A stretch of 64,000 bases of DNA, taken from Rhodobacterales bacterium. Lineage in GTDB: Bacteria > Pseudomonadota > Alphaproteobacteria > Rhodobacterales > Rhodobacteraceae. The DNA lies in the NCBI GenBank assembly GCA_026400355.1, contig JAPLPE010000016.1:1-64000 (forward strand), read 5' to 3'. The notes under the pieces were generated by a model. The model was not told where the DNA came from. It saw only the letters and a list, made by a program, of their open reading frames with translations, and made no database searches. The first letter of the stretch is position 1. Every line of letters starts with the position of its first letter. This document shows positions 1-64,000 of this stretch, in pieces. A program made the translations under genes and the position numbers.

Positions 1-1
1 C

Positions 2-121
2 CGCAAAGCCGCCGCCCGCACCTACGAGGAGCTCTGGAAAGCCGTAGGCGCCGTCTGCAACCTCTTCACCGAGGACGAATGCCTCAACTACTTCATCGCC
101 GCAGGATACAAACCCGAATGA
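2..121 (+). pseudogene. IS630-family transposase, C-terminal end (cut by window edge)
   Basis: The window opens inside a reading frame ending in TGA at 119-121. The visible 39 residues include LWKAVGAVCNLF and TEDECLNYFIAAGYKPE, which match the conserved C-terminal end of IS630-type transposases (DDE superfamily) from alphaproteobacteria. The catalytic core lies outside the window, so I cannot say whether the element is intact. No clear terminal inverted repeat could be identified just downstream. Confidence 0.75.
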
Positions 122-576
122 ACGCGACACGCTCTAGCAAAGAAGATGTAAATGGTTGATCTAATTGGCGCACCGGACAGGATTAAATTGGGCACCGTTA
201 TGTCATTGTAAGTGCTTTGTAATTCTTACAGCGCAGCCCCCTGGGGGCCAACAAGCGACATGATCAGCTTGGTTCATCAAGGGCGGCTGTTGTGGATATT
301 CCAGTCATTACCTGCGCCGACCACAAGCGAAGCTAACGGCCCTTCACGGTCGTTGATGGCCGTCGCAGCGAAGGTCACGATACCGATCGGTGGCGTCGGG
401 GTTAGCCGAGCGTCTTGAACAGATGCAAAGCCTCGATCATTCCGCGAAGTCATTTGGCGATGCCGCCCTGTGACGATACGAGGTAGGGCGCCTCTGGCCG
501 CTTAACGCTTGAATCATCTGCGCGTTGGCTGGCCCTGACATCCGCCAGGACTTACGGACGATCTGGTGGGATGCTC
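122..576. other. Intergenic stretch with no supported gene
   Basis: About 455 bases lie between the IS630 end and the regulator gene. Short open frames occur on both strands, but none shows a ribosome binding site, a recognisable motif or family resemblance. It probably holds the right end of the IS element and decayed sequence. Confidence 0.5.
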
Positions 577-1842
577 TTACATCAGACGGGGATCCTTTCC
601 GATCAGAGGATGATACGGGCACTTTTGCCGAACAGCTTGGGTCAGGGCAGACATCATCCGGTCCCGCTGGCCGAGCAGCGCGAATATGGGGGCCAGCAGC
701 GATGGCGCAGCCTGGACTGGTTCATGGAGGAGATCGGTTAGCTTTGCCTCCGCCTCGGCAGAATGACCCAATGCAGCGAGAACCGACGCCAGAGACGATG
801 CGATCGTGGGACAGCTGTCATCGCTGGCCGCGGCCTTTTCAGCGCAGCTCAGCGCGCGTTCAAAGTTGCCTTCGGCCGAATGAACAAGGGCCAGCACGGC
901 CCAACAGCTCGAAAAAGGGCTCACGTTCATGACATGGTCTTCGAGCGCCTCCCGTGCTTCGCGGTAGCGGTGCGCAAAGTAGAGGAAGAGACCGAGTGTG
1001 GCGTAGAGACCACGGTCATGGCCATTCGTCTTGATGCCCGACTCCAGGACGTCTATGGTAAGCATCAGCTTGCCGTTTGCGGCCAGAGACCATGCCCGGG
1101 TAAAGCAGAGGGGTCCGACGGACGCCGGCGCTTTCGCGAATGCCGCGTCCGAGAGGACAAGCGCGCTCTCGAGGTCGCGGTCAAGAACGCCGCGCACGAA
1201 GCCCATCGTGGCGAGAGCGATCGCATTCACCCGATCGAATTCCAACAGCTTCCGGGCTGCGGATCGCGCATCCTCGAAGGCCTGTTCGGGTGGCCGCAGC
1301 CACCGGAGGCCGTTCGCAACCTCGAGGCTGCACATCAGTTCCAATGCCTCTCGCGATGTCGGATCGGCCTCGATCGCCCTGTCCAGCAGTTCCCGCACGC
1401 GTGCGGCGTTTCGCGCAGAATGAACCGACAGGTAACCGAACGCCGTACGACACAGCGCAGGGGCATCCTCGGGATGGGTGTTGCGCGGCAACACTGGCAT
1501 TCCGTGAATGTCGGACCGGACCGTAACGCCGATCCTATATCCGCGGCCCGGGCGGCTCTGGACGATGCCGTGAGGCTTGTGGTCATGAAGGGCCGAGCGC
1601 AGCCCAGCCACGGCCCTAAACAGGCTGTCATCCGAGGCTGGAGAGCCCCAGACAGCATCGATCAGCATGTTCTTGTCGACGGTCCCGCCCTCGGCCTGCA
1701 GCAGCACCGCGAGAATGCCTTCCATCTTGGGCGACAGGCAGACGAGGGCGCCCTCCTTCGACAACCCCGTTCCCAGGTGGAACGAGAACCCACCGAACTC
1801 GTAGACGCGGTCCGGATCGAGAGCGGGTCGCGCGTGGGCCAC
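577..1842 (-). CDS. Winged-helix transcriptional regulator with TPR-like C-terminal domain (CadC/ToxR type)
   Basis: This is a 421-residue protein. Residues about 10-105 form an OmpR/ToxR-type winged-helix DNA-binding domain; the typical end of the wing, SRPGRGYRIG, is visible near residue 98. The remaining 300 residues are helical, Ala/Leu-rich repeats resembling the TPR domains of CadC-like and adenylate-cyclase-associated regulators (for example ALELMCSLEVANGLRW and ARKLLEFDRVNAIALATMG). No transmembrane segment is evident, so it is probably cytoplasmic. It is transcribed away from the amidohydrolase at 1969, and a pair of 15-bp direct repeats sits in the shared promoter region, suggesting that it controls that gene and itself. 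The ligand is unknown. The start ATG is the first in frame after the intergenic region. Confidence 0.8.
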   Translation of the reverse strand: MAHARPALDPDRVYEFGGFSFHLGTGLSKEGALVCLSPKMEGILAVLLQAEGGTVDKNMLIDAVWGSPASDDSLFRAVAGLRSALHDHKPHGIVQSRPGRGYRIGVTVRSDIHGMPVLPRNTHPEDAPALCRTAFGYLSVHSARNAARVRELLDRAIEADPTSREALELMCSLEVANGLRWLRPPEQAFEDARSAARKLLEFDRVNAIALATMGFVRGVLDRDLESALVLSDAAFAKAPASVGPLCFTRAWSLAANGKLMLTIDVLESGIKTNGHDRGLYATLGLFLYFAHRYREAREALEDHVMNVSPFSSCWAVLALVHSAEGNFERALSCAEKAAASDDSCPTIASSLASVLAALGHSAEAEAKLTDLLHEPVQAAPSLLAPIFALLGQRDRMMSALTQAVRQKCPYHPLIGKDPRLM

Positions 1843-1871
1843 TGGAGGACTCCGATCCGGAAACTGGATGG

Positions 1872-1908
1872 TCAGAAGAGGGTCAGACGGGCCTCAGAAG
1901 AGCGTCAG
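1872..1908. promoter_or_regulatory. Direct-repeat operator candidate between regulator and amidohydrolase
   Basis: TCAGAAGAGGGTCAG (1872-1886) and TCAGAAGAGCGTCAG (1894-1908) differ at one base and start 22 bp apart, about two helical turns. OmpR-type winged helices commonly bind tandem direct repeats on one DNA face, so this is a plausible site for the divergent regulator. No binding data are implied. Confidence 0.45.
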
Positions 1909-1968
1909 GACGTCTCTATAGCGGCGTGGTAGCCTCGGTCAACGTCATTTGATCCAAGGGTCTGCCCC

Positions 1969-3699
1969 ATGCGTCTGAGCGTCTTCACCGTGACAGTGGC
2001 AACTGCCTTTTGCGCTCTCGTTCGTGGCGCCTGCGCGACGATGGCCGCCGAAAGCGGCGGCGCTGACCTCATTTACTTCGGAGGCGACATCCTCACGATG
2101 GCGGGTCCTTCGCCGTCCTACGTCGAGGCCCTCGTGGTGGACGACGGGAAGATTGCCTTCGTCGGCAGCCGTGCTGAGGCGATGGAGATGGCGTCGGACG
2201 CCACGACCATGGTCGATCTTCAGGGGCATACCCTGATGCCCGGCTTACAGGACACCCACGGCCACCTGCTGCTCAAGATGCACAACCTTCTGAAACTGGA
2301 CCTCACCGGCGCGGCGACGCCGGACGAGGTCATCGCCCGGTTCAAGACCTACATCGAAGAGCGTAGTCTCGGCCCGGACGACTGGGCACTGGGATATCTT
2401 GTCCCGAAACCGCAGGATCTCGGACGGCTTCTGACGCGGGAGGATCTCGACAGGATCTCGACGGAAGTCCCTATCATGGCGCAGGAAGCCTCCGGCCACA
2501 TCGCGACCGTGAACACGGCCGCGCTCCGGAAACTCGGGATCACCGCCGATACGCCCGATCCGACGGGCGGCACCTACCGCCGTTACCCGGGCGGCACCGA
2601 ACCAAACGGAATTCTCGACGAGGCCGCGGTGATCCAGGCTTTCAACGCGCTGCCGCCGATTCCCGAGGACAAGATCGAGGCCTTGCTTGCCGAGGTGTCG
2701 AACCTCTGGCTCAAGTACGGGTTCACGACGGCGCGGGATATCCTGACAGGCCTCTCGCCGGACGACTTCGCCATCGCGCGCCGTGCGGCTGAGGAAGACC
2801 TCCTGCCGCTCGACCTGATCCTGTACGCCAATGCGCAATTGGGCGAAGAGACGATCCTCGAACACGAGGACTGGATCAACGGCTACGTCGGACGCGTCAA
2901 GCTGGGCGGCATCAAGATGATGATCGACGGGGTGCCGAACAGCTACACGGCCTACATGCGCGAGCCCTACCCCAACCTGCCTGAAGGCTACGATAGTCAC
3001 TACAGCGGCTTCCTGAACGTCCAGGCGGCGGACGTGATGAGATACGTCGACCTCTACTACGACACCGGCCTTCAACTGAACGCGCATGTGATGGGCGACG
3101 GGGCCGTCGATCTTTACCTGACCGCGCTTGAATCGGCGGAAGCGAAGTATGGTCGCAAGGACCGGCGTCCCATGGCGCACCATGCCGGGCTGGTCACGCC
3201 CGACCTCGCCGATCGCTTCGCCTCGACGGGAACGGTCGCGGTGTTCAATTCGGCGGCGATTTCCGGCTTCGGGAGCAGCGGCGAATACTACTGGGGCAAG
3301 GACGCGCCGGACTTCATCATGCCTGCGCGGACCCTTCTCGACTACGGCGTGTCCGTGACCGTTTCCACCGACTGCCCGTCGGGCCCGTCAGAGCCAGATG
3401 TGTTTCGGGACATCTTCGGGATCGTCACCCGCAAGTCCTTTGCCGACGACTACGTCATGGGACCTGGTCAGAGGATCACGGTCTATGAGGCGCTTTCCGG
3501 GATTACCCGCACCGGCGCCTGGGGCAACTTCGAGGAGGAAACAAAAGGTACGCTCGAAGAGGGGAAGCTGGCCGACCTCGTCGTGTTGGATCGCAACCCG
3601 CTCAAGATCGATCCGCTGACGCTCACCGAGGTGAAGGTTCTGGAAACGATCAAGGAAGGCGTGTCCGTCTACCGGGCGTCGGAGGCGGCGAACCCCTGA
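1969..3699 (+). CDS. Secreted YtcJ-type metal-dependent amidohydrolase
   Basis: This 576-residue protein has a hydrophobic N-terminus (about residues 1-26, ending CATMAAE) that looks like a Sec signal peptide. The body is a YtcJ-like amidohydrolase: an N-terminal beta-sandwich (LIYFGGDILTMAG, VDDGKIAFVGSRAEAM), the metal-binding strand LMPGLQDTHGHLL (about residues 86-98), internal QEASGHIATVNTAAL, NAHVMGDGAVDLYL and STDCPSGPSEPDVF, and the C-terminal GTLEEGKLADLVVLDRNPL that returns to the sandwich. Family members hydrolyse amide or related C-N bonds using one or two divalent metals; the substrate cannot be predicted. It is probably periplasmic. It is divergent from the winged-helix/TPR regulator, a likely controller. 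Length is normal for the family. Confidence 0.9.
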   Translation: MRLSVFTVTVATAFCALVRGACATMAAESGGADLIYFGGDILTMAGPSPSYVEALVVDDGKIAFVGSRAEAMEMASDATTMVDLQGHTLMPGLQDTHGHLLLKMHNLLKLDLTGAATPDEVIARFKTYIEERSLGPDDWALGYLVPKPQDLGRLLTREDLDRISTEVPIMAQEASGHIATVNTAALRKLGITADTPDPTGGTYRRYPGGTEPNGILDEAAVIQAFNALPPIPEDKIEALLAEVSNLWLKYGFTTARDILTGLSPDDFAIARRAAEEDLLPLDLILYANAQLGEETILEHEDWINGYVGRVKLGGIKMMIDGVPNSYTAYMREPYPNLPEGYDSHYSGFLNVQAADVMRYVDLYYDTGLQLNAHVMGDGAVDLYLTALESAEAKYGRKDRRPMAHHAGLVTPDLADRFASTGTVAVFNSAAISGFGSSGEYYWGKDAPDFIMPARTLLDYGVSVTVSTDCPSGPSEPDVFRDIFGIVTRKSFADDYVMGPGQRITVYEALSGITRTGAWGNFEEETKGTLEEGKLADLVVLDRNPLKIDPLTLTEVKVLETIKEGVSVYRASEAANP

Positions 3700-3936
3700 G
3701 GCGGCGGCCGATTATCAATCCAGGCGCACCAAAGGCCTCCTCTATCGAACGCATCCGCCGAAGACAGACTTTCGTAGGTTCCGCGGCGAAGGCCCGGAAG
3801 CCGCCCATCTCGACGAATGCCGCGCTCAACACGAAAGACGCACAAGAGTTCTCGGCGGGCTCTGGCCACAACGTGCGGAAGCCCTGCGTCAATGGCGGCC
3901 CAAAGTGCCCGCTTTTGTTCCGGAATGGTCGGAATT

Positions 3937-4013
3937 TGGCGCACCCAGCACGATTCGAACGTGCGACCTCTGCCTTCGGAGGGCAGCACTCTATCCAGCT
4001 GAGCTATGGGTGC
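3937..4013 (-). tRNA. tRNA-Arg (anticodon CCG), CCA encoded
   Basis: On the minus strand the 77-nt sequence begins GCACCCA and ends TGGGTGC-G-CCA. It shows a D arm around GCTCAGCTGGATAGAGT, an anticodon stem CTGCC/GGCAG enclosing the loop CTCCGAA (anticodon CCG, reading CGG), and a T arm GCACG-TTCGAAT-CGTGC. All four stems pair. It separates the amidohydrolase from the end of the SUF operon. Confidence 0.97.
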
Positions 4014-4097
4014 TCGCCTGCTTCGTCATATAGACGGCCCGCAGAGGCCCTGCAATCCAAATCCAACCGATCGGGACCGTGCAGAATGGCTTGGGTT

Positions 4098-5310
<1,213 letters not shown>

Positions 5311-5318
<8 letters not shown>

Positions 5319-5916
5319 TCAGCGGCCCTCCAGCGGTGCCGATCAGGGTGAGGATGACCGCCGTTCCAAGCCCGATCCCGAGGACGGCGAGGACTATGGT
5401 CAGGAGCGCCTTGCCGAGATTGTCGAAACGGTGCAGCACATTGACGAAATTGACCACGATCCAGATCATCAGGCCAATGCCGAGGACCATCATCAGCGTA
5501 TCGAGTGCCGGGACGACTTGCAGGACAGCGAATTCGACAAGTCGCACGAGGATAGACATGACCTCGATCCAGATGACGAGGGTCAGGGCGCCCTGGAACG
5601 TGCCTTTGCCACCGATGGATTGACCGGTGTAGTGCAGGGCAAAGACGAACATCACTAAGGCGGCGCCAAGGATCAGCGCATAGCTGAAGGGCGAGATTAC
5701 TAACGGTGGCGGCACATCGGGGGCCAGTTCGGGCATGGGGACCTGTGTCATCGCAACTGCCAGAACGCTGACCACGATGACCAGAAACATAGCCTGCCAG
5801 AGAATAACGCGCGGTTGATTGAGAGCGATCAGCGCCTCGGCCGCGCGGGCTGGGGCCCGGAAGGTCAGGAGGACAAGTTTGGCGAAGAATGGCACAAGGG
5901 CGAAGGATTCATTCAC
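5311..5916 (-). CDS. Yip1-domain integral membrane protein inside the suf operon
   Basis: This 201-residue protein has about five hydrophobic segments, for example VILWQAMFLVIVVSVLAVAM, YALILGAALVMFVFALHY, LVIWIEVMSILVRLVEFAVL and LLTIVLAVLGIGLGTAVILT. The pattern and residues resemble Yip1/YIP1-family inner-membrane proteins found with suf genes in Rhodobacteraceae. It overlaps both neighbours (sufS downstream by 8 nt, the second membrane gene upstream by 4 nt), so it is translated as part of the operon. Its role is unknown; a membrane-level link to iron or sulfur supply would be conjecture. Confidence 0.75.
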
Positions 5917-6407
5917 GATTGCAGGCCCGGGGTTGAAAGGGCCTCACATATGCTCTGGATCAGGAAAAAGAGGAATGCCGCGATCCAGAAGCATCCGATA
6001 AGTTGAGTGGCTGCGCTGTCGCCGTTCAGCCCCGTCAGGAGGCCGTAGAACAGGCCCATGGGAGCCGCCGCGAGGAAAGACCAGAACAGAGCGAGGCGCG
6101 CAGCATGACCGGGAACCCTATAGCCAAAAAGGCGCATGATCAGGACGATGGACGCGGCCATCACATAGAACAGGAGCGGCCAGATCATCATCCAGGCCAT
6201 GAATTCATAGGCGATCAGGCGGTCGAATTCGACCCCTGTGAGTTCGGCGGTGCGCACCAGGCGCGGCCATTGGGCGACAAAAACAAGAAGGCAGGCTACC
6301 ATCAGATAAGCGATGGAGCGGTCTTCGCGAGGTCCCATCGCGAGCAGGTCGCGTATCACGATGCGAGGGCCGCGCCATGTCCGCAGGATGTCGGTCGTGA
6401 CGGCCAT
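5913..6407 (-). CDS. Second Yip1-like membrane protein of the suf operon
   Basis: This 164-residue protein starts MAVTTDILRTW. The ATG overlaps the sufD stop as ATGA, which decides the start even though the frame is open further upstream. Hydrophobic segments are SIAYLMVACLLVFVAQW, FMAWMMIWPLLFYVMAASIV, LALFWSFLAAAPMGLFYGLL and LIGCFWIAAFLFFLIQSI. It resembles the following gene in topology and may be a paralogue or partner. No catalytic motif is visible, and the function is unknown. Confidence 0.7.
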   Translation of the reverse strand: MAVTTDILRTWRGPRIVIRDLLAMGPREDRSIAYLMVACLLVFVAQWPRLVRTAELTGVEFDRLIAYEFMAWMMIWPLLFYVMAASIVLIMRLFGYRVPGHAARLALFWSFLAAAPMGLFYGLLTGLNGDSAATQLIGCFWIAAFLFFLIQSICEALSTPGLQS

Positions 6408-7696
6408 CAGCGCCGCCGCCGGGCGAGCCAACCCTCTAGCCTGCCGCGCAGGTCTTCGGTGAGACGCAGGTCTTCGACCTCTTCCAGTGCTTCGGCGAGA
6501 AATGCCAGAACCAGCAGGTCGGTCGCCTCGCGTTTGGGAATACCGCGCGACTGGAGGTAGAACATCGCCGTTTCGTCGATCGCGCCAGAGGTCGAGCCGT
6601 GCGAGCAAGCGACGTCGTCAGCGTAGATCTCAAGCTCGGGCTTGGCGAGGAACTGACAGTCGTCGTCCAAGAGCAGCGACTGGCTGATCTGGTAGCCGTC
6701 GGTTTTCTGCGCGCCGGGTTTGACAAGAATCTTGCCTTGGAAGACACCCGTCGCGCCGTTACGCAGAACCTTCTTGAACACCTGACGGCTTTCACAGCCG
6801 ACGGCATCATGGGTGATGAAGACCGTATCGTCGTGCAGGAAATCCGTGCCGTCGCCCACGGCGGCACCGGCCACATGGGCCGAGGCATCGTCGCCCGTAA
6901 GTTCGATGACGCATTCGTTGCGGGTCAGGACGCCATTGGCGGTCAGGGTAAAGGACTTGAACCGGCTTTGCTGGCCTAGGCGGGCAAAGGTATGGGTCAC
7001 GGCGCGGCGCTGATGATCGCGGCCCTGAATGCGGACATGGTGGAATGCGGCGCCATCGGACACGTCCACCTCAAGCAGTTTGGAGAAGCGGGCGGCGGCG
7101 GGACCGTTTTCCAGCAGGGTCATCTCGGCACCGGCCTCGACCCGGACGAGATTGTGGAGCATCGCGTCAGAGGTTTCAGATTTGTGCAGGTAGATGAGGT
7201 TGACGGGCTTTTCGACCTTGGCCACAGCCCGGATCACCACGCCATCGGCAGCGAAAGCAGTATTCAGGGCGGCAAGGGAGCGTTCGACTGGTTTCTGTGC
7301 GCGCGCCTCAAGGACACCGAAGAGGTCGCGGGCCCAGTGGATATCCTTGGCAGTCGCGTCGGACAGGCGTTCGATTTCGATCCCGGTGCCGATCATTGGG
7401 TCGGACTGGTCGGCATCAAAGACGCCATCGACAAAGACGATCCGGATGCGGTCAACCGTGCCGAAGACCGGAGCTTCGTCGTCGGTGAGAAGCGCGGCCG
7501 ATGGAGCCTCGACCGAAACAAGGGCAGAAGGATCGGTGTAGCGCCAGTATTCGTCACGCCGCGAGGGCAGCCCCATGGCGGTTACGCGCTCGAGCGCGGC
7601 CTTGCGCGCCTCGACGGCCCAGGCGGCCCCTTTCGGCAAGGTCAGCGCATCAAGACGCGCCGAGGTCGCGTCAGCCTTTAGCTTTGGCAGGGCCAT
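6407..7696 (-). CDS. sufD: SufD, Fe-S scaffold complex subunit
   Basis: This 429-residue member of the SufB/SufD family is a partner of SufB and SufC in the SufBC2D scaffold. The N-terminus carries the typical PSRRDEYWRYTDPSAL. The C-terminal half contains the beta-helix region and the conserved block LEIYADDVACSHGSTSGAIDE, followed by YLQSRGIPKREA, the SufD/SufB signature that includes the histidine implicated in cluster assembly. It overlaps sufC by TAATG and the next gene by ATGA, so the three genes are translationally coupled. Confidence 0.95.
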   Translation of the reverse strand: MALPKLKADATSARLDALTLPKGAAWAVEARKAALERVTAMGLPSRRDEYWRYTDPSALVSVEAPSAALLTDDEAPVFGTVDRIRIVFVDGVFDADQSDPMIGTGIEIERLSDATAKDIHWARDLFGVLEARAQKPVERSLAALNTAFAADGVVIRAVAKVEKPVNLIYLHKSETSDAMLHNLVRVEAGAEMTLLENGPAAARFSKLLEVDVSDGAAFHHVRIQGRDHQRRAVTHTFARLGQQSRFKSFTLTANGVLTRNECVIELTGDDASAHVAGAAVGDGTDFLHDDTVFITHDAVGCESRQVFKKVLRNGATGVFQGKILVKPGAQKTDGYQISQSLLLDDDCQFLAKPELEIYADDVACSHGSTSGAIDETAMFYLQSRGIPKREATDLLVLAFLAEALEEVEDLRLTEDLRGRLEGWLARRRR

Positions 7697-8451
7697 TACG
7701 CAACCTCGGCCAGAATGTCGGCATAGCCATTGTTCTCGATTTCGAGCGCGAGTTCGGGCCCGCCCGTCTTGATGATGCGGCCGTCGGCCATGATGTGGAC
7801 CACATCGGGGGCAATGTGATCGAGCAGGCGCTGGTAGTGGGTGATGACAAGGAACGACCGGCCCGCCGAACGAAGGGCATTCACGCCTTCGGCCACGAGT
7901 TTCATCGCGTCCACGTCAAGGCCCGAATCCGTTTCGTCGAGGATGCACATCCTGGGTTCGAGCATGGCCATCTGCAGGATTTCGTTGCGCTTCTTCTCTC
8001 CGCCCGAGAAGCCCACGTTGACCGCCCGCTTGAGCATTTCGGCGTCGATCTTGAGCGTCTTGGCTTTCTCGCGGACCTGTTTCAGGAAGGCGGCGGCCGA
8101 AAGTTCCTCTTCCCCGCGCGATTTGCGCTGCGCGTTGAGCGCTGTGCGAAGGAAGGTCATGTTGCCCACACCAGGAATCTCGACGGGATACTGGAAGGCG
8201 AGGAACAGGCCGGCAGCGGCGCGATCTTCGGGTTCCATCCCGAGAAGGTCGGCGCCGTTTAGTTCGGCGGTACCGCAGGTCACCTCATAACCTTCGCGGC
8301 CCGCGAGTACGTAGGACAATGTGGATTTGCCCGACCCGTTCGGCCCCATGATCGCATGGACCTCACCTGCCCCGATGGACAGGGACAGGCCTTTGAGTAT
8401 CTGCTTGTCCTCGGCTTCGAGTTTGACCTGCAGGCCCTTGATCTCAAGCAT
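7696..8451 (-). CDS. sufC: SufC, ABC-type ATPase of the SUF complex
   Basis: This 251-residue cytosolic ABC ATPase powers SufBCD. Walker A is GPNGSGKST near residues 36-44, the signature is VGFSGGEKKRNEI (the SufC variant), Walker B is MCILDETDSGLDVDA, and the H-loop is VITHYQRLLD. The DETDSGLD sequence is characteristic of SufC. It lies between sufB, with a 45-bp gap, and sufD, which it overlaps by one base. Confidence 0.97.
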   Translation of the reverse strand: MLEIKGLQVKLEAEDKQILKGLSLSIGAGEVHAIMGPNGSGKSTLSYVLAGREGYEVTCGTAELNGADLLGMEPEDRAAAGLFLAFQYPVEIPGVGNMTFLRTALNAQRKSRGEEELSAAAFLKQVREKAKTLKIDAEMLKRAVNVGFSGGEKKRNEILQMAMLEPRMCILDETDSGLDVDAMKLVAEGVNALRSAGRSFLVITHYQRLLDHIAPDVVHIMADGRIIKTGGPELALEIENNGYADILAEVA

Positions 8452-8496
8452 CTTGTTCTCCTGACACCGCAGCGCGGCGAAACTTTGGCAGGGCGA

Positions 8497-10014
8497 TCAG
8501 CCCACGGACCCTTCAAGCGAAATGGCGACAAGTTGCTGGGCTTCCATGGCGAATTCCATGGGCAGCGCCTGCAGCACCTCGCGGCAGAAACCGTTCACGA
8601 CGAGGGCGACGGCCTCTTCCTCGTCCATGCCGCGCGAGCGGCAGTAGAACAATTGATCGTCGTCCACCTTGGACGTCGTCGCCTCATGTTCCACCCGGGA
8701 CGAGTTGTTGCGAACCTCGATATAGGGCACGGTATGCGCCCCGCATTTGTCACCGATCAACAAGCTGTCGCACTGGGTATAGTTGCGGCTGTCCTTGGCC
8801 TTGGCGTGCATCGAGACGAGGCCGCGGTAGGTGTTCTGGGCATGGCCGGCCGAAATACCCTTTGACACGATCCGGCTTTTCGTGCGCTTGCCAAGGTGGA
8901 CCATCTTTGTCCCGGTATCGGCCTGCTGGAAGTTGTTGGCGATGGCGATCGAATAGAATTCACCCTGTGAATCATCGCCCCGCAGAATGCAGGACGGGTA
9001 TTTCCACGTGATGGCCGAGCCAGTTTCGACCTGAGTCCACATGACCTTGGACCGGTCGCCCCGGCAATCGGCGCGCTTGGTCACAAAGTTGTAGATCCCG
9101 CCCCTGCCCTGTTCGTCACCGGGATACCAGTTCTGGACCGTAGAATATTTCACCTCGGCGTCTTCTTCGGCGATGATTTCCACCACGGCAGCGTGGAGTT
9201 GCGAGGTGTCGCGCTTGGGCGCGGTGCAGCCTTCGAGGTAGCTGACGTAGGAACCCTTGTCGGCGATGATGAGGGTCCGTTCGAATTGTCCGGTGTTTTC
9301 GGCGTTGATGCGGAAATAGGTGGACAGTTCCATCGGACAGCGCACGCCGGGCGGGACATAAACGAAGGAACCGTCAGAGAAGACGGCGGTGTTCAGCGTG
9401 GCAAAGAAGTTGTCAGACGGAGGCACGACCGAGCCCAGATACTTGCGGACGAGATCGGGATGTTCCCGGATAGCTTCAGAGATCGAGCAAAAGATGACCC
9501 CCGCCTTCTTCAGTTCGGCCTGAAAGGTTGTCCCAACCGAGACGGAATCAAACACGGCATCGACAGCGACGCGGCGTTCGGGCGCGTCTTCAGCCACTTC
9601 GACGCCAGCGAGGAGCAACTGCTCCTTTAGCGGAATCCCAAGTTTCTTATAGGTTTCCAGAAGCTTCGGATCCACGTCATCAAGCGACTTGGGCCTTTCA
9701 GCCATGCTCTTCGGGCGAGCGTAGTAGTACTGCGACTGATAGTCGATGGTGGGATAGTTGACCATGGCCCAGGTCGGCTCTCCCAACTTTTCCCATCGGG
9801 CAAAGGCCTCGAGCCGCCAGTCGGTCATCCATTGGGGTTCTTCGTTCTTGGCCGAGATGAGTCGGACGATATCGGTGTTCACGCCGATGGGGGCGTAGTC
9901 CATCTCGATGTCGGTGTTCCAGCCGTACTTGTACTTGCCAGAAAGCCTGGCCACGGCCGCAACAGTGGCTTCATCGACGCCCTCGCGGACCTCAGTCACA
10001 TCCAAAGCAGCCAT
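8497..10014 (-). CDS. sufB: SufB, Fe-S cluster scaffold core
   Basis: This 505-residue SufB forms the core of the SufBC2D scaffold on which clusters are built. Diagnostic blocks are [75 protein letters not shown] and the C-terminal [20 protein letters not shown] followed by [17 protein letters not shown]. The cysteine in YLEGCTAP lies in the conserved region used for sulfur transfer. It is the second gene after the operon-leading desulfurase, with a 14-bp gap. Confidence 0.97.
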
Positions 10015-10028
10015 GTTTGACCCTTTCC

Positions 10029-11072
10029 TTACGCCGCACGCTGGCGCTGTTTCGTTCTTCTTGCAGTCCAGGCGTCTGCAAAGCGCAGCACCTGTTCCCG
10101 CGTCGTTTCCGGGCCAAGCGACACGCGGATCGCACTGGCCGCGTGAGCGTCGCCAAAGCCTATCGCCCGGAGGACCTTGCTGGCGCGGACCTTGCCGCTG
10201 GAACAGGCGGAACCGGCCGATATGGCAAAACCCGCAAGGTCCATCGTCATCACCTGCATCTCGCCCTTCCAGCCCGGAGTGAGCAGGCAGGACGTGTTGG
10301 GCAGACGGCAGGCACCTTTCCCGACAAAAATAGTTTCAGGACTTCCAGCCTCAATGGCCTCTTCTAGAATATTTCTAAGCTGGGCAACCCCGTCCCAAGC
10401 CCCGGACGCAAGATCACGTTCGGCCGCCTCGATGGCGGCGGCGAAACCGGCGATGCCGATGATGTTTTCGGTCCCGGCGCGGCGGCCCATTTCCTGCCCG
10501 CCGCCGGTGATGCGGGCGGCGAGGTCGGTACCCTGCTTCAGGATGAGCGCACCCACGCCCTTCGGCCCGCCGAGTTTGTGGGCCGAAAGGAAGGCCATTG
10601 TGATGCCAGACCAGTCGAAGGCGAAGGGGAGACGGCCGGCTGCTTGCGTGATGTCGCTGACGGCGAGCCCCTGGGGGAGAGTCTGGACGATGCCGGTTTC
10701 AGAATTGGCAAACTGGAGCGAGCTGCGGGCGGGGTCGGTGACGGTGACCTGGCCCGAGGTGTCGACAGGCAGGGTGGCGCTGACCCAGCCCAGCACGGCC
10801 TCATGTTCGATGGGGGCGGCGAGTAGATCGCGTCCGGCATGGGCGAGTGCCGCGGCTTCGGTAGCGCCGGAGGTAAAGACAATGTCGGCCCCGGTCGCGC
10901 CGAAGGCGGCCGCGATTCTGGCGCGGGACGATTCGACAAGGGCCTTGGCCGCACGGCCTTCGGCATGGACCGAGGAGGGGTTGCCAGCACTGTCCATCGC
11001 AGCGGCCATCGCGGCCCGTGCCTCGGGCCGCAGCGGGGCTGTGGCGTTGTAGTCAAGATAGATACGGTCCAT
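10029..11072 (-). CDS. NifS/IscS-like cysteine desulfurase leading the suf structural genes
   Basis: This 347-residue class V aminotransferase-fold enzyme has its PLP-binding lysine in [12 protein letters not shown] (Lys166) and its catalytic cysteine in [16 protein letters not shown] (Cys290), the longer loop of group I (IscS/NifS) desulfurases. It is slightly short for IscS (about 400 residues), as in other Rhodobacterales copies. It stands between iscR and sufB and so is co-regulated with the scaffold. Having this enzyme and SufS in one operon means two sulfur donors of different classes. An AT-rich patch inside the gene (about 10320-10380) carries a TAGAA-TAT-TTCTA palindrome unlike the surrounding coding sequence. 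Confidence 0.92.
10365..10377. promoter_or_regulatory. Intragenic iron-box-like palindrome
   Basis: TAGAA-TAT-TTCTA is a perfect 5+3+5 palindrome within the desulfurase gene, in a locally AT-rich patch. It resembles the stronger site at 11723 upstream of iscR. It may be coincidence; function is unproven. Confidence 0.25.
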
Positions 11073-11148
11073 CAGGCTTGCCCGGTTCCGCTGGTGGGCA
11101 GGGTCCTCACGGTTGCATCCCGGTCAAAAGGTGATCCGGCGCCGCGCA

Positions 11149-11613
11149 TCATTCGTCCACGACCTCGAACAGCGAGGGGACAGCGGGACAGGGGGCGAGC
11201 TGGTTCTGGACAACGTCGGACAGGCGGGTCTGGTGCAAGAAAACATAGACCTGCGCCGAAAGCCCTTCCCACAGGCGGTTCGTCAGCGACTGCGCCTTGG
11301 AACCGGACGCCCCGCCGTGTGCCCCTGCCCCCTTGTGCATGGCGCTGACCGTTTCGTCGACGGCCCCCAGAATGTCGGCCACCCGGATTTCGGACGCTGG
11401 CCGTCCAAGGCGATAGCCGCCACCGGGGCCGCGCACGGAATCAACCAGATCGGCGCGGCGCAGCTTGACGAAAAGCTGTTCGAGATACGGGAGCGAGATA
11501 TCCTGCCGCTTGGAAATCTCACCCAGATTGACGAGCGTCCCGGGCGGCTGAAGGGCCAGATCAGCCAGAGCCACCATCGCATATCGTCCTTTGGTCGACA
11601 GCTTCATGTTCAC
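11149..11613 (-). CDS. iscR: Rrf2-family regulator IscR, without the classical three-cysteine cluster site
   Basis: This 154-residue Rrf2-family winged-helix protein has the N-terminal MKLSTKGRYAMVALADLAL, the recognition region ISLPYLEQLFVKLRRADLV, and RGPGGGYRLGRPASEI in the wing. It leads the suf operon and is expected to tune it to iron/Fe-S status. The loop that holds three cluster cysteines in E. coli IscR (around residues 92-104) here reads MHKGAGAHGGASGSK, with no cysteine; the only cysteine is Cys142 near the C-terminus. An IscR with few cysteines and unusual ligation is known from Rhodobacter sphaeroides, and this protein appears to belong to that class. Confidence 0.92.
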   Translation of the reverse strand: MNMKLSTKGRYAMVALADLALQPPGTLVNLGEISKRQDISLPYLEQLFVKLRRADLVDSVRGPGGGYRLGRPASEIRVADILGAVDETVSAMHKGAGAHGGASGSKAQSLTNRLWEGLSAQVYVFLHQTRLSDVVQNQLAPCPAVPSLFEVVDE

Positions 11614-11722
11614 TCCGGGCAGCGCGGGCGGGGTCGGGCAGGTCGCGCCCGTTCTTCCATTGACGTTGAGGCCCCGGCTGATTAACTCCGTCGAAGCTTC
11701 TCCACCCTATCGGGAGCGGAGA

Positions 11723-11737
11723 TTAGAATTGTTCTAA
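11723..11737. promoter_or_regulatory. Iron-responsive operator candidate (ICE/Irr-like palindrome) in the iscR promoter region
   Basis: TTAGAA-TTG-TTCTAA is a perfect 6+3+6 palindrome located 110 bp upstream of iscR and 59 bp upstream of the divergent hydrolase. It resembles the TTAGAA-N3-TTCTAA iron control element described for Irr-type regulation in alphaproteobacteria. Which protein binds it here (Irr, IscR or another) is not decided by sequence. Confidence 0.6.
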
Positions 11738-11795
11738 GGTCTCCGAGCGTTTTCGTCAAGAAAGCATCTCGGACCCGCAACTGCAAGGGACGCGC

Positions 11796-12449
11796 ATGCC
11801 CGAAGTCATCTTCCCCGGCCCCGAAGGCCGGCTTGAAGGCCGCTACCACCCGCAAAAGGATCGTGACGCCCCCATCGCCATCGTGCTTCACCCGCATCCG
11901 CAGTTCGGCGGCACGATGAACAATCGCGTGGTCTATAATCTGCATTATGCCTTCTACGAACTGGGATTCACCGTCCTGCGGTTCAACTTCCGTGGCGTGG
12001 GGCGCAGCCAAGGAGAATATGATCAGGGGATCGGCGAATTGTCGGACGCGGCATCGGCGCTGGATTACCTGCAGTCAATGAACACGAATTCCAAGCATTG
12101 CTGGGTTGCGGGCTTTTCCTTTGGCGCCTGGATCGGGATGCAGCTTCTCATGCGGCGGCCCGAAATTACGGGCTTCATCTCAGTCTCGCCGCCGGCCAAC
12201 ATGTACGACTTCTCGTTCCTGGCCCCCTGCCCGTCTTCGGGTCTGGTCATCAACGGATCGGCCGACCGTGTGGCCCCGCCGGCCGATACTGTCAGCCTTG
12301 TGAACAAGCTGCACGAGCAGAAGGGTATCAAGATCACCCACGATGTGGTCGAAGGCGCGGGCCACTTCTTTGAAGACCCGCATATGGACCGCATGATCGG
12401 CAGCGTGAAGGATTATGTCCGGCGTCGACTTACCGAGTCTAGCCGCTAG
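11796..12449 (+). CDS. Alpha/beta-hydrolase, dienelactone hydrolase/CocE-like small esterase
   Basis: This 217-residue cytoplasmic protein begins MPEVIFPGPEGRLEGRYHP. It contains HPHPQFGGTMNNRVV (oxyanion-side loop), the nucleophile elbow VAGFSFGAWIGMQ (Ser in GFSFG near residue 109), an acid region SSGLVINGSADRVAPP and the histidine in VVEGAGHFFEDPH. All three members of a catalytic triad are therefore visible. This protein type is widespread and highly conserved in alphaproteobacteria, but its substrate is unknown. It is divergent from iscR, shares that promoter region, and is followed by a small conserved gene 9 bp downstream. Confidence 0.85.
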   Translation: MPEVIFPGPEGRLEGRYHPQKDRDAPIAIVLHPHPQFGGTMNNRVVYNLHYAFYELGFTVLRFNFRGVGRSQGEYDQGIGELSDAASALDYLQSMNTNSKHCWVAGFSFGAWIGMQLLMRRPEITGFISVSPPANMYDFSFLAPCPSSGLVINGSADRVAPPADTVSLVNKLHEQKGIKITHDVVEGAGHFFEDPHMDRMIGSVKDYVRRRLTESSR

Positions 12450-12458
12450 GGGCGCGCG

Positions 12459-12755
12459 ATGAGTACGATTACCGAAGAGATTGCCGACAAGCTGGCGCTC
12501 GCCACCATCGAAGCCGCGGAAATCCTGGGCGACGAAAACCTTGTCGCCGAAGTCTCCAAGGTGATCGGGGCTTCGTCCACCACGACGCAGGAGGCGTTCA
12601 TGACCGCCTACCGCGTCCGTGTCTCTCAGAAGCGAGCCGAGAAGTATCTGGCGGCGCGGCTGGCCAAGGGACCGGCCGATCCGTCGCGCGGCCGCATCGA
12701 ACTGGGTGGTCGGCAGATCCTGAACACCCCCGAGGAAGGGGCGGGAGGACATTGA
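12459..12755 (+). CDS. Small conserved alphaproteobacterial protein (possibly DUF6280)
   Basis: This 98-residue acidic, Ala-rich protein (MSTITEEIADKLALATIEAAEILGD) has no transmembrane segment or known catalytic motif. It is predicted mainly helical in its first 70 residues, with a polar tail. It follows the hydrolase by 9 bp and its stop overlaps the TTG start of the HD-domain gene, so the three genes appear to be an operon. I recognise the type as a conserved protein of unknown function; the DUF number is from memory and uncertain. Confidence 0.7.
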   Translation: MSTITEEIADKLALATIEAAEILGDENLVAEVSKVIGASSTTTQEAFMTAYRVRVSQKRAEKYLAARLAKGPADPSRGRIELGGRQILNTPEEGAGGH

Positions 12756-13351
12756 CCGCTACGGCCCGACTTGATGCCCAGCTTGCCTTCCTGAACGAGG
12801 CGGACCGGCTTAAGCAGGTGCTCCGGGCTACGACAATCTGCGACGGATCCCGGCGCGAGAATTCGGGCGAACACAGTTGGCATCTGGCGCTTTATGCGAT
12901 GGTGCTGGCCGATCAGGCAGCGCCGGGTATGAACATCGACCGGGTGATCAGGATGCTGATTCTGCATGATCTGGTCGAAATCGATTCGGGCGATGTCCCT
13001 ATCCATTCGCAAGGCGGACAAGCACATGGGTCCGCAGAAACGCAAGCCGCAGAAACGCGGGCGGCAGACCGGATCTTTGGCCTTCTGCCGCCAGATATTG
13101 GGGCCGATTTCCGCGCGCTTTGGGAGGAGTTCAACGCGGCGGCGACGCCCGACGCGGTCTTTGCAAAATCACTCGACCGGGTGCAGCCGGTGATGCAGAA
13201 CCTCGCCTCGGGCGGCGGGACTTGGAACGATTACAACGTCACGGCGGCCCAGCTTGAAGAACGGGTGGGCGTCAAGGTGGCGCTCGGGGCCCCTGCCCTT
13301 TGGGCCGGGCTGCGGACGCGGCTTGATGCATGGTTCGGCAGGGCGTCCTGA
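12752..13351 (+). CDS. HD-domain hydrolase (YfbR/HDDC2-like, probable 5'-deoxynucleotidase)
   Basis: This 199-residue protein starts at TTG 12752, overlapping the previous stop. The metal-binding HD motif is complete: the histidine in GEHSWHLALYAM (near residue 33), the HD pair in LILHDLVEIDSGD (near residue 72) and a distal Asp in FAKSLDRVQPVMQ. HD proteins of this subgroup dephosphorylate deoxynucleoside 5'-monophosphates; that activity is inferred, not shown. It is followed directly by a methyltransferase gene. Confidence 0.85.
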   Translation: MTATARLDAQLAFLNEADRLKQVLRATTICDGSRRENSGEHSWHLALYAMVLADQAAPGMNIDRVIRMLILHDLVEIDSGDVPIHSQGGQAHGSAETQAAETRAADRIFGLLPPDIGADFRALWEEFNAAATPDAVFAKSLDRVQPVMQNLASGGGTWNDYNVTAAQLEERVGVKVALGAPALWAGLRTRLDAWFGRAS

Positions 13352-13354
13352 TCC

Positions 13355-14164
13355 ATGGCGGAACCAAGCACCCTGACCATTACCGCGACCAAGGGGTTGG
13401 AGCGCATTCTGGCCGGTGAGCCGAGCATGGACCGGCTGAACATGGCGCTGCGTCATCTGGCGAAATGGCGGTCGCAGGTCATTGCGCAGACTCTGTCAGG
13501 CCGCGACGGGCCGGTGATCACACACGGGCCGTTCAAGGGCATGAACTATGACGTCTCGGCCTCGGAAGGGGCCTATGTGGCGCGGCGGCTGGGCTGTTAC
13601 GAGGCGTCGCTGGTGCCGGTGATCGAGACGATCATCGCGAGGAACTATCCGCTGATCGTCGATGTGGGCTGTGCCGAGGGATATTATGCCGTGGGACTGG
13701 CCCTGCGGATGCCGGACGCGCGCGTGCTGGCCCGGGACATGGATGACGGGGCGCAGACGCTGTGCGCGAAACTGGCGGCAAAGAACGGCGTCACGGACCG
13801 GGTGCAGGTGGGCGGGCTGTTCGACCATGCCGATTTTGCGGTGACTGCGGCTCAGCCGACGGTCGTGATCTGCGATATCGAAGGGGCCGAAGACGGGCTT
13901 CTCGACCCGGCCAAGGCGCTGGGGCTGCTGGACGCGGATATCCTTGTCGAGGTCCATGAAGGCATGGTGCCGGGCCTGACCGCGCGGCTGGCGGCCCGGT
14001 TTGCCGGAACGCATCGCGTCACGCAGATCGGCCGTACTGTAGACCCGACGGCCCTGCCCGGCTGGATGGAAAACCAGTCTGATCTGGACCGTCTACTGGC
14101 ACTTTGGGAATGGCGGGCGGCACCGACTCCTTGGCTCTGGATCGACCGTTACCCGCAAGGGTGA
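13355..14164 (+). CDS. SAM-dependent methyltransferase-like protein
   Basis: This 269-residue protein has a Rossmann-type SAM-binding motif I, LIVDVGCAEGYYAVGLA (near residues 98-114), then the acidic end of strand 2 (ARVLARDMDD) and motif IV-like VVICDIEGAEDGLLD. The N-terminal 90 residues contain GPFKGMNYDVSASEGAY. This layout resembles FkbM-like or uncharacterised class I methyltransferases. It lies 3 bp after the HD-domain gene and is probably the last gene of that operon. The substrate is unknown. Confidence 0.75.
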   Translation: MAEPSTLTITATKGLERILAGEPSMDRLNMALRHLAKWRSQVIAQTLSGRDGPVITHGPFKGMNYDVSASEGAYVARRLGCYEASLVPVIETIIARNYPLIVDVGCAEGYYAVGLALRMPDARVLARDMDDGAQTLCAKLAAKNGVTDRVQVGGLFDHADFAVTAAQPTVVICDIEGAEDGLLDPAKALGLLDADILVEVHEGMVPGLTARLAARFAGTHRVTQIGRTVDPTALPGWMENQSDLDRLLALWEWRAAPTPWLWIDRYPQG

Positions 14165-14172
14165 AATTTTCC

Positions 14173-14188
14173 GTATACAAAGGTATAC
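14173..14188. promoter_or_regulatory. Paired GTATAC operator candidate upstream of icd
   Basis: GTATAC-AAAG-GTATAC places two copies of a palindromic hexamer one helical turn apart, 74 bp before icd. GntR-family (FadR-type) regulators often use sites with a TATAC core. The identification is speculative. Confidence 0.3.
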
Positions 14189-14261
14189 AGGACTTCCCCG
14201 GTGACGTGTTTTGCGCTATGCCGCGCATCATTCCCACGAATCCCAGGACAAGAGGCCCTGC

Positions 14262-15476
14262 ATGACCAAGATCAAGGTAGCCAACCCCGTTGTGGAACTC
14301 GACGGCGACGAGATGACCCGCATCATCTGGGATTTTATCAAGAAGAAGTTGATCCTTCCTTACCTCGACGTTGACCTGAAGTACTACGACCTGGGGATCG
14401 AGGAACGCGACCGCACGAACGACCAGATCACCATCGACGCGGCCGAGGCGATCAAGGAATTCGGTGTTGGCGTGAAATGCGCGACGATCACCCCCGATGA
14501 ACAGCGGGTCGAGGAATTCAATCTCAAGCAGATGTGGAAATCGCCCAACGGGACGATCCGCAACATTCTGGGCGGCGTGATCTTTCGCCAGCCAATCATC
14601 TGCAAGAACGTGCCCCGCCTTGTGCCCGGCTGGACCAAGCCCATCGTGGTGGGCCGCCATGCCTTTGGCGACCAGTACCGCGCGACCGATTTCCGCTTTC
14701 CGGGCAAGGGCAAGCTCACCATGAAGTTCGTGGGCGAGGATGGCACGACGATCGAGCGCGACGTCTATTCCGCGCCTTCCGCTGGCGTGTTCATGGGAAT
14801 GTACAATCTGGATGATTCGATCACCGATTTCGCCCGCGCCTCGCTCAACTACGGGCTCAACCTAAAATGGCCGGTGTATCTCTCGACCAAGAACACTATC
14901 CTCAAGGCCTATGACGGAAGGTTCAAGGACATCTTTCAGCAGGTCTATGAGGAAGAGTTCGAGGAAGCGTTCAAGAAGGCCGGGATCACCTATGAACACC
15001 GACTGATCGACGACATGGTCGCCTCCGCGCTGAAATGGTCGGGCGGCTATGTCTGGGCCTGCAAGAACTATGACGGCGACGTGCAGTCCGACACCGTGGC
15101 GCAGGGCTTTGGCAGCCTTGGTCTGATGACCTCGGTCCTGATGACACCCGATGGAAAGGTGGTCGAGGCCGAGGCTGCGCATGGCACCGTGACGCGCCAC
15201 TACCGCCAGCACCAGAAAGGCCAGCAGACCTCGACCAACTCGGTGGCGTCGATCTATGCCTGGACGGGCGGTCTCAAGCACCGCGCCAAGCTTGACAACA
15301 ATGCGCAGTTGATGCGCTTTGCCGAGACGCTGGAGAAGGTCACAGTCGATGCGGTCGAAGACGGCTGGATGACCAAGGATCTGGCTCTGCTCGTCGGGCC
15401 CGATCAGAAGTGGCTGACGACCATCGGCTATCTGGAAAAGGTGGACGAATACCTCAACACGGCCCTGATGGGCTAA
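14262..15476 (+). CDS. icd: NADP-dependent isocitrate dehydrogenase
   Basis: This 404-residue enzyme of the eukaryote-like homodimeric NADP-IDH type catalyses oxidative decarboxylation of isocitrate to 2-oxoglutarate in the TCA cycle. The start [20 protein letters not shown] is the family N-terminus, although the frame is open 17 codons further upstream. Substrate-binding residues appear in [13 protein letters not shown] and [17 protein letters not shown], metal ligands in [19 protein letters not shown] and [11 protein letters not shown], and the NADP site in [17 protein letters not shown]. The family length is normal. A G+C-rich hairpin follows. Confidence 0.97.
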
Positions 15477-15523
15477 GGCCCTTTCGTCCCCTGTTGTTCC
15501 GGTTCCAGTTACCCTGCGGGGGT

Positions 15524-15544
15524 CCGGGGGCGCAAAGCCCCCGG
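15524..15544 (+). terminator. Hairpin downstream of icd
   Basis: CCGGGGGC and GCCCCCGG pair perfectly around a GCAAA loop, 47 bp after the icd stop. No T-run follows, so it may act by RNA stabilisation or with Rho rather than as a classical intrinsic terminator. Confidence 0.5.
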
Positions 15545-15573
15545 TCCGCCTTGTAAGCGCGGGGTCTCCGGTC

Positions 15574-16172
15574 ATGTCACAGCCCCAGCACACGCTGATC
15601 GAGGACGCGCAGGGCATTGCCTTTGGCGCAACGATGGCGGCCTTTGGCATCGTGATCCTGACCTGTCTGGGCCTTGTCACAGGGCAGACGGCCGGGCTGG
15701 CGGTGCTGTGGTCCTACATGACAGGGTTTGGGTTCGGGCCGATCTTCTTCCTGCTGAACGTGCCGTTCCAGATTCTGGGATACAGGCGGCGTGGTCTGGC
15801 ATTCACGGTCAAGACCTTCATTTCCGTGGCCCTTTTGTCCGTCATGTCTATCCTGATGCCGGGCTGAGTCAGTTTTGAAAACCTCAACCCATGGTACGGG
15901 GCGGTGCTGTTCGGCTTTGTCTCTGGTGCGGCGCTGCTCGCGATCTTCCGGCATGGGGCGAGTCTAGGGGGATCGGGATTCTGGCTCTGATCCTGCAGGA
16001 CAAGCCCGGGTTCCGGGCCGGTCGGACGCAACTGATCTTTGACCTCTGCCTGTTTGCGGCAGCACTCTTCGTGCTGGACCTGCGGACGGTCGCCATCAGT
16101 TTCCTTGGCGCAATCGTCGTCCGTCTGGTGATTTCGATCAACCACCGGCGTGACTGGTACATTGCAACATAG
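15574..16172 (+). pseudogene. yitT-family membrane protein gene broken by a stop and a frameshift
   Basis: Translated in pieces, the region encodes a YitT (DUF161) type inner-membrane protein of about 200 residues: hydrophobic helices GATMAAFGIVILTCLGLVTG and VKTFISVALLSVMSILMPG, then, after an in-frame TGA at 15865-15867, VSFENLNPWYGAVLFGFVSG in the same frame. Near 15965-15972 the frame must shift by one base (a base is missing in a G-run) to continue as ILALILQDKPGFRAGRTQ and end IINHRRDWYIAT-like at 16172. TGA stands where a TGG (Trp) codon would be natural. Two independent lesions make this a pseudogene unless the assembly is wrong. Confidence 0.8.
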
Positions 16173-16259
16173 CGGCCGTCACACAGCCGTGGCCCTTTCC
16201 CCCTAGCTTTCGCTGCAATTGCACGGTATGGCCCGCGCAATCCCGGACAAGAGAGCATC

Positions 16260-18080
16260 ATGGACATTCGCAATATCGCGATCATCGCACACGTTGACCA
16301 CGGCAAAACCACGCTGGTGGACGAACTTCTGAAACAGTCGGGCACCTACCGCGAAAATCAGGCCACGACCGAACGTGCGATGGATTCCAATGACATCGAA
16401 CGGGAACGCGGGATCACAATCCTTGCCAAGTGCACGAGCGTCGAACATGGCGGCGTGCGGATCAATATCGTCGACACCCCCGGCCACGCCGACTTTGGTG
16501 GCGAGGTCGAGCGGATCCTGTCGATGGTGGACGGGGTTGTGCTGCTGGTTGATGCGGCCGAAGGACCGATGCCGCAGACCAAGTTCGTGACCTCCAAGGC
16601 GCTGGCGCTGGGCCTGCGCCCTATCGTGGTGCTGAACAAGGTGGACCGCCCCGATGGCGACCCCGACAAGGCGCTGGACGACTGCTTTGACCTGTTCGCC
16701 AACCTTGGTGCGACGGATGAACAGCTTGATTTCCCGCATCTTTATGCGTCTGGCCGGAACGGGTGGTGTGACCCCACGCTGGACGGGCCGCGCAAGGATC
16801 TGAATGCGCTTTTTGACCTGATCATCGCCCATGTCCCGCCGCCGCGGCAGCGCGAGGCGCTGCATCAACCGTTCCGCATGCTGGCCACCACCCTGTCTGC
16901 AGACCCGTTCATCGGGCGCATTCTGACCGGCCGGGTTGAGAGCGGAAAACTCAAGGCGGGGGATACGGTCAAGGCGCTTTCGCGCAATGGCGAGAAGCTG
17001 GAACAGTTCCGCGTGAGCAAGGTGCTGGCCTTCCGCGGTCTGTCGCAGCAGGCCATCGAGGTGGCCGAAGCGGGCGACATCGTAACCATTGCCGGCATGA
17101 CAAAGGCGACCGTGGCCGATACCCTGTGCGATCTGTCGATGGATATTCCCCTGCCTGCGCAGCCGATTGATCCGCCCACCATCACCGTGACCTTTGGCAT
17201 CAATGACTCTCCGCTGGCGGGCCGGGATGGCAAGAAGGTGCAAAGCCGCGTCATCCGCGAACGCCTGATGAAAGAGGCGGAATTGAACGTCGCGATCAAG
17301 GTCGCAGACACGCCGGGCGGCGATGCCTTTGAGGTGTCGGGCCGGGGCGAATTGCAGATGGGCGTCCTGATCGAGAACATGCGCCGGGAAGGGTTCGAAT
17401 TGTCGATCTCTCGCCCCCGGGTGATTTTCCGCGAAGAGGACGGGGTCAGGCTGGAGCCTATCGAGGAAGTCACGATCGACGTGGATGACGAGTATACCGG
17501 CGCTGTGGTCGAAAAGCTGACCGGGCCGCGCAAGGGTGATCTGGTCGAGATGAAGCCCGCCGGGGCCGGCAAGACGCGGATCATCGCGCATGTGCCGTCG
17601 CGTGGGCTGATCGGGTATCAGGGTGAATTCCTTACCGATACAAGGGGTTCGGGCGTTCTGAACCGGATTTTCCATACCTGGGCACCGCACAAGGGGCCGA
17701 TTCAGGGGCGGCGTCAGGGTGTGCTGATCTCGATGGAAGCGGGGACGGCGGTGGCCTATGCGCTGTGGAACCTGGAAGAGCGCGGCAAGATGTTCGTCGT
17801 GCCGCAGGACCCCGTCTATGAGGGGATGATCATCGGCGAGCACAGCCGGGACAATGACCTTGAGGTCAATCCGCTGAAGGGCAAGAAGCTGACCAACGTG
17901 CGGGCCTCGGGCACGGACGAAGCCGTGCGGCTGACGCCGCCGGTGCTGATGAGCCTTGAGCAGGCGATTGCCTATATCGACGACGATGAACTGGTCGAGG
18001 TCACGCCGAGCGCGTTCCGGCTGCGCAAGCGGTTCCTTGACGCGAACGAACGCAAGCGCCAGTCGCGCGCGGCGTCCTGA
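16260..18080 (+). CDS. typA: Ribosome-associated GTPase TypA/BipA
   Basis: This 606-residue translational GTPase has G1 [10 protein letters not shown] near residue 11, G2/G3 in [11 protein letters not shown] and [14 protein letters not shown], and G4 [11 protein letters not shown]-like domains II, III and V follow, and the TypA-specific C-terminal domain includes [18 protein letters not shown] and [16 protein letters not shown]. TypA binds 70S ribosomes and assists stress- and cold-related ribosome function. The gene stands alone, with a 314-bp downstream gap that carries tandem repeats. Confidence 0.97.
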
Positions 18081-18179
18081 TCCGGGCTGCAACCCGTTAA
18101 CCATTTGTTGACGGGTGGCGGTTCTGCGGGGGGTGACCTTGGATTTGGGGTCCAAGCACCTGATTTGATAACATAATAC

Positions 18180-18234
18180 GCGTCAGTATGCCGTCGGTAA
18201 TGCGTCGGTATCGCGTCGGTATTGCGTCGGTATT
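18180..18234. repeat. Five tandem 11-bp units (consensus GCGTCGGTATT)
   Basis: Units at 18180, 18191, 18202, 18213 and 18224 read GCGTCAGTATG, CCGTCGGTAAT, GCGTCGGTATC, GCGTCGGTATT and GCGTCGGTATT. The 11-bp period is close to one helical turn, so each unit would present the same face to a protein. The array lies 100 bp after typA in an otherwise gene-free stretch. Confidence 0.85.
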
Positions 18235-18329
18235 CTTTCGACGATGGCGTAACACGCGGTTAACTTGCACAGGCGATTAAAGTCGCAGGAGCGGGTTGAG
18301 GTACGGTTAACTCGGCGTGCGGAGGTGCC

Positions 18330-18378
18330 GGGTTTGACCCACCCTACTTGAACCGTCATCCTTGGGGTGGGTGAACCC
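18330..18378. terminator. Imperfect inverted repeat between convergent typA and DUF1330 genes
   Basis: GGGTTTGACCCACCC (18330-18344) pairs with GGGTGGGTGAACCC (18365-18378) with one mismatch and one bulge. It sits between two convergent genes and may terminate transcription from both sides. No strong T-run is present. The rest of 18081-18394 holds only the tandem array described separately. Confidence 0.4.
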
Positions 18379-18394
18379 CAGCCCTGCCAAGGTC

Positions 18395-18688
18395 TCAGGC
18401 GGGAGCCACTTCCTCGACGATCACAAGGCTGCGGTCGGCGGACGGCAAGCCGTAGCGGAGCGCCTCCTGATAGGCGGGGGAGTTGTAGCAGTCGTGGGCC
18501 GCCTGCAGGCTGGGGAAGCGGGCCACGACGTTGCGGGGGAAATCCGCGCCTTCGAGTTGTTCATAGGCGCCGCCGCGCGCCAGGAACACGCCGCCATAGG
18601 CGGCCAGCGCGGGGCCTGCGCGTTTGGCATATTCGCCGTATCCTTCGGGGTCGGTGATGCGGACATGGGCGATCCAGAGGGCGGTCAT
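18395..18688 (-). CDS. DUF1330 domain protein
   Basis: This 97-residue dimeric ferredoxin-like-fold protein has the typical [21 protein letters not shown] opening, [13 protein letters not shown] in the middle and [19 protein letters not shown] toward the end. DUF1330 members are small and of unknown function, often considered stress- or metabolism-related by association only. Its ATG overlaps the alaS stop (ATGA), so it is translated from the alaS message. Confidence 0.88.
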
Positions 18689-21363
18689 GTGGCGGCTCCG
18701 ATCACGGCTTCGGCCGCCTTGAAGGCGGCTTCGGCATTCGTGGCTGAAGTGCCGCCGCCCTGAGCCATATCGGGTCGTCCGCCGCCGCCCTTGCCGCCGA
18801 GTTCGGCAACGGCGGCGCGAAGCAGGTCGACCGCCGAGAGGCGGTCGGTGAGGTCGGACGTAACGCCGGCGGCGACAGCGGCCTTGCCGTCGGTGTCTGC
18901 GATCAGGAGGATCGCGCCCGAACCGATCTGGGCCTTCAGTTCGTCCACCAGTGCGGGGAGGTCCTTGCCGGTCACGCCGGAAAGAACCTGAGCTTTGAAC
19001 GATATGCCATTGATAACCTTTGCATCTGTCTGCGCCTTGGCCCCGCCGGACATGGCGAGTTCGCGGCGGAGCTGGGCCACTTCGTTTTCAAGCGCGCGAC
19101 GTTCGGTGAGGAGAACGCGGACGCGGTCCACCGTTTCGTTCACGGGTGCCTTGAGCGTGGCGGCGATATCGGCCAGACGGGCATCCTGGGCGCGGAGGTG
19201 GTCGAGCGCGGCCTGACCGGTAAGCGCCTCGATCCGGCGCACGCCGGAGGAAGAGGCGCTGTCGCCCAGAAGGACGAAGGCGCCGATGTCGCCGAGTTGG
19301 CGGACGTGTGTCCCGCCGCAGAGTTCGAGCGAATAGGTGGCACCATCGGTGCCCTTGCCAGAACCGGGCAGACGTCCCATCGAAACGACGCGGACTTCGT
19401 CACCGTATTTCTCGCCGAACAGCGCCTGCGCGCCAAGGGCGCGGGCGTCGTCGGGGGTCATCAGGCGGGTTTCGACGGTGCCATTCTGGCGGATCATGGC
19501 GTTCACCTCGGCCTCGACCGTGGCGAGTTCGGCTTTCTCCAGCGCCTTGCCGTGGCTGAAGTCAAAGCGCAGCCGATCGGGCGCGTTCAGCGAGCCGCGC
19601 TGAGCGATATGGTCGCCCAGCGTGCGGCGGAGCGCCTCGTTCACGAGGTGCGTGGCCGAGTGGTTGGCGCGGATGGCGCTGCGGCGGGTGTGGTCAACTT
19701 CGAGGCGCACGGTGTCGCCGGCAACCAGCCGCCCATTGTCTGGTGTGAACTCATGGGCAATCAACCGGCCGCCGCCAAACTTTCGAACGTCCGAAATGAA
19801 GCCATTGAGGTCATGCTTTTTGATCCCGGAAAGCCAGCCATGATCTGCCACCTGGCCACCAGACTCTGCGTAGAAAGGAGTTTGGTTAAACACAACCCAA
19901 CCACTTCCAAGTTCTTCGATGGCTTCGACTTCTTGCCCGTCCGACACGATAGCCAGAACTTGGCCTTCGGCACTTTCGGTCGTGTAGCCCAAGAAATCTG
20001 TGGCTCCCAAGCGGTCCGCCAAATCAAACCAAACTTCGGCGTCGGCGGATTGTCCCGTACCGGCCCAGGCGGCGCGGGCCTTGGCCTTTTGCTCTTCCAT
20101 CGCGGCGTCGAAACCGGCGAGGTCAACGCCCCTGCCCTTTTCGCGGAGCGCATCCTGCGTCAGGTCGAGCGGGAAGCCAAAGGTGTCGTAGAGGCGGAAG
20201 GCGGTCGTGCCGGGGAGGTCGGCGCCTTCGGGCAGGTGGCCGAGTTCGTCGTCGAGGAGGCGCAGGCCCCGGTCGAGCGTGGTCTTGAAGCGGGTTTCCT
20301 CGGCGCGGAGCGTTTCTTCGATCAGGGCCTTGGCGCGGCCGAGTTCGGGATAGGCCGCGCCCATTTCATGGACGAGCGCGGGGACGAGGCGGTGCATGAC
20401 CGGGTCCTTGGCCCCCAGAAGGTGCGCGTGGCGCATGGCGCGGCGCATGATGCGACGCAGGACATAGCCGCGGCCTTCGTTCGAGGGCATGACGCCGTCA
20501 GCGATCAGGAATGAGGTCGAGCGGAGGTGGTCGGCGATCACGCGGTGATGCGTCGTGCCGGGACCGTCGGGGTCGCTGCTGGTCGCGTGGGCCGACGCCT
20601 CGATCAGGGCGCGCATGAGGTCGGTGTCGTAGTTGTCGTGCTTGCCCTGCAGAAGCGCACCGATGCGTTCGAGCCCCATGCCGGTGTCGATCGACTGCAT
20701 GTCGAGCGGTTTCAACGTGCCGTCAGCGAACTGTTCGTTCTGCATGAAGACGTTGTTCCAGATCTCGATGTAGCGGTCGCCGTCCTCTTCGGCGGAACCC
20801 GGCGGGCCGCCCCAGATCGAGGGGCCGTGGTCGTAGAAGATTTCGGTGCAGGGGCCGCAGGGGCCGGTGGGACCCATGCGCCAGAAGTTGTCGTCCGTGG
20901 GGATGCGGATGATGCGTTCGTCGGGAAGGCCCGCGACCTTTTTCCAGATCGCGTGCGCCTCGTCATCGGTGTGGTAGATGGTGACGGTCAGCTTGTCCTT
21001 GTTCAGGCCGAAATCCTTGGTCAGGAGTTCCCAGGCAAAGGCGATGGCCTGATCCTTGAAATAGTCGCCGAAGCTGAAATTGCCCAGCATTTCAAAGAAG
21101 GTATGGTGGCGGGCGGTGTATCCCACATTGTCCAGATCGTTGTGCTTGCCACCGGCGCGGACGCATTTCTGCGCGGTGGTGGCGCGTTTGTAGTCGCGGG
21201 TTTCGACGCCGGTGAAGAGGTTCTTGAACTGGACCATGCCCGAGTTGGTGAACATCAGTGTCGGATCGTTGCGGGGGACCAGGGGCGAGGAGGCCACGAC
21301 TTCGTGCCCGTTGCGGGCGAAGAAATCGAGATAGGTGGAGCGGATGTCGGCAAGGCTCGTCAT
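18685..21363 (-). CDS. alaS: Alanyl-tRNA synthetase
   Basis: This 892-residue class II synthetase has the N-terminal [20 protein letters not shown], motif 1/2 region [18 protein letters not shown], and [16 protein letters not shown]. The editing domain zinc ligands are visible as [12 protein letters not shown] (HxxxH) and [14 protein letters not shown]. The glycine-rich C-Ala domain closes the protein ([15 protein letters not shown]). The gene lies between recA upstream and the overlapping DUF1330 gene downstream on the same strand, an arrangement common in Rhodobacterales. Confidence 0.98.
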
Positions 21364-21455
21364 GGCGGTCCTTCGGGCAAACGTCTGGGGCTGCGATGGA
21401 ATAGACCCATGGGCAGGGGGCGTCCAGTGCCGAGTTGCGCGGGGGCGCGTGCAAG

Positions 21456-21489
21456 AAAAAGGCCGCCGCGGGCGGTTGCCCGGGCGGCC
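21456..21489 (-). terminator. Intrinsic terminator of recA
   Basis: On the minus strand a G+C-rich stem with outer arms GGCCGCC and GGCGGCC (21483-21489 and 21461-21467) is followed at once by TTTTT (21460-21456), 22 bp beyond the recA stop. This is a textbook Rho-independent terminator; it implies that alaS has its own promoter. Confidence 0.85.
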
Positions 21490-21510
21490 CTTGGCCAGGT
21501 GGTCGGATGC

Positions 21511-22590
21511 CTAGGGTTCGACCATGTCGTCGCCTGCATCGGTCACAGGTTCGGACATGGCAAACTCGAGCCCGTGGGAGGCGCGGATCTTGTCCTCGAT
21601 CGACATGGCGGTGGCGGGATGTTCCTTGAGGAAGGTCTTGGCGTTCTCTCGCCCCTGCCCGATCCGTTCATCGCCGTAGGAGAACCATGAGCCCGATTTC
21701 TCGACAACGCCGGCCTTGACGCCGAGGTCGAGAAGCTCGCCGGTCTTGGAGATGCCTTCGCCATACATGATGTCGAATTCGACTTCCTTGAACGGGGGGG
21801 CCACCTTGTTCTTGACGACCTTGACACGGGTGGTGTTGCCCACGACTTCCTCGCGGTCCTTGATCGCACCGATGCGGCGGATGTCGAGGCGGACGGAGGC
21901 GTAGAATTTCAGCGCGTTGCCGCCGGTAGTGGTTTCAGGCGAGCCGAACATGACGCCGATCTTCATCCGGATCTGGTTGATGAAGATGACCATGCAGTTC
22001 GAGCGGCTGATCGAACCGGTAAGCTTGCGCATGGCCTGGGACATGAGGCGGGCGTGGACGCCAACGGACGAGTCGCCCATGTCACCTTCAAGCTCGGACT
22101 TGGGCGTAAGGGCTGCGACTGAGTCGACCACGACGCAGGAGACGGCACCGGAGCGGACGAGCGTGTCGACGATTTCGAGGCCCTGTTCGCCGGTGTCAGG
22201 CTGGGAGATCAGGAGTTCATCGAGGTTGACACCCAGCTTCTTGGCATACTGGGGGTCGAGCGCGTGTTCGGCGTCGACGAAGGCGCAGACGCCGCCCATC
22301 TTCTGACATTCGGCCACGACATGGAGCGTGAGGGTGGTTTTGCCCGAGGATTCCGGCCCGTAGATCTCGATGATCCGGCCCTTGGGCAGACCGCCGATGC
22401 CAAGTGCGATGTCGAGGCCGAGGGAACCGGTGGAGATCGCCTCGATCTCGGGCATCTGATTCTGGCCGCCGAGGCGCATGATCGAGCCCTTGCCGAACTG
22501 CCGTTCGATCTGCTGCAGGGCGCTTTCCAATGCCTTAGCCTTGTCCGACGTCTTCTTGTCCATCATCGTGATCAGATCTGCCGTTGCCAT
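21511..22590 (-). CDS. recA: Recombinase RecA
   Basis: This protein of about 359 residues carries out homologous recombination and SOS coprotease functions. Walker A is [10 protein letters not shown], and the family blocks [35 protein letters not shown] and [15 protein letters not shown] are present. The start is placed at MATADLI because AAGGA lies 8 nt upstream; the frame opens 7 codons earlier (MTIRMGN) without a site. A LexA-type box sits 53 bp upstream and a strong terminator lies downstream, so the gene is monocistronic and SOS-controlled. Confidence 0.97.
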
Positions 22591-22642
22591 GTTTCCCATC
22601 CTTATTGTCATACCCCCTGCGTGGCGGCAATCGCTGGTTAAT

Positions 22643-22657
22643 GTTCTTGCCTTGTTC
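22643..22657. promoter_or_regulatory. LexA (SOS) box of recA, GTTC-N7-GTTC
   Basis: GTTC at 22643-22646 and GTTC at 22654-22657 are separated by exactly seven bases. This is the alphaproteobacterial LexA operator (a direct repeat, unlike the E. coli palindrome), known from Rhodobacter recA. It lies 53-67 bp upstream of the recA start, in the expected promoter position. Confidence 0.85.
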
Positions 22658-22773
22658 TCATTTCAATGAGACCAAAACGGGAACATTTCAAGTTAAATCT
22701 TCTGGACCCATTGTTTTCCGCGAGGGGTTAAGGAGTAGTTTACAAGGACGCAAAGGTGAGAACGGGGTAAGAA

Positions 22774-23373
22774 TTGCTGGTATTCTGGAAGGAACGTCTG
22801 GTGTTGCTGGCAGTGCCCAAGACGGGCACGACGGCGTTGCAGCGGGCGCTGGGGCCGAAAGCATCCATGGTGATGCGCGATCCGCCGACGCTGAAGCACA
22901 CGCCGGTCTATCGCTACAAGCGGTTCGTGGAGCCGATGTTCGGGCAGGCCGGTGGCGAGGGATTCGAAACGGTGGCCGCCATTCGGCAACCGGTCGAATG
23001 GCTGTCGTCCTGGTACAGGTACCGGCACCGGGATGATCTGGCGGGGCATCCCAACAGCACGCGAGGGGTGAGTTTTGATGACTTCGTGACGGAATACACC
23101 AAGGGAAAGCCTGCGCCCTATGCAGCGCTGGGGTCGCAAGCGCGGTTTGTGCAGGGCAAGGCCGGCGAGATCGGGGTCACGCATCTGTTCCGCTATGAGC
23201 AGCAGGACAGGCTGTTTGCGTTTCTGGAGGAAAGGCTGGAGGTCAAGATCGATCTGCAGCGGATGAATGTCTCGCCCAAGATGGCGGTGGGGTTGTCGGC
23301 AGAGGTTGAGGCGCTTTACCGGCGGAGATGTGCGGATGAGTTTGCGGTTTGGGAAGCGGCGGGGCGGGGATAG
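22774..23373 (+). CDS. Sulfotransferase-like protein
   Basis: This 199-residue protein starts at TTG 22774. The N-terminus LVLLAVPKTGTTALQRAL is the 5'-phosphosulfate-binding loop of PAPS-dependent sulfotransferases, and AAIRQPVEWLSSWYRY matches the 3'-phosphate-binding motif with the Arg and Ser. The short length resembles bacterial sulfotransferase-family-2-like proteins. The acceptor is unknown. It stands alone, divergent from recA and convergent with the histidine kinase gene. The start is uncertain because no strong ribosome binding site precedes it. Confidence 0.75.
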   Translation: MLVFWKERLVLLAVPKTGTTALQRALGPKASMVMRDPPTLKHTPVYRYKRFVEPMFGQAGGEGFETVAAIRQPVEWLSSWYRYRHRDDLAGHPNSTRGVSFDDFVTEYTKGKPAPYAALGSQARFVQGKAGEIGVTHLFRYEQQDRLFAFLEERLEVKIDLQRMNVSPKMAVGLSAEVEALYRRRCADEFAVWEAAGRG

Positions 23374-23463
23374 CCGGTTTGGCGTAGCTCAGCCGCTTTG
23401 GCGGCGGTCGTCCGCGTGGGCTACGCGACCTCGCCGGGGGCGGCAGTGTGATGTGCGCGGGGC

Positions 23464-23481
23464 GGTGCGCGGAAGCGCACC
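23464..23481. terminator. Perfect hairpin between convergent genes
   Basis: GGTGCGC and GCGCACC pair around a GGAA tetraloop, between the sulfotransferase-like gene (+) and the histidine kinase gene (-). No T-run is evident on either side, so termination is inferred from position. Confidence 0.4.
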
Positions 23482-23531
23482 CTGTGGCGGGGATGGCGAG
23501 GTGAACCCCGCCCTGCACTTTTGCGACTGAG

Positions 23532-24854
23532 CTAGCGTGCAAGGACCAGATCGGCGCGCAAACCGCCCAGCGCTGCGCTGTCACCAAGGCGCAGGACGCC
23601 GCCGTGGGCGCGGGCGATGTCGGCGACGATGGCAAGCCCCAGCCCCACACCGGAGCCGAGGTCCTGATTGCGCGCGGGGTCGAGTCGGGAGAAGGGTTTC
23701 AGCGCTTCCTCGCGCTGGTCAGGGGGGATGCCGGGGCCGTCATCTTCGACGCTGATGCGGATGGTGCGTTCGCTGAAAGAGAGCGTCAGATCGGCCTGCC
23801 CGCCGTAGCGCAGTGCATTCCCGATCAGGTTGTCGAGCGCCCGGCGGATTGCCAAGGGGCGCAACGGCACGGGGCCGGGATTGTTGCCTTCGACAGCCAG
23901 AAGGGTCGCGGCCTGTCCTGCCCTGCGGGCGTCTGACACCACCTGTTCGACAAGGGCCACGGTGTCGGTCGGCTCCAGCGCGTCAGACGCATCGGCGCGG
24001 ATGAAATCGAGGAAGGCGTCGAGCATGTGCTGCATGTCGTCAAGGTCGCGGCGCAAAGGCTCGGCCTCGGGGTCGTCGATCAGGGAAAGTCCCAGGCGCA
24101 TGCGGGTGAGCGGCGTGCGGAGATCGTGGCTGATCCCCGAGAGCATCAGGGTCCGGGTCTGGGCCTGGCGTTCGATCCTGTTGCGCATGTCGAGAAAGGC
24201 CGCCCCTGCCGTCCGGACCTCGGCTGCCCCGGAAGGGCGGTAAGGCTGGATACGACCCTTGCCGTATTCGGTTGCAGCGAGGGCAAGCTGGCGGATCGGT
24301 CGCAACTGGTTGCGCAGAAAAATGTAGGCGATGAGCATCAGGAGGAGGCCCAGCACCGCGATCATCACGAGAAGTTGGTGTGGATTGGAGGCCGAGACCC
24401 TGGTCCGGTCAAAGGAAACCTGCATGTCGCCCTGACTGGTGGCGATCCGGAGTGTGACTTCGCGCGGGGTCGACAGGTCAACAGGGCCGATCGCGGGGAT
24501 GCTGTCGTGCAGCGTCTTGATCATGGCGCGGCCTGAGAGGTCATAGAAATCGCGGCTGTCGTCTGCCCGCGTTTCGGGCGCGGGAAGGGTGATCGTGAGG
24601 CCAAGGGGGGTGCCTACGGCTGCGGCCTGCCGGAATGCCGTGACGGCATCCGGGGCGGCATCGGCGATCTGGAGCAGGTATTCCAGTTCGAGGATGACCG
24701 ACCGGGTCATCTGCCGGGTCACGTCTTCGTAGTAGCGCTGCACGAAACTGACCGAGATGACGATCTGGAGCGTCAGGATCGGCACCAGCAGGATAAGCGC
24801 CGCCCGCCCGTACAGGCTGCGCGGCAGGTAGCGTTTGAGCCACTGAAAGAACAT
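23532..24854 (-). CDS. EnvZ-like sensor histidine kinase
   Basis: This 440-residue inner-membrane kinase has a first transmembrane helix at about residues 17-38, a periplasmic loop of about 120 residues, a second helix at about 161-181 (LLVMIAVLGLLLMLIAYIFL), a HAMP linker, a HisKA domain with SGISHDLRTPLTRMR (phospho-acceptor His243) and an HATPase domain with IGNALRYGG (N box) and VEDDGPGIP, GSGVGLGLAIV (G boxes). The layout is that of EnvZ-type kinases. No response regulator gene is adjacent: the neighbours are a convergent sulfotransferase-like gene and a divergent MBL-fold gene. Partner and stimulus are therefore unknown. Confidence 0.9.
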   Translation of the reverse strand: MFFQWLKRYLPRSLYGRAALILLVPILTLQIVISVSFVQRYYEDVTRQMTRSVILELEYLLQIADAAPDAVTAFRQAAAVGTPLGLTITLPAPETRADDSRDFYDLSGRAMIKTLHDSIPAIGPVDLSTPREVTLRIATSQGDMQVSFDRTRVSASNPHQLLVMIAVLGLLLMLIAYIFLRNQLRPIRQLALAATEYGKGRIQPYRPSGAAEVRTAGAAFLDMRNRIERQAQTRTLMLSGISHDLRTPLTRMRLGLSLIDDPEAEPLRRDLDDMQHMLDAFLDFIRADASDALEPTDTVALVEQVVSDARRAGQAATLLAVEGNNPGPVPLRPLAIRRALDNLIGNALRYGGQADLTLSFSERTIRISVEDDGPGIPPDQREEALKPFSRLDPARNQDLGSGVGLGLAIVADIARAHGGVLRLGDSAALGGLRADLVLAR

Positions 24855-24899
24855 GGGCTAGAGTTAGCCCGAGAGGCGCAGCGGGGAAAGGACGAAGCG

Positions 24900-25769
24900 T
24901 TGGAAGAGGTCTGGCCGGGCATCCTGCGTGTGATCGCGCCGAACCCGTCTCTGATGACGGAGCGGGGGACGAATACCTATCTGCTGGGCCGGGACCGGGT
25001 GATTGTGATTGACCCGGGGCCCTTGGACGAGACGCATCTGGCGGCGCTTCTGCGTGCTTTGGCCGGGCGGGCGGTGGAACAGATCATCGTGACCCACAGC
25101 CATCTGGACCATTCAGGTCTTGCCCCTTCCCTGTCGCGGGCCACGGGCGCGCAGGTTCTGGCATTTGGCGACAGCCATGCCGGACGGTCGGCTGTGATGG
25201 AGACGCTGGCGCTGCAGGGGCTGGCTGGCGGGGGCGAAGGCGTCGATGCGGCGTTCACGCCGGATGTGACGGTGGCCCATGGCGAGGTGATCGAGACCGG
25301 AGCCGGGCTGGTTCGGGTCATCCATACGCCAGGGCATTTCGGGAACCATCTGAGCCTGCAGTGGGGCGATGTGGTGTTCAGTGGCGATCATGTGATGGGC
25401 TGGGCCACGTCGCTCGTCTCGCCTCCCGACGGAGATCTCACCGATTTCATGCAGTCGCTTGCCCGCCTGCGTGAGGCCGGGGCGCGGATCCTGCTGCCAG
25501 GGCATGGTGCCGCAGTGACCGATCCAGAGGGGCGTATCGATTGGCTGACCGCGCACCGGAAAGCGCGCGAGGCGCAGATCCTTGACGCGCTGGCAGAGGG
25601 TCCCGCGGGTGTGGAGCGGCTGACGGCCAGAGTCTATGCCGATGTGCCGGTGGCTCTTCACGTGGCTGCGGGGCGCAACGTGCTGGCGCATCTGATTGAT
25701 CTGGCAGGCAGAAAGCGCGTCGAGGCTCTGCCGGATCTGCGCCATGACGCAGTCTACCGGCTGATATGA
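24900..25769 (+). CDS. MBL-fold metallo-hydrolase (LACTB2-like)
   Basis: This 289-residue protein starts at TTG 24900, preceded by AAAGGA at a good distance. The zinc-binding motif is VTHSHLDHSGLAPSL (HxHxDH near residues 66-71), with further ligands in HTPGHFGNHLSLQW, VFSGDHVMGW and LPGHGAAVTDP, and a C-terminal winged-helix-like tail (AEGPAGVERLTARVY). This architecture matches LACTB2-like metallo-beta-lactamase-fold hydrolases; substrates in that group range from RNA to thioesters, so none is assigned here. It is divergent from the histidine kinase gene and lies 70 bp before tRNA-Asn. Confidence 0.88.
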   Translation: MEEVWPGILRVIAPNPSLMTERGTNTYLLGRDRVIVIDPGPLDETHLAALLRALAGRAVEQIIVTHSHLDHSGLAPSLSRATGAQVLAFGDSHAGRSAVMETLALQGLAGGGEGVDAAFTPDVTVAHGEVIETGAGLVRVIHTPGHFGNHLSLQWGDVVFSGDHVMGWATSLVSPPDGDLTDFMQSLARLREAGARILLPGHGAAVTDPEGRIDWLTAHRKAREAQILDALAEGPAGVERLTARVYADVPVALHVAAGRNVLAHLIDLAGRKRVEALPDLRHDAVYRLI

Positions 25770-25839
25770 AAGGAATGGTATTTTTCTTTGCCAACCCACT
25801 GGACGCTGCCAAGGGGCATTGCTATACGCAACCGCGTGA

Positions 25840-25914
25840 TCCGACGTAGCTCAGCGGTAGAGCAGTTGACTGTTAATCAATTGGTCGTAGGTTCGATCCC
25901 TACCGTCGGAGCCA
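25840..25914 (+). tRNA. tRNA-Asn (anticodon GTT)
   Basis: This 75-nt tRNA has the acceptor arms TCCGACG and CGTCGGA, the D arm GCTCAGCGGTAGAGC, an anticodon loop CTGTTAA (anticodon GTT), the T arm GTAGG-TTCGATC-CCTAC and an encoded CCA. Its 3' side abuts a repeat-bearing, relic-rich accessory zone, so it is a plausible integration site. Confidence 0.97.
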
Positions 25915-25948
25915 AAAATCCCAAGAAAATCAGGTGATTAGGCGCAGG

Positions 25949-26021
25949 CTGGGACCCACGCCGCCCTAGCCCTGTCCGCTTGGGTCCCGAGGTGGGTCCC
26001 AGTTTGGCCCGCTTGGGTCCC
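25949..26021. repeat. Inverted and direct repeats on the 3' side of tRNA-Asn
   Basis: CTGGGACCCAC (25949-25959) and GTGGGTCCCAG (25992-26002) form a perfect 11-bp inverted repeat. CCGCTTGGGTCCC occurs twice, at 25976-25988 and 26009-26021. Clustered GGGTCCC motifs next to a tRNA 3' end suggest a recombination site or the degenerate tail of an integrase gene. No integrase gene is present in the window. Confidence 0.65.
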
Positions 26022-26167
26022 ATCGCAAGACAGCGTGAGTGAGCGGGAGGCGGATTCGCGTTGGGCGCCGCGCATCTGGTCGCCGCAGATCATCGAATCC
26101 TTGCGATGCCCAGCGCAAATGGGCTCAATCTTCCGAAGAGCATGAAGGTGTTCCAAATGGGTGACGA

Positions 26168-28568
26168 ATGAGCCTGCACGAAGCGCTGACCCGCGCCAAG
26201 ACGGAAGAGGACGTCAAGGACGCCTTCATCAAGGCGCTCGGGCTCAAGGGTGTGAACAAAGGGCTGATTGACATTCAGACGCCTGAGATCTGGTTCGAGG
26301 CCAAAGAGGCACCCTCTCCGCCACTGCTGATGTTTGCGCAACTGCTGGTCTATGTTCGGGCCGCCCGCAAGCGCGGCGAGGCCATTCCCGGCTTTCTATG
26401 CGTGATTGACCGCGAGAAGGCGGCACTGATGCCAACCGAGCACGCCATGCCCCTCCTGGATGACAAGACTATCGTCTGGCCCAAAGCGGGATCTGCGGCC
26501 GACAAGTCGCTGGCTGCTCAGATAGCACCGACCATCGAAACCCACTTCATCCTCTACCAGATAGACGGCTACGAGGCCGAGTTCATCAAGGCCGCGAAGG
26601 ATGCCGTCCGCGAAGGCCGGATTATCCGCACTCCGATTACCCCCGACAATCTGCGGCAGGTATTTGACAAATGGGTGGCGATGGTCGGCGTCGAACTCGG
26701 CGTGAAGCGCGAGGCGGATTACGCCGTACTATTCTTTGCCGACATCATGGATGACGGGCGATCCGCGGCGATGACGAACCTGCCCGCGCGGCTTTTGTTC
26801 AACGGCGACCGTCCGGTGTTCATCATGGGGGCCGAGCAATACGAACTGGCCACCGAGCGCGGCTATCGCAATTTCTGGAACATCTATCACCGCCCGCCCG
26901 AACAGAAGCATCGGCACTATCTCTTGGAACGGCGCGACAGCCTGCTGCCGCTGGACGAGCAGAAGTTCAAGGGCGCGTTCTATACCCCGTTGCATATCGT
27001 CGACAAAGCCTATGACCAGTTGGCCGCGACGCTGGGGGCGGACTGGCAGCAGAGATATATCGTCTGGGACATGTGCGCGGGTGTGGGCAATCTGGAAGCC
27101 AAGCACAGCAACCTGCGCAATGTCTTCATGTCCACGCTAGATCAGGCCGACGTGACGATCATGCGCAGCAACCCCGCCTTCGCGGGGGCCGAGATTTTTC
27201 AGTATGATTATCTGAACGACGATGTGACCGATTTCGGTCAGATAGACTACGATATATCGGGCAAGGTGCCGCAGGCGCTGCGACAGGCAATTGCCGATGC
27301 GAAAGAGGGGAAGCAGGGCGCTAAGCCGATACTGTTGCTGATCAATCCCCCCTATGCCGAGGCGATGAATGCCGATAACATCACAGACGATGGCGAAAAG
27401 GCAGGCATGAAAACGGGCGTTGCCAAAACCCGTGTCGGCCATGGAATGGGCGATCATGGCTATGCAGCGCGCGAACTGTTCGCGCAGTTTTTGCATCGGA
27501 TAGTTCGCGAACTGCCGCGCGCGAAACTGGCCATGTTCAGTACGCTAAAATATGTGAATGCGCCGAATTTCACCGAATTTCGGCGGGACTGGACAGCGCA
27601 ATATCTGGATGGCTTTATTGTTCACAGCAAGGCATTTGATGGGCTGAAGGGAAATTTTCCGATTGGATTCTTGGTTTGGGATTTGGCGGTAGACCTGCCT
27701 GCGCAATCTATCGGTGTGATCGCGCTGGATAAGTTTGGCGAAGTTGTCGGGCAACATACCTTTTTCCGCGAACCGCCGCGCCCGCCACTGGCCGACTGGA
27801 TTATTCGTCCGCGATCAAATCGAACCCCAGCCGTTCCACCAAAAAAACGCGCTATTGCCGACAACCAGCACAATTGATGTGCGTGGACGGTCGTGGGCGG
27901 ATGGTGCTATAGGAAGTATGATTGCATTCGGAAATGATTTGCAACACGCAGCGACGACTGGCCTGTTGTCGTCAGGCTATGGAAACGCTGGCGCGTTTTT
28001 CGTAACCGAAGACAACCTCTGGCAAGCCGCCGTCGTCTTTTCCGTCCGTCGCCTGATCAAACCCACATGGCTCAATGACCGCGACCAGTTCCTGCAACCC
28101 TCACATCCGCTGTCAGACGAATTCAGGTCCGATTGCCTTGTCTGGATGCTGTTCAACGGCAGCAATCTGACAGCCGGGGCAGACGGGCTGCGCTGGAACG
28201 ATCGGGACTGGTCGCTCATCAATCACTTCATCCCATACACCGAAGCCGAAGTTGGCGCGAAGGCCAGGTTTGAGAGCGATTTCATGGTGCGGTACATGGC
28301 CGGGATGAAGTTCTCGTCCGAGGCGAAGGCTGTGTTGGACGAGGGCCGGAAGTTATTCCAGCACTTTCATGCGACGGGCTTTCCCAACAAGATCAGGCAG
28401 GAATACAAGTTGGGCCGAGCAGACGCCGGATGGCATCAGGTGCGCCGCTCGCTCGAAGATTTCATCGAGACAGTTCTAATCGACTTCTCGCCTTTCAAGG
28501 CCGCCTACGCGGATCTGACCGCGAAGTTGCGCCCCCAGGTGTTCGAACTTGGATTCTTGCCAAGTTGA
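26168..28568 (+). pseudogene. Type IIG restriction-modification enzyme (fused nuclease/N6-adenine methylase), frameshifted
   Basis: The first frame (26168-27877) encodes an N-terminal region with QTPEIWFEAKE (possible PD-ExK nuclease), then the methylase with FYTPLHIVDKAYDQL, SAM motif I VWDMCAGVGNLEAKH and catalytic motif IV LLINPPYAEAM. The second frame continues from about 27846 to 28568 with GAIGSMIAFGNDLQHA and the target-recognition-like C-terminus ending VFELGFLPS. The change of frame falls at a run of seven A (27841-27847); with six A the two frames join as one protein of about 800 residues. The gene lies just after tRNA-Asn and has no separate modification or specificity gene. It could be inactive, phase-variable or a sequencing error at the homopolymer. 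Confidence 0.8.
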
Positions 28569-28686
28569 GCGAAGTCGACTGGCGGACGAAGGGCATCCAG
28601 AATGTCGGGTGCAATAGGTGCATAATCTGCGCTTCCCGACGTAGAACAACTGGGCGCCGCAAAACAGTAGCCCCCAGATAAGCGCG

Positions 28687-28712
28687 CCCTCGCATCTGGG
28701 CGGATGCGAGGG
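28687..28712. terminator. Perfect 10-bp hairpin after the restriction-modification gene
   Basis: CCCTCGCATC pairs with GATGCGAGGG around TGGGCG, 119 bp after the last restriction-modification codon. There is no T-run, and the flanking GCGC can extend the stem. It may be a terminator or a repeat-type hairpin. Confidence 0.45.
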
Positions 28713-28734
28713 CGGGGCGCGGCAAGGCACCGTG

Positions 28735-28960
28735 ACTTGACCTGTTGACAGGTCAATCGCCCAGACGCTGTCGATGTCGGAGACGTCGAGCATCCCGTTG
28801 AGTACCGCCATCCCCATGGGCGCGTCGAGCCTCGTGGCGAAGGCCATGTTCTGCACGGCGCCAGAGGCGTCCATGGTGGCTATGAAGCCGTCGCCATCCT
28901 TCGTCATCGAGTCCGGTGCCCATGTTGGACACATAGAACGGATCACCGCGAACATGCTGG
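28735..28960 (-). pseudogene. Relic of a beta-propeller protein (SMP-30/NHL-like)
   Basis: On the minus strand, about 75 residues remain in two frames: DPFYVSNMGTG, then after a shift DGDGFIATMDASG, AVQNMAFATRLDAPMGMAVL and DVSDIDSVWAIDLSTGQV. Repeated strands of this kind occur in SMP-30/gluconolactonase and NHL beta-propellers. There is no start codon or complete domain, and both ends are cut. It abuts the cbbX relic on the other strand. Confidence 0.55.
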
Positions 28961-28969
28961 CCTGGCAGG

Positions 28970-29226
28970 CCATTGTTCCAGACGAGGGCGGCAAGACGGT
29001 GATGGTCGAATGGATTGCGGATCGGCGGACGCAGCCGCATTTCGCCAAGGCCCGTTCGATATGCAACGCGCTGGACCATGCCCGCCTGCGTCAGGCGGAT
29101 CGGCTGGTCGCCACGGCCAAAGGCCCGCTTGACGCCGACGCCCTTTCGACCATCACTGCCGGAGACACCCGTGCCAGCCATGTCTTTCGGGGCGGCCTCG
29201 TGCACGAACGCAAGGAGACGCCATGA
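28970..29226 (+). pseudogene. cbbX: 3' relic of cbbX (red-type Rubisco activase)
   Basis: The last 75 or so codons of a cbbX-like AAA+ protein survive: IADRRTQPHFAKARSI, CNALDHARLRQADRL and DADALSTITAGDTRAS, ending HERKETP at 29226. These match the C-terminal helical domain of CbbX, where an Arg-rich ARSIRNALDRxRLRQANRL block is standard. The AAA+ core with Walker motifs is gone; sequence upstream of about 28970 belongs to other relics. The stop overlaps the cbbE start (ATGA), as in intact cbb operons. Confidence 0.75.
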
Positions 29227-29924
29227 CCCATTCCCGCGCGATCAAGATCGCCCCCTCGATCCTCTCGGCTGATTTCGCGGCCTTTGGTGCCGAATGCGAG
29301 GCGATCGAGGCGCAGGGGGCCGACTGGGTTCATGTCGATGTGATGGACGGCCATTTCGTGCCCAACATCACCTTCGGACCGCAGCTGTGCAAGGCGATCC
29401 GCCCGCATATCCGCACCGTCATGGACGTGCATCTGATGATCTCCCCCGTCGATCCCTACATCGCGGCCTTCGCCGATGCGGGGGCCGACATCATCACCGC
29501 GCATCTTGAGGCCGGACCGCACATCCACCGAACCCTGCAGGCCATCCGTGCAGCCGGGGCCCGTGCTGGCCTCGCGCTCAACCCCGGAACACCCATTGAC
29601 GCGGTGGAGCATCTTCTGGACATGACCGACCTTATCTGCGTGATGACGGTGAACCCCGGCTTTGGCGGGCAGAAGTTCATCCACAGCCAGATCGACAAGG
29701 TTCGCCGGCTGCGGGCGATGATCGGCGATCGTCCGATCCATATCGAGATTGACGGTGGCATCACGCCCGAAACCGCCCCGCTCGTGACGTCCGCCGGGGC
29801 TGATGTGCTGGTCGCGGGCTCTGCCGTGTTCAAAGGCGGATCGGTCGCCGACCCCACCCCTTATGGCGCCAATATCCGCGCGATCCGGCAGGCCGCGGAA
29901 AGCGCCCTGCGCAATGCGGCCTGA
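29223..29924 (+). CDS. cbbE: Ribulose-phosphate 3-epimerase
   Basis: This 233-residue TIM-barrel enzyme interconverts ribulose-5-phosphate and xylulose-5-phosphate. Hallmarks are IAPSILSADFAAFG, VHVDVMDGHFVPNITFG (catalytic Asp and metal His), MDVHLMIS, MTVNPGFGGQKFI, HIEIDGGITPETA and AGSAVFKGG. The length is normal and no lesion is seen. It sits between a cbbX relic and cbbZ, so the symbol cbbE fits the operon; functionally it is rpe and can serve the pentose phosphate pathway, which may explain its survival. Confidence 0.95.
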   Translation: MTHSRAIKIAPSILSADFAAFGAECEAIEAQGADWVHVDVMDGHFVPNITFGPQLCKAIRPHIRTVMDVHLMISPVDPYIAAFADAGADIITAHLEAGPHIHRTLQAIRAAGARAGLALNPGTPIDAVEHLLDMTDLICVMTVNPGFGGQKFIHSQIDKVRRLRAMIGDRPIHIEIDGGITPETAPLVTSAGADVLVAGSAVFKGGSVADPTPYGANIRAIRQAAESALRNAA

Positions 29925-30600
29925 GACGGAAACAGCCTTGCGCGCCATTGTCTTTGACCTTGACGGAACCCTGATCGACAGCGCGCCCGATATCTGCGCG
30001 CTGGGCAGCGCCGTGTTGTCGGGTGAAGGCGCGGCCCCCCTGACGCTTGCCGAAACCCGCAGTTTCATCGGCAATGGCGCCGGGGTCTTTGTCACCCGCA
30101 TGATGACGGCACGCGGACTGCCCGAGGCGGACCATTCCCGGCTCCTTGCCGCGTTCCTGAGGAACTACGACGACGCCAAGGACCTGACGACGCTCTACCC
30201 CGGAGTCACAGAAGCGCTTTCCGCGCTGGCCGACGACGGCTGCGCACTCGGCATCTGCACCAACAAGCCCCTTACGGCGACCAAGGCGATCCTTGCCCAT
30301 CTCGGCCTTCTCGACCGCTTTGCCACGATCATCGGCGGCGACAGCCTGCCCGAACGCAAGCCTCACCCGGCGCCGCTTCTCCGCGCCTTTGCGGACCTTT
30401 CCTCAACCGCACCACTCTTTGTCGGTGACAGCGAGATCGACTATGCCACAGCAGAGGCCGCAGGGGTCCCCATCGCCCTCTACATCCCCGGCTACCGCGC
30501 CATCCCGCTCAGTGCCCTGCCCGCCGCAATCCCGTTCGACCATTTCGCCGAACTCCCCGCGCTGGCCCGCCGCCTGATCCCGTCACGCTCCGCGCCCTGA
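29914..30600 (+). CDS. cbbZ: Phosphoglycolate phosphatase
   Basis: This HAD-superfamily phosphatase of about 228 residues dephosphorylates 2-phosphoglycolate made by Rubisco oxygenation. Motif I is VFDLDGTLIDSAPD, motif II is GICTNKPLTATK, and motif III/IV are SLPERKPHPAPLL and LFVGDSEIDYATAEAAG. The first ATG overlaps cbbE by 11 nt; a TTG at 29938, closer to motif I, is an alternative start. The gene appears intact and follows the cbbE-cbbZ order of Rhodobacter cbb operons. Confidence 0.9.
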   Translation: MRPETETALRAIVFDLDGTLIDSAPDICALGSAVLSGEGAAPLTLAETRSFIGNGAGVFVTRMMTARGLPEADHSRLLAAFLRNYDDAKDLTTLYPGVTEALSALADDGCALGICTNKPLTATKAILAHLGLLDRFATIIGGDSLPERKPHPAPLLRAFADLSSTAPLFVGDSEIDYATAEAAGVPIALYIPGYRAIPLSALPAAIPFDHFAELPALARRLIPSRSAP

Positions 30601-31040
30601 TTCTCGATCGGGACTGCACGCTGGCGAAAAGCGAAGAGGCTCACCGTGCGGCCTTCAACGCCGCCTTTGCCGAAGCGGGATTGCCCTGGGCCCTGGGCGG
30701 TCGATGACGACCGCATCCTCTTGCGCACCACTGGCGGGAAGGAATGCATTGCCGCTTGTCTGACTGTCAACTCGGCCTTGCCGCGCCTTTCGGAAGATGA
30801 GATCGCGCGCCTGCACCACACAAACACGCATTATCTTCGACAGATGTCAGACGGGTCCATTGTATTGCGCCCCGGCGTGCAGACCCTGATCGATCGTGCC
30901 CGCGCAATGGGCCTGCATCTGGCACTTGCCGCCACGACCATCGCCGCAAAATGTCGAGGCTATGTGCCGGGTGATCTGGCATACCCCTGCCATGACGCAG
31001 TTTCCCGTGATTGTCGCCGGGGAAGAGGTGGCGGCCAGGA
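30582..31040 (+). pseudogene. cbbY: cbbY relic (HAD-family sugar phosphatase) with two frameshifts and lost C-terminus
   Basis: Three frames give one CbbY-like protein in order: ALILDRDCTLAKSEEAHRAA, AFNAAFAEAGLPW; then AVDDDRILLRTTGGKE, ARLHHTNTHYLRQMSDGS; then SPQNVEAMCRVIWHTPAM and FPVIVAGEEVAARK. The first shift is caused by a tandem duplication of CCCTGGG (30684-30697); removing one copy restores the frame exactly. A second shift lies near 30935. The HAD nucleophile motif has DRDCT instead of DVDGT. The sequence stops at about 31035, where it joins a truncated LysR gene on the other strand. Not functional. Confidence 0.85.
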
Positions 31041-31611
31041 AATGCTGGTCCGACAGGATCGCGACCTCTTTGAATCCCTTGGCGTTTTCAGCAAGCGAAT
31101 TCGCAGCAACGAGGCCCAGATCGGCCCGCCGCACGTTCAGAAGTTCCAGCACATCCGAAGGCGAGGCTTCAACCAGATCATATTCCGGACTGGCGCACGT
31201 TTCGGCCAGCACCGCTGCCGCGCCGGGGACAAGCATGGTGATCGCCGACCCGATCCCGGCAATGCGGAGCATGGTCCGGGGGGCACCCTGAAGGGATGCC
31301 AGTTCGGTTTCGAAATCGCGCAGCGCGCGCAAGACCGGCTCGGCCCGGTCCAGTAACCGCCGTCCCACCTCGGTCAGGTGCATCACATTCGACCGACCGT
31401 CCAACAGCGGGCTGCCGGCCAGCGCCTCGAACCCGGCCATCTGTTGGCTCAGCGACGGTTGCGTCACCCCCATAAGACGGGCAGCGCGTGTCAGCGAACC
31501 GGCATGGGCCACCGCCCAGAAGGCCTGCAACTTGCGCAAGGTCACTTCGGCGGGTTCTCGTGGCCGCGCCCCGTCAAATTCGGGGACGATCACCACTTCG
31601 CCTTTGCCCAT
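30847..31611 (-). pseudogene. LysR-family regulator gene, 3'-truncated and run into cbbY antisense
   Basis: The N-terminal helix-turn-helix is intact (LRKLQAFWAVAHAGSL, RAARLMGVTQPSLSQQMAGF) and about half of the ligand-binding domain remains, up to DQHFLAA near residue 192. Beyond that the frame reads the antisense of cbbY for about 60 codons to a chance stop. A complete LysR protein would have about 300 residues, so roughly 100 native residues are missing. It is adjacent to the NMT1-type transport genes on the same strand and may once have controlled them. A DNA-binding but ligand-blind product is possible. Confidence 0.75.
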
Positions 31612-31721
31612 GTCTGCCCCCTGTCCCGCCTTGGCAGACTGAAGCAGGTTTCGGCATCAACAGGCCCGATACAGCGCATCGGGTTTTGCGATGACCCGAT
31701 GCGCCTGTTGTTTCGCGCAGA

Positions 31722-32768
31722 TTACTTGCGGGAATCGAACCCTTCGGACGGATCGACGCCTAACGTTTCAAGCGCACGGGTCGTAAAGCTCAGATCCACC
31801 AGATCGGCAGCGGCCATTTGCGGGACATCCGCAAAATCGGGGTTCGCATAGACGAAGGCGACGGAGGCATCGAGTTCTGTCGGATCAATGCAGCCGTTGA
31901 CGCACCAGCGGTTGCCAAGAAAGCCCGCTGTTCGTTCGAGGCTTGGGCGGGGGATATCGGTCCGCGCGGCAGCGGCGGCCTCGACCCAGATTTCGGGATG
32001 TGCCGCCATCTCGCGCGATGTGTCGATCAACGCCTCGGTAAAGCGTTGAAGTGCGTCGGCATTCTCCTCGATCGTATCGGCGCGGACGGCCACGAACTTG
32101 GTCAGCGCCGGAGCAAAGTCCGAGAAATCGCCCGGGGGTACAAGGACATGAATGCCCGGGGTCCCCTCGATTGACCCGAAAGTCCCGAAGGACACTGTCG
32201 TCGCATCTACCTGCCCGGCGGCCAAGGCCTGGACCCGGACTGCCGGCGCACCGATCGGCACATAGGCGGGGCTTGCCGGATCAACGCCCATCCCGCGCAG
32301 CACGGCCTGCGTCAGCGAATGGTCAAGGCTGCCGTAATCCGCAATCGCATAGCTGCGTCCGGCCAGATCGGCGACGGTGGCAATATCGTCCTTGGTGGCA
32401 ATCAGGAACGGACTGCCTGTGCCCGTGGCCACAATCCCCTTGAGCGCCAGATCACCCGTCGCCGTCAGCCTGATCGCCGCATCCAGCGCGATATCCGCTG
32501 CATCCACGTCACCAGCAAGTAGCGCAGACACCGCCTGCGGCGTGCCGTCCAGCGCGACATAGGTTACGGCCACCCCATGCTTTTCAAAGAACCCAAGGTC
32601 CTGTGCCAGCCGGAACACCGATGACGTGGTGACGTTGAAACCCGCGTCATCGACGGCCAGCGCCACACTCAGTTCTACGACATCGTCCGTCTGCGCGAGT
32701 GCCATCCCGGCAGACAGGGCAAGGGCTGTGGTCGTTGCGGCAAGGCGGTGCAAGAGAAATGCCTTCAT
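31722..32768 (-). CDS. ABC transporter periplasmic binding protein, NMT1/SsuA/TauA type
   Basis: This 348-residue protein has a clear Sec signal peptide ending SAGMALAQ. The mature part has the NMT1-like fold signature: VFRLAQDLGFFEKHGVAV, then ALLAGDVDAADIALDAAI, VADLAGRSYAIADYGSL and VQALAAGQVDATTVSFG. Such proteins bind sulfonates, nitrate, thiamine precursors or similar small ligands for an ATPase/permease pair. The matching ATPase and permease genes lie upstream on the same strand, separated by DUF1800 and DUF1501 genes. The ligand is not predictable. The cysteines in WCVNGCID may form a disulfide. Confidence 0.85.
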   Translation of the reverse strand: MKAFLLHRLAATTTALALSAGMALAQTDDVVELSVALAVDDAGFNVTTSSVFRLAQDLGFFEKHGVAVTYVALDGTPQAVSALLAGDVDAADIALDAAIRLTATGDLALKGIVATGTGSPFLIATKDDIATVADLAGRSYAIADYGSLDHSLTQAVLRGMGVDPASPAYVPIGAPAVRVQALAAGQVDATTVSFGTFGSIEGTPGIHVLVPPGDFSDFAPALTKFVAVRADTIEENADALQRFTEALIDTSREMAAHPEIWVEAAAAARTDIPRPSLERTAGFLGNRWCVNGCIDPTELDASVAFVYANPDFADVPQMAAADLVDLSFTTRALETLGVDPSEGFDSRK

Positions 32769-32791
32769 GATGTTCAGTCGTCCTTCCGGTA

Positions 32792-33478
32792 TCAGGCTGC
32801 GCGGTCAAAGACCGGCAGCGGGGTGAAGTCGTCGTTCAGGATCGCCGCCGTTCCCTGATGCCCCATCCAGCCCCGGATCAGGGTCGCGTAGATGCGGCGG
32901 GTGAAGCGGTCGGGATCGTCAAAGACGAGCGGCACATGGTTCATCGCTGTCACCGCCAGCGATTGATGGTCGTCGATGTTGATCAGCGGGTTCGCATTGT
33001 GCCCCAGCGGATCAATCACATCAGCCAGCCGCCCCAGCCAGCCATGGGCCTCTCCGCTGTTCGGGGCGCCGGTCTGCAAGAAGGCCATCGAGGAGAAATG
33101 CGAGAATGACGGCTGGTCGTAACCCACGCCGTGGACAATCGCCATCTTCCCGTCTTTCCACAGCTTTTCAAACCCGGTCATCGTGCGCTGAAAACCGAAG
33201 TGATCATCAATGCCGAGGAGGTTGGATTTGTGGATTCCAAGTCGCGGGCGAGCCACGTAGCAGGCGTCGTCGGCATGGGGGATTACCGTGTTCAGCCCGT
33301 CATTCCCGCCCGACAGTTCCACGATCACAAGGATGCGTTCGCCTGCGGCCTGCCCCGTCACCTTGGACCAGACGGGTGAGGCGGCGATGCCCCCGGCCCC
33401 TTCCAACACCATGCCGCCAAAGCCCGCCTGAATGAGTGCTTCGTGGTCTGCCCTTGTCAGTCCGGGTGTCCGTACCAT
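32792..33478 (-). CDS. DUF1501 protein with an apparent in-frame internal deletion
   Basis: The 228-residue product carries the N-terminal DUF1501 blocks ILVIVELSGGNDGLNTVIPH, GIHKSNLLGIDDHFGFQ and MAIVHGVGYDQPSFSHFSSM, then passes from SLAVTAMNHVPLVFDD directly to the family's C-terminal end YATLIRGWMGHQGTAAIL. The central part of DUF1501 proteins, usually about 150 residues with a THANQ-like block and a conserved DHG, is absent although the frame stays open. Family members are commonly 380-450 residues. It follows the DUF1800 gene by 22 bp; the two families are usual partners. The start at MVRTPGL is favoured over an upstream ATG inside DUF1800. Probably non-functional. Confidence 0.7.
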   Translation of the reverse strand: MVRTPGLTRADHEALIQAGFGGMVLEGAGGIAASPVWSKVTGQAAGERILVIVELSGGNDGLNTVIPHADDACYVARPRLGIHKSNLLGIDDHFGFQRTMTGFEKLWKDGKMAIVHGVGYDQPSFSHFSSMAFLQTGAPNSGEAHGWLGRLADVIDPLGHNANPLINIDDHQSLAVTAMNHVPLVFDDPDRFTRRIYATLIRGWMGHQGTAAILNDDFTPLPVFDRAA

Positions 33479-33500
33479 GTCCCGTTCCCCGCTCCGCCTG

Positions 33501-35219
33501 TCAGGCCAACTGATACTGCGGGGCGCACATGATGCCATGCGCCACCAGTCGCAGCCCGTATTCCATGTAGCTTTCAGCCTCAGTCAGACTGTCTGATCCC
33601 CATTCGTCGGCCAGCATCGCCACCAGCGCATCCCGCGTTGTTGCGTCCAATGGCACTTGCAGGAAGCGTTCTGCCAGCGCATCGACTGCTTCAGCCGCCG
33701 TCGCCGCGCCATCCTCGATCACCAACTCCGACAGGCTGAACTGCGCCGGGGCACGCGGGGTCGGTTTCAGCCGCCGCATCGCCTCCTGCCAGCCCATCAG
33801 GCTGGCATAGCGGGTGTTGAACGTCTCCTGAATCCCTGCGGCCGAACTTGGGGCGGCGCCTTCTTCCAGCGTGGCCGCAGTGATCTCCATGCCTGCGTTG
33901 GTGTTGCGATTCACGCGCCTTACCTTGGACCCGGGGTCAAGGTTGGGGTCGGTGAAACCGATCATGTCGGGGAACATAGCCTCGCGGGCAAAGTTACCCC
34001 TCTCGAACAACAGCCCGGGCGTGATCCATGCCCTGCCTTCGCCCCAACCTGCAACCGTGGGCGGGTAGAGCAGGATCTGCCCCAAGGTCTGTCCCACTGA
34101 ATGAGGATCGGGCACACCCGGCATCATCCGCAGACCAAGTTTGCGATAGGTGGACACGATGAGTTCGACCGGCGACTTGATATGTGTCCCCACCACGGCC
34201 TTGCTGTGAAACACCCGCGACAGGAACAGCGCGCGCAGAAACGGCGTGATCTCATAATCGCAGTCCCGCAGAAGTGTACCCAGATCCCGGGCCAGATCCG
34301 GGCTGATCGCGGTGCCGGCAAAGAAGCGCCAGATCTTGGACGCGACATAGGCTGCAGTCTGGTCGTGCTCCAGAATGATCCGCAGGATATCGTCCCCGTC
34401 AAAGGCACCCGTCCGGCCAAGGAAGGACTTCTCCCCCGCGTCGTGTTTGGCCGAGTCAAAGCGGAAGGCCAGATCATCATTCGTCCAGCCGGTAAAGGCG
34501 CGCGCTGCCTCGCCGATGTCGTGTTCTGAATACTGGCCGACGCCCATCGTGAACAGTTCCATGACTTCGCGGCCGAAATTCTCGTTCGGGGCGCCCTTCA
34601 CGTTCTGCGCCGCATCCAGAAAGACCAGCATCGCGGAATCCTTGGATACGGCCGTCAGGAGTTCACGGAAACTACTCAACGCGCCGTTGCGCAAAAGGTC
34701 GATCTGCTGTCGGATCTTGCAGTAGTCGCGCAGCTTTTCCTCGCTCGTCGCGAAGTGGCCGTGCCAGAACAGCGCCATCTTTTCGCGCAGGGGATGGCGG
34801 GTCTGCAGCATCCAGCCAAGCCACCAGTAGGACAGCCGCCGGGTTTCGAGGGTTGTGGCCCGAAGCCAGCAAAAGAAACGGTTGGTGACCGGCTGAAGCG
34901 GCCGGTTGCCGCCCGGTTTGACCCGGACCCCCATTGCGGCGCCGGTTCGCTCGGCCAGTTCGGTCGCAGCCGGCCGGCTTGGCGGGAAATGGGTCAGGGA
35001 CGGGTCCCAGAAGCCCGATTCCTCGAAATCCGGCAAATCATCATCACTCGCGCCCTGCAGCACATGATCGACAGCCTGCTCGGGGGTCATGGCCGCAAGA
35101 CGCCGGATAACGCCCGGCGTGCCGCCAAAACCGACACGTTCCAGCAAATGCGCGGCAGCCTTTTCAGACCACAAGGCAATATCTATCTGGGCCAGTCTCC
35201 TGGCTCCGGACCCGTCCAT
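33501..35219 (-). CDS. DUF1800 protein
   Basis: This 572-residue protein contains the DUF1800 core: AAHLLERVGFGGTPGVIRRL at the start, WWLGWMLQTRHPLREKMALF, FWHGHFATSEEKL, PNENFGREVMELFTMGVGQY and EAARAFTGWTNDD, then LFLSRVFHSKAVVGTHIKSP. DUF1800 and DUF1501 genes occur as pairs in many bacteria; the DUF1501 partners resemble sulfatase/alkaline-phosphatase-fold proteins, but no activity is established. No obvious signal peptide is seen. Here the pair is inserted between an ABC ATPase gene and its binding-protein gene, hinting at a shared substrate. Confidence 0.88.
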   Translation of the reverse strand: MDGSGARRLAQIDIALWSEKAAAHLLERVGFGGTPGVIRRLAAMTPEQAVDHVLQGASDDDLPDFEESGFWDPSLTHFPPSRPAATELAERTGAAMGVRVKPGGNRPLQPVTNRFFCWLRATTLETRRLSYWWLGWMLQTRHPLREKMALFWHGHFATSEEKLRDYCKIRQQIDLLRNGALSSFRELLTAVSKDSAMLVFLDAAQNVKGAPNENFGREVMELFTMGVGQYSEHDIGEAARAFTGWTNDDLAFRFDSAKHDAGEKSFLGRTGAFDGDDILRIILEHDQTAAYVASKIWRFFAGTAISPDLARDLGTLLRDCDYEITPFLRALFLSRVFHSKAVVGTHIKSPVELIVSTYRKLGLRMMPGVPDPHSVGQTLGQILLYPPTVAGWGEGRAWITPGLLFERGNFAREAMFPDMIGFTDPNLDPGSKVRRVNRNTNAGMEITAATLEEGAAPSSAAGIQETFNTRYASLMGWQEAMRRLKPTPRAPAQFSLSELVIEDGAATAAEAVDALAERFLQVPLDATTRDALVAMLADEWGSDSLTEAESYMEYGLRLVAHGIMCAPQYQLA

Positions 35220-35329
35220 TGGCTTGCTCCTCCCGCCACCGTTCTTGCGGTGATCGTTGTTGTCAACATTAGGACCACGCAGCCCGCCTGAATAGCCAGA
35301 GCCGGAATTATAGCTGAAATAGGAAGAGG

Positions 35330-36148
35330 TTATGCCCCCTTGGTCCCAGAACCGCCGAAGACCCCGGCCAGTTCCTCAAGCGCGGCACCTTCGCGCGCCA
35401 TGTCGTGGATGCGGTCCCACAATTCCCGCCGCAGGGTGCCAAAGGCCGGCAGGCCGCGCGGGTCGTTCTGCCAGCGCGGTTCGGGCAGGTCCACTGTGAC
35501 GATGCTGTCGATCCGCCCCGGCCGGGGTCGCAACAGGACCACCCGCTGCGACAGAAGGATCGCCTCGTCGATGTCATGGGTGACAAAGACCACCGCCATC
35601 TTCCGATCGGACCACATCTGCATCAGACCAAGCCGCAGGGTTTCCCGGGTCATGGCATCAAGTGCGGCAAAGGGCTCGTCCATCAAGAGGACTTCGGGCT
35701 CTACCGCCAGAGCGCGGGCCAGACCGACCCGCTGCTGCATCCCGCCTGACAGTTCGTGCGGCCAGGCCCCGGCATAGTCGCGCAGCCCCACCGCGCCCAG
35801 GATAGCCCGCGCCCGTTCTGCCGCCGCAGCGCGTGGCATTCCCTTCAGGGCCAGCACGAATTCGATGTTTCCTGCTACCGTCCGCCACGGCAAAAGGCGC
35901 GCCGACTGAAACACCATTGCAAGCCGGGACGACGGCGCAGGTGGCTTGCCGCCGACCAGAATCTCCCCCTGGTCCGGCGTGATCAGCCCGTTGATCAATC
36001 GCAAGAGGGTGGTCTTGCCGCAGCCGCTTGGCCCGACAAGGCTCACGAACTCGCCGGGGGCCACATCGAACGAAATGTCCTCCAGCGCAGGGATCCGGGC
36101 CGCCGTGAAGCTCTTGGCGATACCTTGCAACGTGATCAGTGGTGCCAC
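35330..36148 (-). CDS. ABC transporter ATPase, SsuB/TauB type
   Basis: This protein of about 272 residues has Walker A LVGPSGCGKTTLLRLI, Q-loop MVFQSARLLPWRTVAGN (the LLPW block is typical of nitrate/sulfonate/taurine ATPases), signature ELSGGMQQRVGLARAL, Walker B VLLMDEPFAALDA and H-loop FVTHDIDEAILLS. GTG at 36148 directly follows the permease stop with a G-rich site upstream; an ATG at 36187 would overlap the permease gene. It pairs with the permease upstream and probably with the NMT1-type binding protein at 31722. Confidence 0.9.
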   Translation of the reverse strand: MAPLITLQGIAKSFTAARIPALEDISFDVAPGEFVSLVGPSGCGKTTLLRLINGLITPDQGEILVGGKPPAPSSRLAMVFQSARLLPWRTVAGNIEFVLALKGMPRAAAAERARAILGAVGLRDYAGAWPHELSGGMQQRVGLARALAVEPEVLLMDEPFAALDAMTRETLRLGLMQMWSDRKMAVVFVTHDIDEAILLSQRVVLLRPRPGRIDSIVTVDLPEPRWQNDPRGLPAFGTLRRELWDRIHDMAREGAALEELAGVFGGSGTKGA

Positions 36149-36149
36149 C

Positions 36150-36977
36150 CTATCGCCCCCCGGCCTGTGCAATGCGCCACTGGCCAAAACGCCGCTCGAC
36201 CCAGCGCAGTCCTGCGGTCAGCGCCGTGCCAAGCGCCATCATGACAATCACGACAGCAAAGTACCGGTCCATCTGGAATCTGTTCCCCGCCGTGATCATC
36301 AGCCCGCCCAGCCCCGATTGCGCCATCGTGAGTTCGGCAATCACCGTTCCCACAATCGCAATCGCCGCTCCGATCCGCAGCCCGCTCAGGATCGCAGGAA
36401 GGGCATCGGGCACCATCACCTGCCAGAACAGCCGCCGCCGATCCGCGCCGAAGGACTGCCCCATCTCGATCAGGTCGCGGTTGGCATTGGCCACGCCCGA
36501 GGCCGTGCTGATCAGGATCGGAAAGAAGGCCGCGTTCCAGACCAGAGCCACCTTCGCCTCAGTATAAAGCCCGAACCAGACGATGATGAGCGGAATGAAG
36601 GCCGCGCTGGGCGTGGCGTTCAGCGCATTGACGAACGGGTCAAATACACGGCCCAGAACGGGAATCCCGCCCAGCACAATCCCTGCCAGAACACCTGAGA
36701 CCGCCGCCGTGACGAACCCGAGAAGCAGCACCCCCAAGGTTTGTCCCAGCGCCAGCGGTATCGATCCGTCCCCCCACATGGCGATACTCTGCCGCCAGAT
36801 GTCTGCAGGCGCGGGCATGACCAACCGCCCCGATGTCATGTTCAGGACCTGCATCCCGGTTATGATCAGGATGATGATCAGAACTTGCGCGGCAGTGATC
36901 CAGGAAACATCAGATTGATGCAAACGCGCCCCGGCCCGCGGCGCTGCAGCGTTGTCAGGGGAAGTCTTGGACCGCAT
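36150..36977 (-). CDS. ABC transporter permease, SsuC/TauC type
   Basis: This protein of about 275 residues has six hydrophobic segments, beginning VLIIILIITGMQVLNM and LALGQTLGVLLLGFVTAAVS. The cytoplasmic EAA loop is RDLIEMGQSFGADRRRLFWQ, and LPAILSGLRIGAAIAIVGTV follows. The start at MRSKTSP is preceded by AGGA, although the frame is open 41 codons further. It is the first gene of the minus-strand transport cluster and ends one base before the ATPase start. Confidence 0.88.
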   Translation of the reverse strand: MRSKTSPDNAAAPRAGARLHQSDVSWITAAQVLIIILIITGMQVLNMTSGRLVMPAPADIWRQSIAMWGDGSIPLALGQTLGVLLLGFVTAAVSGVLAGIVLGGIPVLGRVFDPFVNALNATPSAAFIPLIIVWFGLYTEAKVALVWNAAFFPILISTASGVANANRDLIEMGQSFGADRRRLFWQVMVPDALPAILSGLRIGAAIAIVGTVIAELTMAQSGLGGLMITAGNRFQMDRYFAVVIVMMALGTALTAGLRWVERRFGQWRIAQAGGR

Positions 36978-37166
36978 CACGTTCGTCCTGTATCGACCCT
37001 GGCCAGCATGACGCGGAAAATATGGAATACGTCTGGACAGGAGGGTTGAAAGCTGCCTTCCGGTTAGCCGGTTTTTCCTGATGAAGTCCATCAAGGACAA
37101 CCTGTGGACCAGGCTTCATTACAGCGGCTGCCACCGTCAAGGGGTTTCGGACAAGCCAGCAGGTCT

Positions 37167-37390
37167 TCAGTCCCTTTCATCCGACGGCTCGATCCGGCGC
37201 TGAGGCGGGACCTTGCAGATGTAGTCGCAGGAGGTGGGGCAACTGACGGTCCTAAGCGGTCGGGCGAGATACCAGACTGACCGGAAGTCTGCGAGCTGGG
37301 TGCGCAACTTGTCGCGGGTTTCGTGGTGGAAGCGGTTAACGGTGGCCGCCTTGATCGTTCGGTTCATTCGCCTGACATGGCCGTCTCCCT
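37167..37390 (-). pseudogene. IS481-family transposase C-terminal relic
   Basis: The minus strand encodes HVRRMNRTIKAATVNRFHHE, LRTQLADFRSVWYLARPLRT and SCDYICKVPPQR, matching the end of IS481-type transposases (GxVERMNRTIKEATVKRFHY, then LxTLxGLTPYEYICK). The catalytic DDE core and both element ends are missing. It is one of two IS fragments between the permease and ureohydrolase genes. Confidence 0.75.
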
Positions 37391-37496
37391 GCAATTTTCC
37401 CGGTCAATCCATACGTGCCCTCGGGTTCTTCCCTGGGCCGAAGTGGACTTGCCTGAGAAGGCGGCGAGCGCCAAGTCGGGAACGAGGGGGTGTTCT

Positions 37497-37615
37497 ATGG
37501 GAAGCGAAAACAGGCCTACGCCGGAATTTCGGCGTAAAGCAGAGCGGCTGGCGCTGAACTGCGGCAGGACGCGGCGGGGAATCGCGGAAGATCTGGGCAT
37601 TGGCGCGAGGAGAAT
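37497..37615 (+). pseudogene. IS3-family OrfA N-terminal relic
   Basis: MGSENRPTPEFRRKAERLA and LNCGRTRRGIAEDLGIGARR resemble the helix-turn-helix start of IS3-type OrfA proteins (FSxEFKxEAVRLALxSGRTxxEIAEDLGIG). The frame degenerates after about 40 codons. The following stretch to 37998 contains nothing recognisable apart from an AGGAG site before the next gene. Confidence 0.6.
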
Positions 37616-37998
37616 GGCGAGCGGCGCAGTTGGACGATGCCACGGATATCCTGGAATCGGGTTGGACTATGGCGCCCGAGACTGACAAAGGCGGTGCGGC
37701 GGATACCGAAATTCCTGCGAAAGAAGTCGTTGTCAATGTCCCGGCAAGACGGTTGCCGACCATCTGTTTCAGCATAGGCGACCTCTGGTCAACGCGATTC
37801 ATCGACCATTGCCCAACCATCATGCCCGGTCTGTGCAGGATAGAGACCCGACCGTGCTTTGGTTTCCGTGACGAGCCTGACAATCTGTCAACCAGATCAG
37901 TCCAACCAGTTCCAATTCTCTCTGGCCGGGCGGTATGATAGCTGTAGTCAGTCCGCAGCCCCGGAAGATCGGGGGGCATACCAGCAAGGAGCATCTGC

Positions 37999-39012
37999 AT
38001 GATCCCGGTCGATCCCCGTTACCTGCCACCATCGGCCATGGAAGTACCACGCTTCGCCGGTATCGCGACGACGATGCGCCTGCCCTTGCGCAATGTCGCT
38101 GATCCGCAAGGGGCGGAGATCGGGATCCTGGGTGTTCCGTGGGATGGCGGGACAACGAACCGGCCCGGTGCCCGACACGGACCGCGCGCCTTGCGCGACC
38201 TTTCCACGATGATCCGCATGGTCAATCAGGCCACCCGCGCCGCCCCGTTCCACACCGCGCGCATCGCGGATTTTGGTGATGCGACGGTCAACCTGACGGA
38301 TGTCGGCCAGACGATGACACTCGTCGAAGACCAGTTCTCGGCCCTGCGCACAGCCGGCGTGACCCCGCTGATGATGGGAGGTGACCACCTGCTCAGCCTG
38401 CCCGCGTTGCGTGCCATGGCCAAGGATGGCGCGCTGGGCTTTGTCCATTTCGACGCGCATACGGACCTGTTCGACAGCTATTTTGGCGGTATGCGCCTTA
38501 CACATGGCACTCCATTCCGCCGTGCTGTCGAAGAGGGTCTGATCGACCCGCAGCGCATGATCCAGATCGGCATCCGGGGAACGACGGCAGACGGGAGCGA
38601 CCGCGCCTTCGCCGCCGCGCAGGGCATCCGCATCATCACGATCGAAGAGTTCCGCCAGCGCAGCCTTGCAGACGTCATGGCAGAGGTGCGGACCCGCGTC
38701 GGCAGTCGGCCGACTTATCTGTCGTTCGACATTGACGGTATCGACCCCGCCTTTGCCCCCGGCACGGGAACACCGGAAATCGGCGGCTTCACCCCTTTTG
38801 AGGCGCAGTGCATGATCCGCGCTCTGGACGGGCTCGACATCGTCGCAGCCGACCTTGTCGAGGTTGCACCACCCTTCGACGCGACCGGCATGACGGCGTG
38901 GATCGGCGTCTCGATCATGTTCGAGATCCTGTGCGTCACCGCCAACGCGGTCGCCCGCAGGGCGGGACGCAAGCCGGTCATCTGCGAAGATATCCCCGAT
39001 CCGGGGGTTTAG
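37999..39012 (+). CDS. Ureohydrolase of the agmatinase/arginase family
   Basis: This 337-residue manganese enzyme shows all metal-binding motifs: GGDH (127-130), FDAHTDLFD (151-159) and SFDIDGIDPAFAPGTGTPE (242-260). It starts ATG with AGGAG 8 nt upstream. Family members hydrolyse guanidino compounds (agmatine, guanidinobutyrate, guanidinopropionate, arginine, guanidine) to urea plus an amine; the exact substrate cannot be read from these motifs. It is convergent with a complete polyamine-type ABC transporter just downstream, which suggests import and breakdown of a guanidino compound. Confidence 0.92.
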   Translation: MIPVDPRYLPPSAMEVPRFAGIATTMRLPLRNVADPQGAEIGILGVPWDGGTTNRPGARHGPRALRDLSTMIRMVNQATRAAPFHTARIADFGDATVNLTDVGQTMTLVEDQFSALRTAGVTPLMMGGDHLLSLPALRAMAKDGALGFVHFDAHTDLFDSYFGGMRLTHGTPFRRAVEEGLIDPQRMIQIGIRGTTADGSDRAFAAAQGIRIITIEEFRQRSLADVMAEVRTRVGSRPTYLSFDIDGIDPAFAPGTGTPEIGGFTPFEAQCMIRALDGLDIVAADLVEVAPPFDATGMTAWIGVSIMFEILCVTANAVARRAGRKPVICEDIPDPGV

Positions 39013-39066
39013 CGCATGTTCAATAGACAGGGGTGGTCCGCGACAAAGCCGGCCAATACTTTGCTG

Positions 39067-39906
39067 TCAGTCTTGAGCCCGTTCCAGCGCCGCCAGACGC
39101 CGTTCCTTGCGGCGCCGCGCCACTTCGTACCAGATGGCTGCAATCAGGGTCGCAATGATCATCAGCAGGGCAAGGGCATTGATCGTCGGCGTGATCCCAG
39201 ACCGGACCTTGGAAAACACATAAACGGTCAGCGTGTTCTGGGTGCCCCGGGTGAACAGCGTGGTGTTGAAGTTCTCGATGGACTGGAAGAAAGCAATAGC
39301 CGCCCCGGCCGCGATGGCCGGGTAAAGATGCGGCAACAGGATGCGGCGCAGAACCTGACTGTTCGAAGCCCCAAGATCCATCGCCGCCTCTTCAAGGCCT
39401 GGGTCAAAGCTTTGCAGGCGGGCCAAGACCAGAAGCATGACGAAGGACGCGATAAAGCTTACCTGCCCCAGAACTGACAGGTGCAGACCGGGATTGAAGA
39501 GAATGAAGTCCGACCCAGTCACATTCCCCATCGAGTTCCAGAACAGCAGGGTCGAGATCCCGATGACAACCCCGGGCATCAGGATCGGTGCGACCATGAC
39601 TCCGTAAAGGAAGCCACGCACTTTGCCCGCAATGGAGTTGATCAGGATCGCCGCCGCGGTTCCGATCGGGACCGCAATAACGACCACGGCCACGGCAACC
39701 CAGAGTGTGTTGGCGAAGGATACCCAGAGGGTCGTGTCGGCAAACAGTTCCTGAAACCAGCGCCAGGTAAAGCCCTTCCATGGGTAAACCGATGGCAGAC
39801 GGTTATCGTTGAACGCGGCACCCGCCATGATGATCAGCGGCACAAACATGTAGATCAGGAAAGCGGCCATATAGAGATGGCCCAGCAAGTGTCTGGATCG
39901 TGTCAT
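39067..39906 (-). CDS. ABC transporter permease, PotC type
   Basis: This 279-residue inner-membrane permease has an N-terminal helix LYMAAFLIYMFVPLIIMAGA, a periplasmic loop with FTWRWFQELFADTTLW, further helices VAVAVVVIAVPIGTAAAILI and FIASFVMLLVLARL, and the EAA loop EEAAMDLGASNSQVLRRILL. It is the last gene of the minus-strand transporter operon (binding protein, ATPase, PotB-like, PotC-like). GGGAGG precedes the start. Confidence 0.9.
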   Translation of the reverse strand: MTRSRHLLGHLYMAAFLIYMFVPLIIMAGAAFNDNRLPSVYPWKGFTWRWFQELFADTTLWVSFANTLWVAVAVVVIAVPIGTAAAILINSIAGKVRGFLYGVMVAPILMPGVVIGISTLLFWNSMGNVTGSDFILFNPGLHLSVLGQVSFIASFVMLLVLARLQSFDPGLEEAAMDLGASNSQVLRRILLPHLYPAIAAGAAIAFFQSIENFNTTLFTRGTQNTLTVYVFSKVRSGITPTINALALLMIIATLIAAIWYEVARRRKERRLAALERAQD

Positions 39907-39916
39907 GGCAGCCTCC

Positions 39917-40852
39917 CTACTTTGCGATCTCGTTCAGCTTTACCCTGAACAGCCACATAACGACCATCACGACAACTGAACACAAGAGGATGTAGAGGAA
40001 CGAATAGGCCGCGCCTGTGTTCCAGTCCTGACTCTCGAGCATCCACTGTCGGATCGTTTCGGTAAACCAGTTCGACGAGGTGGAGGGCAGCACCGTCGGC
40101 ACCAGCAGAGAACCAGCCGACAGCATGAAGACCATCACGCATCCCGAAGCGATCCCCGGCCGCGAATGGGGCAGGACAACCCGCCAGTGAATCTGCCACC
40201 ACCGCGCGCCAAGGTCTTCGGCCGCCTCGATCTGATTGCGGTCCAGCGACTGGATCGCACCATAGATCGGGAACAGCATGAACAGCACATAGGTATAGGT
40301 CAGCCCGATCATGATGCCGTCATAGGGCGTCATGACGCCATTCTGCCAGCGCACCGGTGCCTCAAGCACGCCAAGGCCCACAAGCACGGCATTAAGCGGT
40401 CCGTTGAACGTCAGGATGATGTACCAGGCAAAGGCGCGCAGGGCCTCAGAGACCCACAGCGGGATCGACAGAAGCAGGATCAGCGTCGGCAGCGACTTTG
40501 GGTTCACCACTTTCGCAAGATAATAGGCCAGCGGATAACTCAGGAGGAAACAGACGATCGTGACCACGCCGGAATAAGTGACAGTCGCCAGAAACGTCTT
40601 GAGGTGGACGGGGATCTGCACGTCGATCCCAAAGTAACTTGCCGGTACCGCATTGTTGAGGAACTTCGCATAGTTGTTCAGCGAATAGACATCCCTTGGC
40701 CCGCCGATCTCGGTCACGGGCAGATACGGGCGGAAAGAGGCTTCGAACAGCGTGATGTTCGGCAGGATCACCAGCATGAGCAGCCAGAAGGCTGTCAGCA
40801 GCACAAAGATCAGTGTCAGACCGGGGCCATAGCGGCGAAGAAGCTCGCTCAT
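39917..40852 (-). CDS. ABC transporter permease, PotB type
   Basis: This 311-residue permease starts at MSELLRRYGPGLTL, four bases after the ATPase stop; an in-frame ATG further upstream would lie inside the ATPase gene. Helices include LIFVLLTAFWLLMLVILPNI and VTYSGVVTIVCFLLSYPLAY. The EAA loop is EAAEDLGARWWQIHWRVVLP. It pairs with the PotC-like permease. Confidence 0.9.
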   Translation of the reverse strand: MSELLRRYGPGLTLIFVLLTAFWLLMLVILPNITLFEASFRPYLPVTEIGGPRDVYSLNNYAKFLNNAVPASYFGIDVQIPVHLKTFLATVTYSGVVTIVCFLLSYPLAYYLAKVVNPKSLPTLILLLSIPLWVSEALRAFAWYIILTFNGPLNAVLVGLGVLEAPVRWQNGVMTPYDGIMIGLTYTYVLFMLFPIYGAIQSLDRNQIEAAEDLGARWWQIHWRVVLPHSRPGIASGCVMVFMLSAGSLLVPTVLPSTSSNWFTETIRQWMLESQDWNTGAAYSFLYILLCSVVVMVVMWLFRVKLNEIAK

Positions 40853-40856
40853 CGCC

Positions 40857-41939
40857 TCACGCCCTCGTCTCGTCCGGCAAAAGTGCGGCAGACTCGGCGG
40901 CAAAGGTGGCGTGCAGTGTTGCCCCGACGGCCGGCACAGTCACCGCACCGTCATTGCGGATTTCGGCCGCGACGTTTGCGCCACTGTCGGAAATGGCATG
41001 GACCGAGATGAAGTTACCCTCGAATGACACTTCCGTCACCCGGACGGGCAGCGAGTTTTCAGCGCCCGGGTCGGGCGACAGGATCGTGTACTCTGGCCGG
41101 ACATAAAGCTTGAGCGTTTCATCCCGCGCAACGCCGTCTGCAAGACGCGCACGGAACTGACCATGTGGCGTGCTGAACGCCGCGATCCCGTTCGAAACCG
41201 CGCCCAGCTTGCCGGCAAAGATGTTGTTCTCTCCGACAAAGGACGCAACAAACCCGTTCGTCGGTTGGTTGTAGATCTCGCGCGGGTCGGCCACCTGCTG
41301 CAACTGACCATGGCTCATCACGCCCACACGGTCTGACATGGCCAAAGCCTCGCCCTGATCGTGGGTGATATAGATGAATGTCACGCCGGTCCGCTTCTGG
41401 ATCGAACGAAGTTCGGCGCGCATGTGCTGCCGCAGTTTGAGGTCTAGCGCAGACAGCGGCTCGTCCAGCAGCATGACCGCAGGCTCGACCGCAAGGGCCC
41501 GCGCAATCGCCACCCGCTGTTTCTGCCCGCCCGACAATTGGCTGACCAGCTTGTCACCCGCACCCGGAAGATCAACCAGCTTAAGAAGTTCATCGGCCCT
41601 CGTACGGCATTTCGACTTGTCTACGCCGCGCACTGACAGGCCAAAGGCGATATTGTCCGCCACCGACATCAGCGGAAACAGTGCGAGGTTCTGAAAGATC
41701 AGGGCAGTCGGGCGTTGGTTCGGCCGCGTCCCCTTCATGTCCTTCCCGCCAATGCGGATCACGCCGCCCGTCGGATCGGTAAAGCCCGAAATCATGCGCA
41801 GAATCGTGGTCTTGCCACAGCCGGACGGGCCCAGAAAGGAAAAGAACTCGCCTTCCTTGACCGTCACATTCACCCGATCAACGGCCCGGAAGCTTCCGAA
41901 ATCGCAGATGACGTCTTCTAGTTCGATACCGGCGCCCAT
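40857..41939 (-). CDS. ABC transporter ATPase, PotA type
   Basis: This protein of about 360 residues starts at MGAGIELEDVICDFG; the frame is open further upstream but without family resemblance. Walker A is FLGPSGCGKTTILRMI, the signature QLSGGQKQRVAIARAL, Walker B VMLLDEPLSALDLKLR and the H-loop YITHDQGEALAMSDRV. A C-terminal TOBE domain (residues about 280-350) follows. It energises the two adjacent permeases and is typical of spermidine/putrescine-type importers. Confidence 0.93.
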   Translation of the reverse strand: MGAGIELEDVICDFGSFRAVDRVNVTVKEGEFFSFLGPSGCGKTTILRMISGFTDPTGGVIRIGGKDMKGTRPNQRPTALIFQNLALFPLMSVADNIAFGLSVRGVDKSKCRTRADELLKLVDLPGAGDKLVSQLSGGQKQRVAIARALAVEPAVMLLDEPLSALDLKLRQHMRAELRSIQKRTGVTFIYITHDQGEALAMSDRVGVMSHGQLQQVADPREIYNQPTNGFVASFVGENNIFAGKLGAVSNGIAAFSTPHGQFRARLADGVARDETLKLYVRPEYTILSPDPGAENSLPVRVTEVSFEGNFISVHAISDSGANVAAEIRNDGAVTVPAVGATLHATFAAESAALLPDETRA

Positions 41940-42090
41940 TGTCCGATAATCCCTTGTGCCCTGTTGGTCCGTTGCGCATTCCGGTCCCTGAACGGCCCCC
42001 CAAGCCGTGTCGGCGGATCTGGTGTCCCGTCTGTCCCGTGACCCGCAGTCAAACGTGCGGTGAAGGGAACAGACGTCCGAATGCAATAAA

Positions 42091-42121
42091 CTGCCCCCCG
42101 AAGTCGCGCTCCGGGAGGCAG
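42091..42121 (-). terminator. Attenuator-like hairpin between binding-protein and ATPase genes
   Basis: On the minus strand CTGCCTCCCGG pairs with CGGGGGGCAG (one mismatch) and is followed by TTTATT, about 22 bp after the binding-protein stop. Such hairpins usually raise the ratio of binding protein to membrane components by partial termination or 3' protection. Confidence 0.6.
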
Positions 42122-42142
42122 ATCACTTGGTGTGACGAATGA

Positions 42143-43270
42143 TCAGGCTGCCTTGTACTTGTCGGCATACTCGCCGCGCTTGGCGATGAACTCTGCCGAC
42201 TGCTCGGGCCACCACCACAGCTTGGCAAGCGCCGCATCGTCAAAGGTCGCGGCATAATATGCCGAGACTTCGGGATCCAGCAAGTCGCCTGCGCCCTTGC
42301 CGACCGGGTTCGACGAGAAGGCCGCAGCCCAGCCCGCAGCGCCTTCGGGGGTCGAAACGTACTTGGCGAATTCGTGCGCTTCGGCGGTGTTCACGGCGTT
42401 CTTCATCAGCACAAAACCCTGATGCCAGGCAAAGGCGCCTTCAGCCGGTGCGATGTAGCGGAAGCCGTCGTTGCGCAGGTTGAAGCCGGTCGAATCCCAG
42501 CACAGACCGATCGTCGCGCCGTTGGCGGTAAAGCCGGCGTTGGCTTCGTTCTCGCCCGACCACCACTGAACAACGTTGCCTTTGGCAGCGATCGCCTCAG
42601 CCAGCGCAATGTCCCAAAGCTCGGTCATGGCAGCCATGTCGGAATAGCCGTCGATCCAGGGGCGCGGCAGCTTGCCCTGTGCGTCGAGCCAGCGGCCCAT
42701 CGCGGCAAGCGTCGAATGGGGGCGCAGAACGGCCTGATTGGCCGGGTTGAACAGGTCGCCCAGCGACCCGGGTTCCGATATCGTTGCGGTTTCGGTCGCA
42801 ACGACCAGCGCTTCGGTACCCCAGTTCGAGGGCACATAGAACAGCGCACCCGAGGCATCACGCGAACGTTCGCCCGCCGACCCGTCAGCAAGGCCGGGCA
42901 GGTAGTTGTCAAGCGCGAGCTTGGTCGGATCCCAGGCCTGCAGAAGCCCGTTCGAGTTCCAGCCACCCCAACGGTCGATCGTCGGTTCGATCACGTCGAT
43001 GCCACCAGCTTCGACCGCAACCTTGGCCGCCGCGAACATGGCATCCTGATCGGGAAGCTCGGTGAAGTTCACGGCAATACCGGTGGCCGCAGTAAACGCC
43101 GGGAACACTTCGGCGGCAAGGCGGGGATAACCGGCCCAGCCTGTGAAGTTAAGCTGCCCTGCCTGGGCAAGTACGGCACGCGGAATGATTGCAGGCGCGG
43201 CAAGTGCGCCAAGGGTTACAGCCGAACCCTTGAGCACGGAGCGTCTGTTGATGTTGGACGTTCTTGTCAT
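42143..43270 (-). CDS. ABC transporter periplasmic binding protein, PotD-like, Tat-exported
   Basis: This 375-residue protein begins with a twin-arginine signal peptide (NINRRSVLKGSAVTLGAL, cleaved near AVLAQ). The mature domain resembles PotD-type polyamine binding proteins: LNFTGWAGYPRLAAEVFPAF, DVIEPTIDRWGGWNSNG, AMTELWDIALAEAIA and AFAWHQGFVLMKNAVNTAEA. It is first in the operon and lies beside a ureohydrolase gene, which fits a guanidino- or polyamine-type ligand. Export of a folded binding protein by Tat is less usual than by Sec. Confidence 0.88.
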   Translation of the reverse strand: MTRTSNINRRSVLKGSAVTLGALAAPAIIPRAVLAQAGQLNFTGWAGYPRLAAEVFPAFTAATGIAVNFTELPDQDAMFAAAKVAVEAGGIDVIEPTIDRWGGWNSNGLLQAWDPTKLALDNYLPGLADGSAGERSRDASGALFYVPSNWGTEALVVATETATISEPGSLGDLFNPANQAVLRPHSTLAAMGRWLDAQGKLPRPWIDGYSDMAAMTELWDIALAEAIAAKGNVVQWWSGENEANAGFTANGATIGLCWDSTGFNLRNDGFRYIAPAEGAFAWHQGFVLMKNAVNTAEAHEFAKYVSTPEGAAGWAAAFSSNPVGKGAGDLLDPEVSAYYAATFDDAALAKLWWWPEQSAEFIAKRGEYADKYKAA

Positions 43271-43602
43271 GTTAGTCTCCCTTTCAGACCCAACTCTTAT
43301 TGCGTGAACGCGAAACAGAACTGTGACATTCTGATCCTAATCCTCTGGCGCGATGACTAAGTCAGCGACCGATCACGAAGTCAATGCAGATCAAAGTCGA
43401 CGTCAACGTGATGCCGTGTTTGTTCTATCGCCGAACCGGGGATGACGCCGGGCATGGCTGTGGAGGAGCAATTTCCCGACCAGAAGGGCGGCCACCTTAC
43501 CCGGAAGAAGACTGCAAAGCCGACAGAACTGCTTTGTCTGTTTCAGAGCAGGACCGATCATTCCTGCCGATCGCGACAAATACAAGACAAGAATCGGTTG
43601 CC
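43271..43602. other. Intergenic stretch without a supported gene
   Basis: About 330 bases lie between the PotD-like gene and the end of the VWA operon. Short frames on both strands show no motif. The promoter of the transporter operon must lie here, but no convincing -35/-10 pair was identified by eye. Confidence 0.5.
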
Positions 43603-44691
43603 TTACTGCAGACCCGCGACCATCGCTTCCACCGTGGCAGCCGTCGGCATCGGCACGACCTGATTGATGGTTTCGGGGAGCGTTGCGTTCATCATCGACT
43701 CATGGTCGTTGACAACTCCGGCGAGCCCGGTCCGGAAGCCATGGTCTGACCACGCGAGGCCTTGCAACTCGGGGTCCTGCAGTGCCTCTGCCAGCTTGGT
43801 ACAGGCCGGCGTCAGGCTGATCAGAGGATGCGAGGCGAAGACTGTGGGTTCCGGGTAGATCATGGTAATCCGATCACGGATCATCGGCGCAGAGGCGGCG
43901 TTTGCGTTGATGAATTCGACCATCTGGTTCTCATAACCCACAATGATCGGTCGGGCCCCCATGCCCTGCTTGAGGAAGTTCTCGAAGATGTCGCCAGATG
44001 AAGACTCCATGTACCCCATGCTGGCAAAGGTGTTCTGGAGTTGAGGGAGGAGCACGGACAGATCCGCGACGACAGGAAGGCTGCCTTCGTTCATTGCGGT
44101 TGCCAACAGGCCTGCCCAGATGAGGCCCGAGTTTGATTTCACCGGATCAGTCGAAAAGATGCCGAAGCTTCCATAGAGGTTGATACCAATGTCCTCGCGC
44201 CACTTTGCCCCTTCCTGTATCTTTGCGGCGACCGCCTGAACATCTGCATAAAGGAAACCGTCGTCAGCCCGGCGCACGAGGCCTGCCGATACCATCGCAT
44301 CCGCGACCTCGTTCCAGGCATAGAAGACGATCGGGGAGGTGAAGATCGTGTCGACTGAGAGCGGCCTGAGGCCTCTGGCGCGGGCAAGATCAACTGCAAC
44401 GGTGCTTGACGGCCAGAGGCAATCCTTACCCGTCACGTCCAGCGTTTTGGCCATTTCGACCGAGCCGGCCCGAATGGCGTCCAGCGTGATGTTGTACCGG
44501 TCCCGCAGTATGTCCGTGATCGCCGGATCATCCAGCAGAGCCGACTTTTCCCCTCCGTAATAGAGGGTCACCACCTGTGCTTCGGTCGGCACAACCGACC
44601 GGCGCAGATTGCCGAGGTCGAGCGTCGAGACGGCGACTGCGATCAGGGCGACCACTGCGAGGGCAACAAGCCCGATCAGGCTGCGTTTCAT
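43603..44691 (-). CDS. Membrane-anchored binding-protein-like protein, third gene of the VWA operon
   Basis: This 362-residue protein has an N-terminal hydrophobic anchor (IGLVALAVVALIAVAVSTLD, residues about 5-25) and then a periplasmic-binding-protein-like body: VVTLYYGGEKSALLDDPAI, IFTSPIVFYAWNEVADAM, LYGSFGIFSTDPVKSNSGLI, PIIVGYENQMVEFINANA and TMIYPEPTVFASHPLISL. The block STDPVKSNSG parallels SASQSNSGA in the VWA fusion two genes upstream, so the two are probably related binding domains. A lone cysteine lies in GKDCLWPSS and another in TPACTKLAE. It follows the XpaC-like gene by 12 bp. No ABC permease or ATPase accompanies it, so a sensing or scaffolding role is more likely than transport. 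Confidence 0.7.
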   Translation of the reverse strand: MKRSLIGLVALAVVALIAVAVSTLDLGNLRRSVVPTEAQVVTLYYGGEKSALLDDPAITDILRDRYNITLDAIRAGSVEMAKTLDVTGKDCLWPSSTVAVDLARARGLRPLSVDTIFTSPIVFYAWNEVADAMVSAGLVRRADDGFLYADVQAVAAKIQEGAKWREDIGINLYGSFGIFSTDPVKSNSGLIWAGLLATAMNEGSLPVVADLSVLLPQLQNTFASMGYMESSSGDIFENFLKQGMGARPIIVGYENQMVEFINANAASAPMIRDRITMIYPEPTVFASHPLISLTPACTKLAEALQDPELQGLAWSDHGFRTGLAGVVNDHESMMNATLPETINQVVPMPTAATVEAMVAGLQ

Positions 44692-44703
44692 TCCTATTGC
44701 CCC

Positions 44704-45300
44704 TTATCCACGCGAGATCTGAAAGGACAGGGCCGCAATTTCCTGTCCGAGTTCGTCAAGGTCATTGTCAAGGTAGGCTTTGTTGATCCGGTCAAGCGCA
44801 GGACCACAGACCGTGAGTCGCTCCCTCAGCTTGGACACGCGCGGGTCATCAGTCGTTGCGCCTTTCCGGGTCAGGTTCACATAGGATTCAAACGAGTCGA
44901 CCATCGGGTCCAGATAGGATGTGATGAAGCGGCGGCCAAGCCGGTAGTCCACCGGATCCTCTGCGATGTTCGAACGAAGAACGTCGAGCGACGTTGCCAG
45001 ATGTGCGACCATGTCGCGGTCTTGATCGTTTGCCAGTGTGGTCAGACGTGTCATGCGATTGTGCGCGGCATCCAGCTTGGCCTTTGCCTGCGCGATCTCG
45101 GCAAGGCTGACACGTTCGGCCACGATGATTTCTTCATCGGGCGGACGCCGGACGACGATCAGAAAGACTGCACCCCAAGCCGCAACGGCCAGTGCAAAGG
45201 CCAACCAGGCGACCAGCGAAAGACCGAAGAAGCACAAAAGGAACGTTGCCGCGCCAACGGCAAAGGCAAGGAGATTGCGCGGTCCGTCACGAAACTCCAT
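44704..45300 (-). CDS. XpaC-like membrane protein
   Basis: This 198-residue protein has two hydrophobic helices near the N-terminus (LLAFAVGAATFLLCFFGLSL, AWLAFALAVAAWGAVFLIVV), then an extended helical domain (SLAEIAQAKAKLDAAHNRMT, FITSYLDPMVDSFESYVNLT) and a C-terminal LDRINKAYLDNDLDELGQEI. This resembles the XpaC family (5-bromo-4-chloroindolyl phosphate hydrolysis protein), which normally accompanies TelA-type toxic-anion-resistance proteins; no telA gene is visible. Its ATG overlaps the stop of the VWA gene (TGATG), so the two are tightly coupled. Confidence 0.7.
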   Translation of the reverse strand: MEFRDGPRNLLAFAVGAATFLLCFFGLSLVAWLAFALAVAAWGAVFLIVVRRPPDEEIIVAERVSLAEIAQAKAKLDAAHNRMTRLTTLANDQDRDMVAHLATSLDVLRSNIAEDPVDYRLGRRFITSYLDPMVDSFESYVNLTRKGATTDDPRVSKLRERLTVCGPALDRINKAYLDNDLDELGQEIAALSFQISRG

Positions 45301-46937
45301 CAGTTATAACCCCTTACATCGCGGAGTGCCGTGGAAAGCCCCTTGTCGACGCCAAAGACCTTGCCCACTGTCGCTGCCGCGAGTGCGTCGAGTTGCTCGA
45401 GGTCGGACTCGCCGAAAGCGATCGCGTGAACCGGAAAGCCAAGTCCGCTTGCCGCCATCGCCGAGAAGACCCGATCGCGGTAACCCGTGTCGGAAGCACC
45501 GTCGGTAAGAACGACAACTGCCGGAAGATAGTCGACGAGAGTCCCCTTGGAGGCAAAGCCCTGCATCTGCTTCAGCGCGACGCCAAGCGCAGAATACATG
45601 TCCGTCCCGCCATCCGCCTGCAGGGCCATGACCTGATCCAGCAGTCTGCTCAGGACGGCGGGATCGTTACCTTCTGCCATCATCGGCGTACCCGGAGCGG
45701 AGGAAAACGGGATGATGACGGTGATGTCGTTCTCCGAAGGCTGCAACAATGACGTCGCAGCTTCGGCCGGATCAAGGATCATCCGCAGCGCCTCTTTCGC
45801 CTCGTTCATCGGAGCACCCTCCATGGAGCCGGATGTGTCGATCAGCCAGATCGTCAGAGAGGGTTTCCGCAGTTCGGTCTGATAGAGCCGCAGCGCCTCG
45901 GCCACGACTTCTGGCGTCGGGGTCGGAACGGACGCCACGGTCAGGGCAGGTATGACGCCCCAGTCCGGGTTCCAGACGGCCGGATCACCGCCCGTCTGGT
46001 CAAGACCGATCAGCCCGGTGCGACGCCCCAAGTCCGAGAGTTGTGATTGGGTGTCCGACGAGAGCAGAAACTTCTGGAGGTCAAGGAAATCCTTTTCCTT
46101 CTCGGGATCACCCTTGTCGATGAAGGCAAGCGGAGAATCTGCGACCATCAGTCCGTTTGCCGGATAGACGACATACAACGGGTTCTGCCCGGCCGGAACA
46201 AGCGCGCGATTGGCCTCGATGACGAGAGCTTCATAGTTGAACATCGCATCATAGGCTTCCGGATTTGCAAGAAAACTCTCCTTGAGCCAGTCTGAAGACC
46301 CCGATGATCTGTCCACCCGCCCAAGGATGTCGCGCACGTTCTCTTGAACGGCCGGATCTTTCAGATTGTCCAGCGTCAACACATCCGGGTTCCCGGCGAA
46401 GGCGTAAAGAAACCCAAGATAGGCCGAAGCGCCGGAATTCGACTGGCTGGCCGAGGTCATCGCAAGGCGGAAATCGCCCGCAGCGGCAGCTGCCGCGATG
46501 TCCTGAACCGTCACATCTGTTCGCCCGACCCAGCCCAGCCTTTGCGCCGTTTCAGATCGGATTCCGAGGACGACCGGGGTTCGCATGATGGAGGCGGCGT
46601 GTCGCGTCACCTTTTGCGTGTCACCAAGGCCGATCCAAAGAGAATGCGCTGGCCAAACTGCATCGAACGGAATCGCCGTTCCGTCATTCAAGGCGCGCGA
46701 GATGTCGACCGAACCCTGAAAGGTCATCCGGACATCAACACCATTCTCCTGCCCCCAGGCCTGGATCAGCGGAACGAGAGGCCTGTTCTCTGAACCGGAA
46801 AGTATGGTCAGGGTACGGCCAGATGCCGTTTGGTCCACATTGCCCCCGCCAAGGTTGAAACCGGCAAAGAGCGCCAAGACCAGCAAGAACCCGGCTCCGA
46901 TGAGCCACCCGGAAAGACCACCTGATTTCATCTTCAT
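45300..46937 (-). CDS. Fusion of substrate-binding domain and von Willebrand factor A domain, membrane-anchored
   Basis: This 545-residue protein starts at MKMKSGG, with AAAGGG upstream. It has a transmembrane anchor (about residues 11-29), an extracellular solute-binding domain (about 42-330; LTILSGSENRPLVPLIQAW, FDAVWPAHSLWIGLGD, AMTSASQSNSGASAYLGF, VVYPANGLMVADSPLAFI) and a VWA domain (about 360-545) with a complete MIDAS: DTSGS (367-371), Thr445 in GGTDMYSAL and Asp479 in LTDGASD. VWA domains mediate metal-dependent protein contacts; here the contact would be governed by a ligand-binding module on the same chain, outside the cytoplasmic membrane. It is the first gene of a three-gene operon. 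No transporter partner is adjacent. Confidence 0.85.
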   Translation of the reverse strand: MKMKSGGLSGWLIGAGFLLVLALFAGFNLGGGNVDQTASGRTLTILSGSENRPLVPLIQAWGQENGVDVRMTFQGSVDISRALNDGTAIPFDAVWPAHSLWIGLGDTQKVTRHAASIMRTPVVLGIRSETAQRLGWVGRTDVTVQDIAAAAAAGDFRLAMTSASQSNSGASAYLGFLYAFAGNPDVLTLDNLKDPAVQENVRDILGRVDRSSGSSDWLKESFLANPEAYDAMFNYEALVIEANRALVPAGQNPLYVVYPANGLMVADSPLAFIDKGDPEKEKDFLDLQKFLLSSDTQSQLSDLGRRTGLIGLDQTGGDPAVWNPDWGVIPALTVASVPTPTPEVVAEALRLYQTELRKPSLTIWLIDTSGSMEGAPMNEAKEALRMILDPAEAATSLLQPSENDITVIIPFSSAPGTPMMAEGNDPAVLSRLLDQVMALQADGGTDMYSALGVALKQMQGFASKGTLVDYLPAVVVLTDGASDTGYRDRVFSAMAASGLGFPVHAIAFGESDLEQLDALAAATVGKVFGVDKGLSTALRDVRGYN

Positions 46938-47238
46938 GACAGGCCCTTTCGAAAAACGATCTGTATCCGGCAACATGATGTCATCGAAACACTCCTGATC
47001 ACTTCGCGGTTTTCCTTCTGAGAAGCAAACAGAAGCGTATTTGGTCCTCTCCGACCGCGTTTGCAATCGGTACCAGCGAACAAGCGCAAAACAGGCGCCT
47101 TTCCGGCCGGAACTGATTTCCGAAAGCCATTGCAGGGATTACCTTCTGACGAGAGTGAAGTCGACATCGTTCGTCGAGAGGTTAAGGCCCCGGATTGCAG
47201 ATGTCGGGGCGCAAAATCTTCCGGAATGCGCAGGATGG

Positions 47239-47705
47239 TCATCTGTGCCAGCTCCGCAAGGGTTTCAGCTGATGGGTCTTCGGTCTGATGTGATCGCCCA
47301 TACGGCCGAAAAGCAAGTCAAGCTCGTTGATAGCCTCGAAGATGAACGGGCCTTTGTTCAACATCACGCTTTCGGCATGCGCGGCCATCGCAGGATCAGT
47401 CACCTCGCCCCGGGACGGAACGCCGGTTCTTATGAGACTCTCGAGGAATTGGGTGGCCCGGAAGACAGGGATATGGGCGACTTCAAAAATCAAGGGTATG
47501 CCTTCCTGCATTTCAGCCGGAGGCCCGCACGCAAGAGCCCTTCATGTTGAAGACGAAGGTCATTGTGGCACTGCGCAAGGCAATCCGCGTAGTTTGCTGC
47601 GGTGGAGGCATAGCGGTTTTCGGCTAGCCAGTTTGCCCACCCGGAAAGGATCTTGTCACGTCCTTTCAGGACCGATTTGCGACGCTTGGACATGTCTGAA
47701 GGCAA
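47239..47705 (-). pseudogene. Pyruvate kinase relic with large internal loss
   Basis: The minus strand retains an N-terminal-like piece (WLAENRYASTAANYADCLAQ, HNDLRLQHEGLLRAGL) and, in another frame, the C-terminal-side piece ATQFLESLIRTGVPSRGEVT, MAAHAESVMLNKGPFIFEAI, RMGDHIRPKTHQLKPLRSW. The latter matches the pyruvate kinase block with conserved PSRAEVTDAAMA and ECVMLNKGPY. The catalytic barrel between the pieces is missing. Together the parts cover under 150 of about 480 expected residues. The rest of 46938-48078 shows no supported gene. Confidence 0.65.
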
Positions 47706-48078
47706 GTCGGATACCTACGGCAGGGCCCCCTATTCCCCCCTTGTAACGGGACCACGCGGGATTGGTGACAGTCCAATGACCAAGAGTGCCCGAGGCATGC
47801 CTTTCAAGCGGGCTGACCGAGGTCGGCAGGCGGAGACCAGCGGCATCGCGCCGAGACGGACTTTTCTACCTGGCATTGTGTCAGGTCACTTCCATGTTGG
47901 CGATCGCGGAGCTGGCAATGGGAGTACCGATGGGGCTGCGTTTGGTCATCCGTAACATCTGGGCAACCGGCGAAGCCGTCTCGAGACCCAGGCCTTTGAC
48001 AGCGCCCGCATGGCTGATGCGGTGGGTCGGCTTTGCCGAAGCCTCGGCCGAAATAGAACTTGAATGTGAATGGGAGTT

Positions 48079-48115
48079 GGGTAAAGCTTTTCTCGGGTTG
48101 AGAAAAGCTTTACCC
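48079..48115. promoter_or_regulatory. Perfect 16-bp inverted repeat upstream of lacI-type gene (operator and/or hairpin)
   Basis: GGGTAAAGCTTTTCTC (48079-48094) and GAGAAAAGCTTTACCC (48100-48115) are exact reverse complements around GGGTT. Each arm holds the short palindrome AAAGCTTT, so the site could bind two regulator dimers 21 bp apart or fold as a leader hairpin. It ends 15 bp before the preferred start codon of the regulator, in a position for autoregulation of the operon. Confidence 0.75.
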
Positions 48116-48130
48116 ATGACGGAGTCGGAG

Positions 48131-49174
48131 ATGCGGCGACCAGGTTCCGATGAAGCCCGTACGACGATACACGACGTAGCCGCCCGTGCCGGGGTCAGCA
48201 TTGCCACTGTCTCCAAGGCTTTGAACGGGAACGGCCGCATGATGGCCGAAACGCGGCGCCGGGTGCTGGACGCGGCGCAGGAACTGAATTTCCGGCCCAA
48301 TGCCTTGGCCCGCGGTCTGCACAGCAAGCGCAGCTTCACTGTCGGTTTGCTGACCGATGACGTCTACGGGAGGTTCGCACTGCCGGTCATGGCTGGCGTC
48401 TCAGAGGGGCTCATCGACCACGGCGTCTCGGTCTTTCTCTGCACCGTCGAAGACAACCACGACCTGGCCCAAAGCCATCTGGACGCGATGATGGAAAAAC
48501 AGGTCGACGGAATCATCGTCACGGGAAAGCGGGTGGACAAGCTTCTTCCGGTCGATCTGCAGGGCCTGCCCGTGCCCGTCGTGCATGTCATGTCCGAGGG
48601 TCCGGCCGATCAGGTCAGCTTTCGACCTGACGAGGCACAGGGCGCCGAACTGGCTGTCCGCCATCTGATTGCAGACGGGCGCAGCCGCATTGCCCATGTG
48701 ACCGGACCCGAACGTTTCCGCGTCGCCCGTGAACGGGCTGCGACCTGGCAAAAGGCTCTGGACGAGGCGGGGTTCCCTGCACCGGCACCCGGACCGATGT
48801 TCGGACTCTGGTCCGAAGCCTGGGGGCACGAGGCCGTAGCCGATCTTTGGTCGCGGCAAGCGCCGCAACCGGACGCTGTCTTTTGCGGAAACGATCAGAT
48901 TGCGCGCGGTGTGATTGACGCGCTGCGGGAAAGAGGGGTCAATGTTCCAGTGGATGTGGCCGTGGTGGGGTTCGACAACTGGGAGATTGTCGCCAACGAA
49001 ACCCGCCCGCCGCTGTCCAGCGTGGATATGAACCTGAGGGAAATGGGGCGTCAGGCAGGCCTGACCCTGTTGGCTGTGATCAACGGCGAGGAGGTTGCGC
49101 CGGGGATCAAGGCGCTGCCCTGCACATTGCGGGTGCGGCAATCAAGTGGCGGGCCCGCCGCAAGGGCCGAATAA
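48131..49174 (+). CDS. LacI-family transcriptional regulator of the GH127 operon
   Basis: This protein of about 347 residues has the LacI helix-turn-helix TTIHDVAARAGVSIATVSKA with the hinge helix RPNALARGLHSKRS, then a periplasmic-binding-protein-like effector domain (VGLLTDDVYGRFALPVMAGV, GIIVTGKRVDKLLPVDLQGL, DGRSRIAHVTGPERFRVARE, DAVFCGNDQIARGVIDALRE, VVGFDNWEIVA). The start at 48131 is preferred because GGAG lies 6 nt upstream; ATG 48116 is in frame but directly abuts the inverted repeat. It is the first gene of a sugar-uptake operon and probably represses it until an arabinose-type sugar binds. Confidence 0.9.
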   Translation: MRRPGSDEARTTIHDVAARAGVSIATVSKALNGNGRMMAETRRRVLDAAQELNFRPNALARGLHSKRSFTVGLLTDDVYGRFALPVMAGVSEGLIDHGVSVFLCTVEDNHDLAQSHLDAMMEKQVDGIIVTGKRVDKLLPVDLQGLPVPVVHVMSEGPADQVSFRPDEAQGAELAVRHLIADGRSRIAHVTGPERFRVARERAATWQKALDEAGFPAPAPGPMFGLWSEAWGHEAVADLWSRQAPQPDAVFCGNDQIARGVIDALRERGVNVPVDVAVVGFDNWEIVANETRPPLSSVDMNLREMGRQAGLTLLAVINGEEVAPGIKALPCTLRVRQSSGGPAARAE

Positions 49175-49211
49175 TGAAGGGGCGGATCGTCCGCCCGGGA
49201 GGAGAGGAAAG

Positions 49212-50453
49212 ATGCTGAGGACACTGACACGGGTGTCGGCGCTTGCGCTGGCAGTCGGGATGGGCACGGCGGCCGCCGCGCAGGACACGCTGACGATGTG
49301 GGCGCGGACCGATGTGCAGAACTTTCTGCCGCAGGTCGTCGAGGCCTTCAACGCCAGCCACACGACGCAGGTCGAAGTGCAGTTCATCCCGCCGGGAGAG
49401 CTTGTGCAGAAATTTGCCACGGCGGCGGCAGGCGGGTCTGCGCCCGACATGCTCTCGCTTGACCTGATCTATACGCCGGCCTTTGCGGCAGCGGGGCAAC
49501 TGGCGGATCTGACTGATATTGCCAAGGCCCTGCCCTATTTCGACCAGTTGTCGCCCGCACATATTCAGGCCGGCACCTATGACGGCCGGATCTATGGTGT
49601 GCCCTTCTCAGCCGACAGCTCGGTTCTTCTGTGGAACAAGGACCTCTATGCCAAGGCCGGACTTGACCCCGAGGTCGGCCCCGGCAACTGGGCGCAGATC
49701 GAGGAGCAGGCCAAGGCCGTCCGCGCCTTGGGCGGTGATGTTTATGGCTACTACTTCTCGGGTGCCTGTGCGGGCTGCAACGCGTTCACCTTCCTGCCCT
49801 ACATCTGGTCCCAAGGTGCCGACATTGTCTCTGCCGATGGTACGACCGCAACGCTCGACACGCCAGAAGTGCGCGGTGCCGTCGATCTTTACCGCCGCCT
49901 GATCGCTGCAGATGCCGTGCCGCCAAGCGCGGAAACGGATACGGGGTCGAGCTTCTTTTCAGCCTTTGCGGGCGGGAACATCGGGATTGCGACTTCGGGT
50001 GCCTTCGCAATCGGCATCCTGAACACGCAATATGCCGACATGAACTATGGCGTGACCTACATTCCCGGTCCGGACGGCCAGCCGTCCTCGTTCGGGGGTG
50101 GTGACAACTTTGTCGTCACGGCAGGCATGGAAGACATGACGGCAGTGGGTGAATTTATCGACTTCATCTATTCGCCCGAAATGCAGAAACTGATGGCAGA
50201 GTTCGGCAGCCTTCCGGTCCGCGGGGACGTTGCAGCGCAGGCGCTTGAAGGGCTGGATACCAGGTATGGCGTGGCGACCGACGCGATGGCCAAGGGCCGG
50301 ACACCGTCGACCGTGGTGTATAACGACATATACAACTCGGCGACCGGGCCGTGGCTGCAGTTTCTGCAGGAATCGTTCTACGGCGACGACGTCGATGGCT
50401 CGATCATGATTGCTCAGGAAACCATGCAGTCAATCCTCGACGGCGTGCAGTAA
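49212..50453 (+). CDS. Sugar ABC transporter binding protein (family 1)
   Basis: This 413-residue protein begins at MLRTLTRVSALALAVGMG, with GGAGAGGAAA just upstream and a Sec signal peptide cleaved near AAAAQD. The mature protein is a family 1 carbohydrate-binding protein: LTMWARTDVQNFLPQVVEAF, PPGELVQKFATAAAGGSAPD, YGVPFSADSSVLLWNKDLYA, and a C-terminal GGDNFVVTAGMEDMTAVGEF. It is the second gene of the lacI-GH127 operon; the probable ligand is an arabinose-containing oligosaccharide. A strong hairpin follows. Confidence 0.92.
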   Translation: MLRTLTRVSALALAVGMGTAAAAQDTLTMWARTDVQNFLPQVVEAFNASHTTQVEVQFIPPGELVQKFATAAAGGSAPDMLSLDLIYTPAFAAAGQLADLTDIAKALPYFDQLSPAHIQAGTYDGRIYGVPFSADSSVLLWNKDLYAKAGLDPEVGPGNWAQIEEQAKAVRALGGDVYGYYFSGACAGCNAFTFLPYIWSQGADIVSADGTTATLDTPEVRGAVDLYRRLIAADAVPPSAETDTGSSFFSAFAGGNIGIATSGAFAIGILNTQYADMNYGVTYIPGPDGQPSSFGGGDNFVVTAGMEDMTAVGEFIDFIYSPEMQKLMAEFGSLPVRGDVAAQALEGLDTRYGVATDAMAKGRTPSTVVYNDIYNSATGPWLQFLQESFYGDDVDGSIMIAQETMQSILDGVQ

Positions 50454-50464
50454 GCGTCTGTCAT

Positions 50465-50493
50465 GAGGGGGCGGGCCCAGGGCCTGCCCCCTC
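50465..50493 (+). terminator. Hairpin between binding-protein and permease genes
   Basis: GAGGGGGC...GCCCCCTC with an inner GGCC/GGCC pairing forms a long, very stable stem 12 bp after the binding-protein stop. It likely protects the upstream mRNA or attenuates transcription, giving more binding protein than permease. No long T-run is present. Confidence 0.6.
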
Positions 50494-50529
50494 TCTCACC
50501 CTGACCGATCCTTAACGGGAAAACCGCCG

Positions 50530-51453
50530 ATGTCGCAGGCTGACCTTGCCGTAAAGACCCGTCGCCGGATGGGAAGTCAGCGCCGCCGCGAGATGGCCGG
50601 GCTGTTGTTCGTTCTGCCGGCGATGGCGCTGGTCCTTGTCTTCTTCCTGATCCCCTTGTGCATGACGGTGTGGATGTCCTTTCACAACTGGCCCCTCATG
50701 GGCGCGCCCAAATGGACAGGTCTTGATAACTATGCAGCCATGCTCAAGGACCGCCGGTTCTGGGGCGCGATGGAATTCACCATCTGGTACAGTATCGTGG
50801 CCACCATCGCGATCTTTGGCGTGGCCTTTCCGCTGGCCCTGTTCGTCGAACGCCCCGGCCGGACAACGGCCATCTACCGCACGGCGTTCTTCCTGCCTGT
50901 CGTTGTGGGTTTCGGTTCGGCGAGCCTTCTCTGGGCATGGTTCATGAACGTTGACTCGGGTCTTTTTTCCCCTGCCGCTGTGGCGATGGGACTGACCGAT
51001 GAACCCGTCAACCTCATGGCCACGACGGACGGCGTCTTCTGGTCGATCATGGTGCTTGTGGTGTGGAAAACCGCCGGGTTCAGCATGATCCTTCTGATGA
51101 CCGGCCTTCAATCCGTACCCCATGACATCATCGAGGCCGCCCATATCGACGGCGCCAACCGGTTCCAGCGGTTCTGGCGGATCAAGTTGCCGCTCATGCG
51201 GCGGACGCTGGCACTTGCCCTGATCCTGTCAGTGGCAGGGTCGATGCTGGCTTTTGACCAGTTCTACATCATCAGTAATGGCGGCCCGCGCAACAGCACG
51301 CTGACGGCGGTCTACTGGATCTTCTCGCAGTCCTTCGTGTCCTTCAAACTGGGCTACGGCGCTGCGCTGTCGATGGTCCTTCTCGTCATCCTTGTCATCA
51401 TCTCGATCGCGCAACTCTGGCTGCTCCGCAGCCCGACGGGAGACGCGAAATGA
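50530..51453 (+). CDS. Sugar ABC transporter permease (MalF/UgpA type)
   Basis: This 307-residue permease has helices LLFVLPAMALVLVFFLIPLC, VATIAIFGVAFPLALFVERP and ILSVAGSMLAFDQFYIISNG. The EAA loop is DIIEAAHIDGANRFQRFWRI. Its end overlaps the next permease start by 4 nt (ATGA). It forms the channel with that partner for the family 1 binding protein. Confidence 0.92.
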   Translation: MSQADLAVKTRRRMGSQRRREMAGLLFVLPAMALVLVFFLIPLCMTVWMSFHNWPLMGAPKWTGLDNYAAMLKDRRFWGAMEFTIWYSIVATIAIFGVAFPLALFVERPGRTTAIYRTAFFLPVVVGFGSASLLWAWFMNVDSGLFSPAAVAMGLTDEPVNLMATTDGVFWSIMVLVVWKTAGFSMILLMTGLQSVPHDIIEAAHIDGANRFQRFWRIKLPLMRRTLALALILSVAGSMLAFDQFYIISNGGPRNSTLTAVYWIFSQSFVSFKLGYGAALSMVLLVILVIISIAQLWLLRSPTGDAK

Positions 51454-52295
51454 GCGCCCGTGTGAACCCGCTCGGGCGGGCCGCCTATCACATGATCGGC
51501 ACAGTGCTGGCGCTGACTTTCATCGCGCCGCTCGTCTGGGCCTTCCTCTCCAGCCTCAAGCCGGCGGCCGAGGCCCGCCTGCCTCCCCTGCCCCCATGGC
51601 CTACAGGTTCCGTGACGGTTGAAAACTATGTGGCCCTTGACGGCTATGGCGTGGGGTTCTGGAGCCATGCGAGCAACAGCGTCATCGTCTCGATCGGGAC
51701 GGTCGTTCTGACCGTCATCATCAGCGTCCTGGGCGGCTATGGTTTTTCCCGCTTCCGCTTTCCGTTCAAGAGCGTGTTCTTCATCATGATCATCTCGACG
51801 ATCATGATCCCGTTCCAGTCGATCTTGACACCGCTGTTCCTGATCCTGTCCAAGGCGGGGCTGCAGAACAGCCTGTTCGGGCTTGTCCTCATCTATGTAA
51901 CGCTGCAACTGCCGTTTTCGATCTTCATGATGCGAAACGCCTTTGATGCCGTGCCTATCGAGATTGAGGAGGCGGCGCGGGTTGACGGAGCGTCGGTGTT
52001 TACGGTGCTGACCCGCGTCATGCTCCCGCTGGTCGCGCCGGGGATCGTGACCGTGGCGATCTTTGCCTTCCTTGCGGCCTGGAACGAGTTTCTTGCGGCC
52101 CTTATCTTTTTGACTGATCAAGAGAAATACACGCTTCCCGTGCTGATCGTTGCGGTCCGTTCCGGCCGCTACGGGTCAGTGGACTGGGGCGCTGTGCAGT
52201 CGGGAGTCACAGTGATGATGATCCCCTGCGTGATCCTGTTCCTGCTTCTGCAACGCTATTACGTCCGCGGCCTGACGGCCGGGGCGGTCAAATGA
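51450..52295 (+). CDS. Sugar ABC transporter permease (MalG/UgpE type)
   Basis: This 281-residue permease has helices VLALTFIAPLVWAFLSSLKP, VIVSIGTVVLTVIISVLGGY and LVAPGIVTVAIFAFLAAWNE. The EAA loop reads IEIEEAARVDGASVFTVLTR. It overlaps the upstream permease and runs almost directly into the glycosidase gene, whose ribosome binding site lies within the short junction. Confidence 0.92.
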   Translation: MSARVNPLGRAAYHMIGTVLALTFIAPLVWAFLSSLKPAAEARLPPLPPWPTGSVTVENYVALDGYGVGFWSHASNSVIVSIGTVVLTVIISVLGGYGFSRFRFPFKSVFFIMIISTIMIPFQSILTPLFLILSKAGLQNSLFGLVLIYVTLQLPFSIFMMRNAFDAVPIEIEEAARVDGASVFTVLTRVMLPLVAPGIVTVAIFAFLAAWNEFLAALIFLTDQEKYTLPVLIVAVRSGRYGSVDWGAVQSGVTVMMIPCVILFLLLQRYYVRGLTAGAVK

Positions 52296-52312
52296 CATCC
52301 AAGGAGAATCCC

Positions 52313-54246
52313 ATGCCCGTGACTCGTACCGACAGCTTTCGCCCGCCTTCGATTGCCGACATCGACCTTGGCGGCTTCTGGGGCGAACGGATCGATGCCG
52401 TGTCGTCAAGGACCGTCCGCATCCTGTATGACCGCTGCGTCACCGCCGGGATGCTGGATCAAGTCGACCCCGCGCGCCCCGTGCCGGAACTGCGCCTGCC
52501 CTTCATGATCAAGGACGGCTTCACCGCCGGCACCGTGACCACCCAAATGTTCTGGGACAGCGATCTGGCCAAGGTGATCGAAGCCGCAGCCTATGCGGTC
52601 TACCGCCAGCGCGATCCCGCGCTCGAGGCCGACATCGACGCCTTGATCGACATGTTCGCGCGGCTTCAGCAGCCCGATGGCTACTGCAATAGCTGGTACA
52701 TCCGCATGCAACCCGGCCGACGCTGGACCAACCTGCGGGACTGCCATGAACTTTACTGTGCAGGCCACCTGATCGAGGCTGCCGTGGCCTGGGTCCAGGC
52801 CACGGGCAAGCGTACACTGCTGGACGTGATGTGCCGCTATGTGGACCATATCGGCACCGTCTTTGGCCCCGGCGAAGGACAGTTGCCCGGCTATTGCGGG
52901 CACGAGGAAATCGAACTGGCACTGGTGCGCCTCAGCCGTGAAACGGGGCGGCGCGATTACATGGACCTTGCCAAATTCTTTATCGACGCCCGCGGCACCC
53001 AGCCGCATTACTTTGACGACGAGGCCCGCCGCGACGGACGCGATCCCAAGGCATTCCATTTCAAGACCTACGAATACAACCAGTCCCACCTGCCCGTGCG
53101 GGAGCAGAAGACCGTGGTGGGACATGCGGTTCGAGCGATGTACCTTTATTCCGGCATGGCCGATATTGCCGCCGAGTATGGCGATGACAGCCTGACGGAT
53201 GCGCTGGAAATCCTCTGGGACGACCTTTGCGGACGTCAGATGTATCTAACTGGCGGCATCGGGCCTGCGGCCTCGAACGAAGGCTTCACTGGGGCATATG
53301 ACCTTCCCAATGACACCGCCTACGCCGAAACCTGCGCCTCGATCGGGCTGGCCTTCTGGGCTTCGCGGATGCTTGGGCGCGGTCCGAACCGGCGCTTTGC
53401 CGACATTATGGAACGCGCGATCTATAACGGGGCGCTGGCCGGGCTGTCACAGGACGGGGCGACCTTCTTCTACGAAAACCCGCTGGAAAGCCATGGCAAC
53501 CACCACCGCTGGGTCTGGCATCATTGCCCCTGCTGCCCGCCGAACATCGCGCGCATGATCGGGGCCATCGGCACCTACATGTATGGCGTGTCCGACCATG
53601 ACGTCGCGGTCCACCTTTATGGGGAAAGCACGGCCAGGCTCAAGGTCGCAGGCGCGGCGCTGACGCTCAAGCAGGGCGGAGACTATCCGTGGGCCGAGAC
53701 GGTGAGCTTTGGGATCTCCCTTGACCGGCCTGCCCGTTTCGTGCTGCACCTGCGGGTGCCTGAATGGGCCACCACGGCAGAGCTGAAGGTCAACGGAGCG
53801 GTCGTTGCCGCCAAGGCCGGCAACTCAGGCTATCTGACGATCGACCGCGACTGGGCCGATGGCGACAGTGTCACGCTGCATCTGCCGATGACTGCCCGCC
53901 TGATCCATCCCCATCCGCGCATCCGCGCCGACACGGGCCGCGTCGCGCTCATGCGTGGCCCGCTCGTCTACTGCGCTGAGGCGGCAGACAACGGGGCCGA
54001 TCTGGACCTGATGACTATGGGGTTGGCACCGAAGGGGGTGAAAACGGCGGCAGTCGCCGAACTTGGCGGTGCGATTGCCCTCGATCTCGACGTCGCACTG
54101 GAAAGCGACGCCGCCTGGGGCAAGGCAATTTATGCAACGAATCCGCCCAAGGCAGAAACTGCCGTGCGCCGCTTCATCCCCTATCACCTCTGGGATAACC
54201 GAACGCCGGGCGAGATGCTGGTCTGGGTGCGAAGGGCTGTCGACGC

Positions 54247-54250
<4 letters not shown>
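52313..54250 (+). CDS. GH127 beta-L-arabinofuranosidase
   Basis: This protein of about 645 residues starts at MPVTRTDSF, with AAGGAG 6 nt upstream; an earlier in-frame ATG overlaps the permease stop. It matches the GH127 (formerly DUF1680) family: RLQQPDGYCNSWY, RDCHELYCAGHLIEAAVAW, YCGHEEIELALVRL. Residues equivalent to those of the Bifidobacterium enzyme HypBA1 are present: Glu323 in EGFTGAYDLPND, Glu339 and Cys341 in YAETCASIG, and Cys407-Cys408 in HHCPCCPPN. These provide the acid/base, zinc ligands and cysteine nucleophile for retaining cleavage of beta-L-arabinofuranosides. No signal peptide is seen, so the imported oligosaccharide is probably cleaved in the cytoplasm. Confidence 0.92.
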
Positions 54251-55344
<1,094 letters not shown>

Positions 55345-55459
55345 ACAAGACGCCTCGGGTTGAGGCGGTTCCGGAAACCTACAGCCGGGACAAGTGGATC
55401 TTCCGCGCAACAGCGGCATGCTGCCGCGAGCGAGGAGAAGATCATGGATAGATGTAGTC

Positions 55460-55494
55460 TTTCACTCAGTTTGATCTACCTATTTCACTCAGTT
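55460..55494. repeat. Pair of 12-bp direct repeats
   Basis: TTTCACTCAGTT occurs at 55460-55471 and 55483-55494, 23 bp apart, in the gene-free stretch after the sugar operon. The meaning is unknown; it may mark an old insertion boundary near the Mu-like remnant. Confidence 0.5.
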
Positions 55495-55624
55495 GGAGCC
55501 GATTTGTGGGCAGCATTTCCGGGAACAGGTGATGCAAGCCAATATCCCACGAATGACGTTTCGGCCGGGGTCGACGATTGCGCTGCGATGGTCAGGATGG
55601 TATGGACCGTCCTTGGCAACGACC

Positions 55625-55774
55625 ACGGAAAACGGAATCCGTGACGCTACCGCAAGGTACCGCGAATGAGGGTACTACGACCCTCCGTTGCCAGGGTGAT
55701 GACATCGGAAAATCGGAGTCCGGGACGCTACCGCAAGGTACCGCGAATGAGGGGAACATCCGACCCTCCGTCAC
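55625..55774. repeat. Two imperfect ~65-bp direct repeats with 81-bp period and internal hairpins
   Basis: A 30-bp core (begins GACGCTACCGCAAGG, ends CGAATGAGGG) is identical at 55643-55672 and 55724-55753, flanked by further similarity (CGGAAAA before, GACCCTCCGT after). Each copy contains TACC-GCAA-GGTA, a stem capped by a GNRA-type loop, and GAGGG...CCCTC. The period is 27 codons, so reading frames also repeat, but no gene is supported. It lies just beyond the 3' end of the Mu-like gene block. Confidence 0.8.
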
Positions 55775-56124
55775 CCGCCCCGCGCCTTCATGTATTTCCG
55801 GACGGTCGTATCTGACACCTTGAGCGTCAACGCGATGGACTTGACGTCCGCACCGCGCGCCGCGAGGTAGGCGGCAATCCACGGTTTTGCGGACGGTATG
55901 CGACGGGGCAGGCTTTCGCCGATGGTGCCCATGACCTTTGCCTTGTCCAGACCGTTCAGGCGGACAATGTCGCTGTCTTCGCGCGGGTTCTTGCGAAAGT
56001 AGGTTTCAACCCCGCCGAACTGCAACAGGAAGGCTATCGCGAGGTCGAAGCCCATCACGGTCACGAAAGGCTCCACCTGTGCGGTGGGCCGGGGATAGGC
56101 GATGGCAAGGGCATTGTGGCTCAT
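55771..56124 (-). CDS. Mor-like helix-turn-helix protein of Mu-like remnant
   Basis: This 117-residue protein starts at MSHNALAIAY, overlapping the upstream gene by 4 nt. The segment AIAFLLQFGGVETYF resembles the dimerisation region of Mor/C middle-gene activators (FGGxxxYxP), and the C-terminus PWIAAYLAARGADVKSIALT, KVSDTTVRKYMKARGG is a helix-turn-helix. Mor-type proteins activate middle/late transcription in Mu-like phages. The similarity is by eye and modest. It is the last gene of the minus-strand phage block. Confidence 0.5.
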   Translation of the reverse strand: MSHNALAIAYPRPTAQVEPFVTVMGFDLAIAFLLQFGGVETYFRKNPREDSDIVRLNGLDKAKVMGTIGESLPRRIPSAKPWIAAYLAARGADVKSIALTLKVSDTTVRKYMKARGG

Positions 56125-56516
56125 GTCAGGACACCCTTGGAAGAGAATTCCGGCTGACGGCGGTACCACCGATGCAAGGCGCTCACGCTTGTCCGCCGTC
56201 CAGGCGGGAAGTGATCCGCAACGGCAGTGGCAAGCTGCTTGAATGTCATCCGGTCAAGCCGGGCACGGACGAAGGCCTGCAGCTCAGGGTCACAGTCAAG
56301 GGGCGAGAGGGTACCGCGCCGGTGCGCGGCGCGGTGCGCATCCATCGGAGACAGGGCTTCAACAGGGTCTTGAACACCCCGTTTAAGGGGGTCTTGAACG
56401 GCCCTTTGAAGGGCTGCGTGAACGCGGTCCAAAGACGCGGTGAGTTCGGATGCAAGAGCGGTCGCAATGCGCAGCTCATGCTGCACAGCTCCGATGTCAT
56501 CGCCCCCGTCCTGCAT
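56121..56516 (-). CDS. Mu-like remnant protein with predicted helix-turn-helix end
   Basis: This 131-residue protein starts at MQDGGDDIGAVQHELRI with AGGA upstream. A helical N-terminal half (ATALASELTASLDRVHAALQ) is followed by DPELQAFVRARLDRMTFKQL and SVSALHRWYRRQPEFS, a layout reminiscent of small terminase-like or DUF3486 proteins of Mu-like phages. Three near-repeats at the DNA level occur around 56375-56430 (AAGGG and GTCTTGAACxxCC). I do not assign a function. Confidence 0.45.
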   Translation of the reverse strand: MQDGGDDIGAVQHELRIATALASELTASLDRVHAALQRAVQDPLKRGVQDPVEALSPMDAHRAAHRRGTLSPLDCDPELQAFVRARLDRMTFKQLATAVADHFPPGRRTSVSALHRWYRRQPEFSSKGVLT

Positions 56517-56640
56517 GTTCCTGACCTTTCGCTGTTGGTGGCCCCGCCCGGAATGAGGCATCCGGGCGGGGCTGACTTGCAGTGGGCAGGACAAACCTTG
56601 CAAGCCTCAGACCGGGGCGGCTGCCCCGCCCGGCCCGATC

Positions 56641-57609
56641 TCAGTCTTTCAGGCTACCCGGTGGCAGGCCGAGCCGCGCGCAGATCGCGTCCGCCTCGGG
56701 CGAGACATGGCGATTGCCACGATTGAGGGGCGGTGGCGCGCTCAGATGCGCGGACACCTTCAACAGGTGCCCATAGGCCGGGGCGCTGGTCTCCAGGAAG
56801 GTGTCGAAGGCCTCCGGATCAGACCGGCAAAGGTCCACCGCCCAGGGCCGCATTGCTGACGTGAGATACCCTTTGCGGAACGCCTCATCGACCTTAAGCG
56901 TTGCGGTTTCCTCCGCCATGGATGCAATCCGGGCGTTCCTGTCGGCCAGAAGTTCAGCCATCGCCGCGACTGGCGCGAACTTGGCCGGGTCCGGGGTTGC
57001 CTTGTCGGTCAGGCGCTTTTCCAGCGCCATCAGGATCGTTTCGGCATCGGCATCAGGGGGCAGACCCAAGGCCACCGCAAAACGTTCCATGAAGGTCATG
57101 TCAGGTGTCTGATCGGGCGTCATGCTGTCCTCTTGTGCTGCAAGGGCTGCAAGTTCAAGGTTCGGGGCGTGGACAAGTCCGGCCCCTTTCAGGCGGACAA
57201 TGCGGCGATCTGTCGTGCGATAGACCAGGACGGGCGACAGGTAGCGATATTCGCGCGCGGCGATCATGTTCCGGGCCGTCGCGGTCCATTCGACGCGCCC
57301 CCACAGGCCAGTTGCCGTGACCTTGAGCGCCTTGATCCAGCCTGCTGCCGGGACAGGTCCGACCGTGCCGGGCCGTTCGGTCTGATGTTCAAAGTCCACC
57401 GGCAGATCGACCTTGGCGGCATTGAACGCGGTCACCACGGCCCCCGGATCGTCCAGGACGAAGGTCCGACCGTCGCGCCCGGTCATGGCCCCCATTGGCA
57501 ACAGATGGACCCATGCGGGGGCCGTGCCGGACGGGGTTCCCAAGTCGCGGTCGCAGACAGCGGTCAAGGTGGCGCTCGGGGCGCTCCGGTTGACGCTCAC
57601 GGCGATCAC
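56641..57609 (-). CDS. Mu-like phage head protease/scaffold (gpI-type)
   Basis: This protein of about 322 residues starts at GTG 57609, overlapping the gpT-type stop (GTGA). The N-terminus HLLPMGAMTGRDGRTFVLDD, AVVTAFNAAKVDLPVDFEHQ and ARNMIAAREYRYLSPVLVY match the Mu gpI protease domain (PVDFEHQT block), and the C-terminal half (KVDEAFRKGYLTSAMRPWAV) is the scaffold-like region. gpI processes the prohead. The gene seems intact, but tail, portal and terminase large genes are absent. Confidence 0.85.
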   Translation of the reverse strand: MIAVSVNRSAPSATLTAVCDRDLGTPSGTAPAWVHLLPMGAMTGRDGRTFVLDDPGAVVTAFNAAKVDLPVDFEHQTERPGTVGPVPAAGWIKALKVTATGLWGRVEWTATARNMIAAREYRYLSPVLVYRTTDRRIVRLKGAGLVHAPNLELAALAAQEDSMTPDQTPDMTFMERFAVALGLPPDADAETILMALEKRLTDKATPDPAKFAPVAAMAELLADRNARIASMAEETATLKVDEAFRKGYLTSAMRPWAVDLCRSDPEAFDTFLETSAPAYGHLLKVSAHLSAPPPLNRGNRHVSPEADAICARLGLPPGSLKD

Positions 57610-58505
57610 GGCAGCAGATAGGGTGCGACGATCAATTCCGCAGTGCGTGCCCAGGGATTGCTGGCCCCGCCAGTTGCGTATTCGCTGTTGAGGATTTCCA
57701 ACCCCGCCGCTTCGAGGGCAGGCGGCACGACAAGAACCGTGGGAATGACACCCAATGGACGGCCCCCATCTGCCCGAAAGGCCCGCATTGCGGCACGCGC
57801 TGCGGCATAGTTCGCGACGTTCAAAGTCTGTCTGGACCCATAGGCCAGTTGCCACAATCCGAAACCGGCATTTACCCGCGCCCGAACGCCATACAGGTAA
57901 ATGTCATTGTTGAAGACCATTTCGTCGCTTGATCTGTCTTGCGTCTGGAATTCGTATCCTTCGCGCTCTTGCCAGACAATCGGACGCACGGCCCGAGTCG
58001 TATCCATCAGATACCAGCCTGTGCCTGCACCGCCGCCGCTGTTGCTGACGGTCACGATTGTCACGCCGTCCCTGTCCAGGACGGGATGCGTCGTGCCAAA
58101 GAAGGGCGTGCCGTCATAGCCATTCGTGGTAAAGCCAGCGGCCAGCAAGCTGAAGACCAGTTCGTCCTTATGCTGTTTCGCCAAAAGCCCCATTTCAGCA
58201 AACATGGGCGCAAAGACGCCAAGCCAGTCATCGGCAATGTCTTCGCGCGCGACGCCGATTGTGTTTTCGAATTTCCGGTTCAGGATCGTGAAGGTGCTTG
58301 CCGAAATGTTCTGGACGACGCGGGGGCCGATCCATTCGCGAAGGGTCGGAAGATTGCCGAACCACGAATAGGTTTCGTCGCGGCCCGCGCTCTGCATTGT
58401 CATGGCGATCTTGTCGGCAAAGGTCGGGGCTTTGTCGTAGCTGTCCCGGTACTTGGCCTGAAAGCCTTTGTAGACCAGATCAAGCGCATTTTCGTTGATA
58501 AGCAT
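57606..58505 (-). CDS. Mu-like phage major head subunit (gpT-type)
   Basis: This 299-residue protein starts MLINENALDLVYKGFQAKYR, with AAGGGA upstream; the frame is open 74 codons further but without family resemblance. Family blocks are SWFGNLPTLREWIGPRVVQN, FENTIGVAREDIADDWLGVF, GTPFFGTTHPVL and YLYGVRARVNAGFGLWQLAY. It forms the capsid shell in Mu-like phages. It lies upstream of the gpI-type gene, the reverse of the order in Mu itself. Confidence 0.88.
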   Translation of the reverse strand: MLINENALDLVYKGFQAKYRDSYDKAPTFADKIAMTMQSAGRDETYSWFGNLPTLREWIGPRVVQNISASTFTILNRKFENTIGVAREDIADDWLGVFAPMFAEMGLLAKQHKDELVFSLLAAGFTTNGYDGTPFFGTTHPVLDRDGVTIVTVSNSGGGAGTGWYLMDTTRAVRPIVWQEREGYEFQTQDRSSDEMVFNNDIYLYGVRARVNAGFGLWQLAYGSRQTLNVANYAAARAAMRAFRADGGRPLGVIPTVLVVPPALEAAGLEILNSEYATGGASNPWARTAELIVAPYLLP

Positions 58506-59000
58506 CGGTCGGTGTCCCTTTGAGCGGATGCAGCCCGCGCGCGATGCGCGGAACATTCCGGGACAATGTAGAAGAATGCGGAAACCCGATCCACGCACAA
58601 CGGTTTGAGAGTTGCATACGGCGGGGCCTCCCAGCCGGTTTCCCGGAAACCCCGCATGGCGCTCCGATCCTGAGATCGTGCCACGGCAGGGAGAATAGCA
58701 CCGTGTCACGCCTGCGGCTTGACGCATATCATCAGGGACGGATGATGTGAAGATGTTGGCCCATTGGGGCGGTCAGACTTGAAGGTGCCGCAGTACTGAT
58801 CTGCCCGGTGGCCTTACGTCAGAAATCCTCGCCTCCGCCGCTCCGACCGCACCTCCGACCGACCCCGCGAAGCCCGCTTCGATTATTAAACGGGTTTCAG
58901 GCGAAATTAAACGGGGTACGGCCTGAATTGGTGTTGGAGTGGCGCAGACCGCCCAAGGCCGCTCCACGGGCTTCCTATGGGGCCTCTACGAATGAGCAAA
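58506..59000. other. Gene-free spacer within the Mu-like remnant
   Basis: About 500 bases between the terminator after gemA and the gpT-type gene hold only short frames without motifs. In a complete Mu-like phage this interval would hold many genes, so it probably marks a deletion point. Confidence 0.5.
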
Positions 59001-59030
59001 GGGCGGCGCGTCCGTCAGACCGCGCCGCCC
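59001..59030 (-). terminator. Intrinsic terminator after gemA
   Basis: GGGCGGCGCG (59001-59010) and CGCGCCGCCC (59021-59030) are perfect complements around a 10-nt loop; read on the minus strand the stem is followed by TTTGCT. It lies 34 bp past the gemA stop and would end the early phage transcript. Confidence 0.75.
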
Positions 59031-59064
59031 TTCCATGCCAGGCCGAACAAATGCGCCCGGAACG

Positions 59065-59499
59065 CTATGCAGCCCGCGCCTTGTGGGCTTTCATCGCCTT
59101 CAGGACCGCAATGGCCTTCTGACCATCAGCCGACGACAGAAACCGGAGACTGTCCACTTTGAAGGTCCGCTTCAACCAGGTGTTCAGGCCCGTGGCGTCA
59201 ACGTCCTTGCCCGCGACCCTTTGGCCGGACCATTCCCGCCACAGTGCGCGGATCAGTTCGATCTGCGCAAAGGACGCCATGCCCGGCCGCTCCCCGTAAT
59301 CGTGCCCGGTCTTTTCCAAGGGCTTGAAACCGCAATAGCCGAAAAAGCCCATGACCGCGTCAAAGCCCTCTTGGTCCAGTTCGGTCGAAGTAGTGACCCC
59401 GGCAATCTGTACCAGTGCGGACCGGTAATGTGCGTCCGTCAGTTTTAAGTGCGCCTTGGCGACGTGTAGGATGGCTTTCTGACTTCTTGAAATGGGCAT
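59065..59499 (-). CDS. GemA-like regulatory protein (DUF1018) of Mu-like remnant
   Basis: This 144-residue protein starts MPISRSQKAILHVAKAHLKL. The blocks DAHYRSALVQIAGVTTSTEL, GFDAVMGFFGYCGF, GMASFAQIELIRALWREW and LNTWLKRTFKVDSLRFLS match the GemA/DUF1018 family of Mu-like early proteins, which affect host gene expression and supercoiling. It ends the early gene block just before the terminator. The length is normal. Confidence 0.88.
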   Translation of the reverse strand: MPISRSQKAILHVAKAHLKLTDAHYRSALVQIAGVTTSTELDQEGFDAVMGFFGYCGFKPLEKTGHDYGERPGMASFAQIELIRALWREWSGQRVAGKDVDATGLNTWLKRTFKVDSLRFLSSADGQKAIAVLKAMKAHKARAA

Positions 59500-59500
59500 T

Positions 59501-59884
59501 TCAACGCACCTTGTCCGGAGCTGTGCGAATGGCGTTGTCGAGTTTTTCGAGAACGTCGATTTCCTTTTCTTCCATGCCGCGGATCGCCCGTGCAGCGAGC
59601 CGCAGTACCGAATTGACCCACGGCTGATCAAGGTCTTGTTCGTAGGAAAGATCAAAGCACATATTGCCCACATCATTCAGAAGCTCGATCAAGTCAGGGA
59701 TTGCCGTATCCAGATCGCTCCATTGCTGATTGGTCAATAAAAGTGTGCGGGGCAAACGTGCGGACCTTTGAGCTTCTTCTTTTGCGGCAATCACCTTGAT
59801 TTCCTCTTCCGACTTGCCGGGAAGATAAGCCGCCTTCCCCTGACGCGCGTTCTTTAAGCGATAGTCTTCGTGATCGTCGCTCAT
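59501..59884 (-). CDS. Hypothetical early protein of Mu-like remnant
   Basis: This 127-residue, strongly charged protein (MSDDHEDYRLKNARQGKAAY, KSEEEIKVIAAKEEAQRSAR) has a mainly helical C-terminal half (WVNSVLRLAARAIRGMEEKE). It overlaps the upstream gene by 4 nt and ends one base before the gemA start, so it belongs to the early operon. No known domain was recognised. Confidence 0.6.
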   Translation of the reverse strand: MSDDHEDYRLKNARQGKAAYLPGKSEEEIKVIAAKEEAQRSARLPRTLLLTNQQWSDLDTAIPDLIELLNDVGNMCFDLSYEQDLDQPWVNSVLRLAARAIRGMEEKEIDVLEKLDNAIRTAPDKVR

Positions 59885-60207
59885 TGGATTTGCCCTTTCG
59901 TTGCAGGCCCGGCAGACACCCTGACCGCCCTTGAAAACAAGGTGATCAGGTATTCGATTTGTTCTTTTGCCAGTCGATTGGGTTCGCGCAAGGATGCCAC
60001 AGTCTTGGCGATGTCACCGGGACGCGCCCCCTTGGTTTCCTGAAGGTCGGCGAGTGTGCGAAGGGCCTTCAAGGTCACTATCAGCGTATGATCGACACCA
60101 CGCAATGCAGCGCCCATCTGCCCGAACAGCATATCGCTGCCGGGCATGATGATGAATTCAAGGTCTGCCTCATCAGTGACCGCTAGATTGATGGAAATGT
60201 CCCGCAT
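59881..60207 (-). CDS. Hypothetical early protein of Mu-like remnant, downstream of MuB-like gene
   Basis: This 108-residue protein (MRDISINLAVTDEADLEFII) has a beta-rich start and a helical remainder (LIVTLKALRTLADLQETKGA, RLAKEQIEYLITLFSRAVRV). Its ATG overlaps the stop of the MuB-like gene. No family is recognised; small proteins at this position are usual in Mu-like early regions. Confidence 0.6.
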   Translation of the reverse strand: MRDISINLAVTDEADLEFIIMPGSDMLFGQMGAALRGVDHTLIVTLKALRTLADLQETKGARPGDIAKTVASLREPNRLAKEQIEYLITLFSRAVRVSAGPATKGQIQ

Positions 60208-61001
60208 CACAGGCCCCCTTTTGGCTCAAGGCCTTCCGCAGTGATTGCTGCGACGACGCTGGCAGGCGTGATCCTGCCCCCACCGAAGTCCATCGCGGTG
60301 GACAGGACGTTGACGACATTCCGCAACCCGCCCCGGCGCTTCGCGGCGCTGCCCAGAACGGCAAGGGTCGGGCTGTCAGTCACACCCCAGCTTTCCGCGA
60401 TGGCCGCAATGTCAGCCTTCGATGCGCCTTTAAGCACAAGGGGACGGCGCATCCGGCTATCGAGTTGCGGATTGTCCGCCATGATCTTCACCAGGGACAA
60501 ATCGCCACAGAAGGCGAGGGCAAAACCGCCCTCTTCCTGACAGGCCCGAAGCCATTCGAAACCGGCGCCCATCAGGCGGGTTTTGTCGTCATACTCATTC
60601 AGGTTCTGCGCCTCGTCTATCATGACAAGGCAACGCGGCCCGATATAGGCGGCAAGGCGTTCGCGCGCGCGGGTCAATCAACCACTGAGGAAATCCTTGT
60701 CCCGGTGACTGCCTGCACCGGTACCCCGCAGAATGCTGTAGGCGATGTTTCACGGCCGCCCTTCGCCCTTCGCAATCCTGAGATAGACCGCGCCCCCTCC
60801 GAGCTGGTCCGCCAAGTGCATCAGTGTCTGGGTTTTCCCGATACCGGGCGCGCCCGCGATCATGGATACGCCGCCGTTATTCAGCGACTGGATCAGGCCA
60901 AGGGTGGTCGCGATCTCGCCCGCCGTCGCGGTCTTCACGAATGCTCCCGGATCGGGGCGGGCTGGCGCATCGGTCTTTGCAAGTCTGAATATTTCTGCCA
61001 T
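60207..61001 (-). pseudogene. MuB-like AAA+ ATPase gene with two in-frame UGA codons
   Basis: A single frame encodes a MuB-like target-selection ATPase: start MAEIFRLAKTDAPARP with AGGAAAG upstream, Walker A SMIAGAPGIGKTQTLMHLAD, Walker B RCLVMIDEAQNLNEYDDK, and the C-terminal part SAAKRRGGLRNVVNVLSTAM. TGA codons at 60750-60752 (after KGEGRP) and 60678-60680 (before LTRARERL) interrupt it between the two Walker motifs. The sequence between them (NIAYSILRGTGAG, DKDFLSG) is still protein-like and in frame, and a TGG codon would suit both places. Most simply, the gene is dead through two nonsense mutations. Confidence 0.8.
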
Positions 61002-61066
61002 GTCTTTCCTCGCTTTGGGTGCGGGCTTGCCCGCGTTCATCGGTCTGAGGGGCGCGCCAACGCCCT

Positions 61067-61723
61067 TCAGACCACTTTCATGCCCTTTGCCTTAAGTCGT
61101 TCGGCAATGGCCCGTTCCATGTTGCGCTGCATGTCTTCCGGCACTGGCGGCGCAGTGTTCTCGATCAAGGGGGCGTAACTCGGCGCGGCGACGGTGCGGC
61201 GTGACCGCTTCAGGCGACCCCCGAACTGTCCGGCGACAATCCCGCCTTGTGCGGGCGGGGACACTTCCGCACTGTCATCCCCCAGCGCCGCCAGTGCGGC
61301 CCGCATCGCTTCATCAGACAAGAAGCCCGCCGCCGCCTCTGCCGCCGCCACGGCATCCCGTGCGGCCTTGCGGTTGCGGGCCGCAATCCGCGCCCCGTCG
61401 ACGTCGCCATATGCCCCGCGCTGGACAGGCGCGATGCCTTGGCAGATGAGATTGCCGTCGGCATCCCATGCGATAGCCGGGGCGCTGAAATCGTCCGGAT
61501 CACGGCCCAAAAGGATCGGCCCCTTCTTGTGATGCCTCAGAAGCGCGTCTTGTGTCTCCGGACCCCCGTAAATCCAGTTTTCAACATGGATTTGCCCGCG
61601 CCTGTCGACCGAAACCGGACTGTAGATCAGGGACCCAAGGTAAAGCTGCCACTGCGTCGGTTGACGGCGAACACGAGAGGCAAGGCCTGCGTCAAGGACG
61701 TCGCGATAGGATCGGCCGTGCAT
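61067..61723 (-). pseudogene. MuA-type transposase, C-terminal part only
   Basis: About 218 residues correspond to the beta-barrel and C-terminal part of MuA-type transposases: SRVRRQPTQWQLYLGSLIYS, GQIHVENWIYGGPETQDALL, PILLGRDPDDFSAPAIAWDA and AAEAAAGFLSDEAMRAALAA. The N-terminal DNA-binding and DDE catalytic domains are missing; sequence to the right (61724-62146) is unrelated. The first ATG is probably accidental. The prophage is therefore unable to transpose by itself. Confidence 0.8.
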
Positions 61724-62146
61724 TTCCGATCATTGCCGGCAAGTTTGCCTCACCGCACAACGCTCGGGAACTACGGGTCCATCCTGACGCTGCGCAGTCG
61801 CTATGTGGGTGGATTCCAGTCCCGCAAGGCGATCCCCCTGTCGCAGGTCAGCGACGTCCGCCTGTTCCGCCATGCGTTCACCCATGAAGACGCAGCTGAC
61901 TCTGCCACCAATTTGACGACCCTGATGATCTTGTTCAACGAAGGCGAACGTCTCCTCTTGCCTCTCCATGTTTGCGATCACAAGAACCACCTGAGCCGAG
62001 ATGAACTCACCATTCACACCGCGCGATACTCGGCCGGATGGGCAAGTCTACGCAGGCCTTGTTACCAAACTGAAGATTAGCTGTCGCACAATCGTCATGA
62101 GTGACGCCTAAGAGGATCAAGTCGTTTAACTTCTTGGATCAATGGA
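61724..62146. other. Boundary stretch between Mu-like remnant and phosphonate-type transporter
   Basis: A plus-strand frame is open across this region to 62080, but its upstream half is antisense to the transposase relic and no motif is recognised in the remainder. The promoter of the transporter at 62147 must lie here. No Mu-type end could be identified by eye. Confidence 0.5.
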
Positions 62147-63013
62147 ATGAAACAGCTTCTGGCAACCGGCCTGCTGGCCGCAACGATCGCTTTTGCCGCG
62201 CCTGTACTGGCGCAGGATACCATCCGCTTTGCCGTGACCGACATCGACGGTCTCGAAGAGCTTCAGCAAAACATGGGTCCGTTCAAGGATGCATTTGAAG
62301 CAGCCTCGGGTCTGAAGGTCGAGTTCTTCCCCGTGTCGGGCCGCACCGTCGCTGTAGAAGCGATGGCCGCCGATCAGGTCGATTTCGTGCTCACCGGCCC
62401 GGCAGAATATGTGGTGTTCAACGCGCGTCTGGATGCTCAGCCTGTTGTGGTCTGGGAACGGCCCGACTACTACTCCAACCTTGTGGTGCTGGATTCCAGC
62501 CCGGTGCAAACACCCGCCGACCTCAAGGGCCAGAAGATTTCGTTTGGCGAGATTGGCTCGACGTCTCAGCATCTGGGGCCGGTGACGATCCTGGCTGAAG
62601 CGGGATTGACTTATAGCGTCGACTACGAGCCGGTCTTTCTGAACCGCAACGTTGCGGTCGAGGCGTTGATCTCTGGTGAAATCGCGGCAATCGGCCTGAA
62701 CCGGACGCATATCGAAAGCATCACCGAAAAGTTCCCTGACCAGTCCTTCCGGGTTATTGCGAGCGGTGAACCCTTGCCAAGCGACTTGCTGGTGGTTTCG
62801 CCGACCGTGTCTCCCGAAGTTGTCAACCTGGTTCGACAGACATTCGTCGATCATGGCCCCGATCTGCTTGCTGCGGTCACGTCGACCGAAGCGAATGCCA
62901 AGTTCATCGGTGGCGGGTTCACAACCAACGTGGACGATACCGACTATGATCTGGTCCGCAACATGTTCGCCAATATCGGCGTGACCGAGTTCCAGGAGTT
63001 CGTGGGCGAATAG
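62147..63013 (+). CDS. phnD: Phosphonate/phosphite-type ABC transporter binding protein
   Basis: This 288-residue protein has a Sec signal peptide ending AAPVLAQ. The mature part is of the PhnD/PtxB family: VEFFPVSGRTVAVEAMAADQ, VDFVLTGPAEYVVFNARLDA, DLKGQKISFGEIGSTSQHLG and VAVEALISGEIAAIGLNRTH. Such proteins bind phosphonates, phosphite or phosphate esters in the periplasm. An ATPase gene follows 24 bp downstream and a permease gene after it. The symbol reflects family, not a proven ligand. Confidence 0.88.
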   Translation: MKQLLATGLLAATIAFAAPVLAQDTIRFAVTDIDGLEELQQNMGPFKDAFEAASGLKVEFFPVSGRTVAVEAMAADQVDFVLTGPAEYVVFNARLDAQPVVVWERPDYYSNLVVLDSSPVQTPADLKGQKISFGEIGSTSQHLGPVTILAEAGLTYSVDYEPVFLNRNVAVEALISGEIAAIGLNRTHIESITEKFPDQSFRVIASGEPLPSDLLVVSPTVSPEVVNLVRQTFVDHGPDLLAAVTSTEANAKFIGGGFTTNVDDTDYDLVRNMFANIGVTEFQEFVGE

Positions 63014-63037
63014 CCCGGCGCCGCTGGATCAAGACCG

Positions 63038-63841
63038 GTGAACACACCGTTGGCACATGCTGTTGAGGAGGCAGGCGTCACGGCTTTGGCGCCTGTCCTT
63101 TCGGTTTCGGGCCTCGCGAAATCCTATGATGGCAGGGTGATCCTTCAGAGTCTGACCTTCGCCCTTTCGGAACGGCAATCAACCGCCCTGATCGGCGCGA
63201 ACGGATCGGGCAAGTCTACCTTGCTCAAATGTCTCGTCCGCCTGACAGAACCTACGGCTGGCCGGATCGACATGCTGGGTCAGGATGTTCGCGCTCTGGG
63301 TCCAAACGAATTGCGACGATTCCGGGCACAAGTCGGCATTGTCTGGCAGCGGCACAACCTGGTGCCGCGCATTTCGGCCCTGTCCAACGTCGTCCATGGT
63401 GTTCAGGCGCGGATGTCGGGCCCCCGGTCCTGGTTTCAGGCTTTGGCGCCGGCCACCGTCCGGGCCGAGGCAATGTCCTGTCTGGAACGGGTCGGGCTGG
63501 CCGATCGGGCGATGACCCGTGTCGACAGCTTGTCCGGCGGCCAACAACAACGCGTCGCCATCGCGCGGATGCTGATGCAGCGGCCGGCTTTCATCCTTGC
63601 AGACGAACCAGATGCAAGCCTCGATCCTCAGACCGGCGAAGAGGTGATGGCACTCCTGCTTGGTCTTGTAAGGCAGGACGGGCTGTCGCTGTTGATGATT
63701 TCACACCGACTGGAGCACACGTTGCGGTTTTCAGACCGTATTCTGGGCCTGACCCAGGGTCGCATCACGCTGGACCAGCCAACCGCTCTGGCAAACGTCA
63801 CAGATCTGCGACGGTTCTTTGAGCATCCGGAGACGCCATGA
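63038..63841 (+). CDS. phnC: Phosphonate-type ABC transporter ATPase
   Basis: This 267-residue ATPase starts at GTG 63038. Walker A is [20 protein letters not shown], the Q-loop [20 protein letters not shown] is of the PhnC type, the signature is [16 protein letters not shown], Walker [17 protein letters not shown] and the H-loop [15 protein letters not shown]. Its stop overlaps the permease start (ATGA). The order binding protein, ATPase, permease matches phnCDE/ptxABC-type importers. Confidence 0.9.
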
Positions 63842-64000
63842 CCGCTATGCCGATCCCGCCGCCGCCACGTTTTCGCCCTCTGAGGCTTCTCAACTATCTG
63901 GTCCTGCTCCTGGTTCTGGGTCTGATCATCTCGTCGCTGGCAGCCACTGCCCCGCCACTCGACAAGGTGTGGCGCGGCGTCATGCGTCTTTTTTCGCCAT
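63838..64000 (+). CDS. Phosphonate-type ABC transporter permease, N-terminal part (cut by window edge)
   Basis: The first 54 codons are visible: [20 protein letters not shown], then a hydrophobic helix LVLLLVLGLIISSLAATAPP and LDKVWRGVMRLFSP. By position and the N-terminal helix it should be the PhnE-like permease of the operon, but the conserved domain lies outside the window. Confidence 0.7.
   Translation, partial: MTAMPIPPPPRFRPLRLLNYLVLLLVLGLIISSLAATAPPLDKVWRGVMRLFSP

Follow-up and report, generated by a model that had tools for sequence, protein, structure and literature searches.

The A-B-C operon

The window, a stretch of 64,000 nucleotides from a Rhodobacterales bacterium, carries on its minus strand three genes, here termed A, B and C, whose reading frames are all open at the coordinates below. 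The tight coupling described in an earlier note, made from the sequence alone, was found in the sequence as a TGATG overlap between A and B followed by a 12-bp gap between B and C.

45300..46937, minus strand: gene A, 545 amino acids; anchor, SBP_bac_11 and VWA domains
44704..45300, minus strand: gene B, 198 amino acids; XpaC family (PF10112)
43603..44691, minus strand: gene C, 362 amino acids; anchor and predicted type II binding-protein fold
45300..45300, minus strand: 1-nt overlap of the A stop and B start, TGATG (sequence ...AACTGATGGAG...)
44692..44703, minus strand: 12-bp spacer between B and C

An alternative longer start of gene A, TTG at 47066, is present, but ATG at 46937 matches the homologues better. 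Promoter and terminator scans detected no sites, of which few would be expected, Rfam and phage-collection searches returned nothing useful, and the PADLOC models (2023 library) gave no match to A, B, C or TelA. No permease or ATPase gene of an ABC importer was found in the operon, so that the absence reported in the earlier note holds for the operon itself and not for its vicinity. An ABC set of the spermidine/putrescine type, composed of a binding protein (42143-43270), an ATPase and two permeases, lies on the same strand at 39067-43270, beginning 332 bp downstream of the operon, and is adjoined by an agmatinase/arginase-like gene on the plus strand (37999-39012).

Protein A combines an N-terminal transmembrane anchor (about residues 5-32), a type II binding-protein domain (about residues 39-353) and a VWA domain with a complete MIDAS (about residues 358-545), an architecture already recognised in the earlier note and on which Pfam matches (SBP_bac_11, 61 bits; VWA_3/VWA, 42/39 bits) and alignments agree. 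In the AlphaFold model (pLDDT 87, 12-sequence alignment), the binding domain shows the two-lobe fold with a Z of 26.5 to 1sbp and 5um2 (Sbp), and the VWA part matches the solved VWA structure 4fx5 with a Z of 21.9. The MIDAS residues D367-x-S369-x-S371, T445 and D479, which follow the DxSxS...T...D pattern, are all present in A and invariant across 26 homologues. Additionally, A ends in (K/R)(G/A)Y(N/Q)-COOH (encoded within 45300-45344), a motif that forms the extreme C-terminus in nearly all A homologues, even at about 28% identity. In several distant A proteins (L008-L012, L014), the anchor is replaced by a lipobox-like N-terminus, which would likewise place these proteins outside.

Protein B scored 50.9 bits against the XpaC profile PF10112, above the curated cut-off of 29.8, bearing out its description as XpaC-like, and the B proteins of L004, L009, L010, L011 and L014 likewise exceed this cut-off. 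Two N-terminal hydrophobic segments are followed by a predicted cytoplasmic helical domain. For the middle gene of Variovorax and Sphaerotilus no XpaC profile match was seen, and it is therefore called B by position; it resembles the B genes of L045, L049 and L050, which are themselves weak XpaC matches.

Protein C had no significant match in Pfam, where no family covers its binding-protein fold, and a PDB sequence search with C, like one with TelA, found none. The AlphaFold model (pLDDT 82, 12-sequence alignment) predicts with good confidence, as for A, a type II periplasmic binding-protein fold, here behind one N-terminal transmembrane helix, in line with the anchored, binding-protein-like body proposed earlier. 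The two-lobe fold is apparent from a Z of 24.3 to 6ddn (268 aligned residues, rmsd 3.1), and the structural matches (Foldseek/VIA) include sulfate-, iron- and molybdate-binding proteins. The best structural matches of both the C body and the first domain of A are sulfate-binding proteins (Z 24 and 26.5), a ranking that does not name the ligand because Z is close over many ligand classes. Hydropathy indicates a single anchor each in A and C and a pair of hydrophobic segments near the N-terminus of B; by the positive-inside rule, A and C would face outward and the helical domain of B would lie in the cytoplasm.

Matching clefts of A and C

In a comparison of 26-row profiles, C and the first domain of A proved homologous (hhalign 99.6%, E 2.7e-24), and on this sequence basis C is a paralogue of the binding domain of A. 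The possibility that C is only superficially binding-protein-like was ruled out by this alignment together with the structure matches. Counting a position as conserved when it is kept in at least 24 of the 26 sequences of each family, 18 aligned positions are conserved in both A and C against 5.5 expected, an excess that is optimistic because the alignment itself favours conserved columns; the residue is identical at 17 of them, and the match over the domain as a whole still speaks for the register. The common residues, in A numbering, include G48, E50, G75, S166-N167-S168, S214-S215, Y235-E236, Y258-P259, R306 and P340, each with its counterpart in C. The ligand-cleft residues kept in both proteins comprise G-E, GS, SNS, SS, YE and YP, and the SNSG block that the earlier note had seen in both is one of these conserved cleft loops, homologous and in register.

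Type II oxyanion-binding proteins such as Sbp and ModA hold their ligands at helix N-termini. In the models of both A and C, such N-termini hold more of the conserved residues than expected (p 0.003 and 0.005). Because the same conserved cleft occurs in both proteins, A and C probably share a ligand or bind similar ones. The earlier note proposed that a metal-dependent contact, possibly one joining A and C, is controlled by ligand binding; such a putative contact is possible, and the matching clefts agree no less well with a pair of receptors that share one ligand.

Co-inheritance of the module and its link to TelA

When 84,980 species genomes were scanned with A, 11 loci emerged, all of which (11/11) carry the middle gene and C in unchanged order, and a search with C in genomes of the window's family and phylum identified 15 regions, all with A and each with B or an ORF in the B position. 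The window's family was covered by 296 genera, in which C and a high-scoring A (at least 740 bits) co-occur in exactly the same 9 genomes, which ruled out a chance neighbourhood. Pairwise distances of A and C correlate with r = 0.95 in the full set of 26 modules and with r = 0.81 in the window's clade alone; L012 was excluded from the 26 because it is near-identical to L011. The three families are thus co-conserved, and of the two outcomes named in advance as refuting the earlier note, a lack of co-conservation and degenerate genes in close relatives, neither was found. That A, B and C form a real, intact unit is well supported.

The module is patchy: roughly 3% of the family's genera carry it, as do 2% of the phylum sample. 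Nearly all examined loci with a true A also have C and a B-type gene after A, across several classes and phyla, and the cleft and MIDAS residues are retained across the 26 modules. The claim of breadth rests on the named Deinococcus, Nonomuraea, Variovorax and Sphaerotilus records, plasmids or large replicons that carry A, C and a gene in the B position. Caution is needed over the taxonomy of the Armatimonadetes and Schekmanbacteria MAGs (L008, L009), each of which is a single bin. The modules and flanks of L011, an alphaproteobacterial MAG, and L012, an 'Anaerolineae' MAG, are near-identical, and one of the two is probably misbinned. A Streptomyces locus (L054) showed a C-like match with no A within 6 kb, and a Miltoncostaea locus (L055) matched A weakly and lacked C. 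Around the 26 modules, no gene families besides A, B, C and TelA were widely recurrent, and no permease or ATPase recurred either.

Only G002 among the 296 genera has an additional, divergent A-like gene. The orphan A homologue of this genome (L059:7294-10422; G002:C1:237299-238909) has no B, C or telA nearby. Its reading frame is open, yet of 47 positions that are invariant elsewhere it retains only 23; GSEN, SNSG, YE and the SS loop have been lost, and the MIDAS is altered at T445 and G370. A proteins within modules keep 85-100%, including some that are nearly as distant from their closest relative. This erosion, a single case, suggests that the cleft and MIDAS of A are coupled to having B and C alongside.

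That the TelA protein usually accompanying XpaC is missing, as the earlier note had remarked, is true locally and fails as a property of the system. No telA gene was found in the window's module, and the one TelA of this genome is encoded on another contig, where it adjoins a second, higher-scoring XpaC (C32:86143-87883). As to whether telA is normally included, TelA lies inside the cluster in 11 of the 26 modules and is not adjacent in 15, and in the window's clade (11 modules) it is never in the cluster. The order is TelA-A-B-C in one alphaproteobacterial group (L011, L014, L033, L040-L042, L044) and C-TelA-A-B in L045, L047, L048 and L050, and a truncated locus (L056) has TelA after C. Just 2 or 3 changes of the linkage label are needed on the trees. 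TelA is present somewhere in 23 of 25 module genomes, the search finding it absent from two module-bearing MAGs. The idea that telA is foreign to the system was rejected on the basis of these clusters and genomes. In the window's family TelA is near-universal (133 of 149 genera), so that its co-presence with the module there is uninformative and the module may use TelA in trans.

Three modules and the orphan A have a flotillin gene no more than about 8 kb away (L007:1205-2968, L031:9082-10761, L047:1-1635, L059:11926-13620); in L007, L031 and L047 this gene adjoins one of the YqiJ/OB-fold type. This proximity, chosen post hoc, is suggestive of an envelope link.

A putative surface sensor and its alternatives

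The best explanation of these features, to which we would give an even chance, is an ABC-free surface sensor with twin receptors that feeds the XpaC/TelA envelope-stress apparatus, and the earlier note's overall interpretation is in this respect partly supported. A, B and C would make up the membrane and extracytoplasmic half of this stress-response apparatus, with A and C held outside the inner membrane by their N-terminal anchors. The two would probably recognise one small ligand, or two similar ones, most likely anionic and held at helix N-termini in the style of sulfate- and molybdate-binding proteins. Ligand occupancy would alter the engagement of the VWA/MIDAS of A with a partner, which may be C, the membrane segments of B or an envelope component, presumably within a physical complex. 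B, predicted to form a hairpin of two TM segments followed by a helical domain in the cytoplasm, would relay this state inward to TelA, which would then adjust the envelope. The expected phenotype, a toxic-anion or envelope-stress response, would follow by analogy with known TelA/XpaC biology. In B. subtilis, the sigma-W regulon includes homologues of TelA/XpaC (PMC3498285), and mutation of telA in Listeria has been reported to heighten sensitivity to nisin and tellurite (as cited in PMC12791056).

An account that we consider rather doubtful is structural reinforcement of the envelope, in which the VWA/MIDAS and binding domains would serve metal- and ligand-dependent adhesion between the anchored proteins or to wall or lipid components, and TelA would act as a submembrane scaffold, with no signalling. 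In ter systems TelA and a vWA protein are proposed to build a submembrane barrier or structures (PMC7824862), which speaks for this account, as do the link of TelA to cell-wall-acting drugs and the flotillin genes near three modules and the orphan A. However, a purely structural role leaves unexplained why the residues conserved in both A and C are located in the cleft.

It is unlikely that the module instead captures and delivers a solute, with A and C handing it to a separately encoded transporter and B and TelA having another task. Both proteins have type II folds nearest to transport proteins and an ABC system lies 332 bp downstream, but that set has a binding protein of its own, no permease or ATPase recurs beside the module across lineages, B has two hydrophobic segments only, and what consistently accompanies the pair is XpaC and, in many cases, TelA. 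Least probable, and by a wide measure improbable in itself, is that the window's copy is a decaying, functionless leftover that has already lost telA. In favour of this are the end branch of its A, which at 0.76 is longer than any other in the clade, and the unlinked telA, but linked telA is missing throughout the clade, the three frames are open, the MIDAS is full, A retains 47 of 49 otherwise near-invariant positions and C departs at one conserved column.

The sensor reading can be set against several known systems. The XpaC-TelA pairs (B. subtilis xpaC-yaaN; Listeria lmo1966-1967) resemble the module in that B belongs to the XpaC family and telA is clustered in 11 of 26 modules; as described, however, they lack a binding-protein/VWA fusion and a second binding protein, and the window's telA is unlinked. 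In the ter/TelA stress and phage-exclusion systems (TerF), TelA is likewise combined with a vWA protein, whereas the VWA domain of the module is predicted to be extracytoplasmic and is fused to a binding protein; in an unsystematic look, no TerB/C/D-type gene was seen in annotated module neighbourhoods. The type II oxyanion-binding proteins Sbp, SubI and ModA share the fold of C and the first domain of A (Z 24-26.5 to Sbp/SubI) and the conserved residues at helix N-termini, but A and C are membrane-anchored, are fused to VWA or paired with XpaC, and are encoded in a cluster without ABC permease or ATPase. The NCBI 'Substrate-binding and VWA domain-containing protein' of Variovorax and Streptomyces has the domain order of A. 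The Variovorax protein is about 29% identical to A, and its locus also carries telA, C and a B-position gene, with C and B there annotated as 'hypothetical protein' and the set unnamed.

Of these elements, the domain combination in A, the XpaC family and TelA had been known before. In literature searches we found neither the A/B/C/TelA set described nor C recognised as a binding protein; an earlier description is possible, for example in the 2012 study by Anantharaman et al., which reportedly dealt with ter-dependent stress systems. More tentatively than the sensor reading itself, and somewhat on the doubtful side, the module may represent a previously undescribed, phylum-spanning receptor class in which two anchored binding proteins that share a pocket, one of them joined to a VWA switch, sense an external anion and signal through XpaC to TelA without a kinase, ABC transporter or sigma factor, with C founding a new family. 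TelA/XpaC proteins have a long-standing association with tolerance to nisin, tellurite and drugs that act on the wall, and the conserved pair of binding proteins, with their intact pockets, offers a direct handle on the signal sensed. If the sensor reading is true, the ligand of A and C, which could be found by binding screens, would identify the signal of the TelA/XpaC system, and C provides a function lead for a family that public annotation labels hypothetical.

Two further loci were observed. A Wadjet (Jet) system (L047:11511-15464) lies about 2.4 kb past the Variovorax module. Finally, a Ca. Thiodictyon plasmid (L051:5893-9924) carries a distant trio of an SBP-VWA protein, a second SBP protein and a hypothetical protein, with no XpaC or TelA nearby, which is perhaps a sister system.
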